DNA of 64,000 nt from Ceratorhiza oryzae-sativae. Lineage: Eukaryota; Basidiomycota; Agaricomycetes; Cantharellales; Ceratobasidiaceae. This document shows, piece after piece, positions 1 through 64,000 of the stretch. The stretch covers positions 1,240,001 to 1,304,000 of the forward strand of contig JARWMV010000241.1 in the NCBI GenBank assembly GCA_030998015.1. The letters are read 5' to 3'. The notes under the pieces were generated by a model that made no database searches, was not told the DNA's origin, and was given only the letters and a program-made list of their open reading frames with translations. Made by a program: the position numbers and the translations under genes. Position 1 is the first letter of the stretch; each line of letters opens with the position of its first letter.

Positions 1-948
1 ATCGCTGAGAAGCGAGGCGGGCGGACACCGGTTTCATCAGAATATGCCAAAGTAATCGAAGCCCGCACTCTTGGGGCTATGGGCGGACTTGGAGATAGTA
101 ACTCGCGTAGGCGGGTCTAATGTAAAGTCTTCGATAGAGAGTTTATGGTGCCATTTTTGCACTTTTAAGAGTTAATGCAGTCTCTACACCATTGGTAGCG
201 AAAATTTGCATACCTGCATCTGCATCCTGAATATATTTACGTCTCAAAGCGATCTGGTTCATATTTTTCCGGTCGAGCTTCAGAGGGCCAAGTGGAGGGG
301 AGTCATTTTTCATCCCCGTATCGAGGAGTCCTACACCGGATTACCGATCCGAAGAATCAGCATATAGCTGCATGAAGAGAGAAAGCCACCTTTACGCTCC
401 AACGCACTAGGATTTGCACAAAGAAAACAGGGAAGGGGATAAGAAATTATTCGGCAAAATGCGTCGAAACGGACAGTCCAACGCGCACCAAATTAGAGTC
501 TTTGGGCTGTGCAAAACACCGCAGTAACGATCCTACTCGGACGCTTGAGCGCTTGGGTTGGGTCTAGGCGTAATACACGTTGTTTTTTCATCGTACTGCG
601 AACCAAGCTCTTGGGATCGTGACGCAGTTGCCATCCAAGGTGTGGTGGCGACTAAATTGTACCTGAAGTGGCAAACAATATTCACGCGAGGAGTACTATC
701 GATTGGTGCCTCGGCGACTCTCGATCAGCCTCGACTTTTCACCCTTATTGTCCCTAGATATCTCGTGCCTGGGTTCAAGTTGTGTCGGCCAGGCATCCTT
801 ACTGCCTTATGCGACAACAATGGCCGAGCAACGTCCAACACTCATAGTCGCAGTGCGCACAAATGCCCACCAATCTGCGTGTCTGTCTCGCCAAGCTAGT
901 ACAGCTCCTTCTACTCAGCTACTCAATCTCATACTCATAATCATACTC
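1..948. other. stretch without a supportable gene
   Basis: I see no open frame with a recognisable domain or a convincing exon-intron pattern here. Frames of up to about 113 codons exist, but they overlap each other and the last one merely runs into the pheromone gene that follows. The DNA just before position 949 is rich in CTCAT and CATACTCAT-like repeats, which is typical of a fungal 5' untranslated leader. No clear TATA box is visible close to that gene. Confidence 0.5.
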
Positions 949-1044
949 ATGGATTCCGCCACTACCTACACCTACACCCCCGAGCCCGTCAACCAAGACA
1001 GGGGTGACAGCGGAAGCGGCAGCCAGTATTGCGTCATAGCCTAG
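949..1044 (+). CDS. mating pheromone precursor, divergent copy (CaaX lipopeptide)
   Basis: A 31-residue precursor starting MDSATTYTYT and ending in CVIA, a C-terminal CaaX box. In basidiomycetes such precursors are farnesylated and carboxymethylated at the CaaX cysteine, trimmed at the N-terminal side and secreted as ligands for STE3-type receptors of a compatible mating type. The last 17 residues, NQDRGDSGSGSQYCVIA, are identical to those of three further precursors in this window. The middle part lacks five residues present in the others. The Asp-Arg before GDSGSGSQYC lies where the usual Glu-Arg type processing site sits, so a mature peptide of about ten residues is my inference. The start is the only ATG giving a short frame that matches the paralogues from residue 1. 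It lies about 50 kb from the others and on the opposite strand. No receptor gene is adjacent. Confidence 0.88.
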   Translation: MDSATTYTYTPEPVNQDRGDSGSGSQYCVIA

Positions 1045-3139
1045 ACGCTTTTTCGTTCAGATATCTTCGTTATTTTGGAGGTTGATTGGTATTTATGGCC
1101 ATGTATGCGGATGTAATTGTTTCGGTCTCATGCGTCGCAAAGTGTGAGACGTGTAGGGCATTGTAAAGGAGTTTGAATTTGTATTGTTAAATGGAAATGA
1201 CAGCGGAATTCATTGAATAAAACCGGCTCATACCAGCCAGTACAGAGTTAAATTATTTGTGTACAGACCAACAAGCACAACGATTGACTGATAGTCAGAA
1301 ACATCTTACGGTCAAAGCCAAGAATACCGAATAAATACCAAGGCGTATCAGTCAAATGCAAGCCTTTCAGCCAATCGTTTTCACATTTCGCGATTGCCAC
1401 AGGTCGTTTCATGCGATGATATTCAGGCATCTTGTACCCCATCTGCGAAGATCATACGAGATGCTCGACCTCTTCTCACCGAGCCCTCTAATTGACACTA
1501 CGAGTCCAAGGCTCTTGGCAGGCACGCTGTGTCCCACCCGCAATATTTACGGCCGCAGAAACGCGTCGCATACAACTTTACCCACGTTGGTTAGTCAGAT
1601 CGCTCCAAGAGGAACGGACGATGACATGAGGCTGGAAGGGGAAGGGGAAAGCACCTACATAAGTCGATCGAGGCTCATATAAAACTTTCAAGGCGGACTT
1701 CGTGCGACCCGGGGGGGGACTCGACTTCGTGACATATTTCCCACCCATCTATGCTTTCGTCGTTGATGAAGTACCACTTTATTCAATCTCCTCCTTGTAA
1801 TTTCTTCTATCTGTTGCTTGTCTGATGAATGAAGACCATGCCTCTAAGCGCCCTTCTCTCATCGCCGGGCGGGTCGATCGATGATCGATTTGGTGGCCCG
1901 TGTGGGTGAAGGACGAGGTTGCCAATCATTTCACCTGATACCGGTACAAGGCAATGTATCGCATTCCTATAGTTTTGTGTTGACCTATATTAGGTCTGAC
2001 ATTGTGTGTATTTTCGGATCGCGTTTCGCCTATATTAGTCAGGTGTCCAGGATGATGCACGGTTTTTGGTTGCACTTGATAGCACCTTCTATCGTCTTTC
2101 GGTGTCTTGGTTCAAGCCAGGGTTTATAATTTGAATTATAAAATGTACAATATATGCAGAGATCTACGCAATACTAATGACCAAGCTCGCACGCCTGACA
2201 CAAGTCGGGCCAGGCGCCGGAATTGAAAGTCCGCTGCTAGTTTGGCCATGTCACGTGGGACAATGGTTGTGAGGTTGCCACCCGACGATGCTCAGACCTC
2301 CATTATTCTTTGCCCGTATATAACAGAGGGGATGAACTAGGTATTTATATTCAGTAATTCATCGCTCTTTACTGGGAGACTCTCCTGCGACTGGTGACTG
2401 ACAATCATGTGGCTGTGCTGGTGTCGCATCTTCAGAATCTAGCCTATCGTCTCGGTATTTGATGGTCTGAGCACCACACCTGGGAATAGTATGTCGCTAC
2501 TTGACTCTGAGTTGACCCCTGTCTGCGCAATACGAAATTGGGTGGTTTTCCATCGAACTCAACTAGTGAATGTGCATAAAACTTGGGACGTACTCCGGGC
2601 TAGCGTGCCTTTGCATCACTTGACTATCGATCAAACTCGGGCTTCATAAGGATCTGTTAAAATTACCTCGGGTAGCTGCCACCGAACAACGGCATGGCAT
2701 TTCTGTCAAATACGATGGGTTTCTGCAATCCGCTTTACGTTCGAACTTGTTCCTAGAATACTGTCCGAGCAGGGCAAGACCCAAGTTTACCCAAAATCGT
2801 ATGTCTGTACGAGAGGTTTTTTTTGATCCAGCAACCCTGTTCTTGAAATTAGAGGTGTTGTGGCAAAGACGGCCTTTGGGTATGCCGCTGTAACTTCACG
2901 TTCGTCCACAGTAGCATAGATGTCAAGGACATCAATAGTATAGCTGTGGGAAGCGAATTCATAAAATAACGGCGAGTGCGTCGGTTTTCCAGGTTCTTCA
3001 GGTTTTGAGACTGGTGTTTTTAACGCGTGGCTCTGCGAGGGAATGAAAAGACGCCCAATGACCACAGCAAGCGAAGCTGGTCGACTTAATCCATCTATAA
3101 CTCAATATAGGTTTCATTGAAAGGACTGCACATAACTCC
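1045..3139. other. stretch without a supportable gene
   Basis: About 2.1 kb between the pheromone gene and the convergent end of the kinase gene. A minus-strand open frame at 2787-3065 (92 codons) lies just past the kinase stop, but its translation matches nothing I recognise and it has no splice context. A run of nine G at about 1711-1719 is the only notable low-complexity sequence. I see nothing else to annotate. Confidence 0.5.
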
Positions 3140-4483
3140 TCAACACTGGAACAAGAACATTCTGAGGACCTGCTTCAGAAATATAACGACTTCGGTGGTA
3201 AGTCCCGACAGGATAAAAATGAGCCGTTGTTGGAACGGTGTGCCTTGGGGTATCAATGGCCACCGAGTTCGCCACCCAGGGAGACCGGCGAAGTGGGTAT
3301 GCATAGTATCCCGAGCTGATTGGATTGTTGGCCGTTTTTGAGGGTCATGGTTGGTCATGTCACGTGAGAGAGAAAGGAGGAAGCCCAAGGCTTCGTATTT
3401 CTGAGTTTCCAATATTAGCGCACGAGCTAAGGAGGTACCAATTGCTTGTACGAACCGGGATGAGATCTCTTCGAAGAATGGCCCCAAGTTGGTATATGTC
3501 GACCTTGAACGGATCGTATTGCGCCCCTTTTACCTGCTCCGGTGCCTGCTCCTTTGCAGAAACCCCAGAGGCCGTACGAGGCACAGCAGGATCCTTAAAC
3601 CACTTTGCATAACCAAAGTCAATGTAATAATATCTGACGGGTTTTTGGGTCCGAATATATTTGGGTCGAAGGATTCGTTTGCGATCGAGAGAACGGTGCT
3701 GATGGAATGGGTGGAAAGGTTCGTCCAGAAGAGGACGCTTGTCCATCAAGATGTTTTCTGGCGCGATGTCGCTGATTACACGGAAGCGTTAGCCATTCCA
3801 TACAGGCCAAGAAACCGAACGATGATACCAATGCGCGATATCATGTGTGTGGAGAAATTCGAGTCCCTGGAATCTGGTTGAGAACAAGCGGTGGCCAGGA
3901 TGGTTGGTGCTCACCTCGAATACCTGCGTCAAAAAATCATGTACCTCCGATAAGTCATAAAACGGCGGATTTTTGTAGCTGCTCAGCAGTGGCATGACAA
4001 AGAACATGCCATTCTCGACATCGGGTATAGGAAAAGAGTCAAAGCATGGAATAATATGGTTTGTGGGATCATCTTTGAATGGGGGCGATGAGAAATGTTG
4101 CAAGATGTCCAATTCTTGTTCTCCTTCCTGGTCATTATGAGAAGGGGCTATCATCTTGATGACGACCTGGAGATTGTCATGGACTCTAGTTGCATCGAGG
4201 GTCCGTAGGGGCTATTGGTACGGGTCGACGTCAGCTCACTGACATCAAATGCGAACAAGGCACATACCAGCACGTCTGGTGCGTCCTCGCAGTCGTCGGG
4301 ATCGGCTCCATTAATAGTCCAAGAGGGTATCCAATCTGGTTGGTATCGAGGGCGTAGCTGGTAGCCTTTCGATCGCAAGTAGGGCTGGAACGAAGCCCAT
4401 CGCTTTTCTGCATCTGACCGTTCCTCGGGGCTGCGCGAGGCAGAATCTATCGTGCGAAACGACGTCGAGGGTATCGTGGCCAT
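3140..4483 (-). CDS. protein-kinase-like protein, five exons
   Basis: Exons on the minus strand are 4483-4268, 4211-3915, 3866-3829, 3771-3456 and 3400-3140. All introns are GT-AG and the joined frame is open for 375 residues. Kinase landmarks are the VIK lysine near residue 91, an EQELDIL helix-C-like segment, a catalytic loop reading HCDIAPENILMD near 183-194 (the codon for C is split by an intron), DFG at 235-237 and an APE-like KEQAPEQ. The invariant Lys, catalytic Asp and DFG Asp are present, so activity is possible, but HRD has become HCD and no glycine-rich loop is clear. The C-terminus has a DPQKRPT motif and a hydrophobic tail (about residues 340-370) that could anchor it in a membrane. 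This style is common in basidiomycete expanded kinase families; substrate unknown. An in-frame ATG at 4525 would add 14 residues. Confidence 0.82.
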
Positions 4484-4525
4484 GGATGGCGAGGAGCTAT
4501 GATGTGGTTGACTTGAAGGCAGCAA

Positions 4526-5125
4526 GCGCTGCCCGAATGCATCCCAGGCTCATTTGTCCAATGGTGGTGATGGTTCGACACTCCGGACTAAACCCTGACA
4601 CCACTCGAATTTCCAAGGTTCGGGAACCGCGTCGCGTGGCCGATTGGATCTGCCTGTCTGCCCCCACGAACATATTTTGAGGTTCTCCCGGCAAGATAAC
4701 ACTTTGGACTTTGCCTGATTGTGAACAAAGCAATGTGATGAACAAGAACATACATTCTGCGGTTTGCATGACAAATCGGCTTGTTTGCAGCTGTATCCGT
4801 AAGGTCGCCCGGTGACCCGCCAAAGCCATGGAAAGCGCCGCGATCCTGTAACTCGACATTGACACAACGTTCGAACACCCCTTTGTCGCCATGCCTCGTT
4901 GTTATACACCTACAAATCTATCCCGAGATGCGCATAACATCTCACGTCGTTCTCTTTGCCCACTTTATCTACTCACCCCCCATCCTCACCGCGGCTTTCG
5001 CGTGTCGCAGCAGACGAGTCCATTAGCCCTCGTAAGTGTCGCAATGACGGCAACCCGAAACTACGAGCAGCTGAATCCTGGTGCATTATAAGTTACGTTG
5101 AGCTGGCGTTTCAAGCCCACCAACC
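4526..5125. other. stretch between divergent genes
   Basis: About 600 bases between the divergent kinase gene and the four-exon gene, probably holding both promoters. Minus-strand frames at 4550-4909 contain an exon-like segment (about 4760-4878, rich in Gly and Asp) but have no matching partner exon and no recognisable domain, so I do not call a gene. No TATA box is convincing. Confidence 0.4.
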
Positions 5126-6023
5126 ATGCCGGAATGGATCAGCGTCAGCGCACTGTTCAGAAATGCGACCAGCGCTCCCGACAGGGAGTATCGCTTCACT
5201 CCCTCTGTTCCTATCGGAGAGAAGGACGCAAAAGTCATATTGCGGGAAGTGAACGAAGTGCTGGTCGATTCAAAGGCTACGCTCAATTCCTGCCGGACTG
5301 CGCTCGATAGGTCCGAATACGAGTCTTTCAAGGCTCAACATAAAGTGTAAGCTCACACCGTATTCACGTTGTTCTCTTAATTTCTTGAATTCTGAGCGTG
5401 GAGCTAGCTTTCACCTGAAGCTACAAACGGTAAAATCCCACCAACGAAATCTCGATCCTGCGCTCTTGCGCCAAGGTCGTGTTCCGTCCGGAGCTCCACA
5501 GTCGAAAGAAGCTCTCCAAGCCCTCGCGCTCGACTTACTGAACAATGTCGAAGATTATAACAACAAAGTAGTCGTCAGTGTTCCTTTTGAAGTACTTGAC
5601 GTCTATGCTGAACCACGTCCAACAGCGTGCCAGCCACAGAGCTCTTGCATCAGGCCCTCAGGCGTTCCCGGACGAAAAGCCCGTAACTCAGGAGGTCTCA
5701 GCAGAATCGCCGTCCGATTCCGATGACGAGGCACCACCTTCTAGTCCCAGCACTTCACCCCCCAGCCCTTCGCTCGATACTCGGCCCCTGTCCATTCCAC
5801 GCCCCATCAGGATTCGAAGAGCAAGGCCATCTTTCCTCCGATCCAGTGAGCTGTTCAACCTCGCTTAACAAGAATTTGTGTAGCTGATCAGGTTGTAGAT
5901 CTCGGCTTAAGCCAAAGCCTGAACACCTCGAGCATGTTCACGTTCTATTCAGAGGAGGACAGCCAAAAAGCCAGCATGCTAGACGGTCGGGTTTCATCAA
6001 GCTCGGAAATACTCTTGTGCTGA
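5126..6023 (+). CDS. unknown protein, four exons, disordered C-terminal half
   Basis: I do not recognise this protein. Exons are 5126-5344, 5397-5567, 5626-5845 and 5899-6023, separated by GT-AG introns of 52, 58 and 53 nt. The joined frame gives 244 residues from MPEWISVSALFRN to a stop at 6021-6023. Residues 1-130 look folded and mainly helical, with alternating charged and hydrophobic residues (for example KVILREVNEVLVDSKATL). Residues about 145-195 are acidic and then Ser/Pro-rich (DSDDEAPPSSPSTSPPSPS), typical of a disordered, phosphorylatable linker. The last exon is Ser-rich. If the last intron is not used, the frame ends at 5868. No signal peptide or membrane segment is visible. It is divergent from the kinase gene. 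The clean splicing supports a real gene; function unknown. Confidence 0.7.
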
Positions 6024-8498
6024 TGGTCTCGAGACAGATCCGAATTGTCTCATGACTATCTCCCATATTCCTCAACCCCACCTGAAGGCCTCAGACCCCA
6101 ACAAGCGGGTTTTTCGCAGGGACGTTTCTTTCAGACCAGAACATGGCATTGTCACTTTATCTGGTGCGTGCGGTACTCATCGTTACACCAGACCGCGCTA
6201 TCTCACCCCAGTAAACGTCTCTTGCCTGCAGTTCCCGAGTTTTATGAGCTCGAGAATGCAAATGATAAAGTTGGTATGCACAACTCCAGCGCCGTACGCT
6301 AGACCGGTCGCTGACAATGCTTTAGACATGGAAGGAATGTTTGTCGTACAAAAACTTATATCCAAGTGGTTTCGCAACCGCCTGAAGGAGTGGGTGCCAT
6401 CTCGCAACCATCTGGACCATTCAGCTTACTGTTGCTTCAACAGAGATATTGATTAAATTGTTTATTGCGCATCATACACACTGTATAATAACATTGTTTA
6501 ACTTATTTAGACTTTTGAGTGCAGGGGGTTCCCCCAAATCACCTAGCAAGTGACATGCCAAACTGGCTCGGTGGCAACTCACGGCTCAACAAGTGAGGGT
6601 GTTCACATGGGTGGTGTTTCCGGCCCTTCGGAGCCCGCCCCGAACTCCCTGGGGCTACCACACAATGAGTCATGGATAACAGGAGATGATTTGTAGGATG
6701 GGACCTGTATGGGCCAAGAATTCGTGCCAGATTTTGGGAAAAGCGACGTAACCAGATTGTGAGACCGGCAACAGTGATAATCAGACAGCTTATGCTGAAC
6801 ACTCGGCAACTACGTCGTGGAGAGGGATAGGTTGATCATCCCAGTCCTCAACACCCGGGAAGACGTAGATTATGCGGCCGCCATAGCAAGCCTCCGAGGC
6901 AAACCTTTCAGCGAGCGTTTACCATTTACGGATGAACTCGGCATACGTAATCACATAGATCCAGATCGCTGTTAGCCGACGACCACCTTTCATCACACCA
7001 CAACAAACCTTCAATGATATTCAAGCTCTATTTACCGTCCTTTGTCGAACCTACTTCTTTCACCTCATTCCCGAGTATGCAACTCCATTTCAGTACCCAA
7101 CCGTTCTCAGCTTCCCCAGTGTGCTGCTCACCAGGCGTGATCCGTTGAACACCTGTCTCATCACGTTTGCGACTCAATCCCCACAGTTTTTCTGCCGATT
7201 TACCCAAGCCATTGTCTTTGTCTGAGCAGCCAGCTAATGGTCGCGTTCTTCGAGTTTTCCTTTCACTATCCCTTCTTCGCTCCTCATCACCCCAAGGCGG
7301 CCACCGTCAAGTTGCTCCTTACACGACGATCGGGCAGGGGGGATGCAGCGTTAGCCTCTATCATGCTGCTAGAGGGTGGGCTCAAAGCGCAGCGTCCCAG
7401 GTATTCTCAAACGCTTGCCGGTCGACCATTCAAGCCAGCTCCCGAGCTAACAGTACGCAGTGGTTACGCCAGCCCCCACCTTCTGTCACAGGAACAAGCA
7501 CTCTACCCGTTGTTCTCTGAGCGTCGACTGTACAAGCAGATAATTCAACCGTTTCTCGATGGCGATTAGAGCGGCACCCATCATGAACAGGGTGACACGG
7601 CGACCATCCAACACAGATGGTTCTTTGCACTTCTCCAACTTCACAGTCTTCCCGTCGACAACGCACCCGCTTCTAGCAGTCCCATGGACAGGTGATTGGT
7701 CATGCACACGCAAAAGACACCGGCCCTGCTGGAAGCCGAGGCGTAGGCGGTAGGAGCACGGGACTCGTCCAGCACATGTGCGTATTTCAACCACGAAATT
7801 CTCCGGGTTGCATCCGCGTTACTGTCGTTTGCAAATCACCTTGCAGTCGGGCGCTTTGAAAAAAAAAAAAAACGCTGATGCAAGGCTCCAGCTTCCGAGT
7901 GACCCAGCTCATTCAAGTTGATACCTTCCGAGGTATATAGACCAACATTGTGATTCCGCGAGACATCCCTACAATAGTATTTACTTGAATAAGCTTTACA
8001 GTCGTTTGCAAAAGGTATTGCGAACTAAGCACCAGCTTTTTTTCCAGGCTCGGAAGGCCGAAACAGTTTTTCCTTGTATCTCCCTCAGTTCGTGTTGTAT
8101 GGCTTAGTGCAACATACCGTTCGAATTGAAATCTCAGCGCGCATATGCGAGGCTAATTTGTGGAGCGCGATGTGTACCTTGTAAAATCGACTCTCAAAAC
8201 CCCTCCTGCAACAGTTTGCAGCTGCATCTCCACTGCTACAGCTTGTAAAAATGAATACAATTCATGTTTGAAATCTACATGTACTTTTACATGTGGGTGA
8301 ATATATATACAAGAGTGTCAACATGACTGTAAGCCTTAACTTGCCTGCTGGTCACATGATATTGTGTCATGGTCTAGACCATGAGCACAAATTTATTCAG
8401 ATTTTTTACTATTTTATTTTACCTCTATTTTCTGTTTCTTTGGACAAGTCCAGTTTATTCAGATATGTGCATAGAATTATTGACTGAGTCACATGAGC
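6024..8498. other. stretch without a supportable gene
   Basis: Frames of up to about 134 codons occur (6052-6456 plus, 7486-7794 minus), but none has a recognisable domain or clean splicing. A run of 14 A sits at 7859-7872. From about 8200 onward CG dinucleotides become very rare, marking the left edge of the transposon-rich block. Confidence 0.5.
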
Positions 8499-8963
8499 TG
8501 TTATGGGTCAGGGTACACTTGAATATCTAGAGCTTAAGCAAATGTAGATATGTTAGTATACACTAATTGTACTCAATACTTCTTAGACTAGAGTAAGAAG
8601 GCTCAAAGTAGTTGCAATGCAATCAAGTAACACTCAAGGTAGTCTTAATCTTTCACAGTGTAAACTGACTAATTTATAGGTATAAAGAGCAGGACTACTA
8701 TGGTCAGGTTCCCTTAGATATCTTAAATGTAGTTCAGCCCTAGTCACTTGGACTAACTGGTACTAATCTTAATACTAGACTTAAGTGATAGCTTATAGGA
8801 TAGATGGTGGGCTGCCTAATGCATGTACTTCCTCAGCTACAGGTACTTAGATTTCATCTAATAGCTGGTACTTAATGTCATGCTCAATCAGGCAATATTG
8901 TATCCTTATATAACTCTGTATATAAGATACAACAACTCAGACAGTATATAACTAATATGGTAC

Positions 8964-8969
8964 TTTATT
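8964..8969 (-). other. poly-A signal in left LTR arm
   Basis: AATAAA on the minus strand, about 125 nt downstream of the TATA box in the same arm and at the same place as in the right arm. Confidence 0.5.
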
Positions 8970-9094
8970 CCTCAGTACTAGTTATATAAGAAATCACACA
9001 CAGACAAGAGAAATAGAAAGAGAAAAAGAAAACCAATAACCAGTCTGGGTTGAGTAGAGGAGTGAAGGTGGTCTGGAAGGGCCTCAGAGGAGGT

Positions 9095-9103
9095 CCTTTT
9101 ATA
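9095..9103 (-). promoter_or_regulatory. TATA box in left LTR arm
   Basis: TATAAAAGG on the minus strand, conserved at the equivalent place in the right arm (24436-24444). It points away from the LINE fragment, outward toward position 8499. Confidence 0.55.
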
Positions 9104-9251
9104 CCCTGAGGAGGGCGTTCCAGAGCCAAATAGATGCATGCATGCCAGTGCAATCATCAAAAGAGGGTACTGCTATACTTGGGGTACACCCTAGCCCAGT
9201 ATAGGATAAGAGAGTAAAGACAGGGTGTGGATCGAAGGCATTGATGCATCT

Positions 9252-9807
9252 TGTTATGACCTGTCAAACAGACATAACAAAATAACCAAATATTTTTACA
9301 GATTTATGGCATTTTTTCCTAAGCAGAACAAGCCATAAACAAGGTCACATGACCTTGGCACTTAACTGGCGCTTACAGTGGTTACCCTGAACTTGCTCCA
9401 GCATTTCTCTACTTGTTACTTGGAGCAAGGAGTGAGTTGTCACATGATCTTGGTGCTTACAGCAGGATCACATGACCTCAGTGCTTACCCCTCAGACCTT
9501 GCACAGCTCTATAAGATTTGGAGCTGCACAAACTTAAGACAAACAATTACCTAACCCATAGTACTGTACATAACCTGCACCTACTGCAGATTGTGCTTAG
9601 ATAATACATCCACAGCCACTGCAGCCACAGGCATATATAAGAAGGATAAAGCAAGACTGGATGCCTCAGCTTGCTTTATCTTGTCAACCACCATAGACCA
9701 TAGCAAACACTGTAACTAGAACACTCAATACATACCACATAGCACCAAACCGTCAATGCAGCCACTACTTAAGTGCTTCACAAGGGAGCATCCAGAGGGT
9801 CATGACA
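9252..9807 (+). mobile_element. solo LTR of the chromovirus family
   Basis: A 556-bp sequence starting TGTTATGACC and ending CATGACA, clearly related to the LTRs at 11390-12154 and 21240-21909. It is flanked by a perfect 5-bp target duplication CATCT (9247-9251 and 9808-9812). The unoccupied site survives in the inverted copy of the surrounding arm near 24290, where a single CATCT equivalent joins the two flanks. It carries one copy of the internal repeat that is present three times in the 5' LTR and twice in the 3' LTR. A solo LTR normally results from recombination between the two LTRs of a full element. Confidence 0.93.
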
Positions 9808-10367
9808 CATCTGAGACCTGCTATTGGCTTGTAGATCATATTATCATAGTATATACATGTCATGAATGGAGGCTACATCTCAGTGAGTCATAAGGTGAGT
9901 CAGAGAAGCTTCTGGATCAATTTGGGAAGCTCTCCTGACTCACTGGAGTCATTAGATCTTGATTGATGGTCCAGTAAGATTCTAATGAGCTTTGGGCCAT
10001 TCCGGTGCGAGGATCTGGTGGATTGCAACAATCTTCAGGCAGCAAATACTGCCAAAGATTAGCTATCGATAGAGCATAAGATCACCTTGATAGTGTAAGC
10101 GGTTGCCAAGATATGGGCAGTGCAATGTTGTAATCAATATCTCCTGATAAGAGGAAATATCATAACCTCTATATCTCTCTGAGTTCTTAAGATAAAATCA
10201 CGATAAAATATGCGTTGGAAAGAGGAGATTTTTTACTATTTAATGGAATACAAATAGTACAATTTCAGACACATACAAATTCATTTAATTTGAAGAAAAA
10301 TTACAGAGGCATCTTGAGGTTGGCAGAGCAGACTAAAATAATAGAAAAATGTTAGTGATCCATAACA

Positions 10368-11389
10368 ACTGCACCTCTTTGCCACAGCCCCCTTTGTCAG
10401 GCTCCACCATCATCCACCACCTGGCAGACATGTCCCACCTGGATGCCAAGTTTACCATACCCTATCTAGCTGCACCCTGGGAACAACCCCACCCCTGGCC
10501 CACCTGTTTGCACATGTGCTTCCCTGCACCTGATGCATCACACAAGGAACACAAGGTCTATCTCTGTCTGGTGAAAGACCGTCTCAGCTCAGCTCAGTCC
10601 AATGGCACAATCTTGGCCTTCAGTGATGGTTCTAGGTGTGTTGTCTGCAGTCAGCACAAGGTTGGCAGTGGATTCTCTATACAATGGTTCAGGGACAAGG
10701 TTGCCACTGGCATGCTTAGCCTGGGTCACCACTCTGACATCTTCAACACTGAAATGATGGGACTTGCCATTGCAATGAAATGTGCATCCTCATTTGTCAA
10801 CTGCCCCTCACACAACACACCTGTTTGCCATGTCCTATTCTCATCAGACAACCCAGCTGCAGTCCAGATGATCACCAACCTGTCACCTCACACTGCACAG
10901 GCTGCCTCAATCGCCTTCAGGAACTGCATTGATGACCTTCTGCAGTTGCACCCTGACCTCTCAATCACAGTCCAATGGGTCAAAGGTCATGCTAGGATTG
11001 CAGGCAACAAGTGCACTGACACCCTTGCTCTGAAGGCCTCCTCTCTCATGCCCACACCCATCTTCAACTGCACCATATCCTGGGCTAAGGCAAGGGCCAA
11101 GACTAGGGCTGTCCACACTTGGGGACACAGGTGGAACTCCAAACCTCACTCTGACCAAGTGCATCTGCCCACCTGTCCACCAGCCTGGAAGCTGCATGCC
11201 TTCCACCAAAGCATTAATCTCAACAGAGACAGGCACTGCTGCCTCATACAGGTCATCCTTGGACACAGTTTCTTTGGGGAGTACTATGCCTGCTTCAACC
11301 TCACCAAGGGTACCCAAAACATGGCTGAGTGCCAATGTGATCACCAGACCAAGCAGACAATTGCACATGTGATTCAGGAGTGTCTGTTG
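10368..11389 (+). pseudogene. LINE-type RNase H region, 5' part, interrupted
   Basis: The frame (ATG at 10349, inside the LTR arm) encodes the RNase H domain typical of the C-terminal end of Tad-like non-LTR retrotransposon reverse transcriptases. FSDGS near codon 93 gives the first catalytic Asp, NTEMMGL the Glu and FSSDNPAA the next Asp. These are followed by WVKGHARIAGN and the family's C-terminal tract GHSFFGEYYACF. The endonuclease and polymerase parts are missing; the left LTR arm abuts the point of truncation. The frame stops because the chromovirus inserted after position 11389. Its remaining end is at 21910-22073. Transcription from the LTR arm would run the other way, so expression is doubtful. 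The gene itself is a degenerate relic. Confidence 0.85.
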
Positions 11390-12154
11390 TGTTATGACCT
11401 GTCAAATGGACATAACAGAGTAACTGAATATTTTTACAGATTTATGGCAATTTTTCCTAAGTGGAACAAGCCATAAACAAGGTCATGTGACCCTGGCGCT
11501 TAATTGGCACTTATGGTGGTTACCCTGAACTTGCTCCAGCATTTCTCCCATTGTTACTTGGAGCAAGGAGCAAGTTGTCACATGATCTTGGTGCTTAACT
11601 GGCACTTACAGTGGTTACCCTGAACTCACTCCAGCATTTCTCTCCCTTGTTACTTGGAGTGAGGAGCAAGTTGTCACGTGATCTTGGCGCTTACAGCAGG
11701 ATCATGTGACCTCAGCACTTACAGTGGTTACCCTGAACTTGCTCCAGCATTTCTCTCCCTTGTTACTTGGAGTGAGGAGTGAGTTGTCATGTGATCTTGG
11801 TGCTTACAACAGGATCACATGACCTTAGCACTTACCCCTTGGACCTTGTGCAGCTCTATAAGATTTGGAGCTGCACAAACTTAAGATAAACAATTACCTA
11901 ACCCATAGTACTGTATATAACCTGTACCTACTGTGGATTGTGCTTAGATAATACATCCACAGCCACTGCAGCCACAGGTGTATATAAGAAGGATAGAGCA
12001 AGACTGGATGCCTCAGCTTGCTTTATCTTGTCAACCACCATAGACCATAGCAAACACTGTAACTAGAACACTCAATACATACTGCCTAACACCAAACTGT
12101 CAACATAGCCACTACTTAAGTGCTTTGCAAGGAAGCATCCAGAGGGTCACAACA
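11390..12154 (+). repeat. 5' LTR of the chromovirus (765 bp)
   Basis: Begins TGTTATGACC and ends CACAACA. An internal unit of about 100 bp, recognised by TACCCTGAAC and TCCAGCATTTCTC, occurs three times (near 11521, 11620 and 11728). The same unit occurs twice in the 3' LTR and once in the solo LTR at 9252-9807. Confidence 0.93.
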
Positions 12155-12310
12155 TTATAAAGCAAGCTCTTAACTTAACTAGTGGCAAACATAAGTATAC
12201 TACACAGATACTAAGGGCTGAGTACATGAGAAACCAGCTAACTCCTGTGATACATAAGAGAACACAAGGAAACTATGTCACAGAGACCACAAACTTGATC
12301 TCAAAGCAGA

Positions 12311-14110
12311 GTGGCAAATAGTAGACTACAATCACCCAAACCAATTACTCCCATAGAGGCTGAAGGTAACCCAGACAAGACCCTCCAAGGAATGCCAGGG
12401 GGGTTGCCACAAAACCCACAACCAGTGGCTCAACCTGACCCCACTTGGGCCCCCATCCTGGGAGGGCAAATAGGGGGAATACCACTCTGCAGCCCTCAAC
12501 TGCCAACTCTCCTGATAAATCCAGACCCAGAAGATATCTCAAATCCAGAGAGGGATGAGGTAGAAGATATGACCTGAACCATATATGAACAAGGCATGGC
12601 CTTGGCAGAAGAGGCAAGGACACAACCCCAGCCAGGTTCTGGAGCCATAACCACTGCCAACCCTATTCACACCATTGCCACCACCATCAGGGCAGGGCTC
12701 AAGGAACTTAGAGACAATAACCATAGGGAACTAGAAAAGGCAATCACAAGTATAAATCAGTGTCAAATGTCACTAACATGGCAAGAAGGAAATGTGGACT
12801 GGATGGTAAGATCAATGGAAACATCCAACAAAAATGACCTCTATGTGGCAAAGAACCAGGACAACCTAAAAGTGGAAATGGGGAACCTGACAAAAGAATT
12901 AAAGGACATCTCCATGGAAATAAACTGGGTATTGGGAACACAAGAGTGAAAGCTTGAAAGCTTAGAGAAGAAAACTGAAAACACAGGGGAGATCCTGACT
13001 GCACTAGAACAATGGGTAACCAATCTAGGAAATGAGCTCCAGAAAACAACAGAAGCAGGAAGGCCAAGGGAAAGGACAGAAGAGACCAGGGGAAGAACTA
13101 GGGTGGTCATAGGAAGCCCCTCATGATCCCCCTCAGCCTCCCCAGTATGAACACCCTTTCTGGGAAGAACCTTCCAGGCTGAGTCCACAATAAGACCCTG
13201 AACAGAACCTCCATCCCAAGCAAACCAACCTACCCTTGCTGCAAACCACACTCCTAAGGAGGTGCAACTAGGAAGACCCAGCAATTTTAACAGGAAAAAG
13301 GGGAAGGAAGCAGAGAACTTCATAATTGGCATAGAACTTTTCTTTGCTGAGTACAACAAATCAGCCTTTGACAACTGAAAAAAGATATCTGCTGTGTTAA
13401 TGAATATGGAGGACAGGGAAGCAGCAAACTGGGCACAACCTTACTGCTGGAAACTACTAGCAGGCGAATGCACAGGGATCCTTGCATCCTGGAAGGATTT
13501 CAGGAAGGGATTCCTGGATGCCTTTAATGACCCAGTCATAAAGGAAAAGACCATCCAGAAGCTAAGGAAGTTAACACAAACCAAGAGTGCATTGGATTAT
13601 GCTACCCAATTCTGGATCCTGATCCAAGAGGTAGACTGGAACCAGGAGGCCCTCAAGGACCAATTCAGGGAAGGGTTAAAACCTGAAGTATGACAAGAGA
13701 TCTTGAGGATTGAAGTACTGGCAAATGAGGCTGAAGGACCATCATATACCCTAGATCAACTAATTGACTTTGCCTGCAAAATGGATGACATGCAGTTTGC
13801 AAACCAGAAAATGAATGCAAGGACCAGCAACTCATCAAATTCAACCTGGGCACCAGCAAGGTACAAACAAGGGGGAAACAAGCCTTCAGGGACCAGCAGC
13901 AAACAGGGGAATACCCAAACTAACAATATGGTAAGAATACCAAACAGTGAAACAGACAGGTGAAGGGAAGAAGGACTTTGTATCAAATGTGGTAAATCAG
14001 GGCATGTCCTGAAGGACTGCCAGGGCCAGTGGACCTATGACAAAGCTAAGATACAAGTGAGGGCCAGCAGGCAAGTTGAAGAAGAAAGCAACTCCAAGTC
14101 GGAAAACTAA
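12311..14110 (+). pseudogene. gag of the chromovirus, broken
   Basis: Nucleocapsid/capsid polyprotein remnant spread over several frames. The part at 13394-13693 has the retrotransposon-gag pattern (NWAQPYCWKLL ... SWKDFRKGFLDAFND ... QFREGLKPEV). A complete CCHC zinc knuckle CIKCGKSGHVLKDC is encoded at 13979-14020. Stops at 12575-12577, 13691-13693 and 13961-13963 are all TGA and are read as CGA-to-TGA changes. At least one further frame change lies between 12949 and 13394. The N-terminal part (12311-12577) is Pro-rich. In a working element gag would package the RNA; this copy cannot be translated whole. Confidence 0.85.
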
Positions 14111-14127
14111 TTGGTCCTACCACTTCC

Positions 14128-17100
14128 ATGTTGGAGGACCCCAATATAACCCCTACCACAGATGTATGTTACCTCAATAAATCTAGTAATCAATCAATAA
14201 TATACACTATGGTAGAGGGAATCATGGAACCAGCAAGGACACTGATTGACTCAGGATCTTCAACCAACTTCATCGATAAGGCCTATTCAAGGGAAAAGGG
14301 GATCCAAACCACTCCCCTCAAACACAAGAAATCAATTGTGGCCATCAACAGAAATGAAATCAAGGATGCCATAGAAGAAAGGGCAGAACTAAATATTGAA
14401 GTGGAAGGGAAGACTCTGAAATGCTCCCTTTATGTGATGACCCTAGGCAACACAGACATAGTCCTAGGGAAAGAATGGCTTGAGGAAGCAGAACCTATCA
14501 TAGATTGGAAAGACCTTACCATCTCATACCCAGATGAAATCAAGGCAAGGGCAGCCAGAGAAAGCCTATAAATCCCAGAAGAATTTAGGGATTTTGAAGA
14601 CCTGTTTGGGGAAGAAGGTTTCTGAGAACTTCCACCCCACCAAGGTAGAGATGTCTTGCCAGCATGCTGGCACACTGGCATCAAGGGAAACTGAATTGAT
14701 TTATCAGCTGATGCAATTCAGTTTCCCTTGATGCCAGCATGCCAGTGTGCTGGCAAGACATCTCTACACCAAGGAAATCTGGACTTCAAAATGGACCTGA
14801 TTGAGGGAGCAGAGCTGCCAAAGCCTGCAAAAAGGTACAGTATGTTGCTAGCAGAAACAAAGGCACTCAGGGAGTACCTAGAGGAGGAACTGGGAAATGG
14901 AAAGATAAGGCCCAGCCAGTCAGTTGTAGCTGCACCCTGTTTCTATGTAAACAAAGCAGATGGAGGGCTTAGGCTGGTAGTTGACTACTGTAAGATGAAT
15001 GACATCACCAAGCCAGACAGGTTTCTGCTTCCAATTCAAATAGAACTGATTGAGAGACTGAAGGACACAACCATCTATTCAAAAATGGATGTTTGATGGG
15101 GGTTCAACAATATCAGGGTAAAAGAGGGAGATGAATGGAAAACAGCTTTCAGGACAGGAGAAGGCCAGTTTGAATGCTTGGTCATGCCATTTGGAGTAAA
15201 GGAAGGACCAAGGACCTTTACAAGGTTCATGATGGAAAAGTTCCATGACATAATAGATGATTACATGGTAATCTACATGGACAATGTACTAGTGTTTTCC
15301 AGAAACAGGGAAGAACACATACAACATGTCAGGGAGGTGCTAAGAAGAATGAGGGAAAACCACCTCTTTCTCAAACCACACAAGTGCCAGTTCTTTGTGA
15401 AGGAGGTAAGCTTCATTGGAATTGTCATATCCCCAGAAGGGATATTGATGGAGAAGGAAAAGGTAAAGGCAGTCCTGGAATGGCCAGAACCTAAAACAGT
15501 AAAAGAAGTCCAAGCATTCCTAGGCTTTGTGGGGTTCTATAGAAGGTGGATAGAGAAGTTTAGCACCTTAGCCAAACCCCTCACAGATCTCACTCAAAAA
15601 GATGTCAAATTTCTGTGGGAGAGAAAACAACAAGAAGCATTTGAAGCTATTAAAGAAGCAGTAGCAAGAGAACCAGTCTTAATCCACCCAAACCCAAACA
15701 AGCCATACATACTGGAAACAGACACCTCAGGAGTGGCCATGGGGGCAGTACTAAGCCAAAAGGGTGATGACAACTGATTGCATCCAATTGCCTTCCTATT
15801 GAAGAGCTTCACCCCACCAGAGAAAAATTATGACACCTACAACAAGGAATTGCTTGCAATTGTTAGGTCCTTAGAGCACTGGAGGCTATACCTAGAAGGG
15901 ACAGAAGATCCTATTGTGATATACACTGACCATAGGAACCTCCAGTACTGGCAAAATGCCCAGATGTGGAATAGAAGGCATGCCAGATGGTATCTCACTC
16001 TGGCACCCTTCAATTTTCAGATTGTGTATAGACCAGGGAAACTCTCACAGAAGCCAGATGCCCTTTCCAGGAGGAGTGACCATGGGGACACCCCTATGGA
16101 ACCACAGATCATGATTCCAGAAGAAAGGTTCATAGGTTTCAAGGCAGAGGTACAGGGAAACTACTTCTGGGAGGAGCTTAAAGAGGCTCAGGAAGAAGAT
16201 GAATCTATCAGATCCTTAAGGCTGAGTGTGGCAAATAAAGAACAACTACCTCCCTCAGTACAGAAGGAATTTAGATGGTATGAAATGAAGGAGGGCCTAT
16301 TAAGGTATGACAATAGGCTCTACATCCCAGATGACAAGGATTTGAGGTTGAGCCTCCTTGAGGAGTGCCATGATGCTCCTGTGGCAGGTCATCAGGGACA
16401 AGCCCAAACACTAGAATTACTATCAAGGGATTACTACTGGCCAGGAATGAAGGCCCAAGTAAACCGATATGTGGAATCTTGTGAAACATGTCAAAGGAGC
16501 AAAGGACACAAACAAGGCGCTACCCTGAAGCCCTTACCAATCCTGTGGAAACCATGGGCAGATGTTGCATACAATTTCATTGTCAAATTACCTGCCTCAA
16601 AAGGGTACAACAGCATCTTGACAGTTGTAGATCACTTCTCCTGGCAGGCCCATTTTGTACCATGTATGGAGAGCACCAATGCAGAAGAACTGGCAGAAAT
16701 ATTCATAAGGGAAGTATGGAGACATCACAGGACACCAGAAACCACTGTCTCAGACTGAGGGCCAACCTTTAACAGCCAATTCCTAAGGGCCCTATACAAG
16801 GGAATTGGGACAAAGCCCAGATTCTCCACCACCTTCCATCCAGAAACAGATGGACTGTCAGAAAGAACAAATTAATGGGTAGAAGAACCTTCTGCAATTA
16901 TAGACAAGATGATTGGGTAAAATCATTACCCATTGCTGAATTCTGCCATAACAACCATGTAAACACTACAACAGGACAAACCCTGTTTGAAATGGTATAT
17001 TGAAAAAACCCAAGATGGGTTGTCTGAGAGGGAGAAGAACAGTCTGAGGCACCTGCTGCAGACAGCATGCATAATCAAATGGAAAAGGTGTGGGATGAGG

Positions 17101-17663
17101 CAAGAGCCTCAATGGAATCACACCAACAAATGGAAAAGAAAGGGAAGGAATTCAAGGTAGGAGATAAGGTTTGGCTGCTCCTAACAAACCTCTCATCCAA
17201 GAGACCCTCCAAGAAATTGGACAACCAAAAAGGGGGCCCTTTTGAAATCACAGAGAAGATCTTGTCCCATGTGTATTGCCTGGACTTACCTAAAACCATA
17301 TGTGTACACAATGTATTCCATGTGAATCTCCTCTTGCCATTCACAGAAGATAAAGACTTCTGAAGAAGGCAGGCCAAACCACCACCAATCATAACAGAAG
17401 AAGGAGAGGAGGAGTATGAGGTGGACCACATTGCAAATTATGAATGGCAGAATGGCAAGCTGTTTTACCAAATCAGATGGAAGGGCTATGACCCAATAGA
17501 AGTCACAATGGAATGTGCCAGCAAGTTTGCTGACATGAAAGAGGTTCTAAATGACTTGCAAAGGTGCTTACCAGATGCACCAATGCCAGTCAAGATGAGT
17601 CAATCCTCAGATGACTTGAAAGGCAGACCAAAGAGAACCAAACAAGGATCTAGAAAGCTTTAA
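14128..17663 (+). pseudogene. pol of the chromovirus (PR-RT-RH-IN-chromodomain), broken
   Basis: Protease has an intact LIDSGSS motif (Asp codon 14248-14250). A MITE splits the frame at 14646-14766. The RT contains GGLRLVVDYCKMN and a catalytic box reading YMDN instead of YMDD (15283-15285). RNase H spans about 15700-16070. The integrase has the HHCC finger (about 16366-16500), but its first catalytic Asp is Asn in YNFI (16573-16575). The SD before the stop at 16756 and GLSERTN give the other two catalytic positions. A chromodomain closes the frame (about 17410-17530, Y-IRWKGYD). TGA stops at 15094, 15775 and 16756 fall exactly where related elements have Arg (DVRWG, NRLHP, SDRGP). Three more defects follow 16870. 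The element cannot move on its own. Confidence 0.92.
14646..14766. mobile_element. 121-bp hairpin MITE inside pol, 8-bp target duplication
   Basis: The insert starts TAGAGATGTCTTGCCAGCA and ends with its inverted complement. Its arms of about 55 bp pair over most of their length around a short central loop near 14700. It is flanked by perfect copies of CACCAAGG (14638-14645 and 14767-14774). Excising the insert and one duplication restores the pol frame (LPPHQGNLDF). The 8-bp duplication fits the hAT superfamily. The insert has no coding capacity, so it must have been moved by a transposase encoded elsewhere. Confidence 0.93.
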
Positions 17664-17750
17664 AATGAGCCATCCAGGATACCCAAGAAAGGCCAGAGCC
17701 TGCTCTACCACCTCACTTGCACCACAATACACCTGCAAAACCTCAAAAAC

Positions 17751-18572
17751 ATGCCTTTTATCACTCACCCAGTTGCACATCCCAACTGTTACATACCACT
17801 TATCAAAAATCAGGTGGCCCCACTTTGGCAGCCACCTACCACTAGGTGGCCAGCACCCTACCCTGGCAGGGAAAATCATCCTAAACTAGGGATGTACTGC
17901 TCTAGCATGGAAGATGCCCAGAGGTATGCCAAGCAACTGTTGCCAGGGGCTAACCTAGTGTACATCCCAAAGAAGTTAAGGGATGAAAGGAACTGGATTG
18001 ACAATGACAAGTACCTGGATCCCAGGTTAGGGGTCCTGATATGGCATGGAAGCCAGAAGCCAACAACAAGAAACACCTTGCTAAGAACACCAATGTATGT
18101 CATTGACAATATTGTGGGACCAACAGTTGATGTGGTGGCCAAGGCAGCAAGACAACAGAGGAGGGCTGCAGGCCAAATGGCAGACAGGGGGGACTGGGAG
18201 GTGGAGTGCCAGGCAAAGGCGTTGTTGGAAGAGTGGAAGTTGACACCAGCCACACCATATGTGGGACTGCTTGAAGCAACTACCACTGATGAAATGTTTA
18301 CTGCTATCAGGACAAAGCAGGCAAACATGAGCAACTTCCAAAATTGGGTGAAGGTGCACCCAAACAAAAACACCAATTATGACACAGACATGACAAGCCT
18401 TACATCAAGCCTAGAATCACTGGTCATGGCTGAGGAAGAAGCAAAGCCAGTGATAAAGGAACCCACCCTGGACCCAGCCATTGAAGGAGCCAAACAGGAC
18501 TGGGACCAGTGGGAAAACAAGCTTGTTGAAGCTCTGGAAGAGGTGCCACTGTTGGAACCAGCCCCCATATGA
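17751..18572 (+). CDS. chromovirus cargo gene A, unknown
   Basis: An open frame of 273 codons between the chromodomain and the antisense gene B. I do not recognise the protein. It has a Pro/Trp-rich start (about residues 15-40) and a central segment with YCSSMEDAQRYAKQLLPG and LVYIPKKLRDERNW. Then comes a stretch of Ala/Gln/Arg, and the last 60 residues are acidic (VMAEEEAKPVIKEPTLDPA). No membrane segment or catalytic motif is evident. Unlike gag and pol around it, this frame has no internal stop despite equally poor CpG content. That suggests either few CGA codons or late acquisition. The true start is uncertain; the first ATG of the frame is used. It could be a captured host gene or an extra structural protein. 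Confidence 0.5.
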   Translation: MPFITHPVAHPNCYIPLIKNQVAPLWQPPTTRWPAPYPGRENHPKLGMYCSSMEDAQRYAKQLLPGANLVYIPKKLRDERNWIDNDKYLDPRLGVLIWHGSQKPTTRNTLLRTPMYVIDNIVGPTVDVVAKAARQQRRAAGQMADRGDWEVECQAKALLEEWKLTPATPYVGLLEATTTDEMFTAIRTKQANMSNFQNWVKVHPNKNTNYDTDMTSLTSSLESLVMAEEEAKPVIKEPTLDPAIEGAKQDWDQWENKLVEALEEVPLLEPAPI

Positions 18573-18646
18573 CCACTTTGCCCCTCACAGATTTTTTCTC
18601 AAATGTATAAGAATTTTTATATATCAAACCTAATACATTTTACTCT

Positions 18647-19179
18647 CTATTTATGTTTGCCCTTGAGGGGCTGGGTATAGGGCTTCTTGCCCTTCTTATC
18701 CTTCTTATCAGACTGAACAACTGACTGGGTGGTGGGCTGCAACCAAGGGGCCTCCCCCCCTGGGAAGTCAGCCATGTAGTTCTGGAAACACCCAGAACTG
18801 GATGCCAAAAAGGGCAAAGCCTCATCAAACAAGGGAGCAGAGCCCTCCTTGAAGAACTTGGCAAGAGCAGCCTGGTGAACCTGCTCCTCAAAGGACTTGT
18901 AGTCCTGATCAACAAGCACCCAAACATGCTCAAGGGTGGCCTCATGGGCCCAACCATCAAGGAGTATGTGCTCTTCTACAGAGCAAGTAAGTAACAAGAG
19001 ACCAATGAAGAAGAAGCACACGTACCTGGCACCCCAAGGAAGAACCAGTCCCCAACACCTTCATAGAAGTCCTCAAGGGAGGCATTGCACATGGCATTGC
19101 AATAGGCACAGTACTCCCCCTCAGGGAGAGACCAGCAGGTGCAGTCAAGGGGATTGTAGTTGAGGGTAATAACATGCAT
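18647..19179 (-). CDS. chromovirus cargo gene B, antisense and spliced, unknown
   Basis: Runs against the element. Exon 1 is 19179-19026 and exon 2 is 18975-18647, with a 50-nt intron opening GTACGT and closing TAG. The joined frame encodes 160 residues. Exon 1 is cysteine-rich (CTCW ... YCAYCNAMCN), which could bind metal or form disulfides. Exon 2 has an aromatic/acidic core (HVWVLVDQDYKSFEEQ) and a lysine-rich tail with DKKDKKGKKP. No known domain is recognised. A spliced antisense gene cannot have passed through the element's own sense RNA with its intron removed, so it fits acquisition as DNA or a gene read from its own promoter. The longer unspliced frames on this strand are explained by the two exons. 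Confidence 0.5.
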
Positions 19180-19912
19180 AGTAAAGACAGGATGAGGAAG
19201 GGAAAACAACAAAACCACAAACATTAAAAAATCACAGTGCAACATGATAACTTGCACAAACATCAAAACAAAGTCTGGTCAGGTGACACAAACAGACATG
19301 TGACCATCTGCCAGAAAACAAACAACAAAGCATGGGAATCACATGACCTAGCCTAGTCACATGAATATATGCTATCCCCTAACTACTGGAGGGGTCAGAG
19401 AGGGGGCACCAACTGAAGATGGAGGAGCAGAGGCCCTGAGCATAGCAAGGAATAAGGCCAACACAGGGGAACACAGGAAGGGCACCCCTTGGAGATGCAT
19501 CATAACAGCACAAGCCTACATCAGGAAACCATGTGACCACAACAGCCAGAGAAGGTATATCTAGGGGATGCCCTTGGGGGTAAAAGGGGCTATCATCTCA
19601 TGCCCTCCCCACAAGATGCATCTACCTCTAAAAAAACCAACAATGCTAAGTGAAGATGGCTCAAACATGGGAACACCCCAGCCAAACTAATCAAGTGCAG
19701 GGTGGAGGTCAGCATCACCATTGCTGGCGCCCTCAGGATCAAGCCAAGCCCCCTCACCTGCTTCTACATGGCCTACGCCAACAGATCACAGGTCCAAAGA
19801 GCTGACCAAAACCGTGCTGGCCCCCTGATTCTGCATCCAGACCAGGGCAGTGCTGCTGACCTGATCAAAGCTATGCAATCAGCCCTCAAGTGGGCTTGTC
19901 ACCCAATACAAG

Positions 19913-20869
19913 GTGTTCTGCTGCCATTGGCCCAATCACTGGGCAACTTTAGCTGTGGTCAAACAGCACAACCTGGAGGAGCTGAACTACAACCCAACCC
20001 AGCCCCTGCATGTCCATGCCCTCTCCATCAGTCAGGAACAGAAGGGCTGGTGGAACACCCAGAACATGGGGTTCTGGGACTTTGAGGGGCAACACCCCAA
20101 CATTCTGCCCAAGGACCTCAAGGATGGGCCAGGAGGCAACCTGGCAAGGGACGCCTTCAACTATCTCTGGAAGGACATCAGAGCTAACAGCAAGGAGATA
20201 GAGGATTTGATGGCAGGGGATCTGACCTTGGAAAGGTTAGAGGAGATCTTGGTGAAGGGAAAGGGCAGAAAACAGTCTAGGATGGAGGCAGACTTGGAGG
20301 ATGGGACAGAGATTGTTGCCTCAGCAACAAAACAGGAGTACTACCAGGTGTTCAAGCACCTCTGCCCCCTCCAGATGGTGATGATGTGGAACTTGGTACA
20401 AGCATATGCCAAATACACATACAAGGAAGACCAGGGTTGCATGCCTGCAATCCCTGTGGAGTTAGAGGTCCTGGAAGACCAGGAGCACATTGACTGAGCA
20501 GACAGATGGTTTGCTGAGGAAGTTGAGAAGAGAGGAAGAGGGGTGTGCCATTGCATCCTGGTGATAGAAGGAGAGACTGGAATGGGGAAAATGGTGTATG
20601 CATGATCCAAGGGCTGCCACAGCCAGATGTGCAATGTGTGGAACATGGGGAACTTGTCAGAAGACACCAACATTTGGATCCTGGACAACATGGTCCAGTC
20701 AAACAGGAAGTACTTGCTCAAGGCCCTGAGCCAGTACAAGGTGGACTTCACAGGCAGGTACACACATGTGAAATTGATGAAGGTATGGCTGACAGTTATT
20801 CTGGGTAATAGCTGGTCAGCAATCATGAAGTGTTGGTCAGACATAGAGGGGGAAGAGGGGGACTTATGA
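19913..20869 (+). pseudogene. CRESS-DNA Rep-like gene (HUH endonuclease plus SF3 helicase), decayed
   Basis: The first frame (about 19913-20497) shows LHVHALS (two His codons at 20009 and 20015, the HUH pair), then FEGQHPNILP, then FNYLWKD (Tyr codon 20162-20164, the YxxK nucleophile motif). This is the order and spacing of geminivirus/genomovirus-type replication initiators. After one stop, a helicase part follows. It has a Walker A remnant GETGMGKM (20570-20593), a Walker B remnant WILDNM (about 20675-20692), and a hydrophobic segment ending VILGNS where motif C is expected. The changes GKT to GKM, LDD to LDN and a TGA after VYA are each single CpG transitions. Motif I is not clear. I infer a fossil of a circular ssDNA virus Rep carried by the retrotransposon. 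It is not functional. Confidence 0.6.
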
Positions 20870-21069
20870 GTATCAAAAAACATAGAATGGGTGTACTCAG
20901 GAGGAAAACCATTCTTTGTATTCCCTTAGAATAATTTACTGTATTGTACAACTTCTGCTATGCCCATCCAAACAGTTGGGGCATCCTGAGAAGAAGCAGA
21001 TGACTCCTCACCCTGGAATAACCTCCACAACAAAGAAAAGAAAAACAATCTCATGTAACATAGAGGTTA

Positions 21070-21151
21070 AAGGGTCTAGCCTGACTCAGCCTCACCTCAT
21101 TGAACAATACTGGATCAGCCAAAAGGTCATTGGTTCAAGTCCAGTGCCCTT
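21070..21151 (+). other. tRNA-like sequence near the 3' LTR
   Basis: Contains a good B-box/T-arm (ATTGG TTCAAGT CCAGT, about 21129-21145), a 3' GCCCTT that can pair with the 5' AAGGG, and TCAxxxCCAAAAGGTC resembling the anticodon-stem side of a Cys-type tRNA. The D-arm is distorted by extra bases and no clean cloverleaf forms. It is probably a decayed tRNA gene or tRNA-derived repeat rather than an active gene. Confidence 0.3.
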
Positions 21152-21225
21152 AACCTCCTTGGTGCATGAGATTCCTTTTGCATAAAGGATCAAAATCATG
21201 TCTTGAGGTCCCCCAAGACATGTCC

Positions 21226-21239
21226 AAAAGGGGGGATAA
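21226..21239 (+). other. polypurine tract of the chromovirus
   Basis: AAAAGGGGGGATAA immediately before the 3' LTR, the expected primer site for plus-strand DNA synthesis. A small hairpin (ATGTCTTG ... CAAGACAT) lies just upstream at about 21199-21222. Confidence 0.75.
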
Positions 21240-21909
21240 TGTTATGACCTGTCAAATGGACATAACAGAGTAACCAAATATTTTTACAGATTTATGGCAA
21301 TTTTTCCTAAGTGGAACAAGCCATAAACAAGGTCATGTGACCCCAGCACTTAATCAGCACTTACAGTGGTTACCCTGAACTTGCTCCAGCATTTCTCTCC
21401 ATTGTTACTTAGAGCAAGGAGCAAGTTGTCACATGATCTTGGTGCTTACAGCAGGATCATGTGACCTCAGCACTTACAGTGGTTACCCTGAACTTGCTCC
21501 AGCTTTTCCCTCCCTTGTTACTTGGAGTGAGGAGTGAGTTGTCATGTGATCTTGGTGCTTACAACAGGATCATGTGACCTTAGCACTTACCCCTTGGACC
21601 TCATGTGGCTCTATAAGATTTGGAGCTGCACAAACTTAAGATAAACAATTACCTAACCCATAGTACTGTATATAACCTGTACCTACTGTGGATTGTGCTT
21701 AGATAATACATCCACAGCCACTGCAGCCACAGGTGTATATAAGAAGGATAGAGCAAGACTGGACACCTCAGCTTGCTTTATCTCATCAACCACCATAGAC
21801 CATAGCAAACACTGTAACTAGAACACTCAATACATACTGCCTAACACCAAACTGTCAATGTAGCCACTACTTAAGTGCTTTGCAAGGAAGCATCCAGAGG
21901 GTCACAACA
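21240..21909 (+). repeat. 3' LTR of the chromovirus (670 bp)
   Basis: Begins TGTTATGACC and ends CACAACA, aligning with 11390-12154. It is 95 bp shorter because it holds two instead of three copies of the internal repeat. Scattered differences from the 5' LTR are mostly C/T and G/A changes. Confidence 0.93.
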
Positions 21910-22073
21910 CCTTGCATGACATCTACAGGTTGCTCATTCTACGCAGGGTGTCAAAACCTGTGCTCCTCTCTGACCTCTTTGGCTCTGTCAAGGGCCTGAC
22001 TGCTCTTTCCCATTTTATTCATCACTCTCATAGTTTCCGTAAGGTCATGTATAATGACAACTGGGTTATTTAG
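21910..22073 (+). pseudogene. LINE-type RNase H region, 3' part
   Basis: After the presumed 5-bp duplication the frame continues that of 10368-11389 and ends with a TAG at 22071-22073. It encodes the family's closing segment, with HDIYRLLIL and SDLFGSVKGLTALSHFIHHSHSF. The same closing pattern (LF...KGL..l..F...S.aF) is found in the fragment at 55734-55964. This confirms that one gene was split by the chromovirus. Confidence 0.85.
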
Positions 22074-23729
22074 TTAGCTCTTCATGCTGTTTCCATCTTG
22101 TTGGTCTCTCTCACCTTTGGGCCCTACTTTTGTCCCCCCCTGTATGTGCCCCTGTTCCTTCTCTTCCTTTTCTGATGTCCCTGCCCTTGTGGCTGACTTG
22201 TTTGCCCTTCTCTCTGGACTTGGTCTTGTGCAGTTTGGCCTTGTGATAATGTAGCATGCTAAAATTGAATGCAAAAAAAAAAAGACTGAGTCACATGACC
22301 TTGTTATTCTTGACCATTGTTGATGTATTCTGGGATATTCTGTTCAAGGGGGTCCAGAAAAAAAAATCCTGCCTGAGGTTGGCTTTTGAAGAACTGCCAA
22401 TCAGCCTTACCCACCCACCCCCACATGTATTATGTCATACATTATGTTCCAAATTGGGTGTAATGTGTAGTGTGCACATGACAAGATCTTTTTGGTATAC
22501 AAGTATACAATAAGATCAATCTGTCAACAGCGACAAGTCAGGTGATGAGGAAAATAGTAAGAAAAAGAAAGAACTTGTATTCGACAAGAGGTCAAGTTCT
22601 TGAGGAGTCCTCTGCAAACTTGACCTGGTTTATATACATAGTATGAGCCACATCATAACAAACAAGTCTGTACAGTGAGTCACAACCGATAAGAGATAGA
22701 AGCAATAGAAGCAACTGCAGAACTGCAGAATTTCACATCAGAGTTGAAATACATCTTTGTTATCAGTCTGGAACATCCCCTGAATCACATGACACAGATA
22801 TACCATAAAAGGCAAGTATGTTTTGAAAGGATCTCATAAAATGTAATAAATCAAGAAAATATTATAAGGTGGATATATGCATGTCAGCTTGTGACACAAT
22901 CAGTCACAAAACAAGACAGGGATGCCCCAAATGAGCTAAAGCATGAACATAGTACAAAAATAGCATATTAGATGATTACAGAGCTCCTGATTAATTGAAT
23001 CTCTGACCCTTGCTACCTGATGGACAAATATCACCATGTTTGCTGCAATCCCAATCTCTTGGTACATAAGCAAAGTTATAGCAGTCAAGATGGAACTATA
23101 AGTAAAGATTAGCTCTTATTAAATGTTCCCACATGATCAGTGACTTGCCCATTTAGTCTTGCACTCTCAGTAGCTACACATCATCACCTGGGGTTCTGTG
23201 CCTGGTACTTTACTCAACAGTATCTCTTCTTCAGTTACCTTTGCATTGCAGGGATAAAATGCTGTAATTTGGTCCAAGATTGGGTGCTGTCATATCATGC
23301 ACCTGGGTCAACTTGATATTGCTGTAGTAGTAAAAAGGTAGGCTAGATTGGACAGAGTTTTGTTGCATAAGTAGCATATCCATTACATTATGGATTGAAC
23401 CACATACCACTACCACTACTCTGATCTACTTCCATATCTTGCTCATTTTTTTTTGTCCTCCAGCTCACTCAAATCTACATCCTGAGCTTCAGGAGCTTCT
23501 GACATCTCAACTCTGAGCTCCTTGCTGTTTGTTGGAAGATCAATAGTACTTATAGCTTTGTTAAATTATGCAGCATCTATGTATTCATTCTTACTCACTG
23601 TAGTACCATACATGAGCTATGAGCTTTGGAAATCATCAACTCAGGACCAGAAACTCCATCTTTCAGGGGTGGGGAGGCAGCTGTTGCCAATTCCAAATGA
23701 TCTGCATTGCTGCAGTCTCTGATGCTCTG
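22074..23729. other. AT-rich, CpG-poor stretch without a supportable gene
   Basis: Lies between the end of the LINE frame and the right LTR arm. Only short frames (below about 90 codons) with no recognisable domains are seen. It may be the 3' tail of the LINE plus older repeat debris. Confidence 0.5.
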
Positions 23730-24435
23730 TGTTATGGATCACTAACATTTTTCTATTATTTTAGTCTGCTCTGCCAACCTCAAGTGATGCCTCTGTAATT
23801 AATTTGCAAAATACTTGAATTTGTATGCACTCCAAATTGTACTATTTTCCATTCCATTGAATAGTACAAATTTCCTGCTTTCCAACACATATTTTATCAA
23901 GTTTTTACAATAAGATCTCAGAGAGATACAGAGGTTGCAATATTTCCTCTTATCAGGAGAAATTGATTGCAACATTGCACTGCTTATATCTTGGCAACAG
24001 CTTAGGCTATCAAAGCGATCTTATGCTCTATCGATAGCTAGTCTTCGGCGGTATCTGCTGCCCGAAGATCATTGCGATCCTCCAGATCCTCATGCCAGGG
24101 TGGTCTGAAGATCATTAGAATCTTACTGGACCATCAATCAAGATCTAATGACTCCAGTGAGTCAGGAGAGCCTTCCAAATTGATCCAGAAGCTTCTCTGA
24201 CTCACTTTATGACTCACTGAGATGTAGCCTCCATTCATTACATTTATATACTATGATAATATGATCTACAAGCCAATAGCAGGTCTCAGATGCATCAATG
24301 CCTTTGATCCACACCCTGTCTTTACTCTCTCATCCTATACTGGGCTAGGGTGTACCCCAAGTATAGCAGTACCCTCTTTTGATGATCACACTGGCATGCA
24401 TGCATCTATTTGGCTCTGGAATGCCCTCCTCAGGG

Positions 24436-24444
24436 TATAAAAGG
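24436..24444 (+). promoter_or_regulatory. TATA box in right LTR arm
   Basis: TATAAAAGG, conserved in the inverted left arm. An AATAAA follows about 120 nt downstream, giving the short R region expected of an LTR. Confidence 0.55.
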
Positions 24445-24562
24445 ACCTCCTCTGAGGCCCTTCCAGACCACCTCCTCTACTCAACCCAGACTGGTTATTG
24501 GTTTCTTTTCTCTTTCTATTTCTCTTGCCTGTGTGTGATTTCTTATATAACTAGTACTGAGG

Positions 24563-24568
24563 AATAAA
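24563..24568 (+). other. poly-A signal in right LTR arm
   Basis: AATAAA, conserved with the left arm at 8964-8969. Confidence 0.5.
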
Positions 24569-25033
24569 GTACCATATTAGTTATATACTGTCTGAGTTGT
24601 TGTATCTTATATACAGAGATATATAAGGATACAATATTGCCTGATTGAGTGTGACATTGAGTACCAGCTATTAGAGGAAATCTAAGTACCTGTAGCTGTG
24701 GAGGTACACACATTAGGCAGCCCACCATCTATCCTATAAGCTATCACTTAAGCCTAGTATTAAGATTAGTATCAGTTAGTCCAAGCAACTAGGGCTGAAC
24801 TACATTTAAGATATCTAAGGGAACCTGACCATAGTAGTCTTGCTCTTTATACCTATAAATTAGTCAGTTTACACTGTGAAAGATTAAGACTACCTTGAGT
24901 GTTACTTGATTGCATTGCAACTACTTTGAGCCTTCTTACTCTAGTCTAAGAAGTATTGATTATGGTTAGTGTATACTAACATATCTACATTTGCTTAGGC
25001 TCTAGATATCCAAGTGTACCCTGACCTGTAGCA

Positions 25034-27300
25034 CTTGTCAATTCCCCTCTAAAGCATACAGTGTGAAGAACAGTCCCTAGCTGACTTATTAACTTAAGTA
25101 ACAGCTAGAAGGGCCTTTAGTCAAGGCCACATTGCAAGCCCTGGCCCTAAGCACCTGACTTAGCCACTGTCCACAGTTGCATTACTCAGCAATGGGTGTC
25201 CATCAGCCACAAGCACATAAGTGCATATGGTGTCAAGCCATGAGAAGGCAGACACACACAAGGCATTCAGCCAACACAAGCCACACATCAGCATTAGTCA
25301 GGACATAGTCCAGACCCATTAAGGGCATAAGCCACTTGTAAAGCCAAGTCCAACAGCCACTCTCAGAGGTTGCAACAGTTTGATTAATCTGTGGCAGGAG
25401 CATCTGTACTACTCTCTTCTTCCTGCCCTTAATTGTTTTCTTTTCAGAGGTTGCACCATGAGGCCTGGCCTCCAAACAACTATGATATCCATGAGTTTTA
25501 AAAAAAAAACCCAATAAGATTGCTGTAAAGTGATATTTTCACAAATTTCTTTCTGTAGGCATGTTTGCCATGCTTCTACAAGCATGTCTATACACACCAC
25601 TCCCTTGTACTCTGCCTGATGGCAAGCACAGAAAGCCCCAAGAGGGGGTGGCTCTGAAAGTTTGAATTTCACAGATTTCTTTTTGTCAGTCAATTCACCT
25701 TGTCAGTGCAATTGTTTTGAGCTCAAAACCATGCTCTAACACTGTGTATTTCATGCATAATCATGCCCACAAGCCCCAGGTATCTATTCAGTCTAAAAAA
25801 TTTGGTGCCCTTCCAACTATATGTGAAACAGCAATAATTATTGCTCTTTCACAATAAGATGGTGTGGTGCTTACATTTTGATCAAATAATACCTAAAACT
25901 TGAAGCTTGCTCCATCCAATGTTTTCATATTGAGGATATGTCATTGGTGCCAAAATGCTCATACAGGCTAAGCAAATCAGGCAACAGAATAAAATTGAGC
26001 CTAGACAGACACTTAAGATAGGGGTCAGCATCCCAAACTCAGAATTCCTAAAATTTTTCTTTGTTACCTGATTCTTGTCCTCAATTTGATCATTTTTATA
26101 TATTATAGAAGAACTGAGACTTAATGCCCAGTGTAGAATGAGGCCAAAGTTGTAGATATTTATTTGATCAAAACATAAGTGCCTTGCCATCTTATTGTGC
26201 AACAGCAATAAACAGATGTGGCAAGTTCCATTTCAAGTACCCGGTTGTGGGCATTCTGGCAAAGAGTGCCTACAGATGTGTAATAAATCAATTGAAAGCT
26301 GGAATTTTTCTCATAACCACAATATTTATTGTGTAAGGATTGAATGTGTATCTAAACAAGGGATTCTCGCTGCTGCAAGCAATCCTGCACGGGTGACAGA
26401 AATCGCGGGTTACCGGCGGCGTAATAGCATTCAGGCTGCGGGCACGGGTGCGGGTGCGAGAATCTGGTAAAATTCTCGTCTGATACCCTTGTACCACTTA
26501 TTCTCTCACTATTAGCGGTGAGTTCTGATCCAAATTCTGGGTATATGCGCTATGGCAAACCCTCGATATCGATTGACAAACCCACATACTCAATGCAAAT
26601 CGAATAGGCCCTGGGCTGAGGATTCGAGCTTACCCAAGTCCGCGCTGGCCCTACGGAGTCCAAGGTGTATCCCGATATCCCTATTGTTGGCTGTGATAAC
26701 TCAGTCCGAGAGAAAATCAAGAGTGTTCCGGAAGCGTCTAGAGGCTGGCGAAACAGGCAACAGCACCTCAACGTGAAAAAATTGGGGCGGATGATGTGAT
26801 TCGTCCGAAAAGGCGGAAGTGGCGTTCGAGAGCTAGAAGACCTCTTTCAGCCAATTGGGCTTTAATCAATACGCGGTGTAAGACTCCAACACCCGATTAG
26901 AAGGAATATGAAATAATGACTTCGACTCCGCGTCACGCTCAGACGAAACCGGCCAGGAGTGGACTAAGTTTGACGAATCTCTCCGTCCTTCGTACGGCCG
27001 GCATATGTTGAGATTTGATGTGCGGCACGTCCAAAAGGTTACATTGCCGCGGACAACGAGGCCTCGTGCCACATACTTAACACATGTCACAACTCAAGCT
27101 TGTCCGGGTAAGCGTCAACTCGTACTATGCTGATCAATATCCAGTCCTCCTGGTTCTCTTATAGAACATACCTTGTAGTATATTCCTCTGGGGTTGGGCT
27201 ATGACATATAAGCAAAACGTTGTGTGACAGGGAAGTGAGGAACCCCACTGTTCTTATATGCAATGTCCCGCAGAACAAAGACGTATTGCGGAGTAGCAGA
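25034..27300. other. stretch without a supportable gene, contains the right edge of the CpG-poor block
   Basis: AT-rich and CpG-poor up to about 26340, then abruptly normal in CpG (CGCGGG, CGGCGGCG around 26405-26425). Several short frames are present but none has a recognisable domain. Confidence 0.5.
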
Positions 27301-27307
27301 TATAAAA
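27301..27307 (+). promoter_or_regulatory. TATA box of the glycosyltransferase gene
   Basis: TATAAAA 84 bases upstream of the presumed ATG at 27385, followed by a pyrimidine-rich leader. Confidence 0.55.
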
Positions 27308-27384
27308 ACCGGCGGAGAGCCTCACGCTAGCCCAGCACCCCGAATATCTCACCTTTATTCACAAACCTTTTTCGCCCATTGAAT

Positions 27385-29327
27385 ATGACTCGACTATCTC
27401 TTAGACAAATCATTTTCATCGCTGGCCCCGGCTCTAGTACGTTTTGTCTTGGATACAACTTTGAAGGAATCCTAACGCGTAGCAGCCCATGTTCGCCCGG
27501 CTATTAATACCTGTTTGCGGCTGGCGACCAGGTTTCCGAATTCATTCTTCTGTAAGGACCGAGAGCAGCACACCCTCACTTACGCAATGCTGAAGTTGTG
27601 GCAGCAATATACACACTAGGTGCTTTCGCGGATCAAGGCACTAAACACTTATCTACATGTTCTCACCCGTCCTCTAAGCGTGTTCGGGTTGTTGGATCCC
27701 TCCGTCAAGCTTCGGTTTCGGAAGCGTTCGATGTATTCGCCGAGATGGATCGGGCTTTTGGCCCATGGATCGCTCATCAGCTCGCGAATCCCTTCGCGGA
27801 AGTCAACGGGTGGTTGGTTGATGCCCCGAGTTACATCATCGAGGATCACCTTAGCGGAGGTGTCTCATTGGTCAATAGGCAATATCACAACCTACCCGTG
27901 GCATCTTGGTGGGCGGCGGGAGCGGCGTCGTTTCTAGGGTTGGAGGTCTTTGTTTGTGATCCGATGCACTGGTGGGCTAACATTTATTTGCTACTAGACA
28001 TTTTGGGAACGCAAGATGCGGCGGCGGATGGAGAATACTCGGAGCCATTGGATGAAGCTCTAGATAATCAAGCAACGGCGACCAGAAGTCGATTGATGCA
28101 ATTCTATCTGAGGTATGTCCTTTAATTTACCAATAGAGTATTCAAAATTGAATCTAGGCTATATAGGAGCTGACCAATCGAGTCGTTCACATCCCCGGAC
28201 TTCCCGCATTACGAGCATGAGCAACTGCCGCAAACAGCCACAGAGACTGCTTATGTTTATTAAAATTTACAAGCGATGTTCCGTTTTGTCTGAGGAGACA
28301 ACAATAGTTGCATTTTCTAGCGTGCATGAAATAGTGAGTGCTCATCTCACAACTCCAAAGCCATCCTAAGCGAACTTTTTAGGAGCTGCAGATAGCAGAA
28401 GCATGTCGCGATGCCCTGACAAAACCTTTAACGGGATTTTTTACTGGCTTCGCTGTCGATATTCCACGCATTCGTCCCTCAGTTCGATCCCTTCACTCCA
28501 GACGTCGTTTTGTCTTTCATGAACCGCGCACATACGGAGCTCGGATCACATTCGGTTGTTTACGTGGGTTTCGGTACCAGTTGGTTCCCTTCATCCGGAC
28601 TTCACCTGAGGATTCTGTTGAAGAAGCCCTACTTCGAGGGTTGAGGATTGTGTTTTCTGCGAAGTCGGAAAACTTGAGAGCTACTGGGATTGATGGTGGA
28701 TATATTAGCACAATCATAGAAAGCGGCCAGGCAATCTTTCCAGAGTGGGTGAAACAGTTAGAGGTACTCGAACACCCGGTATGTATCCTCCCATGCGCTA
28801 CTCTAAACTTCTGAATAGAGGAATGGCCACAGGCTCTTCATTATTTTGTGTCTCACGGAGGATGGAACTCTACCACAGAAGCCATAGTCCGCGGGGTACC
28901 CCTCATCTTTTGGCCAATTCTGGTACGTTATTTGGCGCGCATATATCCCAGCTCTTCAAGTGCTGAACGGTTCATCCAAATAGGGCGATCAACCAATGAA
29001 CGCCTTACAGTTTTCCCGGCAACTAGATTGCGGCTTCGAGTTGTTGCAAGTCAGAACAGGCGTTGCTCAGAGTGTTGCATTCGATCCAACGGTGACATAC
29101 CAATTTCGGGGTCTGCGGAGGCAGTGAGAGACGAGATGAGGCAGGTATTCGAAATGTCCCAAGGAGAGCGGGGTGCTCAGCAACGCTCAAATGTCCGGTC
29201 GCTTCGGGAAAAGGCTTTAGCGCAATGGAAGCAGGAGGAAGCAGCGATTTGGGGCTTGAGAGTTTTGGGAAAGCAATTGGATTATAAGCCAAACTGCCAC
29301 TTTGATTTCTACTTCTCGTTGGGTTAA
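27385..29327 (+). pseudogene. UDP-glycosyltransferase, frameshifted
   Basis: A GT1-family UDP-sugar glycosyltransferase of basidiomycete type. Exon 1 encodes MTRLSLRQIIFIAGPGS, then an intron (donor near 27436, acceptor near 27484), then HVRPAINTCLRLATRFPNSF. Later segments are EMDRAFGPWI ... VNGWLVDAPSYIIEDH (about 27745-27850), HYEHEQLPQTATET (about 28210), VVYVGFGTSWF (about 28555) and PEWVKQLEVLEHP. The UDP-sugar-binding signature HYFVSHGGWNSTTEAIVRGVPLIFWP is split by me here only for description and lies at about 28838-28917. The segments sit in different frames that introns do not reconcile, for example near 27605, 28590 and 29105. I read at least four frame changes, so this copy is a pseudogene or carries sequence errors. 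The family glycosylates sterols, lipids or small hydrophobic compounds; the substrate is unknown. Confidence 0.88.
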
Positions 29328-32300
29328 ATTTAGAGCGTCTCCTCATGCTCACCAACGGACTTTGAATTGCCTCCTCGTGACACATCCTCTAACTTTTCGT
29401 CTTGTCATCAATTTGCATAACAAAGAACATTTGGCCTCATTCTTCCAGCTGAGCTTATAGGTCCCGAAATGAATTCTGTAAAAAGATCAATCAATGTCAA
29501 GGCCGGGTAATATAGGCTGGTTGATTCACAGATGATCAAGCCTCCACAGAACTAACAGCGCAGTCCACTAGAATATTCGAATTTCCGCTTCATCCTGTGG
29601 AGTAGTTGTGGGATGGATCGTATGTTGTCTTCTCTTGCCTAGTAGCCACTTTGTAACAAAGTTGTGCATGGATACGAGAGATTCTTACGCTGAAATTGCA
29701 CGCCAAGTATAACAGTATTTTAATCGGTTCAAATTGATTATTATAGTCCTTACGGGCTAACCAATGGCTAAAATTTGACAAGGAGCGGTGCCTCAAGTTT
29801 GGTGTATGAGGTTACTAGCATTTCAATTTGCTCTGTGTGAACCACGCTTACTTGAATGAAGCATGAACCAGTGGCTGTTGTTTGGTCCAAAACCCACTAA
29901 TAATCGTCACATAACGTAAGAAAAACCGCCATGATAAGCTCATTGACCGGTTGTCTGAACAGGTCGTCCCAAAAAGGAGCCAGCAGAATTTCAAAGTGAG
30001 TACATTCGCGTAGCCTCCTTTTGGTGTATATCGCCCCAAACTCCGTTTCATGCTCATATTTCTTAGATGTGCTTTTTACGGAATTGACTGAGCTCAAATC
30101 ATGTTTAAATAACGGTATAATATTTTATTGGTATGACATAGCGCAAGATACCAAGGGACAGGGCACAACGAAACGTATTGAACTCCACTTATAGAAATAA
30201 TAGATACCAGCATAGAGGGAGCGATGCACATTTATACAACTGTTTCAGAAGGAGAAAATACTATGAAAATTGATCATCACACCGATTCACTCTGGTTCAA
30301 GCAAATTCACTCCCTGTTTCCCCGAAAATACTAATGGCCAGATAAAGATGGAGGATTACGCTAAAATACGGTAACAGGAGCCACTGCTACTCTCTCGCTT
30401 ATCCTCGCTGACACTCGCTGGCTCGAGGTGAGTCTCTAACAGAAGACCAAGATAACAATCTGTGCGACATATTTATGTATGGATGGGGGGTTGGGATGAA
30501 AAGGAGTCCGAAGGAGACCTCAAGATGTTCACGTGATATACCCCGACAACGAGAGGAAGGTAGTGGTATGTCCCGTGGCTAGTCTATGTATCAGTAATAC
30601 CCGCACAACTCCGCCAGCCGCGATGCACGATCCCCCAGCTCCTTGTTTCTGTCCATGATCATATGTCGCAGCCTCCGACCTGGGGTATCGCGTTTTCTTC
30701 GCACCAGCCATCCCCTACTCGGTGTTTAGTGCAATCCATCGGTAAATTGAGACCCAACCGTCCTGTAAGTCCCACTCCCGAGTCGAGGATGCCGCCACGC
30801 TTGCATCCCTTCAAATCTGCTGGAGGTGGGTACTGACCGATAGGCTGCACCCGGCCCGCGCTCAGTTAATAACCTTTGACCTTAAAAACGGCTTGTTTGG
30901 TGGTCTTGGATCTACAGGATCCAAGTAGTCTTGATTTAAATTTGAGTCAAACGCGTATGCGTCGTATATGCGCCAGGGATTATTGGATTCAACCATGATC
31001 GGAGGTGTGAATAGGGCCTTCTAAAGCCCTCTCACCCCGCAAACCGCTTGCACACTTACGGTTATATATGTTTTGCAGTGAGTTCATCACCTCACTATAC
31101 CACCACCGATAGTCAATTAATAATTTGAGGGCGGAAAATCGGCAAGGCAGCAAGGGACAACCTTGCTTTCCCCCGTGATTCGATCAGTGGCGGCCATGGC
31201 AAAGCCAATAGTTAGTTACCATCACTTCTAGTTACATAACATCTTAAATACTCGATTGAGAGGGAGATGTGAAGTAGTGGGAAGCGATGCGATCACATCA
31301 ACAGGTCGATCAGATCCACGCGGTTTCTGTTAAGATCATTCTACGACGAGCGCTTATCCTCAACGGAAGATCATATAGTGAAGCCGACTATCCCTGTATC
31401 ACAAGATTTTCACGGATTCCTGCCGAACTCAGGGGTTGACACATGATGGGTTCGCAGCGATCCTAAGGGACCGAGAGGTTATTTGGGCAGCCAATGTCAG
31501 TGATTCATGGAAGTCAAGACACGAGCCTATTTCTATATACATGCTTAGTGTACTGAGAAGGCAATCATAAAGCCACCAGCTCGAGGCGCCATAGGGAACC
31601 CAACACAGCCTACAGAAACAATATAACCTGGGTGAATGTCAGCCAGCTGGTGCGCCCAGTGGATAAGGTGTGTGTAAGCTGTGTTAGGCCCCTCTACACC
31701 CGCCCCAAACTAGTTGGTTGTTGTAGATAAAACTTTATGCAGAGAAACTAGTTGAAATCGAAGAGTATTAGATTACGCTTGGGAAGATATTATAGATGCT
31801 CACGAGCTAGAAGTTTCTGACCCCGGTGAGGCGGGATACTGGCCAACAACGATTCTGTCTTGCTGGTTGCAAATTGAAGATTTCGTCAATCTTACGAGTG
31901 CCAACAATCAGAACAGACCGCATACCTTTCATCACAAAAACACTCAGCTTCTCGGATGGAATCAAACGAGTAATAAAAGTCTAGTAGAGCGAGTTTAATT
32001 GGGATCAAATTCAAGGTCAGACTGCTTACCCTTCGGGGAGAACGCAGGTAGCGGCGGAGATCGTGCCGAACTAGCATATCGCGATACTCATGGGCCCCTA
32101 TGAGTGCGTCGAGATGGCGAGGGATTAGCCGTTCGGCCTTATCAAAGTGCTAAAGTTTGACCCACCTCCTTGCCATATTGTCTGAAAGAATTCTCGTGGT
32201 TGTAAAGGCGCGATGATTAGCCTAATGGTGCACCATCCTCAATAACTGCCCTGGCCCCGCTCTGAGTTTTAAGTAATAAACTTACTGCTCCGATTCACAG

Positions 32301-35245
32301 ACCTTGCAGAGCCTCACTCCCGGATATCCGATGATTGGGGTTTGACTGTCGACGCCACAGACCTGATACGAGCCATGTCAGCTGACACGTGTTATCTCCG
32401 TTTTGTAGGCCATATTGGTGAGGTGGTGCTTTACGGCTTCGATTCTCTCGGGACTTGTCTAACTTGGTAACGAACTTACCAGGCATTCATTAGAAGCATG
32501 AAGGATACCCAAGTGCGTGGCTGACGATCAGGGGACGGGCACGGAGGTATCTGATTGTCCCGCGTTGATGATATAGTTCCAAACGAGGTGATTACCATGC
32601 CATTCATAGTGGAGCCGCCTACAGTGCGGAAGGTTGAGGAAATCGCGTGTGGAGCACATACAACGCGATCTACTGGATGGATAAGCCAGCTTCACTACGG
32701 AAACGTTATGCTTACCTCCAAATCCACCTGTGAAATGCATTCCAGGGCTCTGCTATGGTACTGGGCCATTTTTCGATGACAATAATGCTAAGTGAAATGA
32801 TGTGCGTTTAAGCATGCCATTGTATGTTTCAAACATTGAAAATGGACATTTCCTCACATGATTTCCTGATAGAAAATCGTTGATTTGCGCTGCGCTTCCC
32901 TTGGCTGTTTACAGTGTCGCGAATTCCTATTCAACGGAGTTAACGGAGAACCCGGCGGGTACACCCTACTCACCGGAGTATAGCTTGGAGGTTCTTTGAC
33001 TACTCAATACATCAACTTTTCTACGAGCGTCCTTCAGACTGGTTAGGATCCCAAGTAGTGGACGCTTCGCGAGGCCAAAGTGGTGAGAGGGTAGGTGAAC
33101 CCGCCAGCACGGCCTTGGCCTCGGCATCGGCGCCGGCTAGAGTTCTAGCATGAGGACGGCTGTCACAATAGACGCCTGCTGTCAAAGTACGCCTTCTTCA
33201 TCACTCAAACGTCTAAGCTGGAGCCGAAATTGTCGTTGGTCTCGAAAGATGGAGCTTGTAGTACAGCACATACCTCCATAGCGTGGCTATGTAGTAGGGT
33301 GTTATGCGAATTATAGTCCACTCCAACGCATATGAGACGAGCCTAGGAACATCTAGGCCCGAAATAAGGTAAATATATCGGCCACTCGAGCTAAATGCGG
33401 TTTGGACACCAATCACTCATAGGATGAGTATTATTCGCGGCGTTAGATTGGTAGAAAGCCGTTCAAAGGCAGCAATTTTCCACAGCATTGAGTATCATTA
33501 ATCCATTCAGCCTACGAGCCACTTTAGGTGGAGATTACGGGGCATGGATGCCGAGAGCCCATTGATCAAAATTTGATCGAAATCATTTAGATTGAACCTT
33601 ATTCCCATTTTGGTTGATCTAAACACATGATCTTTGTCGAGAACAACCTTGTTGAGAGTGAGATTCTTGGAGTGCGGATAATTCTTTTTGCCTCAGCAGG
33701 AGACGAAACTACAACTGTATATTCACCATCGCACGAAAGATTTCCTGAACTGGTTCGCATGAAATAAGGCTAATTAGGGACTTTAGGTGGTACCATAGTT
33801 TCAAATTACGCTATACAAGGTCGTACGTATGCTGGGTCAAACCGCTCCAAACTTTGACCATCATGCTGCCACTCTGGGAACGCAGTTCATGTGTCAACAA
33901 GGCATTTAATCCTTGAACTATGCCAGAATTGTACATCATAATTTCAAATTACGGTACTGCCCAAAATCTCTATTGGAGAAACAGTATTGTCCAATTCTGA
34001 CGAGGCGCCCAAGCATATCTTTGACGTGAAGAAATAAATACTTTCTCGATGAAGAAGCTGATGTAACCTGTTATTTATTGCCATATCAACCCTGCCGCTC
34101 ATCATAAAAGCCAGAGCGCGGGCTGTTATATAGATCAATATATAGGTACGTAGTTCTCATTCATTCCCCATGCAATCGAACAACAACAAGGCGCTTTGAA
34201 TGATTTGGGCTTGAGCGCCCATGAGCTATGGATCCGGAATATGACGTATTGCTGAGCACGGGGCGGGCGCTTGTGCATGTACGACCGATCGGTCGGTATT
34301 CGGCTCTGGCAGCGCGAGATCCACGAACCGCGACTGCGGCTCGCTCCCTGTGAAATGCGGAGTGGCGTGTAGGCATGATGTAGGTTCGGCCGTGCTATGC
34401 TTCACTGCTACTACACCCGGCTGCTCTGAATGATGAGAGTCATCCCTTCCCTTATGCAACAAACAAATACATTATCTCCCCAGCTCGAAAGTTGCAATCG
34501 CTTAGTGGGGCGCAAGAGCGAGCGACCTCGAAAACATGTGGTAGTGCAATGCGGCACGTGGCTAAACTTGACCTCGCCCAGCCCATGTGGATCTGGGCGA
34601 CCCAAGTGAGAGTTCAATTGCCCACGTTGGGTCGATGGTGCTCGTGGTCGGAGGCCCATTGCCTAGCATCTCAGCTTTGTTCCTGTATACCTCCACTCGT
34701 ACGAATTCATCGTTGCTGGCGCGCATCCTTTCAATCATCTCATGTACCCCTGAGTCGATTTTATTGACCATGAGCCAGTTTATACATGCCTAGCCCACGT
34801 TTTGTCACCCATATCTCAGATGCCGCCTCCAGCAGTACGCTTGCAGACCTGTCTTCACTGGGAACGCCAGCCTCGGCGCTCGAGAGACAGTTCCCATTCG
34901 GATAGGTTTTGCTGGGTGTTAATTTTGGAGTCCCTCTTAGGCTTTGTGAACCGTTCTGTACGTTGGATGCTCAATCATCGGTGCCGTTATCCGGCCCAGG
35001 CTACGAGTCCGCCTCCACTTCCACCCCGGTTCTCCAGCCTATTATAACGCTCCAGATCCCTACTCCGTCTGATCGACCAATAAAAATACACGCATCCGAT
35101 ACACTTCTTCAGACATCACATATACAACCAAATGCTTGTTCATATTTTGAGAGAGACTTTAGTAAATCGAGACCAGACGATTGCTGGTTCGGAACAGAAA
35201 CAACATTCACAGACAAAACGAGACCGAGACCTGACAGGGAGGGGT
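29328..35245. other. gene-poor stretch
   Basis: About 5.9 kb with normal CpG content and only short, overlapping frames. The best exon-like piece is minus-strand 34562-34771, whose start (KIDSGVHEMIERMRASNDEF) looks like a helical protein segment, but no partner exon is evident. A WD-like fragment (AFSSSGRYIYLISG) occurs at 33213-33416 minus. Neither is strong enough for a gene call. I see no transposon ends. Confidence 0.45.
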
Positions 35246-35355
35246 ATTTCAAGACGGGAACTTCAAGACGAGACATTTCAAGACAGGACATTTCAGGGCA
35301 AGAATTTCCAGAAAAGACATTTCCAGACGAGGCATTTCGAGTTGAGGATTTCAAA
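35246..35355 (+). repeat. imperfect tandem repeat, unit about 15 nt
   Basis: About seven units built on ATTTCAAGACRRGAC, with drift (ATTTCAGGGCAAGAA, TTTCCAGAAAAGAC and so on). Because the unit is close to 15 nt the frame stays open and would read Phe-x-Asp/Lys repeats within an open frame at 34909-35439 that I do not recognise. Confidence 0.75.
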
Positions 35356-38300
35356 ATGAGACAGAACAAGGCGATTCAGCAGCATCACGGATCGATCAGA
35401 ACGATTCATAGGTTCAATATAGGACCGGCCTTGGAATAGGCATAGCAGAGGGGGCTCCTTGCGATTTCGGGAAACTATTCAGACGGGGAAGGCTCCGTAA
35501 CAGAGGAGCCGGATTCAGTATGTTCGGGTGGGATTGATGGACTTGCCGAAAACCGAAGCCAGTTTGAACAGATCATCCCGGGAGCGCCGCACAGTCCACA
35601 AAAAGCAATATGGGGCGAAGCGTGTGCGAATACTTACCCACACACCCAGTCACATACCTATTTGAAAACTGTGTGACACCCTTTCGGGCATGATCAAGTT
35701 CAATAGGTGGAGCTCTCGGATCTGCAAGTAGGGTGAGGAAAATATAACCAAACGGCCAAATTGTTCGACCTGCTCACTCTTCGTCGCTCAAGTCTGTGGG
35801 GAAGCCGCACCTGCTATCAACTAGGATATCGAATCAGCACGCCAAACTATGTATGTCTACCACAGGAAGTAAAAGATCATACTTTCAGCTTTCATTCCTA
35901 AAGCATCCTTGGGATCAAATACTGCTCAAATTTCTGGTTACGATATATTCCATGCTAAAAGCAAAAATCATAGACCCACCGCTATCCCACATGGGCAGGG
36001 GCATCCAGGAGTTTGCGGTCGTGGTTGTTTGGACCAGTTGACCCGCGTTCTGCGGGAGTCGAATCTGAGTAACAGCCTAGTTTAATCAGATTGGTGAAAC
36101 ACACCTGATGAGACTGGTACATGACGGGGGGTTGTTGAATGAGCGGGAAAATATGCTGACACAGAATTTGAGTTCCCTATCGTCGGATCTAAGGCGATAC
36201 TTACTGGCGTAACGGGCTCGGGCTTTTCATAATATGCCTGAGTGGTATCGTCGTAGTGAGGTAAATCTCGCCAGAACATCATCGGAACACGCTGGTACCC
36301 TCGCCCAGCTAATGGAATACGTTTTACAAAAGAGAGCTAACGAAATATTACATAACACGCATACCTTGATCCCATACCGTATTGCGCGGGCATTCAATAG
36401 GCATGGGTGTCAACCTAACTTAAATTTTAGGGACACATCATCAGACTCCGTGACAATTATACTTACTCGGTCTCAATGCATGCGTCACACAGCCGTGAGG
36501 GAGGGTACCCAGATACCGCATTGTTCGTGTCAGTTCCACATGTCTGGCACGTGCCGAACACGACGATTTGACAGGCGGTGGGAACATGGGAGGTAGGGGG
36601 TTGGGACGCGATAGTTGGTTAGGGATGTTTTTTTTCGCTTGCAAAAGAATTCGGACGCACCATGCATTCCTTCGTAAAGCATAGAATGAACCAAGTGCGG
36701 GGCTGACGGTTAGTTGGACATAGAGAGTCGCCGCCCCGATGCATCTCAAGCATACGAGCCCATGGACGCGTCTGATTCATAAAGACGCGGTACACACCCC
36801 TGCATGAGCGAGATAGGCTGAGGAGTTCAAGGGGCTCGTTTAAGTATGAGGCAATCTGGGCAGGGCATTATCTCCTGATCGGACGTCTCTACAGGCCACC
36901 TACCATGAGAATGATTTCAGGGCAGTACAGAACCCTCTCCTGAGGCCGGGAAATGCCAATATTTTGAGGCATGTGGCGTTACGCTCAAGTTTTGACGTGA
37001 GCGCGATGGATCAAGAAAAGGGGTATTTGTATTATACTTAAGATCTGCGAGCAATAGGAGGAAACTGTCCTGACGCCTGGCTACAGCGAACGTAGCCGGG
37101 GATGATCTTAACAAGTATGTCGGTCCTTTTCGTGGCCTGTTCGGAGACGAGAGCAATGAGCCGCTGTCGCCACTGCCCCCACATCGACCGCTCCCCACTT
37201 ACCTCAAGTTCAAAACGAGAATTCACAAGGATCGACTGGCCTGCCCAACCCGGTATGGTGGTGTCACTCGTGCGCCAGAGCTTGCGTGTGCGCTTTAAAG
37301 CGAACTAGCTCGTGTTTTGATCGGCGAGGCCTTGATCCTAGCCACCAAGCTGATTGTATCCGGTTGTGAGCGCGCGTCAACTCACGAGGGCGTCTTGTGT
37401 GCAAGCTCGGGCATCCGGGTACTGGCTAACTGATTTATCGTTAGAACCACAGGGCTGGTAGAGTCAGTACCAGCCAATAACTCACTGATCTGGGACGTGT
37501 CCAAGTCTTCGGCGATCGTCTGTTGACCGAGGTCCACACTATATCGAGGACACCATTGGAAGAATAGATATATTACTCATAGCAGCCGTTCTACGCGTGT
37601 GTGATCGAGCATAGTACAGTTCAACCCGGGCGTCGAGGTGTGCGGTGACGGCCTCACTTGAGTCAGCCACCACCAGACCACAAGGCGCCATATCCATCCA
37701 CGAACGTCGCACTCAGAACCAAGCGCCGCCGCAGTCTGGTCCAAGGCAACGAGGAAACTCCCCAGCCGTCGGTCGTCGTCAAAAGGGAGGGTCGCTAGCT
37801 TGGTCATGGTTGCTCGTGTTTGGCCCCAGGTGACATCACTGTGCCGGGAGCTTGGGGCTCTGGAGGTCAGATGCTCACAGGCGCGATAATCTAAGACTCG
37901 CAGATCAAAATAATAAATAATTGTTATTTCGTCGTTATATGCGCCATATCCGCAAAAAACATACTCATGGCGAGTAACCGGCTCAGCTCGTAGTGGGAAG
38001 ATGGCCGCTCTCACCCACATAGGTTTAAGTCAGCAACCAGCTACACCATTAGAGAAACGCAGGATATTTGTTGATTGTTGGCCAGTTAAGTGTGATCGTG
38101 GGTCAGTGGCGGCCACGGTGAGTCAACGAGCGATCCCCAGCGGGTTGGGGGATACAACCACTCAGTTAGAGGGTGGGGCGTGTTAAGTAGATTCCTACGC
38201 AGACATAGCCCTTTTACCTGCTCAAGGCCCGTTAAAAAGCGAACACGTGTCTAAGGCGTGGCTCATTGGCGCCCGCCTCCTGTGTGATGGCTTCTCTTCA

Positions 38301-40024
38301 TGGGAACGAAGTGTTGCATGCCTTGACCGTGCTCCAAACGAATCATGAACGAAAAAAAACACAGATAGGTTCTATGACACACTCCCTTGGATATTGAATG
38401 GCCATAGATCTTCGCGTGATAGAGTCTCTGGAAGCCATCGTGATCATCTACAGTTATCCAATGGTAACGGTTACAAGGCGCTACTATCGGAATTGAGTCT
38501 GAACAGTCGACTTGCCAATCACTAACCTCTTTTAACAGGCCCAACACAAGGGAACAAACCTCGATCTGGCAGAAGAGGAGCCACGAAGAAAACGTCCATG
38601 GTCAATCAGGGACGCAAAGGTGCGATCGGGGTGAGAGTTTTATCGAGCAATGGCCGAAATGAACGAGAGGTCCATAATTATGGGGCTAGGGGTCGTGGGT
38701 TTCTATCCGCTTAGCGCGTGATAAATTTTGCCCCAAGCCAACACTGGTACCGGACCCGAAGAGCCGGTCTGCTGTAAACAAGCACTGAAACCTAGGTGCT
38801 CCTTCAACTCACTCCTTTACGTTCTCCCCTAAGCCCTAGAAATAAGCCAGGGTATCCTAAACCATTTCTGATATGTGAAACCCACAGGGAATCGACTTTC
38901 AACGACTTGAAAGCTCAATCAGATTGATGCAGCCGTTTGTTTTACTCATTCCCCTCGCTTTCCCCGCCCACTTCATGGAGCCACAATACATGCATTAGAG
39001 CCTCGGTGTGAGTTTGATGTGCAGCATTTTCATTAACGGAAGCGCACCCTTAGACGGGGAATATACTCAGTGAATGGAAACCCAGCCAGTCGGTACATTT
39101 TTTTCAATCTCTAACAGATATGCGGCTCAGTTTGGACTTGACGTTTTGATTCTCAGGCCTTTCTAGCTCACCGTTGACCGTGGATCTGTATATAATGCGG
39201 TTATATAAGGATCTACAGTGGTATGATATGCAGTTTGAAAGGGATAGTATCTATCTCCGAAGGTCTATGTATAAAACAGTGCCAAGCTTGGCGACGAGCA
39301 CTAGTCAAATTGCCACGGGAGACCAGCCCCGTAGCCACCCGATGCAATCCACAATAGGTTAAACCAAGATAAACTAGACGGTCAAAACTGCGAAAGATAT
39401 CGTGAAAAGCCATATTTCACTAAACGCTCAACGACTGTTCAAACAGCGCGGCTATGGTCAGACTGGTGGCCAGGGCGATGTTAGGAGGTTGACTTTGGCC
39501 GAACCAGGCAGCACTAGAAATTGAAGTCGGAAATCGTGCATTTATAAATATTTCCGCGCCTTGGGTCGGAGAGGAACCGTTGCTTTCGTAAATTGGAGTT
39601 AACGTGGAGGGTTACTCAGAAACGCCTTTGAATGGTGGTGTCAAATAAGCGCTTTCATAAGAATATTAGAGATTTGGATATGAATTTAGCCCCAAAAGAT
39701 TCGAGCAAGAGCTTAATCGTGAGTGAAAATGAGCGTATACTAGCCAATCCAGCCAACTACGTCCAGTCCAAAAGAACTCGACGATCAGTACATTGGTATG
39801 TGCACCACCGCCGCCGATTGACCATTGCCAATCCTGAGCAAAAGGGGGAGTAGGGCCAAAGAGATCTCGTCTAATCACGCTCTCTACTATGGACAGATTT
39901 CTGTCGCATTCGTTTGTGAGCTACTCGATTGTATTTTGGCCGGGAATGAGAACGTGCACGTTTGGGAACCGCTCGGCGCGTGTTGCGAATTCCATCACAC
40001 GTGACCGTTTCTCCAACTCCCATC
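35356..40024. other. gene-poor stretch
   Basis: About 4.7 kb without a supportable gene. Two minus-strand pieces look like isolated exons. One is 36203-36285, with FWRDLPHYDDTTQAYYEKPEP followed by a GTAAGT donor. The other is around 36460-36560, with CQTCG ... LCDAC, a CxxC...CxxC pair followed by a GTAAGT donor. They do not join in one frame with the splice sites I can see, so I treat them as possible gene relics. Confidence 0.45.
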
Positions 40025-41480
40025 ATGGTGAGTTCTCGCCAGCTGACTTGATACCGCTTGCTCACCTCTGTCAGACCTCGCCTGCGACGAGCAACAATGC
40101 AACTCGACACGCCATGCTCACAGAACTTCTGGGGTTCGTCCCGCAGCTGTTGCTCGACGACATAGCCGACGCCGCGACCGATACGGTCAACAACGCGATC
40201 GAGGGGCTCGAGGATTACCTCCGTAAATGGATGTCGTCTCGCGAACAGCAACCACCAAGTGAAGACCTCGAGGCGGAGGTAGAGAATGGCCTGCTGGAGT
40301 TTCATACGTTGCTGTGTGGACATCGAGACATGAGCATTGACATGCTCGAAACTTGGAGCATGCGCAACGTCTTCTACGTGCCCCCCGAGCTCAGGATCGT
40401 CATGCCCCATCAAAAGGGACTCGACTTGACTACGCCTTCGGGCAAGGATGTGCAAGCCCAGGTCGAACTCGATGTGTTGAGACGCAAGATCGAGAACGTG
40501 AGTTGGATTGGGCCCGGTGATGAACATGTTGGACGCTGATTCGGGCTCGACATCGGGTAGGCGCGAAAATTCCAAGAACAGCTCAAGCGCGCTGACGAGC
40601 TGACGCAGCAGAGGCTAGAGCGTGCAGAGGCTCGCGTTGAGCAGCTGAAATTCCTGCGGAACATTGATCCTGCCCAGGTCGAATCTCGTAGGTTTTACTT
40701 GTTCCTTTGGTGTCTTTCTTCGCTAACATGCAGATCTATTCTCAGTACCCAACCAGATTAGATCTATATTCACCTCTATTCGCACCCTCTCGACTGTTGT
40801 TCCTCCCTTACCCGTCCCACCCGCTGAAGGTTCGCGACCCCATACCGAATCTCGACCCGAGTTCTTGGACTGGGCTATCGGCGATTGGTAGACCCCAATA
40901 CCGGCAAACCCCTGTTGTAGGTGACCTAAGCGCCGCTCTGAACGGTGTGCGAGAAGACGAGGAGGGGGAAGACGAGCGGCAGCTGGTTGGAACTCACAAC
41001 GCCGATGTCGTAGAACAAACAGAGGAGAGCCCCAAGATGCTCCGAGCTCGCAGGTTGAGCAAGCCTCGAGCTCACAAACTCGAACGAGCCGAGCGGACCT
41101 GTCGACGATCCAAGAAGGCGAGACCAAGAACAGGACTTCACTCAACAATTGTCTCTGGCCGAAGATTTGGCTCAACCATCGTCACAGACCCAACCACCTT
41201 CGTCTCAAACTCAAGTATCCTCACCCCAAGCTCAGCCGCTGCCATCCCATCCTGTCACTTTATCCCAAACACAGAACCTCTCCCAAACCTCGTCGGTCAT
41301 TCGGAACCATCGACGTCGACTATAACCACTATCAAACGTCGCCGAAGCAGCATGGTTGGCCCTGGAATGGGTGTAGGCGGAAAACGAAGAAGGTCAAGTC
41401 TGGGACTGGCGGAACGAGCGAGGGCTGGCAACCCCAATGCAAATACGAACGAGGCTGCTGGAAATGGGAACGAAGAGTAG
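40025..41480 (+). CDS. MIS12: Mis12/Mtw1-type kinetochore protein, 3' part frameshifted
   Basis: The family supplies a subunit of the Mis12 complex, which links centromeric chromatin to the Ndc80 complex. Coding begins with a lone ATG (40025-40027), then a 47-nt intron. Exon 2 (40075-40497) carries LTELLGFVPQLLLDDIADA near its start, the diagnostic N-terminus, and helical segments follow. Exon 3 (40561-40687) is a coiled coil (RKFQEQLKRADELTQQR). Exon 4 (40734-40887) ends with EFLDWAIGDW, matching the family's conserved Leu-x-Trp-Ala segment. After that the frame is hard to follow. A fifth exon can start at 40931, but natural-looking Gln/Ser/Pro-rich sequence then continues in different frames. 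One-base insertions in short C and G runs near 41035 and 41135 would reconcile most of it. The stop at 41478-41480 belongs to the last frame. Confidence 0.8.
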
Positions 41481-42238
41481 ACCAGGATTGACTAGTGGAG
41501 TTGTATGTCTGGACATCATTGCTTTGTGTTTCCCGATATTGTTGTACCTGTATTTGCCCTGATTGGGTAGGGTAGATGACTTATTGATTGTGACTATTCG
41601 ATTCCACTTCGTATGATAAATGAATGGAGACACGAATCTCGACTCGGTAGAAGTCTCGAGCCAAATTGACTAATCGTGAGATGGATGATCTGATTGGCAG
41701 CAGAGCGATCCCCCTGTGGATTTGGTAGTGATATATACGTGCGCGTGGCGGTATCCAATGTAATTTGCAGGCACAAGAATGTCAACAAAAATCGATTCTT
41801 GGACCTCCGTATAAGATCTGATTCAGAAACAAATGGCGGCTCCGCCAGTTACGTGCGCGGTTCATCATTTACGCTGGATGTGAGTTTCAGATCATCACAT
41901 CCGGAACATGGTTACGTCAGACGATGTCCATACACACATCCTCCCAGCGTCGATCCTTGGTTGAGCGCTATGACCACCCTGTTCCCTTGCAGTTGTTAGC
42001 TTGCCACACCTAGCATGTCTGATAGACGAGAAGCTGAGAAAGTCATCATTATGTTGGTTCTGGGCCAGGGCCATCCATTCGTGGCTGCATATGCGACGTA
42101 TGAGCCACATGGCTTTGACTGACTGCGGTGCTGCCAGAGGTCTCTCCTCAATTTGCTTTTTGCACGAAACCATGGCTAGAACCAAAGAGGTACTCGGCAT
42201 AAAAGAGATGCCAAAGGTGTACGTGGTCATTTTGACGT
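41481..42238. other. intergenic stretch
   Basis: About 760 bases between the Mis12-type gene and the young Ty3 element. No supportable gene. The last four bases (ACGT, 42235-42238) are one copy of that element's target duplication. Confidence 0.5.
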
Positions 42239-42337
42239 TGGGGGCGTGGATGCAAGGTGGTGGTAAGCGTTAAGATTACACGATCGAGCATACACGACTA
42301 AACCCCGGGGGCATACCCCCGGTCACCCCCTACTCCA
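42239..42337 (-). repeat. 3' LTR of the young Ty3 element (99 bp)
   Basis: On the minus strand it starts TGGAGTAGGGGG and ends CACGCCCCCA. It contains a perfect hairpin CCGGGGG CATA CCCCCGG (42305-42322). The purine-rich strand just inside it (GTGGGGGGGCACC, 42338-42350 minus) is the likely polypurine tract. Confidence 0.95.
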
Positions 42338-42508
42338 GGTGCCCCCCCACATAACCACGGCCGCCCTCGGACGTATACATCTCATAACCAAGAAAGAGAG
42401 AAAAGAAACACGGAGCGCAGAAAACAAACGTAGCAGGTAAACTAAGCAATGTACAAGAATCGAGTAAAAGAAAAAAAAGTGAATATATGCGTTAAAAAGA
42501 TGTAGTAC

Positions 42509-45500
42509 TCAGTCCCCTGAATCCTCGCCTTCTACTCCTTCGTTTGCCGGTGCCTCTGCCTTCGCCCCTTGGGTCTTCAATGTCATATTTGCTGTCGCGC
42601 GGAAGGGACGGAGATGTCTGGCGTGTGTTCCCGGGGACACCAATTCGCCCTTGAGGTCTTCGAGTATATAGGATGTGTTCTTTCGTTCTCGGATTCGAAG
42701 CGGTTCTGACCATCGTGGGGCTAGCTTTCGCTCGTTGCTATGCGTGGTGTCCCATCTAGGATTGTAGCGTTGTACCAAGTCCCCTGCCTCACCAATGAAG
42801 AGCTTGGCAGTTGTATCGAATCGCCGCTTTTGTTCCCTAGCGTGTGCAAGCGCCTTCTCTTCAGCATCCGACCGAATAGCGTACGTCAATGCCATGTTCA
42901 CGTCGACGACATCGATCTCGGACAGTTTGCCTGCGTACTGCTGTCGGATCTGTGTGCCTACAACGGTTTTTCGGTCAGCGCTGAGTACACCGGTGAGTAG
43001 CTCGCGTGGGGTGTAGCCGAGCGCTGGGAGGACGCGATCGTTCATCTGGCGGATGGCGGTTTGGAAGAAATGTGGCCAGGAGCGTGGTGGTGGCGTGATT
43101 GGCCGTTCTGGGTCACCGCTAGTTTCGCCGATGGCTTCTGCACAAAGTGCTCGTAGGCGTCCGATGAGGATTTTATTTGTGTTCTCGATGAGCCCGTTGA
43201 CCGACGGCGTATGGGGGGGTGGGTGGATGATCCCAACGCCGTTGTTCTCGGCCCAGTCGTCCACTTCCCGACAATCGAAGTGTGACCCGTTGTCCGACAT
43301 GAAGCTCGTCGGGGTCATGACATGGTCGGCGATTTGGTCCAGGCATTTGACGGTGAACCCTCCCGTTCCCGAGTCTCTGGACATGAAGCCGAATACGAAG
43401 CGGCTATAGACGTCGGTAACGAGTAGGACGGTTTTGAACCCGCCAGCGCCGGTTGGTAGGGAGAGGTAATCGCCTGTGAGCAAATCGAAAGGTCTAGCGC
43501 GAGTGATGGGCGCGAGCAGCGCATGCATTAACTTTGGTCCAAAATTTCGGCAGCGGGGGCAAGAGGTAATCGCGGCAGTGACGTCGGATCGGAGGTTCGG
43601 CCAAAAGAACTTTTCCTGTAAAATAAGAATAGTAAGATCACGACCAAAATGTCCAGTTGCCTCATGCGTCGCCAGCGCAAGCGCCTCCCCCTCCTTTTTT
43701 GGTATACACTCTACTCTGGGTGCGCGGAGCGACCCCTTCCCCGCAACTCTCCACAACTTCCCATCAACAACTTCAAACCCCACCGCTCTATGCGCCGCTC
43801 TCCTCTGTGTTCTCTCCACACTACTCTTCGTCAAATCATCACCTGCGACTCCCCCCAGCACCAGGTACTGAGCAATCTCCCCGAAGTAAGGGTCATGCTC
43901 GAACCGCTCCAACACCCTCCTGCTCTCCTCGTCGTCCACCAATAGACTCACGTCTCTCATCAACCCCCTATGCGCTTCCCACTCCGGCTCTATCGTCGTC
44001 TCTCTCCCCTCGGCCTCCTCATCCTCTCGGTACTGCCACTGCCTGCTCAACACGTCGCACACCACGTTCTCAACACCTGGGCGATGCCGAACATCCACTA
44101 TCCAGTGCCCCATGATTGACTCCCGCCATCGCTCGTGGGTGGAGCTCATCTTTTTGTTGCGTAAGAGGTTTGCCAGGGCCTCGCAGTCAGTTTCGACTTC
44201 CACTGGCTGGCCCATGACAATTTGTTCGAAACTGTTAAAAGCGAACTTCAGCGCGGCAAATTCAAGCAGGAAAGGTGCGTATTTCTCTTCGGTCCGAGAA
44301 GTGCGTTTGGAGGCAAATGCAAGCGGGTACAATACCGTCTTCGTCTTTCCTGTCGTTTTATCCGTCTCTTCCCAACGCTGAGTGAGCGTCGCCCCGAATC
44401 CATACTTCGAACCATCAGATGCAACAATAAATGGTCGGCCATCGTAGACTGGTGCGCGGAGCACTGGGTCGGTAGTGAGTGCTAATTTGAGGTCGAGAAA
44501 TGCTTGTCGAGCCTCCTCTGACAGCTCTATTGGTGAATTTTGTAGGGCTCTCTTGTATTCGCCCCGTCGTGATTTGCCGTCTGGTCGACGCTCGATCTTG
44601 ACATTTCGGGTGAGATCCGTCAGCGGGTGAGCAATGCGAGCGTAGTCTTTGATCTTCGAGCGGAATGAGCCGGTGAGTCCCAGATATCCCATAAGTTCAA
44701 TAACTGATTTTGGCTCCGCAAAGTCGAGGATGGCCTGAACCTTTCTCAGGTCTGGCTGGATACCTCTAATGGAGACTTTCGCACCGGCAAAACCTGCTTC
44801 AGACATGAACAAATAGGTTTTAGTTGGGGCGAGTGACAGGCCCCGTTCTCGGCACCGCTCAAAGAGCCTCCTGGTGCGTGCTAACCCCGTCTCTGCATCG
44901 TTGAATCCCATTCCCACATCATCCATCCAGATCTCCATCCCGTCCCCTAGTAGATCATGCAGCGCATCCGCTAGCATCTCACACCACGATGTTGGAGCGC
45001 CGGTGAGCCCAAAGGGCATGCGAAGGTATACATAGTGACCTTTACCCTCCACGTAAAACCCCGTGTATTTGATACTCGACTCTTCCATCGGTAGAGCGTT
45101 GAAACCCGAAGCAAAATCAATAGTATTGACGTACCTGAAACCCGCAACTGCTCGTTGCTTCGCACTCAAGTCGCCCATTGGGAACGGTGGGATTTTTGTG
45201 ACATCGTTTACTTCACTGAAGTTGTGTACGAGTCTAAACTTGGCGTCTTTGGCCGGCGGGGGCTGTGGCGTGGTCGAGAGTTCGGGGAACGGCGCTGGGC
45301 GACCAGCTTCAACACATGCCTTGTTTGCAAGGGCTTGAATGTATTCAAGTGAGGGTTCGCTAGTTCCGCCGGGTTTAGGGACCACGTTGCTAGGAGATAC
45401 CGCCGCTGGGAAGGTGTTGGGGACTCGCTTGATGATATGTGCCGCTTCCATCTGTTCGAGTGTTGGATATAGCCAGGCCTTCTGAGCTTGCGTGAGCGGT

Positions 45501-46840
45501 CGCTGTGTCACCCGCTTGCGAAATGTTGCTGTATCGGGAATGTCGAGCTTGTGTGAGTGTGTTGAGACTGGGAGTACCTCGGACAAGTCGCGTGCGAAAA
45601 TGTCAGCAAACTCAGCTACCAGGGCTCTGGCTTGAGTGCGCTCCGGCTCTGTAAGGTCAGGGCCGATTGTGACCATGTTGAGGATACTCGATACCCGGGC
45701 TGGTGCGAAGGGATCGTTCCTCCTCTCCGACGGAGTTACAGGTAGGTGTGCGTTGTGAATAATGTTAGTAGCTAGGACTTCGATCCCCTCCTTGCTCTCT
45801 GCCAACTTCTGCTCCACTTTCTCCCTCCTCTCCTTCATACGCACTGCTCGCTTCCTAGCCTCATCCATAGCTTGCGCCGCACTCAGCGGTTTTGGATCTC
45901 CTACTCCCCTTCTCGGCATTCCTGCCAACTCCTCCAGCATCTCGATCTGTTCTGCCTCGACATGGAACATATTCCTTCGCATCTCCAAGCTCGCTCCTTT
46001 CTTCGAACGGGTTTGCAATCGGCTACTCCGTCGCCGTGCTACCGGTTCCCATCCTATCTCATCTTCCTCGTCTGCTACTTCAATCTCCTCAATCTCCTCG
46101 CTTCCGCTCAACTTGTCGCCAACGTCCCCATCACTCGAGACTTCCTCCTCCTCCGCTGCTAACTCCTCTTTCGGTTTCAACTCTTTCGCTTCCTCGTTCT
46201 CTTGACCAGCTTCAACCAGGTCAGTGCGTTCCCGAAGGGGGTACCCGTTAGGTAGCGAACGCTCCAGTCCGTCTAGCTTTAGGCTGTCATCGCCAAAGCG
46301 CTGTTCCGCTCCGGCCATCGTGAGCCACGGCTTTCCCAGCAAAACTTCAAACGCGCCGCCCGAGTCGAAGACCTCAAACTCTGTCTCTATCCGCACTCCA
46401 TCCATTCCCACTGCTCCCTTCCACTTCCCTAAGCATCTCGACGCTTTGCCATCGGCAACACGAAGTAGGGTACGAGTAGGTAATAACGAACCCAAACGCA
46501 CCTGATTTGCCGCCCATAGCGCTGCGTCTATAACGTTCGCCTGCGACCCTGCATCCACTGTCCCTCTTGCCTCAACTTCAGAATCTTCTACTACGAGCTT
46601 GATCCATCTCTGGTAGGGTTTTGTATATGGGGTTGTATTGTTTGATTTCGGTAATATGTGTAGAATATCTTGCATAATAAAATCTTCTTCTTCGAAATTC
46701 TCTTCGCCATCACAAGGCTTACTATAACAGGTAAATGAGTCAATTGTATTCAAAACTGATATAGCATCCTCGTGCGACTTGTGTGTACTTGCGCTCGAGG
46801 TTGGGTCGACAGCTAGCGCTTCTAGTACTGCCGACCCCAC
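42509..46840 (-). CDS. pol polyprotein of the young Ty3 element
   Basis: 1443 codons, uninterrupted. The protease has VDAGSQANVID near residues 95-105 (DAG in place of the usual DSG/DTG). RT has FRLVHNFSEVND and the catalytic IWMDDVG, both aspartates present. RNase H has ASDGSKYGFG, a Glu in LLEFAALKF and an Asp in ETDCEAL. Integrase has an HHCC finger (HEATGHFGRDL ... SCPRCRNFG), then LTGDYLSL, SDNGSHFD and NGLIENTNK giving D, D and E. The C-terminus (KLAPRWSEPLRIRE ... HARHLRPF) resembles the GPY/F module that closes many Ty3 integrases. The frame overlaps the end of gag by about 19 nt in the -1 frame and has no useful ATG near its start, so it is expected as a gag-pol fusion made by frameshifting. 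All catalytic residues I can check are intact. Confidence 0.96.
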   Translation of the reverse strand: MGSAVLEALAVDPTSSASTHKSHEDAISVLNTIDSFTCYSKPCDGEENFEEEDFIMQDILHILPKSNNTTPYTKPYQRWIKLVVEDSEVEARGTVDAGSQANVIDAALWAANQVRLGSLLPTRTLLRVADGKASRCLGKWKGAVGMDGVRIETEFEVFDSGGAFEVLLGKPWLTMAGAEQRFGDDSLKLDGLERSLPNGYPLRERTDLVEAGQENEEAKELKPKEELAAEEEEVSSDGDVGDKLSGSEEIEEIEVADEEDEIGWEPVARRRSSRLQTRSKKGASLEMRRNMFHVEAEQIEMLEELAGMPRRGVGDPKPLSAAQAMDEARKRAVRMKERREKVEQKLAESKEGIEVLATNIIHNAHLPVTPSERRNDPFAPARVSSILNMVTIGPDLTEPERTQARALVAEFADIFARDLSEVLPVSTHSHKLDIPDTATFRKRVTQRPLTQAQKAWLYPTLEQMEAAHIIKRVPNTFPAAVSPSNVVPKPGGTSEPSLEYIQALANKACVEAGRPAPFPELSTTPQPPPAKDAKFRLVHNFSEVNDVTKIPPFPMGDLSAKQRAVAGFRYVNTIDFASGFNALPMEESSIKYTGFYVEGKGHYVYLRMPFGLTGAPTSWCEMLADALHDLLGDGMEIWMDDVGMGFNDAETGLARTRRLFERCRERGLSLAPTKTYLFMSEAGFAGAKVSIRGIQPDLRKVQAILDFAEPKSVIELMGYLGLTGSFRSKIKDYARIAHPLTDLTRNVKIERRPDGKSRRGEYKRALQNSPIELSEEARQAFLDLKLALTTDPVLRAPVYDGRPFIVASDGSKYGFGATLTQRWEETDKTTGKTKTVLYPLAFASKRTSRTEEKYAPFLLEFAALKFAFNSFEQIVMGQPVEVETDCEALANLLRNKKMSSTHERWRESIMGHWIVDVRHRPGVENVVCDVLSRQWQYREDEEAEGRETTIEPEWEAHRGLMRDVSLLVDDEESRRVLERFEHDPYFGEIAQYLVLGGVAGDDLTKSSVERTQRRAAHRAVGFEVVDGKLWRVAGKGSLRAPRVECIPKKEGEALALATHEATGHFGRDLTILILQEKFFWPNLRSDVTAAITSCPRCRNFGPKLMHALLAPITRARPFDLLTGDYLSLPTGAGGFKTVLLVTDVYSRFVFGFMSRDSGTGGFTVKCLDQIADHVMTPTSFMSDNGSHFDCREVDDWAENNGVGIIHPPPHTPSVNGLIENTNKILIGRLRALCAEAIGETSGDPERPITPPPRSWPHFFQTAIRQMNDRVLPALGYTPRELLTGVLSADRKTVVGTQIRQQYAGKLSEIDVVDVNMALTYAIRSDAEEKALAHAREQKRRFDTTAKLFIGEAGDLVQRYNPRWDTTHSNERKLAPRWSEPLRIRERKNTSYILEDLKGELVSPGTHARHLRPFRATANMTLKTQGAKAEAPANEGVEGEDSGD

Positions 46841-48696
46841 CCATTTCCCTCCTCTTCGTCACCGTATGCAAGCACATGGGTTTCATACATATCGACAATC
46901 TCGTCTGGATCCACCCCTTCCTCCTTCATCACAGCAAACATGTCCCTTCCACCCGGCGTACTTGGCCCTCCAGACAGGAGATCTGCTTTCACTGCATTGC
47001 GCCACTTAATCTCCTTAGAATGCACATTGCGTCCGCTGCACATGGTGGATAGATGGTTGCCCTTGCCGCAGCGGGTGTAAACTCGGTTGTCTTGGCGCCA
47101 CGTGCCTGGCGTAAGTGGGAACGGCATTGACAAGGCTATATCACCTGGTGGAAGTGCATTGAACGCCGTGTTATAGGCAGACCGGCCGTCTTCAGTATCC
47201 TCAAAAGTGGTACCACGCTCAGGGGTAGCTGCTGGTAGACTGGAACGTGGAGTAAAGGGAGAGCTGAGAGCTGCACGAGCATTGGCTGGCATGGGGGTCT
47301 GCAGGGGATTAATGTTGGTGGGGGCCTGCACTGTTGAGGTAGCCAGGGGCGTGTTTGCAATTGACTGACGTGGAGCCCGGTATGGTGTGTAAGCATCGGC
47401 AAACTGGACTTGAGACCGTGCAGGAGGAGCTCGAGTGCTTGCTCGAGACGCGTAGTTCTGGTACTGGTGCCCAAGTTCGAATTGTCCAAATCGGTTATTC
47501 ATGTCTGCAACACGTTCAGCTAGTTCTCGGCGTTCAGCACGATCTTTGATGTGAAAATCAATCCAGTCCTGGTCAAGTGCAATGATGGCGGTGCAGAGAT
47601 TGTCGATTTTTGTGTATCCACGCTGGCCCTTGCCCAGAAGATCATACATGACCTGCGGTAGTGCCTCCTGCCATGTCTCCCGCACCTTGGCTGCATCACT
47701 CATGTCAAGCTTCCCTGCCAACTTCTTCCTCTCCTTTGCCCACCAAACATGATAGCGCTCCTCCCGATCTCCAACCTTGACCATTGTTCCGAGCTTCTGT
47801 TCATCGAGCTTATCACGAGTCCACTTCTCTAGGCTCTCCTCATGCAGGACCGTCTTGTCTAGCGGTGGGTATTGTGCCTGGAGTTTGGTGACAAGCTCTG
47901 GCCATGTTCCGATCTTTGAATCACTGATCATGCTCCTCACCCAGCGATGGGCTTCCGATCCCGGCCAGACCCGTTCCTTCCATAGCTCCAGCTTTTGCAA
48001 CAGATCTGGCTGGTATGGCCTGATTACTGTCTCAAAGGAATCACGCCAGTCCTCTTCTGATATCTTGTCGTCATCGTCGCCCTTGAAGAAGAGCTTCATC
48101 GCATCGAGACGTGTGCATGCTTTCTCTAGGTCATCAGCTGAGGCTGGGTTTGATGTGGATGTGGGTGGCATGGTTGGTAGCAAAGGAGGCAGTGGCGCCG
48201 CGGGTACAGTGCTTGGCGTAGGGGTATGTGGTGCGAAAAGGGCGCCTGGGGGTCTAAGATCAAAGTGTGGAGGTAGTGTTCTTGAGTTTGCACTGGTCTG
48301 AGTGATTGGTGTTGAAGGTAGCAGGAGTGGTGCCGGGGCTGCGTATCCAGTTGAGGTGCCGGGTACAAAGTTTGTGTATGGATTGCAAGGTGTTCCAAGC
48401 CAATCTCGGGTTTGAACTGGAGAGCCGTACAGTCGTTCAGTAGCGTCAGAGCCCTTGGAGTCTGAGCGTGGGCAGGGGCCAACGGTTGGTGGTGGGGTAG
48501 GGGCTTGAGAGGGGTCAGACTGAATATCGTCAACAAGTGAGAAAGGTGAGCTTAGGTTGGGCGAAGAACTGAAGCTTGGAGGAATACTGCTAAAAATGGG
48601 CTGTGTGTCCTCGGTGAGGATTACAGACTTGTCTTCAAACGAAAATGCGCTCTCAGCCGGGCTTCCGGCTCTAGTGGCTCGCCTCTTCTTAGTCAT
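46822..48696 (-). CDS. gag polyprotein of the young Ty3 element
   Basis: 624 residues. The first ~190 are Ser/Pro/Thr-rich and probably disordered. Residues about 190-400 are helical and look like a capsid (WRDSFETVIRPYQPDLLQKLELW, WVRSMISDSKIGTWPELV). A nucleocapsid-like zinc knuckle near residue 570 reads YTRCGKGNHLSTMC. The last three ligands of the CCHC pattern are there, but the first Cys position holds Tyr, a one-base change from a TGY Cys codon. The stop (46822-46824) lies just past the frameshift heptamer. The start at 48696 is the first ATG after a leader of about 160 nt from the 5' LTR. Confidence 0.94.
   Translation of the reverse strand: MTKKRRATRAGSPAESAFSFEDKSVILTEDTQPIFSSIPPSFSSSPNLSSPFSLVDDIQSDPSQAPTPPPTVGPCPRSDSKGSDATERLYGSPVQTRDWLGTPCNPYTNFVPGTSTGYAAPAPLLLPSTPITQTSANSRTLPPHFDLRPPGALFAPHTPTPSTVPAAPLPPLLPTMPPTSTSNPASADDLEKACTRLDAMKLFFKGDDDDKISEEDWRDSFETVIRPYQPDLLQKLELWKERVWPGSEAHRWVRSMISDSKIGTWPELVTKLQAQYPPLDKTVLHEESLEKWTRDKLDEQKLGTMVKVGDREERYHVWWAKERKKLAGKLDMSDAAKVRETWQEALPQVMYDLLGKGQRGYTKIDNLCTAIIALDQDWIDFHIKDRAERRELAERVADMNNRFGQFELGHQYQNYASRASTRAPPARSQVQFADAYTPYRAPRQSIANTPLATSTVQAPTNINPLQTPMPANARAALSSPFTPRSSLPAATPERGTTFEDTEDGRSAYNTAFNALPPGDIALSMPFPLTPGTWRQDNRVYTRCGKGNHLSTMCSGRNVHSKEIKWRNAVKADLLSGGPSTPGGRDMFAVMKEEGVDPDEIVDMYETHVLAYGDEEEGNGWGRQY
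46843..46849 (-). promoter_or_regulatory. -1 ribosomal frameshift heptamer GGGAAAT at gag-pol
   Basis: On the minus strand the gag codons read GAG GGA AAT GGG; the last base of GAG plus GGA AAT forms G GGA AAT, the canonical X XXY YYZ pattern. Slipping back one base puts ribosomes into the pol frame, which is open from here on. The gag stop follows about 20 nt downstream. The next bases (GGGTGGGG) are G-rich and could stall ribosomes; I have not folded them. Confidence 0.8.
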
Positions 48697-48840
48697 ATTG
48701 ACTGGGAATGCGCGAGAAGTCGCGCTCTAGGGTTCAGAAAAAAGCTAGGGACGTGTCAAGAACGCGTATTTAGGCATGATCCAGTCGCGTACAGCATAGG
48801 CGCCTTCGGAGATGTCGAAAAATGACTCAGTAGGTAGGAG

Positions 48841-48855
48841 CCACAGTCGTCACCA
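48841..48855 (-). other. candidate primer binding site of the young Ty3 element
   Basis: TGGTGACGACTGTGG on the minus strand, three bases inside the 5' LTR. It starts with the TGG that pairs with a tRNA CCA end. I cannot name the tRNA. Confidence 0.35.
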
Positions 48856-48858
48856 CGG

Positions 48859-48957
48859 TGGGGGCGTGGATGCAAGGTGGTGGTAAGTGTTAAGATTACA
48901 CGATCGAGCATACACGACTAAACCCCGGGGGCATACCCCCGGTCACCCCCTACTCCA
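48859..48957 (-). repeat. 5' LTR of the young Ty3 element (99 bp)
   Basis: Same as 42239-42337 except for one base (T at 48888). The promoter for the element must lie in these 99 bp or in the leader that follows. Confidence 0.95.
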
Positions 48958-48961
48958 ACGT

Positions 48962-50914
48962 CATGGCCGGGACGGGAGCAGGAACGTGAGTTGGCGTTTG
49001 CTGCGTTGCCCATGTCACCTCGCCGTTGATTCGTTCCGAGTATTATAACATGCCTGGCTGGGCGATCGGGTCTATCTATCGAGGCAGCGACTAAAGAATA
49101 TGTGAAATTAGCTGATGTATGTTCGAACGGAAGGCTGCTCGGGGCCAGAACAGCAAAATTACAGGAAACCCTCCAGAGAATAGTAAAGGGCAGCACTAGA
49201 AATGAGAATATTCCTATGATGGATACGGATGAAACAGTTGACATATGCAAAACGTAAGTGTGGTTTAGGTGTCGCTAACAATAAAAACGCGACTCACACA
49301 CGCGGCCCAACAGTATGGTGTCCGCCATCTAAGCGCATGACATGAACTCCGCCACCCCACGCATCTTTCGCTCCCGCCAATGTGTCACTAACCAAATGCC
49401 GGACTACCTGATATCTCAGGTACTGAGTGCGACTATGGCGCACTCCAATACGTTCGAACCACTAATATCAGGCCGGACCTTTGACCCCCAGCCATTAGTC
49501 CACTAGGGATTTGGGTGCAGTAACTCGACGTTGCATGCACTCGCGGATCTCGACGCCTCGATGTCAGATCGATTGAACTCGAGCGTGTTTTGCGTAGGCG
49601 CGGGGCATCCAGGTACCATTCGCCTTTCAAGCGCCTTCTCGTCCTAAGGTTTGAGACCCACCGGTGTGGTTGACCTGACTATAAGAATCACTCTGCATGC
49701 CGCGAGAGAGGCGCAATGCATGGCGAGACGTTTCCACCAGCGGCTAGACGTGCACTTCCAGTTCAGCGTTCAGCTGGACATGCAGGACATTAACGCCGAT
49801 CACTGGCAGAATCCCGAACAACCTCTAGCGAACAAGCAAGCATATATGCGAGATCCAGATCAGCGTGCCTTTGCAGTGGATGCTGTCAAGGCAAGAAGAA
49901 AATCTCATTTCAAAACGGATCAAATAAGCGAGCACACAATTTGCCAATCGAGCATTCAGAGCCAAGCGGCAGCCCCGGGCACTGTAAAATGTAAACGTAT
50001 CATATTTCTGCAAGAAAAAGCTTTGCTGAAAAAACGGACATAAGCCAGTCTATATAAGCATCTGATACTCTTTGGCCCGGAATGATTACATAGACCGGCT
50101 TTGGTACGATTATAATTGGCCACTTGGGGACGCGGCGGAACCTGGGATGACGAATGCCAATCCCCAGTAAGTTTCTGGCCAAAATGACAATGCCTTATTC
50201 TAGGGGGTTTCCGTACCTTCAGTGGTGCAATGCTAGCAGTAGCATTTCTCGGCTATTGTTTCAGTTTCAGCTGTCGACAAGCGGCGGTTTGAACGGACTT
50301 CCCCTCAGCAGAGATTTTCCACCTAGGCTAGGAGCAGGACAAGAAAGACAAGAGCAACGGTGAGCCTTGCCCTGGAGCCTCGTGCTTGTTGAAAGAGTGG
50401 AAAGTGTGAGGCGTGGCTCCTAGAAATTCAAGAGAACATCAGAAGAAGAACACATGTGGAATGCTATTAGCGGGATGAAAGAGCTGAGGCTAGCCTGGGG
50501 ACGAAGGCCAAATCTGCCTGGTATTCTGTCGATATGAGTGGAGTTGGGTGGCTTGGTCTATGTCGCGACCGGAGTCAAGAAGCCAGGCACACAAACAGGT
50601 TTTGCATAAATACCAGACGACAAAAAGCCGCCCTCCATATCTGGTTCCTTACTCAACTTTAGTATATCTACTATCAAAGTATTACTATGGATTAAATACC
50701 TGTTGTGAATTATTGCTTGGCATTGGGGTGACTGAACATACCCCTTGTTTTGGGGCCGCGGGAAGCACTGGCAGATCAGGCATCTGGTTCCGCAAGGAAT
50801 CTGATGCGCCACTTTGAAAATAAACTTGTGCGCCAAACTGAACAATGTTGGCGTCTTGGCTGGAGGGATGGACCAGAACTACTGGATGAGCCCGCCGATT
50901 GCATGTAGATTGGG
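48962..50914. other. stretch without a supportable gene
   Basis: About 2 kb. The longest frame (49651-50043, +, 130 codons) has no recognisable domain and no splice context. I see no repeat boundary until the pheromone unit begins near 50915. Confidence 0.5.
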
Positions 50915-51082
50915 TCCAACTATATGATATCGCATGTGGTACAGGTAATGGTACATACAACGAGTCGAGAGTGATAACATATTTCCACAACTTCATAAAT
51001 ACCACCTCGGTCTCAAGCGCGAACGAAATGCAAATGACATAAACTCTGAACAAAAAATGAGTTTGGGATAGGCAAAATCCGC

Positions 51083-51193
51083 CTAGGCAATAACGCAGTA
51101 CTGGGAACCGCTGCCGCTGTCACCTCGGTCCTGGTTGATGGGCTGCTCAACCTCAGGAGTGAAGGTGTAAACGTAGGTGGCGGCGGAATCCAT
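51083..51193 (-). CDS. mating pheromone precursor, copy A
   Basis: 36 residues, from MDSAATYVYTFTPEVEQPI to the CVIA CaaX box, with the shared NQDRGDSGSGSQYCVIA end. By family the cysteine is farnesylated and methylated and the mature peptide, probably beginning after Asp-Arg, signals to a STE3-type receptor on cells of another mating type. A TATA box lies 91 bases upstream. The protein is identical to copies B and C. The coding DNA differs from C at one silent position and from B at three silent positions. An 86-codon frame on the same strand overlaps it in another frame and is a shadow. No intron is needed. Confidence 0.92.
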   Translation of the reverse strand: MDSAATYVYTFTPEVEQPINQDRGDSGSGSQYCVIA

Positions 51194-51283
51194 GAGTGTG
51201 AGTGAGGTGTGGTAAGTAGGCGAAGTGGTGAGGCTGTAGGCGGTGTGTGACTACCTTGGAGAGCTGAAGTCAAGGCGACCTGG

Positions 51284-51291
51284 TTTATATA
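51284..51291 (-). promoter_or_regulatory. TATA box of pheromone copy A
   Basis: TATATAAA on the minus strand, at the same distance from the ATG as in copies B and C. Confidence 0.65.
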
Positions 51292-51540
51292 TGCTCAAAG
51301 TATGGCCGAGCCATGGGGTTGGAAGAGAGCAATGAGGTGTCTAGAGCTCATCATCGAAAAGGACAACAATTAGAACGAACCATTTGCGTCATTGCCCGAT
51401 CGGGGATTGAGCGCCTCGAGACAATAGAAGCCCAAGCCATGCGACGCAAACGTGAGCATGGCCAAGGCACCAATACGTATGCGCAGCCTGGGCAATTGCC
51501 GAGGGGCTCGAATATCGTCAGTGGTTTGTTTGCCCAACAG

Positions 51541-52749
51541 GTACCGGAAGCTTTGATTGGACGACAGTATCAAATCCGGGGAGATACATGTACCTCGGGT
51601 CCTACGAGATTGATCATTCTGGACAAAGAACCGAGGGTCTGATGAGGATATGAAGATGTCGAAGCTTCCGCCGTGCCGGAGCTGGGACGCTCCCAGATGC
51701 TGGGGAGTCCATCCAAAGGTCAGCGATAATGGAGAAAATAAACTTCCAGGGCTATCGGTGCGTCATGCGACACCAAGGGCTTGTGGACCGAGAGTGGTGC
51801 GTCGCATGGTCGAGAATGGGCGGCCGTTGTTTGGACGAGCCACATCGGACAGGCTAATGTTGGCTGATTCCAGGGCCTGGGCGCAAACAAATCCGATCCT
51901 ACCCCGGACAACCACAAGCGAACCTTCTCTGTGCCTCTAAGTCTATCACCGCTCGCCATATGATCAGTGTCGTTTACAGCTTGGATAAACTGTTTCTCAG
52001 ATGACAAATGGGGTGTCGACAAGCTTAGACAATGACCTGGACGACTGGCCGGATCAGCGTTACGTTTTGTGTTTGTTCAGGCGCCATGGCTATTGTGCAC
52101 TACCTGCAGGACAATGATGGTCTTGTAGGTAGGCACGCGCGATTTGGCCTTTTTTTTTAAGCCAAGCGGCCCACCAGTCGAAGCGTGAGTCCATGATGCT
52201 TGGGCAATGCAGAGTAGTGCTAACGCTGTCACAGATGGGCACATGGTCGATGTGTCTCCTCTCACCCATCCACGCCTTCGTGCTTGGTGGTCATCTGTCG
52301 GGCCCTTCTCCACCCTGCTGCCAACCGGAGGTCTGCCGAGACGTGAACGAGTGGCGTGCCTGGCCCTGGAGCGTTTTTCAAACACAAACCGCCCACGATG
52401 GCGCTCTGGGTTTCCTCATGAGCCGAGTCCAGTACTCGCACTCGATTGCAGACTTCTCTGATACCGCCGTCTATCCTTCTCTTTGATCCTCGTTCGGCTC
52501 ATTCCCACTCTTCCTTGCCTTACAGCAACGTCCGACCCTCGGAAACGCAACACCAACCTCTTTACACGCTCGCTGAGATCTGTGTATTTCCTCACGTTTG
52601 ATTTGAGACGGCCAGGGTGCGGATGCCGCGTCCAAAATCCACACATATCTCAACCCACCTGGATACACCCACTTCGACTGAGCAATTATCTCCCCCTTTG
52701 TTGATTTGGATCAGCATGACGTAGGTAGACGAGACTCGGCCCATAGTCG
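51541..52749. other. stretch without a supportable gene
   Basis: Short overlapping frames only. Frames around 52080-52470 on both strands are open for about 85-100 codons but show no recognisable domain. Confidence 0.45.
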
Positions 52750-53270
52750 AATAGATTTGCAAGCAATTGCTTTCGATCAGCACCACTTGCAATCTGGACG
52801 CTGTTCACGAAGCAACCGCTCGCTCTTGACTTTGTGCAGGCTAATGATTGGTTAGAGGTAAAGCCTCCCATCTATGTCTCTTTCCGAAGTGGAGTCCCAT
52901 CATGCAGCCGCCTGGATGCACTCAGCCACAACGCGATGCGGTGTCCCCTGAAGAGGCCGAAGCCGAACCTGGTAGGGCAATCCGTCGTCTGGGGACCGCA
53001 TGGACCAGTGCAAGGTGGCGCGAGCCGGAGCGGGGCGTTATACGTATACCAGCTTGTCCAGCAACGGTCGAGATGGGCTGGTATGTGGCTCAGTGACAGT
53101 AGTTTTAGGCTATGGCTTTGTGGCTCTGTCTCATTCGACGGAGCCGACTAGCGCCAGGCGGGATGTTGTTTTTTTTTTGCGTTTACAGGAATCAAATGTT
53201 ATTGTGCCCAGCAAATCTGTGTATATTGGGATGGGGGAATTGCATTACGTCTGTTTTCCATATTAGCAAC
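52750..53270 (+). repeat. duplicated segment R2, first copy
   Basis: Matches 56440-56940, with shared tracts such as TTGCAATCTGGAC, ACGAAGCAACCGCTC and GGAATC/GAATCAAATGT. It precedes pheromone unit B as the second copy precedes unit C. No gene is recognised in it. Confidence 0.7.
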
Positions 53271-54329
53271 ATCAGATGTCAATATCGCCCACAAGGTGCC
53301 TTAGAGCCGAGAACAGCGTTGAGGGTTCTTGGCATTTTGTCCATCGAACCTGGAGTCACGGAAATTCGTTGCACCGAGACCTGAGCTATAATGTTTTAGC
53401 GGTCAAGGAGCTGCCCTGCCCTTGTTAGATCCCGTCGGGTTGTCCTTGCTGTCGTTTTGCTGGTTGCTTGATGGTTTACACTTGAACTCATGCCGTCATT
53501 TCAAGTATTACGCTCATCACACGTTCATGCAGATCGAAAAATAACCTCTGGGAAGTTGAAAATGTAGCCGGGCAAAGGCTCGTGAGCTGCCAAGGACACA
53601 TATCGGAGCTCTGCACTCAGATTTATATTCTTAGCGCCAATGCGAACGTTTTCGTGTTCCATGTACTATCCTGGCTGCTTCACTTTCGGTTGTTCAGGAG
53701 ACAGGAGGCTATACTCCTGAGCATGAAGGATCTAAGAGATTCGTCGGAGAACTGTGAGCTCGACTGCATAAACGGTGGCCTTAAACATTTATATCTAACC
53801 TATGTATCATTAGCCGTTCTGGGCTGTGAGATAACACCCAAGTTTGCTGCGTCGGAGCCCAAATGTATGAGGAATAAAACATTTACCTCGAGTGATAGAG
53901 GAGCTAATAAAACCATAATTTGAAAAGAACTGCTAAGGGCTATAATTTACCCGTTCAGACCTACAGGTCTCCTAAGCATAGCTTGGATCGTTTACACTTA
54001 GGGATATAATCCCCTGAACAAGGTACACAACGGAAAGTGAAGATTATATTTAGACAGAAATGCGCAATTACTTCAAAAATCTGAATTCGCGTTCAGAACG
54101 CTGATGTCCTTGAGCGTTCGTGAGACTTGATCGGACTACACTTCTCGACCAGCATGAACCTTTGAGGGGCACATCTGGTCTCATGACATCTTCAATTCGC
54201 TGTTTCGAAAGCGCAGTTGCCGAGCTGAGCTGGCGTCGTTATTTTATCTGAGGATATGGTCGGGGCTCCTGGTGGGATCGGTGGCGCCGCCAATTGAAAC
54301 GGACATATGAGCAGATGTAATTTACGTCC
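53271..54329. other. spacer with repeat R3
   Basis: The part at about 53920-54160 (TATAATTTACCC, TTCAGACCTACAGGTCT) is repeated at about 56950-57180. A frame at 53582-53923 (113 codons) is not recognised. Confidence 0.5.
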
Positions 54330-54491
54330 AACCATGTGGTATTCCATGTGCTACAGGTGATAGTACATACAAAGTCTCCATAGTAACAACATCCAACGAT
54401 TCATAAATACCACCTCGGTCTCAAATGCGAACGAAATGCAAACGAAATAACCTCTGAACGAAGAAAAAGGTTTGGGATGGCCAAAATGTGC

Positions 54492-54602
54492 CTAGGCAAT
54501 AACGCAGTACTGGGAACCGCTGCCGCTGTCACCTCGGTCCTGGTTGATGGGCTGCTCAACCTCGGGAGTAAAGGTGTAAACGTAGGTGGCGGCAGAATCC
54601 AT
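54492..54602 (-). CDS. mating pheromone precursor, copy B
   Basis: Encodes the same 36-residue precursor as copies A and C, with CVIA at the end. Three codons differ silently from copy A (for Ser, Phe and Pro). Since the flanks of this unit have clearly diverged while the protein has not changed, selection on the peptide is likely. The gene has the same minus orientation and the same TATA spacing. Confidence 0.92.
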   Translation of the reverse strand: MDSAATYVYTFTPEVEQPINQDRGDSGSGSQYCVIA

Positions 54603-54692
54603 GAGTGTGAGTGAGTTGTGGTAAGTAGGCGAAGTGGTGAGGCTGTAGGCGGTGTGTGACTACCTTGGAGAGCTGAAGTCAAGGCGGCCTGG

Positions 54693-54700
54693 TTTATATA
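54693..54700 (-). promoter_or_regulatory. TATA box of pheromone copy B
   Basis: TATATAAA on the minus strand, 91 bases before the ATG. Confidence 0.65.
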
Positions 54701-55069
54701 TGCCCAACGCATGCCCAAGTTACGGTGTTGGAAGAGACGAAAGAGGTGTCGAGAGCTCATCATCATGAAGGACAATAATAAGAAGGGTCCATTTGCGCCA
54801 CCCCCTGATCGGGCATAGAGCACTCGGTGACAATAGAAGCTCGAGCCATGCGATGTAAACGTGAGCATGTCCGAGGCACGGATGGATGTGCGCTCACTGG
54901 GGGCTAGAATATCGCCGGTGGTTTGTTTGCCCAATGTGCAGAGCTAGCCTTACACCAAGACCCTTCACCGAAGCATCTTTATGTGACAGCGAGCGTCTCC
55001 ACGACTCGATCCTCCCAGAGCGGGATCGGGGTGGCTTATACCAAAAGGGGCTCAAATCTGATTCACCAC

Positions 55070-56439
55070 TTTGCGATCGGCATCGAGCCTGCACGGCCAA
55101 AATGGGTCCCAATCAGCCGCACACCAACTGTCCAGTATTTAATTCCCGATGCGAAAAATAAATTACAACTACGGTGTCACAAGGGGCCCACCCATGCCCT
55201 CCCCAGAATATGGGACGTCATGGCTATGCGGAATGTACGTTCAAGGGATAAGATAAGTGATCTCGGCAACGTCCTTGAGACCCGGATGTAGCCTATCCCA
55301 TATTATCGCCGTCAATTGAGCAATTTGAGTGCCCTTTTAGTACAGGCATGAAGTATTGATATAGCCTTATCGCTCGCTATTAAATGAGCCACATATTCAT
55401 GTATGCGTTTCGAGCGCCCATGAATAGCCGAACTTGTGCAAGCAGCCGTGCGTTTCCTTTGTAGCAAATGGCTCTCAAGTAAATCACGATGTTCTGGTAC
55501 CTTGTCCAATACCTATTGTTTACAAAACAGACTAGCTCAATACGATAATCCGCATATTCAATTATCCCAAAATGGATGAGCTACTTACAGATGATTTGTG
55601 GACGTGTTTGCGCTGTTCCATAAAATGTTTGCCTAAGATGGCTTATGCAGTATCTTGCGCGCTTGTATCTTTGTGATTGCATCGGGGCGTGGGTTTACCA
55701 ACATAATCTCTGCAAACTGTGAAGCACTGAGTTGTGATGAAGTTCCAACCCAGTCGTGTGAACCCAGCATGCCCGTGCGGCGAGGCACGCATACAATCGA
55801 TCAGGCACGTTCTCACAGAGTGCCGTCTTTACGACGGGGTTCGGCACGCCCTTCATCGCGTTTCCTCTTATTTCTCGCTGCTGCGCCTTTTCAATTCTAA
55901 GAAGGGCCTTTCTGCTGTTATCCACTTTCTCTCTCATTCGGAAGCGTTCTCTAAATTTCTGTAACTTTATGGTGTAATTTAGGTGGTCCAGTTGTGTTTC
56001 GTCTTCGCTTGTTTGTCACCGTCCCGTCCTCTTTTCTCCTCTTCTGATTCCTCTTCCGCCCGCCTTTTCTCTCTCCCTCCGAGCGGTTTGACCTCGTGTT
56101 CATATAGCTCGTTAAATATGTATTTAAAACAATCCGGTCATGTGACAGGCATATCCTCCAATGTAACCACGCGCACCAATGCGCCGTGTACAGAGGGCAC
56201 GGCAGTCGCACAAAAATTCAAATTAAATCATTGATATGGGAACCTCCTATATTTCACCCCTGCGATTTTTGCGCTTACTGGTACCTGGTTTTCAGCGAAG
56301 GGACCTTTGCAGAAAGTCCAAAATTTCTCGTTCCATCCTTGCTCGATGCAAAGGAAAACCTCTTTTAATCATTATACAGGGCACATACCAAAAATTAGAG
56401 CGCAACGGTTGGGTAAACCGCTGAACTTCGCTACCAGAA
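55070..56439 (+). repeat. duplicated segment R4, first copy
   Basis: Matches 58225-59850, starting near a shared CGATCGGCA(T/C)CGAGCCT and running through shared tracts such as CCTTATCGCTCGCT and TTTCGAGCGCCCA. It includes the LINE fragment at 55734-55964 and an AT-rich tail. Divergence is substantial. Confidence 0.7.
55734..55964 (+). pseudogene. LINE-type RNase H C-terminal fragment
   Basis: The frame contains ACPCGEARIQSIRHVLTECRLYD and closes with SKKGLSAVIHFLSHSEAFSKFL. This is the CxC...H...C region and closing motif of the C-terminal part of Tad-like LINE reverse transcriptases. The catalytic part is missing. It lies within R4, and the equivalent fragment in the second R4 copy is at 58900-59331. 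It is unlikely to be a gene in its own right. Confidence 0.8.
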
Positions 56440-56940
56440 ATTGAAGAATTTTTTCATAAGAGCCGAATGCTGCCGCCGCTGCTCTCAGAACGACTTGCAA
56501 TCTGGACCTACTCACGAAGCAACCGCTCCCTCTCGACTCCATGCAGGCTGGCGATTGTTCTGAAGAATGATTAGAATTTAAGTCTACATCTATGTTTCTT
56601 TCCGACTTGGAGTTCCACGCAACCGCCTGGATGCACTCAGTCGCAAGTGACACAGCGTCCCTCGGACAGGTCGAAGCCGAACCTGATAAGGTAATGTGGC
56701 GGAGCCGGAGCGGGGCGTTGTGCATCTATCACGCTGTCCAGCAACGGTCGAGACGGGCGTGTGTGGGGCTCACTAACAGTGGGTTTATATTATAGATTGG
56801 TGGCTACGTATATGAAGCAGAGTCTACTGGTACCGAGCGGTGAGGCTGGTTTTTCGTTGCATTTGCAGGAATCGAATGTGATTTGCCCAGCAAATCTGTG
56901 TATATTTCGATGGGGTCATGTCATTGATAGAGGGGGCAAC
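56440..56940 (+). repeat. duplicated segment R2, second copy
   Basis: Counterpart of 52750-53270. A short remnant of a third copy appears near 59835-59885 (CATAAGAGCCGAATACTGCCGC). Confidence 0.7.
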
Positions 56941-57626
56941 GGCGTCATAATTTGAAGAGACCTGCTAGAGCCTATAATTTACCCATTCAGACCTACAGGT
57001 CTGCTACGCATGACTAGGATCGTTCACTCATAATTCGCTGAACAAGGTATACAAGGGAAAGTGATGCCGCCAAGCTTATGTGTAAACAAAAATACCCGCA
57101 TTATTTCATGAATCTGAATTTACGCTCAGAATTCTGACGTCTTTGACAGTTCTTGAGACTTCAAGGAATATATTTCTTGAATAGCACGAGCTTTCGATCA
57201 GCACACCAGGTCTAGCTTACATTCTGGTTCTTGAATATCATCTAGCATCTGGGCTGCAGACATCGTCTAGCTCAGAGCTTAGCGAAAACCCTAGCCAATC
57301 GGACGTCTAGTTTGACGACATATTAAACCCACTGCTTCAAAACCACAGTTACCGAGCTGAACTAGCGTTATCATCTTATCTGAGGAAAAGACCCATGCTC
57401 CTGGTTGAGTCGGTTGGCCCACCAATTGAAACGGATATATGAGCACATGTAATATACGTCCAACCATATGATATCGCATGTGATACAGGTAATGGTACAT
57501 ACAACGAGTCGAGAGTGATAACATATTTCCGCAAGTTCATAAATACCACCTCGGTCTCAAGCGCGAACGAAATGCAAATGACATAAACTCTGAACGAAAA
57601 ATGAGTTTGGGATAGGCAAAATCCGC

Positions 57627-57737
57627 CTAGGCAATGACGCAGTACTGGGAACCGCTGCCGCTGTCACCTCGGTCCTGGTTGATGGGCTGCTCAACCTCAG
57701 GAGTGAAGGTGTAAACGTAGGTGGCGGCGGAATCCAT
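57627..57737 (-). CDS. mating pheromone precursor, copy C
   Basis: The same 36-residue precursor ending in CVIA. It differs from copy A at one silent base (the Val codon of the CaaX box). It is minus-strand, with the TATA box at the conserved spacing. Three genes for the same ligand raise its dose; redundancy of this kind is common at basidiomycete pheromone/receptor loci. Confidence 0.92.
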   Translation of the reverse strand: MDSAATYVYTFTPEVEQPINQDRGDSGSGSQYCVIA

Positions 57738-57827
57738 GAGTGTGAGTGAGGTGTGGTAAGTAGGCGAAGTGGTGAGGCTGTAGGCGGTGTGTGACTACCT
57801 TGGAGAGCTGAAGTCAAGGCGACCTGG

Positions 57828-57835
57828 TTTATATA
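57828..57835 (-). promoter_or_regulatory. TATA box of pheromone copy C
   Basis: TATATAAA on the minus strand, 91 bases before the ATG. Confidence 0.65.
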
Positions 57836-58224
57836 TGCTCAAATTATGGCTAAGCTACGGTGTTGGAGGAGAAGGATGAAGTGTCGAAAGCTCATCACCG
57901 AAAAGGACAACAATTAGAACGAGCCATTTGCGTCATTGACCGATCGGGGATTGAGCGCTCGGTGACAATGGAAGCTCGAGCCACGCGATTTAAACGTGAG
58001 CATGAGCAAGGCACATATAGATGCGCGTTAACGGGGTGGCAAGAATATCGCCGGTGGTTTGTTTGCCCAATATGCAGAGCGAGCTTTACCCCAATGCACG
58101 TCATCTAAGCGTCTTTTTCTGACAGTGAGTGTCTCTATGAATTCTCAATCCTGGGTTTTTATGAACAGAGCGGAATGAGGGTCACCTATACCAAAAGGCC
58201 CCAAATATGATACAACACTTTGCG

Positions 58225-59850
58225 ATCGGCACCGAGCCTCGTTCCCAAGACCTGGATGTATCCTATAACACATTAACGCGGTCAATTGAGTGATTTGAAT
58301 ACTTTTTCAGCACAAGTATTGAGTGCTGACACAACCTTATCGCTCGCTTTCTAAATTAGCCATATATTCGTATACGCATTTCGAGCGCCCAAGAATGCCC
58401 GAACGTGTGGAACAAGACGTGAGATGCCTTTATGGCCAATGGCCTTGCTGGAAATTGTGGTGTTCTGGTACCTTGTTCAACGCCTATTGTTCACAAAACA
58501 GACCAGCTCGGCTTGATAATCTGCAAATTGAGTCGTCCCAAAATGGATGATCCGCTTGCGGATGATTCGCAGACGTGTTTGTGCTGTTCCATACAAGGTT
58601 TGATTGAGGTGCCTCGCGTAGGATCTTGCGCCCTTTCATTTTTGGGATTGCATCGGGGTGTAGGTCTACCAATTTCATCATGGCTCGATGCTTCATAGTC
58701 TGTAGAGATTGAGTACCAGTCCGGTCACGTGACGGCTTTCGGAAAGCAGTCGAACTTTACCTCCGTGCTGCACGCGATGCGAAGTTTGAAATATATCGCA
58801 TACCTGAACATAAAGGCATTCCCGGCAAAGAAAGTGCTGGCCGCCTTGAAAACAAAGAGGGTTCGATCACAACCGAACCCCTATTCAACCGTACAATTAC
58901 CTGGGCCAAGTTCATGTCTAGAGAACGGGCCGTTCGTAATTGGGGTCGAGCATGGCAATCGGGCCACCATTCCGCACACGTTATGACCTCGCTGCCGACA
59001 CCCGAACCCTCGCTTTCAACCGTTCCATAAGTTATTTGATGGTACGCGACGCATACACTCTCGTAGAATACAAGTAGCGCTGGGCCACGCATTCTGCAGT
59101 GAATACTACATCCGGTTTGGAGTAGTGGAATACTTCGGTTGCCCATGTGATGATGCACTGGGAGCGCAATCGCTACAGCACGTCCTTCTAGAATGCACCA
59201 GATACAATTCGGCTGGGATGAAGCTCAGAAGGGCGTCGAAATACCTCCAGCTCCACGAGCTTTTGAATACTGCTTCAGACATCACAGTCGTGACCGATTT
59301 CCCCTTTGCCTCGTCCGCCTTTCCCATATAATATACTATCCACACGCGCCTCACCCGCTGTCAGTAACCCCCTGCTTGTAGCCTCACATCCCGCTTGTTC
59401 CCACCTGCAACTTTCTTTTTCGTTCCAGGCGCTGCCTTTCTATAGGTGATATGACTTTGCTCATGTAACGTGTTTCCATTGTATGGAAAATAGAAGGAAT
59501 GTAACCAAAAAGAAAAGAAATGTATGGTCACGTGACATCCGATCCACCGTGCTCGCCTGCCTACGACCAGCCGATGCGCCGTGTGCAGAGCGCACGGTAA
59601 CCACACAAAACATGAAATTGAACCATCAATATCCAGAACTCCTACATTGAAATCCTCTAGTTTGCGCGCTTACTGCTAACTCGTTTTTAGCAAAGCGACC
59701 TCTTCAAAAAGCAAAAAAAAGCCTCGTATATCCTTCCTTGATGTAAGGCAACACTTCATTTAATTTTCATACAAGGTACATATCAAATATGTAGAACGTA
59801 GTGATTGGGTAGATCGCCGCTCTTCGCTGCCGAAATTTGAAGAAACCCCC
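58225..59850 (+). repeat. duplicated segment R4, second copy
   Basis: Counterpart of 55070-56439, somewhat longer because it keeps more of the LINE fragment. Both copies end with a GCGCCGTGT(A/G)CAGAG tract and an AT-rich tail. Confidence 0.7.
58900..59331 (+). pseudogene. LINE-type RNase H C-terminal fragment, longer copy
   Basis: The translation runs through NWGRAWQSGHHSAHVMTSLP, then after a one-base shift near 59027 RRIHSRRIQVALGHAF and SEYYIRF, then YFGCPCDDAL and LQHVLLECTRYNSAGMKL. These are the family's linker, GHaF.eYy.rF motif and CxC...H...C region in order. At least one frameshift is present and no catalytic domain is left. It is homologous to 55734-55964 and to 10368-11389 plus 21910-22073. 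Confidence 0.8.
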
Positions 59851-61298
59851 ATAAGAGCCGAATACTGCCGCTGCAGCCCTCAGCCTTTATGCCCTTATAC
59901 GCATAGCAGATGCATCAGACTGCCCTACGTCCCACACACCTAAACAGCTGGGCGTCTTTCTTTCAGTAGTCGCACTAGGATTCCTACAGCCACGTCCCTC
60001 ACGGAATCCTGTATTCGCAACTGCGAGACGAGTCTAAGGGCTATCAGACCGTCGTTGATACAGCCTCCGCAGGCGGGTCGGCATCCTGGGGACTTGAGTG
60101 CTCAAGGTCCCTGTCTATGCGAATTGCTTGACCATTCTTTGAACCTTGATGACATGATACTCTGGTTCCGCTGCGCTCTCAGCGCGTTTAACATTTCTGC
60201 CAGGCCTCGATCGTTGGCGGCCTATTCCTGGTCTGTACTTGAATGGAATGTGGGAGAGGTTTCCGTGACTTCATTATCGTGTTTTGCGTCTCTGTTAGCT
60301 TTTTTGAAACCTCTTTGTAGAGCTTAGAGCGTGTTACTTATCCTTTTTTCTCGTCACTCGACTATATCGATATATACGTATATATGCGCCGAAGGACTAA
60401 GCCGTTCATCTATTGCTGAAATATATCTATATGTTGACCACCTTCCAGTGAATGATAAGCTTGAAACCATGAAAGTCAGGACCTTAGCGTCCCTTGCCGT
60501 CATAAACGATACTTCATTTGGCTTTTGTACACGGAATTTGTGGAGTTACGTCTCTATTGCAGTGGATAAATTCATATATTCAAAGCAACTTGAAGCCATA
60601 TAAATTATTGAATTCGTCTAAGATACAATGTCTCCTTCTCAGACGCATTTGGAATGGCGAGGTCAACAAACCATTGCCCCCCAGCTGTCAGAACAGTGAC
60701 CAACAGAGTTAAGCGCTGGCCTCGATTATATAATCTCGGCGTTCCGTCGCTGACACAATCACAATCGCGCCTCGTCCTCATACGGCTAATCTGCCTCACC
60801 GTGACCTCAGCCTCTTGCGTCATTGCATGGACTTGCCCTGGCGTTTTTCTAAATCGCTTTGAGGCTAATGATCCATCCAATATGTATTCCCGACTAGCCT
60901 TCGTCTCCCACGTCACCTAACAGTCCGCTCCATCTGCGGTGGGCTGCCGCATCATAGCCGGCATTACGCTCAACATTCGACCTCCTTGGGACCACCGACG
61001 GCCACACTTCCCGTGTCGTGATACTACCTATGCAACCCTCCCGGTCTGAATTTTCCACTGTTGCGATAAACGGGGCCAATACGCTGCAATTTCCATTCGA
61101 CGACTGCTGCGCTGGATTCGGTCGCCTGGGTCGGGCTGTAGTACCCCGGGGCTCCTGCGACCAGGCACTGAGGCGCAGTGATCTCTCAGGCTTCAAGCAG
61201 CCGCCGGCTCGGTCTCGCCGATATTACAATCCGATGCCCGACCCCGAAGGGGAATCTGTCCGCCATGTAGGCGGGATAATTGGCTCAATGCGAGCTCA
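59851..61298. other. stretch without a supportable gene
   Basis: About 1.4 kb. Short frames on both strands near 60605-61196 show no recognisable domain. The last 100 bases form the promoter of the RTA1-family gene. Confidence 0.5.
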
Positions 61299-61305
61299 TA
61301 TAAAA
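61299..61305 (+). promoter_or_regulatory. TATA box of the RTA1-family gene
   Basis: TATAAAA 93 bases before the ATG at 61392, followed by a pyrimidine-rich leader. Confidence 0.6.
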
Positions 61306-61391
61306 TAGACGTTGGCGAACACCAACTATCTCATCAGCTTCTCCCCACTTGGCCTTCTCAACGACTCGGGCTCATCATCTTCATTCGAACG

Positions 61392-62720
61392 ATGTCTCCC
61401 CTTGCTAACGTTATTGGTACGATGATTCTTTTACGGGCGACTTCACGATACTCACATGACAGCCCGTCTAGCTGCGGCCACCAATGCTACTACAACACAA
61501 CCCGACCCCTCCCAGAATCTCCCCTTCAACTATGTTCCAACCGGATGGGTGGGCTTGACCTTCTTGTCTCTTTTGGAGCGACGACTGGTATGGTTTCTTC
61601 AAATCCTGAACTTGAGCCTTTTTATTAAAGTCTTGCTCTAGTCATACATTTATTCGAAGCATTCTGGTTCCGCGCTTGGTACATGATACCAACGCTCGTT
61701 ACGTGTGGCGTGACCGAGATTATGGATGGAGCGGGCGCTATTGGGGCCACCTCGAGCCCACCAACGATGCTCCATTCCTCATGCAGTATGTCATCTCCCA
61801 CACACAAACGGACACATGCTTATTGCAATGGTCAGGATTTCTACCACTATTATCGCACCATCGTTCATGACAGCGGCCATGTTCTTGATCCTTCCAAGGA
61901 TCGTAGAACAGCTCGGGTCACAATACAGCCGCATGTCTCCCCGTCTTTGTGGGTGGCATCCCTTTGCATATTCCGTCTACTAGAGATTAATCAATTGGTC
62001 AATAGACTCAATCATATTCATTATCGCCGATTTCAGTGCGCTTGTAATCCAGGCGGTTGGAGGTGCTCTTGCGTCCACCGCCGATACTCTTGATGGCGCC
62101 AACCAGGGATCCCACGTCATGCTCGCTGGTATCATCATTCAACTCGGTGCGTACCCCACCCCTCCCACAATTTTTCTTCAACTCATATGCTGAACGCATC
62201 CAGTCGCTGTTGTGCTCTTCACTTTCCTCTCTCTTGAGTTTATCATTCGCTACACATACAACCGACCCGCTCGTAAATCAGCCGTCCCGGAGGATGATGG
62301 CTTGCAAAAGTTTCAGGGTTGGACGGTCGTCTCGCGAGGCGTTGTCTTAACGCTCGTTGGTCTCGGGATTGCCATCGTTTTCATAGTCATCCGAAGCATT
62401 TACCGAACTATCGAGTTGACTGATGGATGGTGAGTCAAGCGTCTCATCTGTGCTTAATGGAATACAGAATTAAAATCTACGGATTCAGGAATGGGACTAT
62501 CATTTCGACCGAAAAGTGGTTCAACTGGTTTGACGGAATGCCGATCGTTGTGGCTATGGTTGTAAGTCTCTTTTCCCTAATCCACTAGATGCACATTACT
62601 TATATTCTCATCCAGGCTTTTAACGTCTTTCACCCTGGGTACCTTCTCCGTGATATTGACAACAAATCGCCTCGCTCCGCACAATCCTCACAGGAACCCG
62701 TTGAACTCCAGACTGTCTAG
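61392..62720 (+). CDS. RTA1-family membrane protein, eight exons, two one-base deletions
   Basis: RTA1-like proteins are fungal plasma-membrane proteins with seven membrane segments, linked to sphingoid-base export and resistance to toxic lipids. Exons are 61392-61416, 61463-61587, 61642-61795, 61836-61948, 62006-62146, 62204-62429, 62489-62561 and 62616-62720, with GT-AG introns. Recognised segments are YVPTGWVGLTFLSL, HLFEAFWFRAWYMIPTL, GRYWGHLEPTNDAPFLMQ, IIAPSFMTAAMFLILPRI, DFSALVIQAVGGALAST, FRVI-type RSIYRTIEL and the closing AFNVFHPGYLL. Two changes break the frame: a run of four T near 61570 where five are needed, and ATGGATGG near 61721 where one more G is needed. Everything else splices cleanly. 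So this is either a recent pseudogene or an intact gene with assembly errors in short homopolymers. Confidence 0.88.
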
Positions 62721-63355
62721 ATCATGGGTTGAGCTTAGATTTTGAAAATGATTTCCCCCTCTTGGGTAATAAATGCTCACGACACGGACTGAGCTGTGGA
62801 CTTTTATTGAATTTGTACATGTGTAGCATACCCCTATCCCCCCCCGAATATATCACTTTCAATCTGCGCCACACCTTTGGGGCTCTATCCCTCCGTCGAT
62901 TATGCCCACTCGACCCGCTTCTCGTGCACAGCTGTGATTCAGGGATCAGCCACGCTCACGCTTCGAATTCGCTGAACGTGCATGATCTTTCATATGCCGT
63001 AGAGACCCAAGTGCTGGCTCTACGTTCTACACTTGGAACGCACTTGTTCAACCTCCACGATAATATCATGACCTTAAGACTGGTCTTGGGACTCGCAGGG
63101 CCCAGTGACTTTTCAGTTCCTTCAAGAGTTCAGGCGCGTTCCGCTTCCCTCGTGATCCTTTCGATACTTAGTTCTGTAGTCTATTTTCTATCCCTCACTG
63201 TGAATCATTCGGCTGAAGACAACAGCCGTGATGAAGAATTTATCATAATTCACTATTTGGCTTTTTCATGACGGAATATGCACTCGAAATCAAACCAAGG
63301 AAGCCGCAATGGACTTCGCCTTGCCCTTGTGTATATTCCCCTAATATTTTTCAGT
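62721..63355. other. stretch without a supportable gene
   Basis: 3' flanks of two convergent genes. A 180-codon plus-strand frame (62729-63271) starts nine bases after the RTA1 stop, has no recognisable domain and overlaps the probable untranslated region, so I do not call it. Confidence 0.4.
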
Positions 63356-64000
63356 TCATGATCCTCCGTCAAACAGATGGTACGATACCTCTTCGTCTTT
63401 CCATTCAATGTACGCTTTGAGCTCGGTATCTCCGAATTTGATACATACCCTAAAAGACATCTCCCAGAACACCCCAACGATCGGGTTAAATGCCATATCA
63501 AGATGTCCTGCAAGTTCCCGCATATCAGCACTTATTGTGCACACTTCGTGAAAGTCGGGTAAGTCCGACCCTAATTCCCGGCCTAGTCAGAAAATGATGT
63601 TAATCGAGCTTGGAAACCCAAACCATCTTCGTCTTTCATGAATTCAGTATCTCTCGGGAGCGTTGTAGAGTATAGAACCGCTGAGAAATCAGCCAATTCG
63701 GGTCGTGGAACCATGAACGGGCGGCAGTAGGCTACTCCGACTACAGAATCGGTGCCCATAACTGTATCCTATCATGCAGTGGCTATAGCGTGAGTAATTT
63801 CAATGGCGGAATCAAGCTGACCTTTGCAATGATCTCAGACCATCCTCCAGGGATCATTACCCCAAGAGGACTCAAGCTGGGTTCGCGTTTGATATGCTCC
63901 GGTTTAGAGAGATCATAGGGTACTGCAACTGGTACACCGTATGAATAATGTGCTGCTCGACTGATGACCCTTCGGCAGATTGCCCAGATCACAGCTCCAT
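63356..64000 (-). CDS. 3' end of an unrecognised gene, runs off the window
   Basis: A minus-strand gene that seems to enter from beyond 64000. One exon-like piece (63821-63992) contains VISRAAHYSYGVPVAVPYDL and GVMIPGGWSEIIAK and ends at a GTCAGC donor. A second (63356-63544) contains ISADMRELAGHLDMAFNP and FRVCIKFGDTELKAYIEW and ends in a TGA. The region between them is open in pieces, and I cannot fix all the splice sites. No family is recognised. Both pieces have protein-like composition, which is why I prefer a real gene to chance frames. Confidence 0.4.

What the first reader, a model, noticed from the sequence alone, without database searches (positions are those of the whole stretch)
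19913..20869. A CRESS-DNA virus Rep-like gene carried inside an LTR retrotransposon
Between the chromodomain and the 3' LTR lies a decayed frame with the motifs of circular ssDNA virus replication initiators in the right order: an HUH pair (LHVHALS), a geminivirus/genomovirus-like HPNI segment, YxxK (FNYLWKD), Walker A and Walker B remnants, and a motif-C-like asparagine. Endogenous Rep fossils are known from fungal genomes, but one sitting as cargo inside a Ty3 element would give such a gene a way to spread. The whole 3.5-kb cargo may be a previously undescribed retroelement-ssDNA virus chimera.
Basis: partly seen in the sequence, partly recalled or inferred. Interest (0 to 1): 0.92.

Follow-up and report, generated by a model that had tools for sequence, protein, structure and literature searches.

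The report
Virus replication gene inside fungal retrotransposon
A family of fungal jumping genes that copy themselves through RNA carries, in more than a hundred places in this genome, a gene related to the replication starter of small circular DNA viruses, and selection appears to have kept that gene intact, so the element may mix two ways of copying itself.

Summary
The window copy is broken (six in-frame stops, CpG almost gone), but relatives of the gene sit at 115 or more places in this genome. Of the 30 best-scoring copies, 16 have a full-length frame (about 429 aa) with all seven Rep motifs. Of 61 database relatives the 40 named ones are all Ceratobasidium. No single sequence passes Pfam's Rep cut-offs; but a profile of 28 family proteins matches a profile of ten geminivirus-like phytoplasma Reps over 287 columns at P = 1.8e-6 (best of 100 shuffles 23.9 against 54.0). 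The gene belongs to a chromodomain Ty3 element: 25 of 29 other window-type copies and 30 of 30 young ones reach the 3' LTR end; of 40 copies found by RT alone, 29 (window included) have Rep downstream and none shows a clean cargo-less element, though 8 are uninformative. dN/dS is 0.13 among intact copies. Cargo and LTR blocks are reshuffled between copies while RT hardly varies. I read it as an accessory gene under element-level selection; rolling-circle copying of element DNA is the boldest reading, unproven, and no CRESS-type origin was found. My searches found no Rep in an LTR retrotransposon in print; rotifer Terminons and a truffle DNA transposon are nearest.

The parts
11390..12154 (+). 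5' LTR (TGTTATGACC...GGGTCACAACA)
   Evidence: 30 mismatches of 671 aligned to the 3' LTR, 28 of them transitions, plus 96 gap columns
12157..12168 (+). likely primer-binding site, complementary to the LTR itself (12015-12026, 34 nt after a TATA box at 11981): self-priming, Tf1-like
   Evidence: 12-nt complement and TATA; the Tf1 comparison is recalled
13379..13693 (+). gag piece
   Evidence: Retrotrans_gag E 1.4e-11
14080..14571 (+). protease piece
   Evidence: RVP_2 E 5.1e-10
15097..15777 (+). reverse transcriptase piece with start of RNase H
   Evidence: RVT_1 E 3e-24
15778..16758 (+). RNase H and integrase zinc-binding piece
   Evidence: RT_RNaseH, Integrase_H2C2
17028..17363 (+). integrase C-terminal SH3-like domain
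   Evidence: SH3_Tf2-1 E 1.9e-16
17364..17660 (+). chromodomain
   Evidence: Chromo E 3.9e-5, 23.9 bits, just under the cut-off of 25.1
17664..18572 (+). cargo ORF2, 302 aa stop to stop, function unknown
   Evidence: no Pfam match, PHROGs E 0.07 at best; weak third-position excess in its 3' part 16.4/15.4/24.8
18647..19179 (-). cargo antisense gene: exon 1 19026-19179, 50-nt GT..AG intron 18976-19025 (splice sites read by eye from the sequence), exon 2 18647-18975
   Evidence: third-position excess in exon 2 12.9/16.4/25.0
19643..20929 (+). Rep-like gene (HUH endonuclease plus SF3 helicase type), six internal stops in this copy
   Evidence: homology; selection
21048..21172 (+). structured, cloverleaf-like RNA in the 3' untranslated region
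   Evidence: z -3.9; 38 of 41 predicted consensus pairs of the 3' UTR kept in all 9 sequences compared
21226..21235 (+). polypurine tract before the 3' LTR
   Evidence: sequence
21240..21909 (+). 3' LTR

Best explanation
A chromodomain Ty3 retrotransposon family of a Ceratobasidium-type fungus has taken up a geminivirus-like Rep gene and kept it as an accessory gene between integrase and the 3' LTR. Shown: the protein is a relative of HUH-SF3 Reps, the gene is a regular part of the element, intact copies keep every catalytic motif, and its changes carry the mark of purifying selection. Inferred: the cargo is copied through the element's RNA (blocks are reshuffled between copies as in template switching), and selection acts on the element, because the gene spreads with it. 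Proposed mechanism, less sure: the Rep acts on DNA forms of the element (linear cDNA or LTR circles), nicking and unwinding them so that more DNA copies are made, or preparing them for integration.
For: Homology: all seven motifs in 16 of 16 intact copies; hhalign of 28 family proteins against 10 phytoplasma Reps P 1.8e-6, probability 90%, 287 columns, shuffles at most 23.9 against 54.0; a set of 14 aligns over the HUH part alone at P 1e-4, so the P-loop does not carry it. Part of the element: 26 of 30 window-type loci (the window itself is one) and 30 of 30 young loci reach the LTR end, and each of the 60 has some other part of the element beside Rep; of 40 RT-found copies (window included) 29 have Rep downstream and 3 more have other cargo. 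Selection: dN 0.032, dS 0.242 over 120 pairs of 16 intact copies; changes by codon position 16.4/12.3/54.1 against 10.4/13.3/13.5 in the neighbouring intergenic stretch. Reshuffling.
Against: No CRESS nonanucleotide (NANTATTAC) in the window element or in the fetched 3' part of 30 young copies, so a classical origin is not seen; the 5' half of young copies was not searched. Rep and RT distances do not correlate clearly (Mantel r 0.27, p 0.06; transversions only r 0.00, p 0.46), so a shared tree is not shown. 8 of the 40 RT-found copies say nothing about the cargo. No circular DNA, expression or enzyme data. Structure models were too poor to use (pLDDT 33 and 49) and gave no Rep match. The 30 young copies are the best-scoring ones and the 16 intact ones were chosen for open frames, which lowers dN somewhat.
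Confidence: 0.7

Rival explanations
1. The Rep is kept for what it does to the host, not for nicking: as geminivirus Reps are known (recalled) to weaken DNA methylation-based silencing and to push cells into S phase, it may shield the element from the methylation that erodes its CpG sites.
For: Loci with window-type copies have CpG observed/expected of 0.03-0.34 and young ones 0.50-0.79 (whole 4.2-kb loci), so CpG decay is a main force on this family; no origin found.
Against: The HUH and YxxK nicking motifs and all three helicase motifs are kept in 16 of 16 intact copies, more than a silencing suppressor should need.
Confidence: 0.2
2. Passenger: the gene was caught once, does nothing for the element and is carried along.
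For: Most scored copies are damaged: 66 of 98 have at least one stop in the matched part.
Against: dN/dS 0.13 and a 65% share of changes at third positions; full-length relatives in three other named strains, Ceratobasidium sp. AG-Ba, 395 and 428.
Confidence: 0.07
3. The Rep segment is a separate mobile element that jumped into the Ty3 element.
For: Rep segments diverge more than RT between copies.
Against: 56 of 60 fetched loci end at the LTR end, not at a Rep boundary, and each of the 60 has another part of the element beside Rep. Copies not fetched were not checked.
Confidence: 0.03
4. Chance motifs, not a Rep.
For: No Pfam match of Rep pieces or relatives above cut-off, no PDB sequence match; weak Pfam matches of like strength to unrelated families.
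Against: Profile match, shuffled and reversed controls.
Confidence: 0.03

Closest known systems
Geminivirus-like transposon of Tuber melanosporum (Liu et al. 2011, PMC3198968; passages and section 8 seen)
   Same: Geminivirus-like Rep genes amplified in a fungal genome (42 genes or remnants) as part of a mobile element
   Different: That element has 37-bp terminal inverted repeats and transposase ORFs, and an interrupted Rep; here an LTR retrotransposon, with open Reps under selection, 115 or more places, and basidiomycete relatives
Rotifer Terminons (giant Penelope-like retroelements; review PMC6431247, passages seen)
   Same: A retroelement with a rolling-circle Rep among its accessory genes; the review says this may point at circular intermediates
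   Different: Endonuclease-deficient telomeric elements, not LTR/Ty3; animal host
Orchid Ty3/Gypsy elements with an AlkB m6A demethylase ORF (PMC9289625, abstract and outline seen)
   Same: Ty3 element with a fixed extra ORF that brings a new enzyme
   Different: Plant RNA demethylase, no DNA replication function
Geminivirus-like Reps of phytoplasma plasmids (e.g. pAYWB-I, L071)
   Same: Same motif order, alignable by profile over 287 columns
   Different: Plasmid replication gene; its N-terminal domain matches Gemini_AL1 at 3.7e-20, the fungal ones scanned do not reach the cut-off
Tf1/sushi-type chromoviruses (Ty3/Gypsy; group features recalled)
   Same: Pol order, SH3_Tf2-1 domain, chromodomain, self-priming site
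   Different: Three extra genes between chromodomain and 3' LTR

Membership tests
CRESS-DNA virus type Rep (HUH-SF3) | Motif I, HUH motif II, YxxK motif III in order | tested here: met
   16 of 16 intact copies; alignments A1, A2
CRESS-DNA virus type Rep (HUH-SF3) | Walker A, Walker B, motif C in order | tested here: met
   positions 311, 346, 387 of 429 aa
CRESS-DNA virus type Rep (HUH-SF3) | Statistically supported homology to known Reps | tested here: met
   P 1.8e-6 and shuffles; the comparators are phytoplasma plasmid Reps, not viral ones
CRESS-DNA virus type Rep (HUH-SF3) | Single-sequence match above Pfam cut-off | tested here: not met
   Gemini_AL1_M 7 of 26 members, best 19.5 bits vs 24; Gemini_AL1 1 of 26, E 0.23. 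The phytoplasma Rep L071 scores only 14.8 bits to Gemini_AL1_M but 72.4 to Gemini_AL1
CRESS-DNA virus type Rep (HUH-SF3) | HUH fold | tested here: inconclusive
   models of low confidence
CRESS-DNA virus type Rep (HUH-SF3) | Nicking and helicase activity | not testable with these tools
   needs protein
CRESS-DNA virus genome | Stem-loop origin with NANTATTAC | tested here: not met
   absent from the window element and from the fetched 3' part of 30 young copies
CRESS-DNA virus genome | Capsid gene | tested here: inconclusive
   window frames of ORF2 and the antisense gene without Pfam match, PHROGs E 0.07 at best; PHROGs does not cover eukaryotic viruses
Ty3/Gypsy chromovirus | LTRs, gag, protease-RT-RNaseH-integrase order | tested here: met
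Ty3/Gypsy chromovirus | Chromodomain | tested here: inconclusive
   23.9 bits, cut-off 25.1, in a decayed copy
Ty3/Gypsy chromovirus | Target site duplication | tested here: not met
   no exact repeat at the ends of this old copy (ends printed, compared by eye); not tested in young copies
Helitron | Two-tyrosine Rep with SF1 helicase, no LTRs | tested here: not met
   YxxK, SF3-type motifs and LTR ends; the definition is recalled and no Helitron profile was searched alone

The most novel reading that the evidence does not exclude
A hybrid replicon: an LTR retrotransposon that moves by reverse transcription but also multiplies its DNA, as LTR circles or linear cDNA, with its own virus-derived Rep, perhaps from a site in the LTR or 3' region (the Rep 3' half, 3' UTR and LTR type go together in 30 of 30 young copies, though physical linkage alone explains that).
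Probability: 0.25. Interest if true: 0.93.

Novelty: new variant of a known kind. Interest (0 to 1): 0.8.

Why it matters
LTR retrotransposons and circular ssDNA viruses are copied by quite different routes. A Rep kept by selection inside a Ty3 element shows that the two toolkits can be joined for long enough to be useful, gives Rep genes a way to spread in fungal genomes, and makes a direct question testable: does a retroelement use rolling-circle enzymes on its own DNA?

Tried and rejected
Pfam, NCBIfam and PHROGs on the Rep pieces of the window and on single relatives gave nothing above a curated cut-off; weak matches to unrelated families were as frequent as those to the Rep domains (nSTAND3 in 21 of 26, AAA_22 16, Gemini_AL1_M 7, P53_TAD 6, PRMT5_TIM 6). 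The genome search with Gemini_AL1: nothing rang anywhere, controls included, so uninformative; the RNA_helicase family gave 19 matches, short and weak, none at a listed Rep place. PDB sequence searches: 0 matches. AlphaFold2 models: mean pLDDT 33.4 and 48.7; Foldseek and VIA-align rows show no Rep, taken as uninformative. IMG/VR: no relative of the family profile or of the phytoplasma Rep; motif patterns gave 0 and 7 contigs, the 7 not analysed. tblastn of P0017 in plasmids: 3 records at E 9, no Rep. Phages with the phytoplasma Rep: none. tRNA or Rfam identity of the 3' UTR structure: none. RT-Rep tree congruence: not supported; the block comparison explains why. Hairpins in the U3 repeats of one LTR type were considered as a Rep site: seen in 17 of 30 young copies only, not tested further.

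Full report
What is there. The window holds a 10.5-kb LTR element, 11390-21909. Pieces of gag, protease, reverse transcriptase, RNase H and integrase follow in Ty3 order, then an SH3_Tf2-1 domain and a chromodomain just under its cut-off. Between the chromodomain and the 3' LTR lie three further genes: ORF2 (+, 17664-18572), an antisense gene with a 50-nt GT..AG intron (-, 18647-19179), and the Rep-like gene (+, 19643-20929). In this copy CpG is almost gone (observed/expected 0.025 over the element; 0.85-1.03 in the 11 four-kb blocks of the window away from the element and its flanking repeats) and the Rep frame has six in-frame stops.

Is it a Rep? Rep pieces of the window match nothing in Pfam near a cut-off, and PHROGs at E 0.09 at best. 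The open piece 19865-20497 found 5 proteins, the three named ones from Ceratobasidium. An open natural copy from the same genome (L002, 454 aa stop to stop) found 45 proteins at E <= 1. A profile of 14 sequences found 61 at E <= 10, of which 40 are named, all Ceratobasidium, and 21 unnamed; only 7995 candidates were scored, and no viral Rep came up. The full-length ones share motif I (LTW), LH[VI]HAL, FEGxHPNI, YLWK, GxTGTGKT, W[IV]LDD and ILGNS in that order; many database entries are partial or misannotated and lack some. Of 26 relatives scanned singly, 7 match Gemini_AL1_M (best E 0.001, 19.5 bits, cut-off 24, positions 11-106 of 107) and 1 matches Gemini_AL1 (E 0.23). Matches of like strength to P-loop and unrelated families were as frequent or more so, so this alone would not do.

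The stronger test used known geminivirus-like Reps. The pAYWB-I plasmid protein hits Gemini_AL1 at 3.7e-20 and, tellingly, Gemini_AL1_M at only 14.8 bits. Alone, it aligned with the 14-sequence profile over the helicase part at P 0.0013. Ten such Reps (A4; 10 of the 33 plasmid records matched) were then compared with the fungal family. Fourteen family proteins: P 1e-4, HUH part only. Twenty-eight, unnamed database proteins among them: P 1.8e-6, probability 90%, 287 columns, with motif I, HUH, HPNI, Walker A and Walker B each falling on its counterpart; motif C is not cleanly aligned there but is. Column shuffles reached at most 22.8 against 41.4 and 23.9 against 54.0 (100 each); reversed profiles scored 25.1 and 24.1. 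I take the family as a divergent branch of geminivirus-like Reps. Which viral group it came from could not be tested; no eukaryotic viral Rep was obtained.

Is it part of the element? The Rep segment as DNA gave 40 scored matches of 181 candidates. Protein queries gave 98 scored of 245 candidates and 94 rows from 93 scored of 253. The merged list has 116 rows, two of them pieces of one copy, so 115 places, a lower bound. Of the 30 window-type loci fetched (L001 is the window itself), 26 reach the end of the 3' LTR; L015, L025, L027 and L028 are cut off or interrupted earlier. All 30 young loci (L034-L063, the 30 best scores) reach it. Upstream, 58 of the 60 have other element sequence; L008 and L057 have only the 3' UTR and LTR beside Rep. 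A query from RT to Rep found full-length colinear copies, including ones with open Reps (28 scored of 427 candidates). To avoid choosing copies by their Rep, I searched with RT alone: 40 scored of 282 candidates, the window among them. 29 have Rep downstream (21 in the lists at 4.5-5.9 kb; 6 by 300-base probes; 2, one with only the first part of Rep). 3 more have other cargo there (2 by probe, 1). 1 lies at a contig end; 1 runs into another copy of the family; 6 match nothing of the element at +2.7 kb and none of its sequence at +5.1 kb, so they seem interrupted before the cargo site. I saw no copy with integrase followed directly by an LTR, but those last 8 cannot tell. The RT query came from the window copy, so remote subfamilies may be missed.

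Selection. Young loci have CpG observed/expected 0.50-0.79 against 0.03-0.34 in window-type loci (flanks included). 16 of the 30 young loci have an open Rep frame of 400 aa or more; over 120 pairs dN is 0.032, dS 0.242, ratio 0.13. Across all 30, changes by codon position in Rep are 16.4/12.3/54.1, while the intergenic stretch is nearly flat (10.4/13.3/13.5), and ORF2 and antisense exon 2 lean to third positions only weakly; those counts include copies with foreign sequence in that stretch (L054, L057). By transversions alone Rep shows the same (3.7/1.3/10.6) but ORF2 does not (9.0/7.2/9.4). In the 98 scored places, 32 have no stop in the matched part.

Reshuffling. In 13 copies RT and Rep distances do not correlate clearly (r 0.27, p 0.06; transversions only r 0.00, p 0.46), because RT hardly varies. 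Block by block, two young copies, C1 and C238, share RT, integrase end, ORF2 and intergenic stretch (transversions 0-1.0%) but differ in antisense exon 2 (3.7%), Rep (2.7%), 3' UTR (19%) and LTR (3.5%), while C1 and the window share the 3' UTR (1.9%), Rep (1.8%) and LTR (1.0%) and differ in ORF2 (11.7%) and the intergenic stretch (8.1%). The Rep 3' half, 3' UTR and LTR types go together in 30 of 30 young copies; ORF2 types do not follow them strictly. Exchange between copackaged RNAs, as in other LTR elements, is the simplest cause; gene conversion between copies would do too. The Rep-UTR-LTR link is explained by nearness, and since the specificity of Reps sits in the N-terminal half (recalled), it is no evidence for co-adaptation.

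How it may work. Kept HUH, YxxK and helicase motifs point to an enzyme that nicks and unwinds DNA. In a retrotransposon the DNA forms at hand are linear cDNA and LTR circles. I think action on these is most likely (about 0.35 on its own), next an effect on host silencing or cell cycle (0.2). Against the first: no NANTATTAC in the window element or in the element part of the 30 young loci, which hold only the 3' third from about 18260 on (the one hit, in L057, lies in its flank), and no TAATATTA in their first 3700 bases. The Terminon review makes the same circular-intermediate suggestion for its Rep-bearing retroelements (PMC6431247, passages).

Known or new. Ten searches of the open library, on retrotransposon, Rep, CRESS, geminivirus, Ceratobasidium, Rhizoctonia and related terms, listed no paper that I could recognise, from title and start of abstract, as reporting a Rep in an LTR retrotransposon; subscription papers are missing from that library and most listed papers were not opened. 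Nearest: the Tuber transposon (PMC3198968, passages and section 8), Terminons (PMC6431247, passages), orchid Ty3 AlkB (PMC9289625, abstract and outline). PMC5408684 on rotifer LTR elements does not hold 'Rep' as a whole word in its main text. CpG-biased mutation is reported for Rhizoctonia solani AG8 (PMC4014442, passages).

Noticed in passing
window 14641-14771: A palindromic, MITE-like insert in the RT region with an 8-bp direct repeat (CACCAAGG) on both sides; absent from copies L032 and L033.
   Followed up: partly
window 21048-21172: Cloverleaf-like RNA in the 3' UTR with a tRNA B-box-like stretch (recalled motif), z -3.9; in 9 sequences of two UTR types 38 of 41 predicted pairs are kept throughout and 2 have changes on both sides; not called by ARAGORN or Rfam.
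   Followed up: partly
window 8499-10313 and 23786-25033: Inverted copies of one repeat flank the element, with a solo LTR (9252-9808) inside the left one; the same repeat lies beside several other copies (L008, L010, L015, L016, L024, L027, L042, L046, L057), perhaps a preferred target.
   Followed up: no
L035, L038, L059 and other type B LTRs: Repeats in U3 (100 bp apart in L038) with a GC-rich hairpin GGCGCTTA..TAAGCGCC, present in 17 of 30 young copies and only with the type B Rep.
   Followed up: partly
window 18647-19179 (-): An antisense gene with an apparent intron inside a retrotransposon; antisense orientation would protect the intron from loss during retrotransposition.
   Followed up: partly
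window 12015-12026 and 12157-12168: LTR complementary to the primer-binding site over 12 nt, suggesting self-priming without a tRNA.
   Followed up: no
window 10337-11476: A 379-aa open frame upstream that looks RNase H-like by eye, perhaps a non-LTR retrotransposon remnant; not searched.
   Followed up: no
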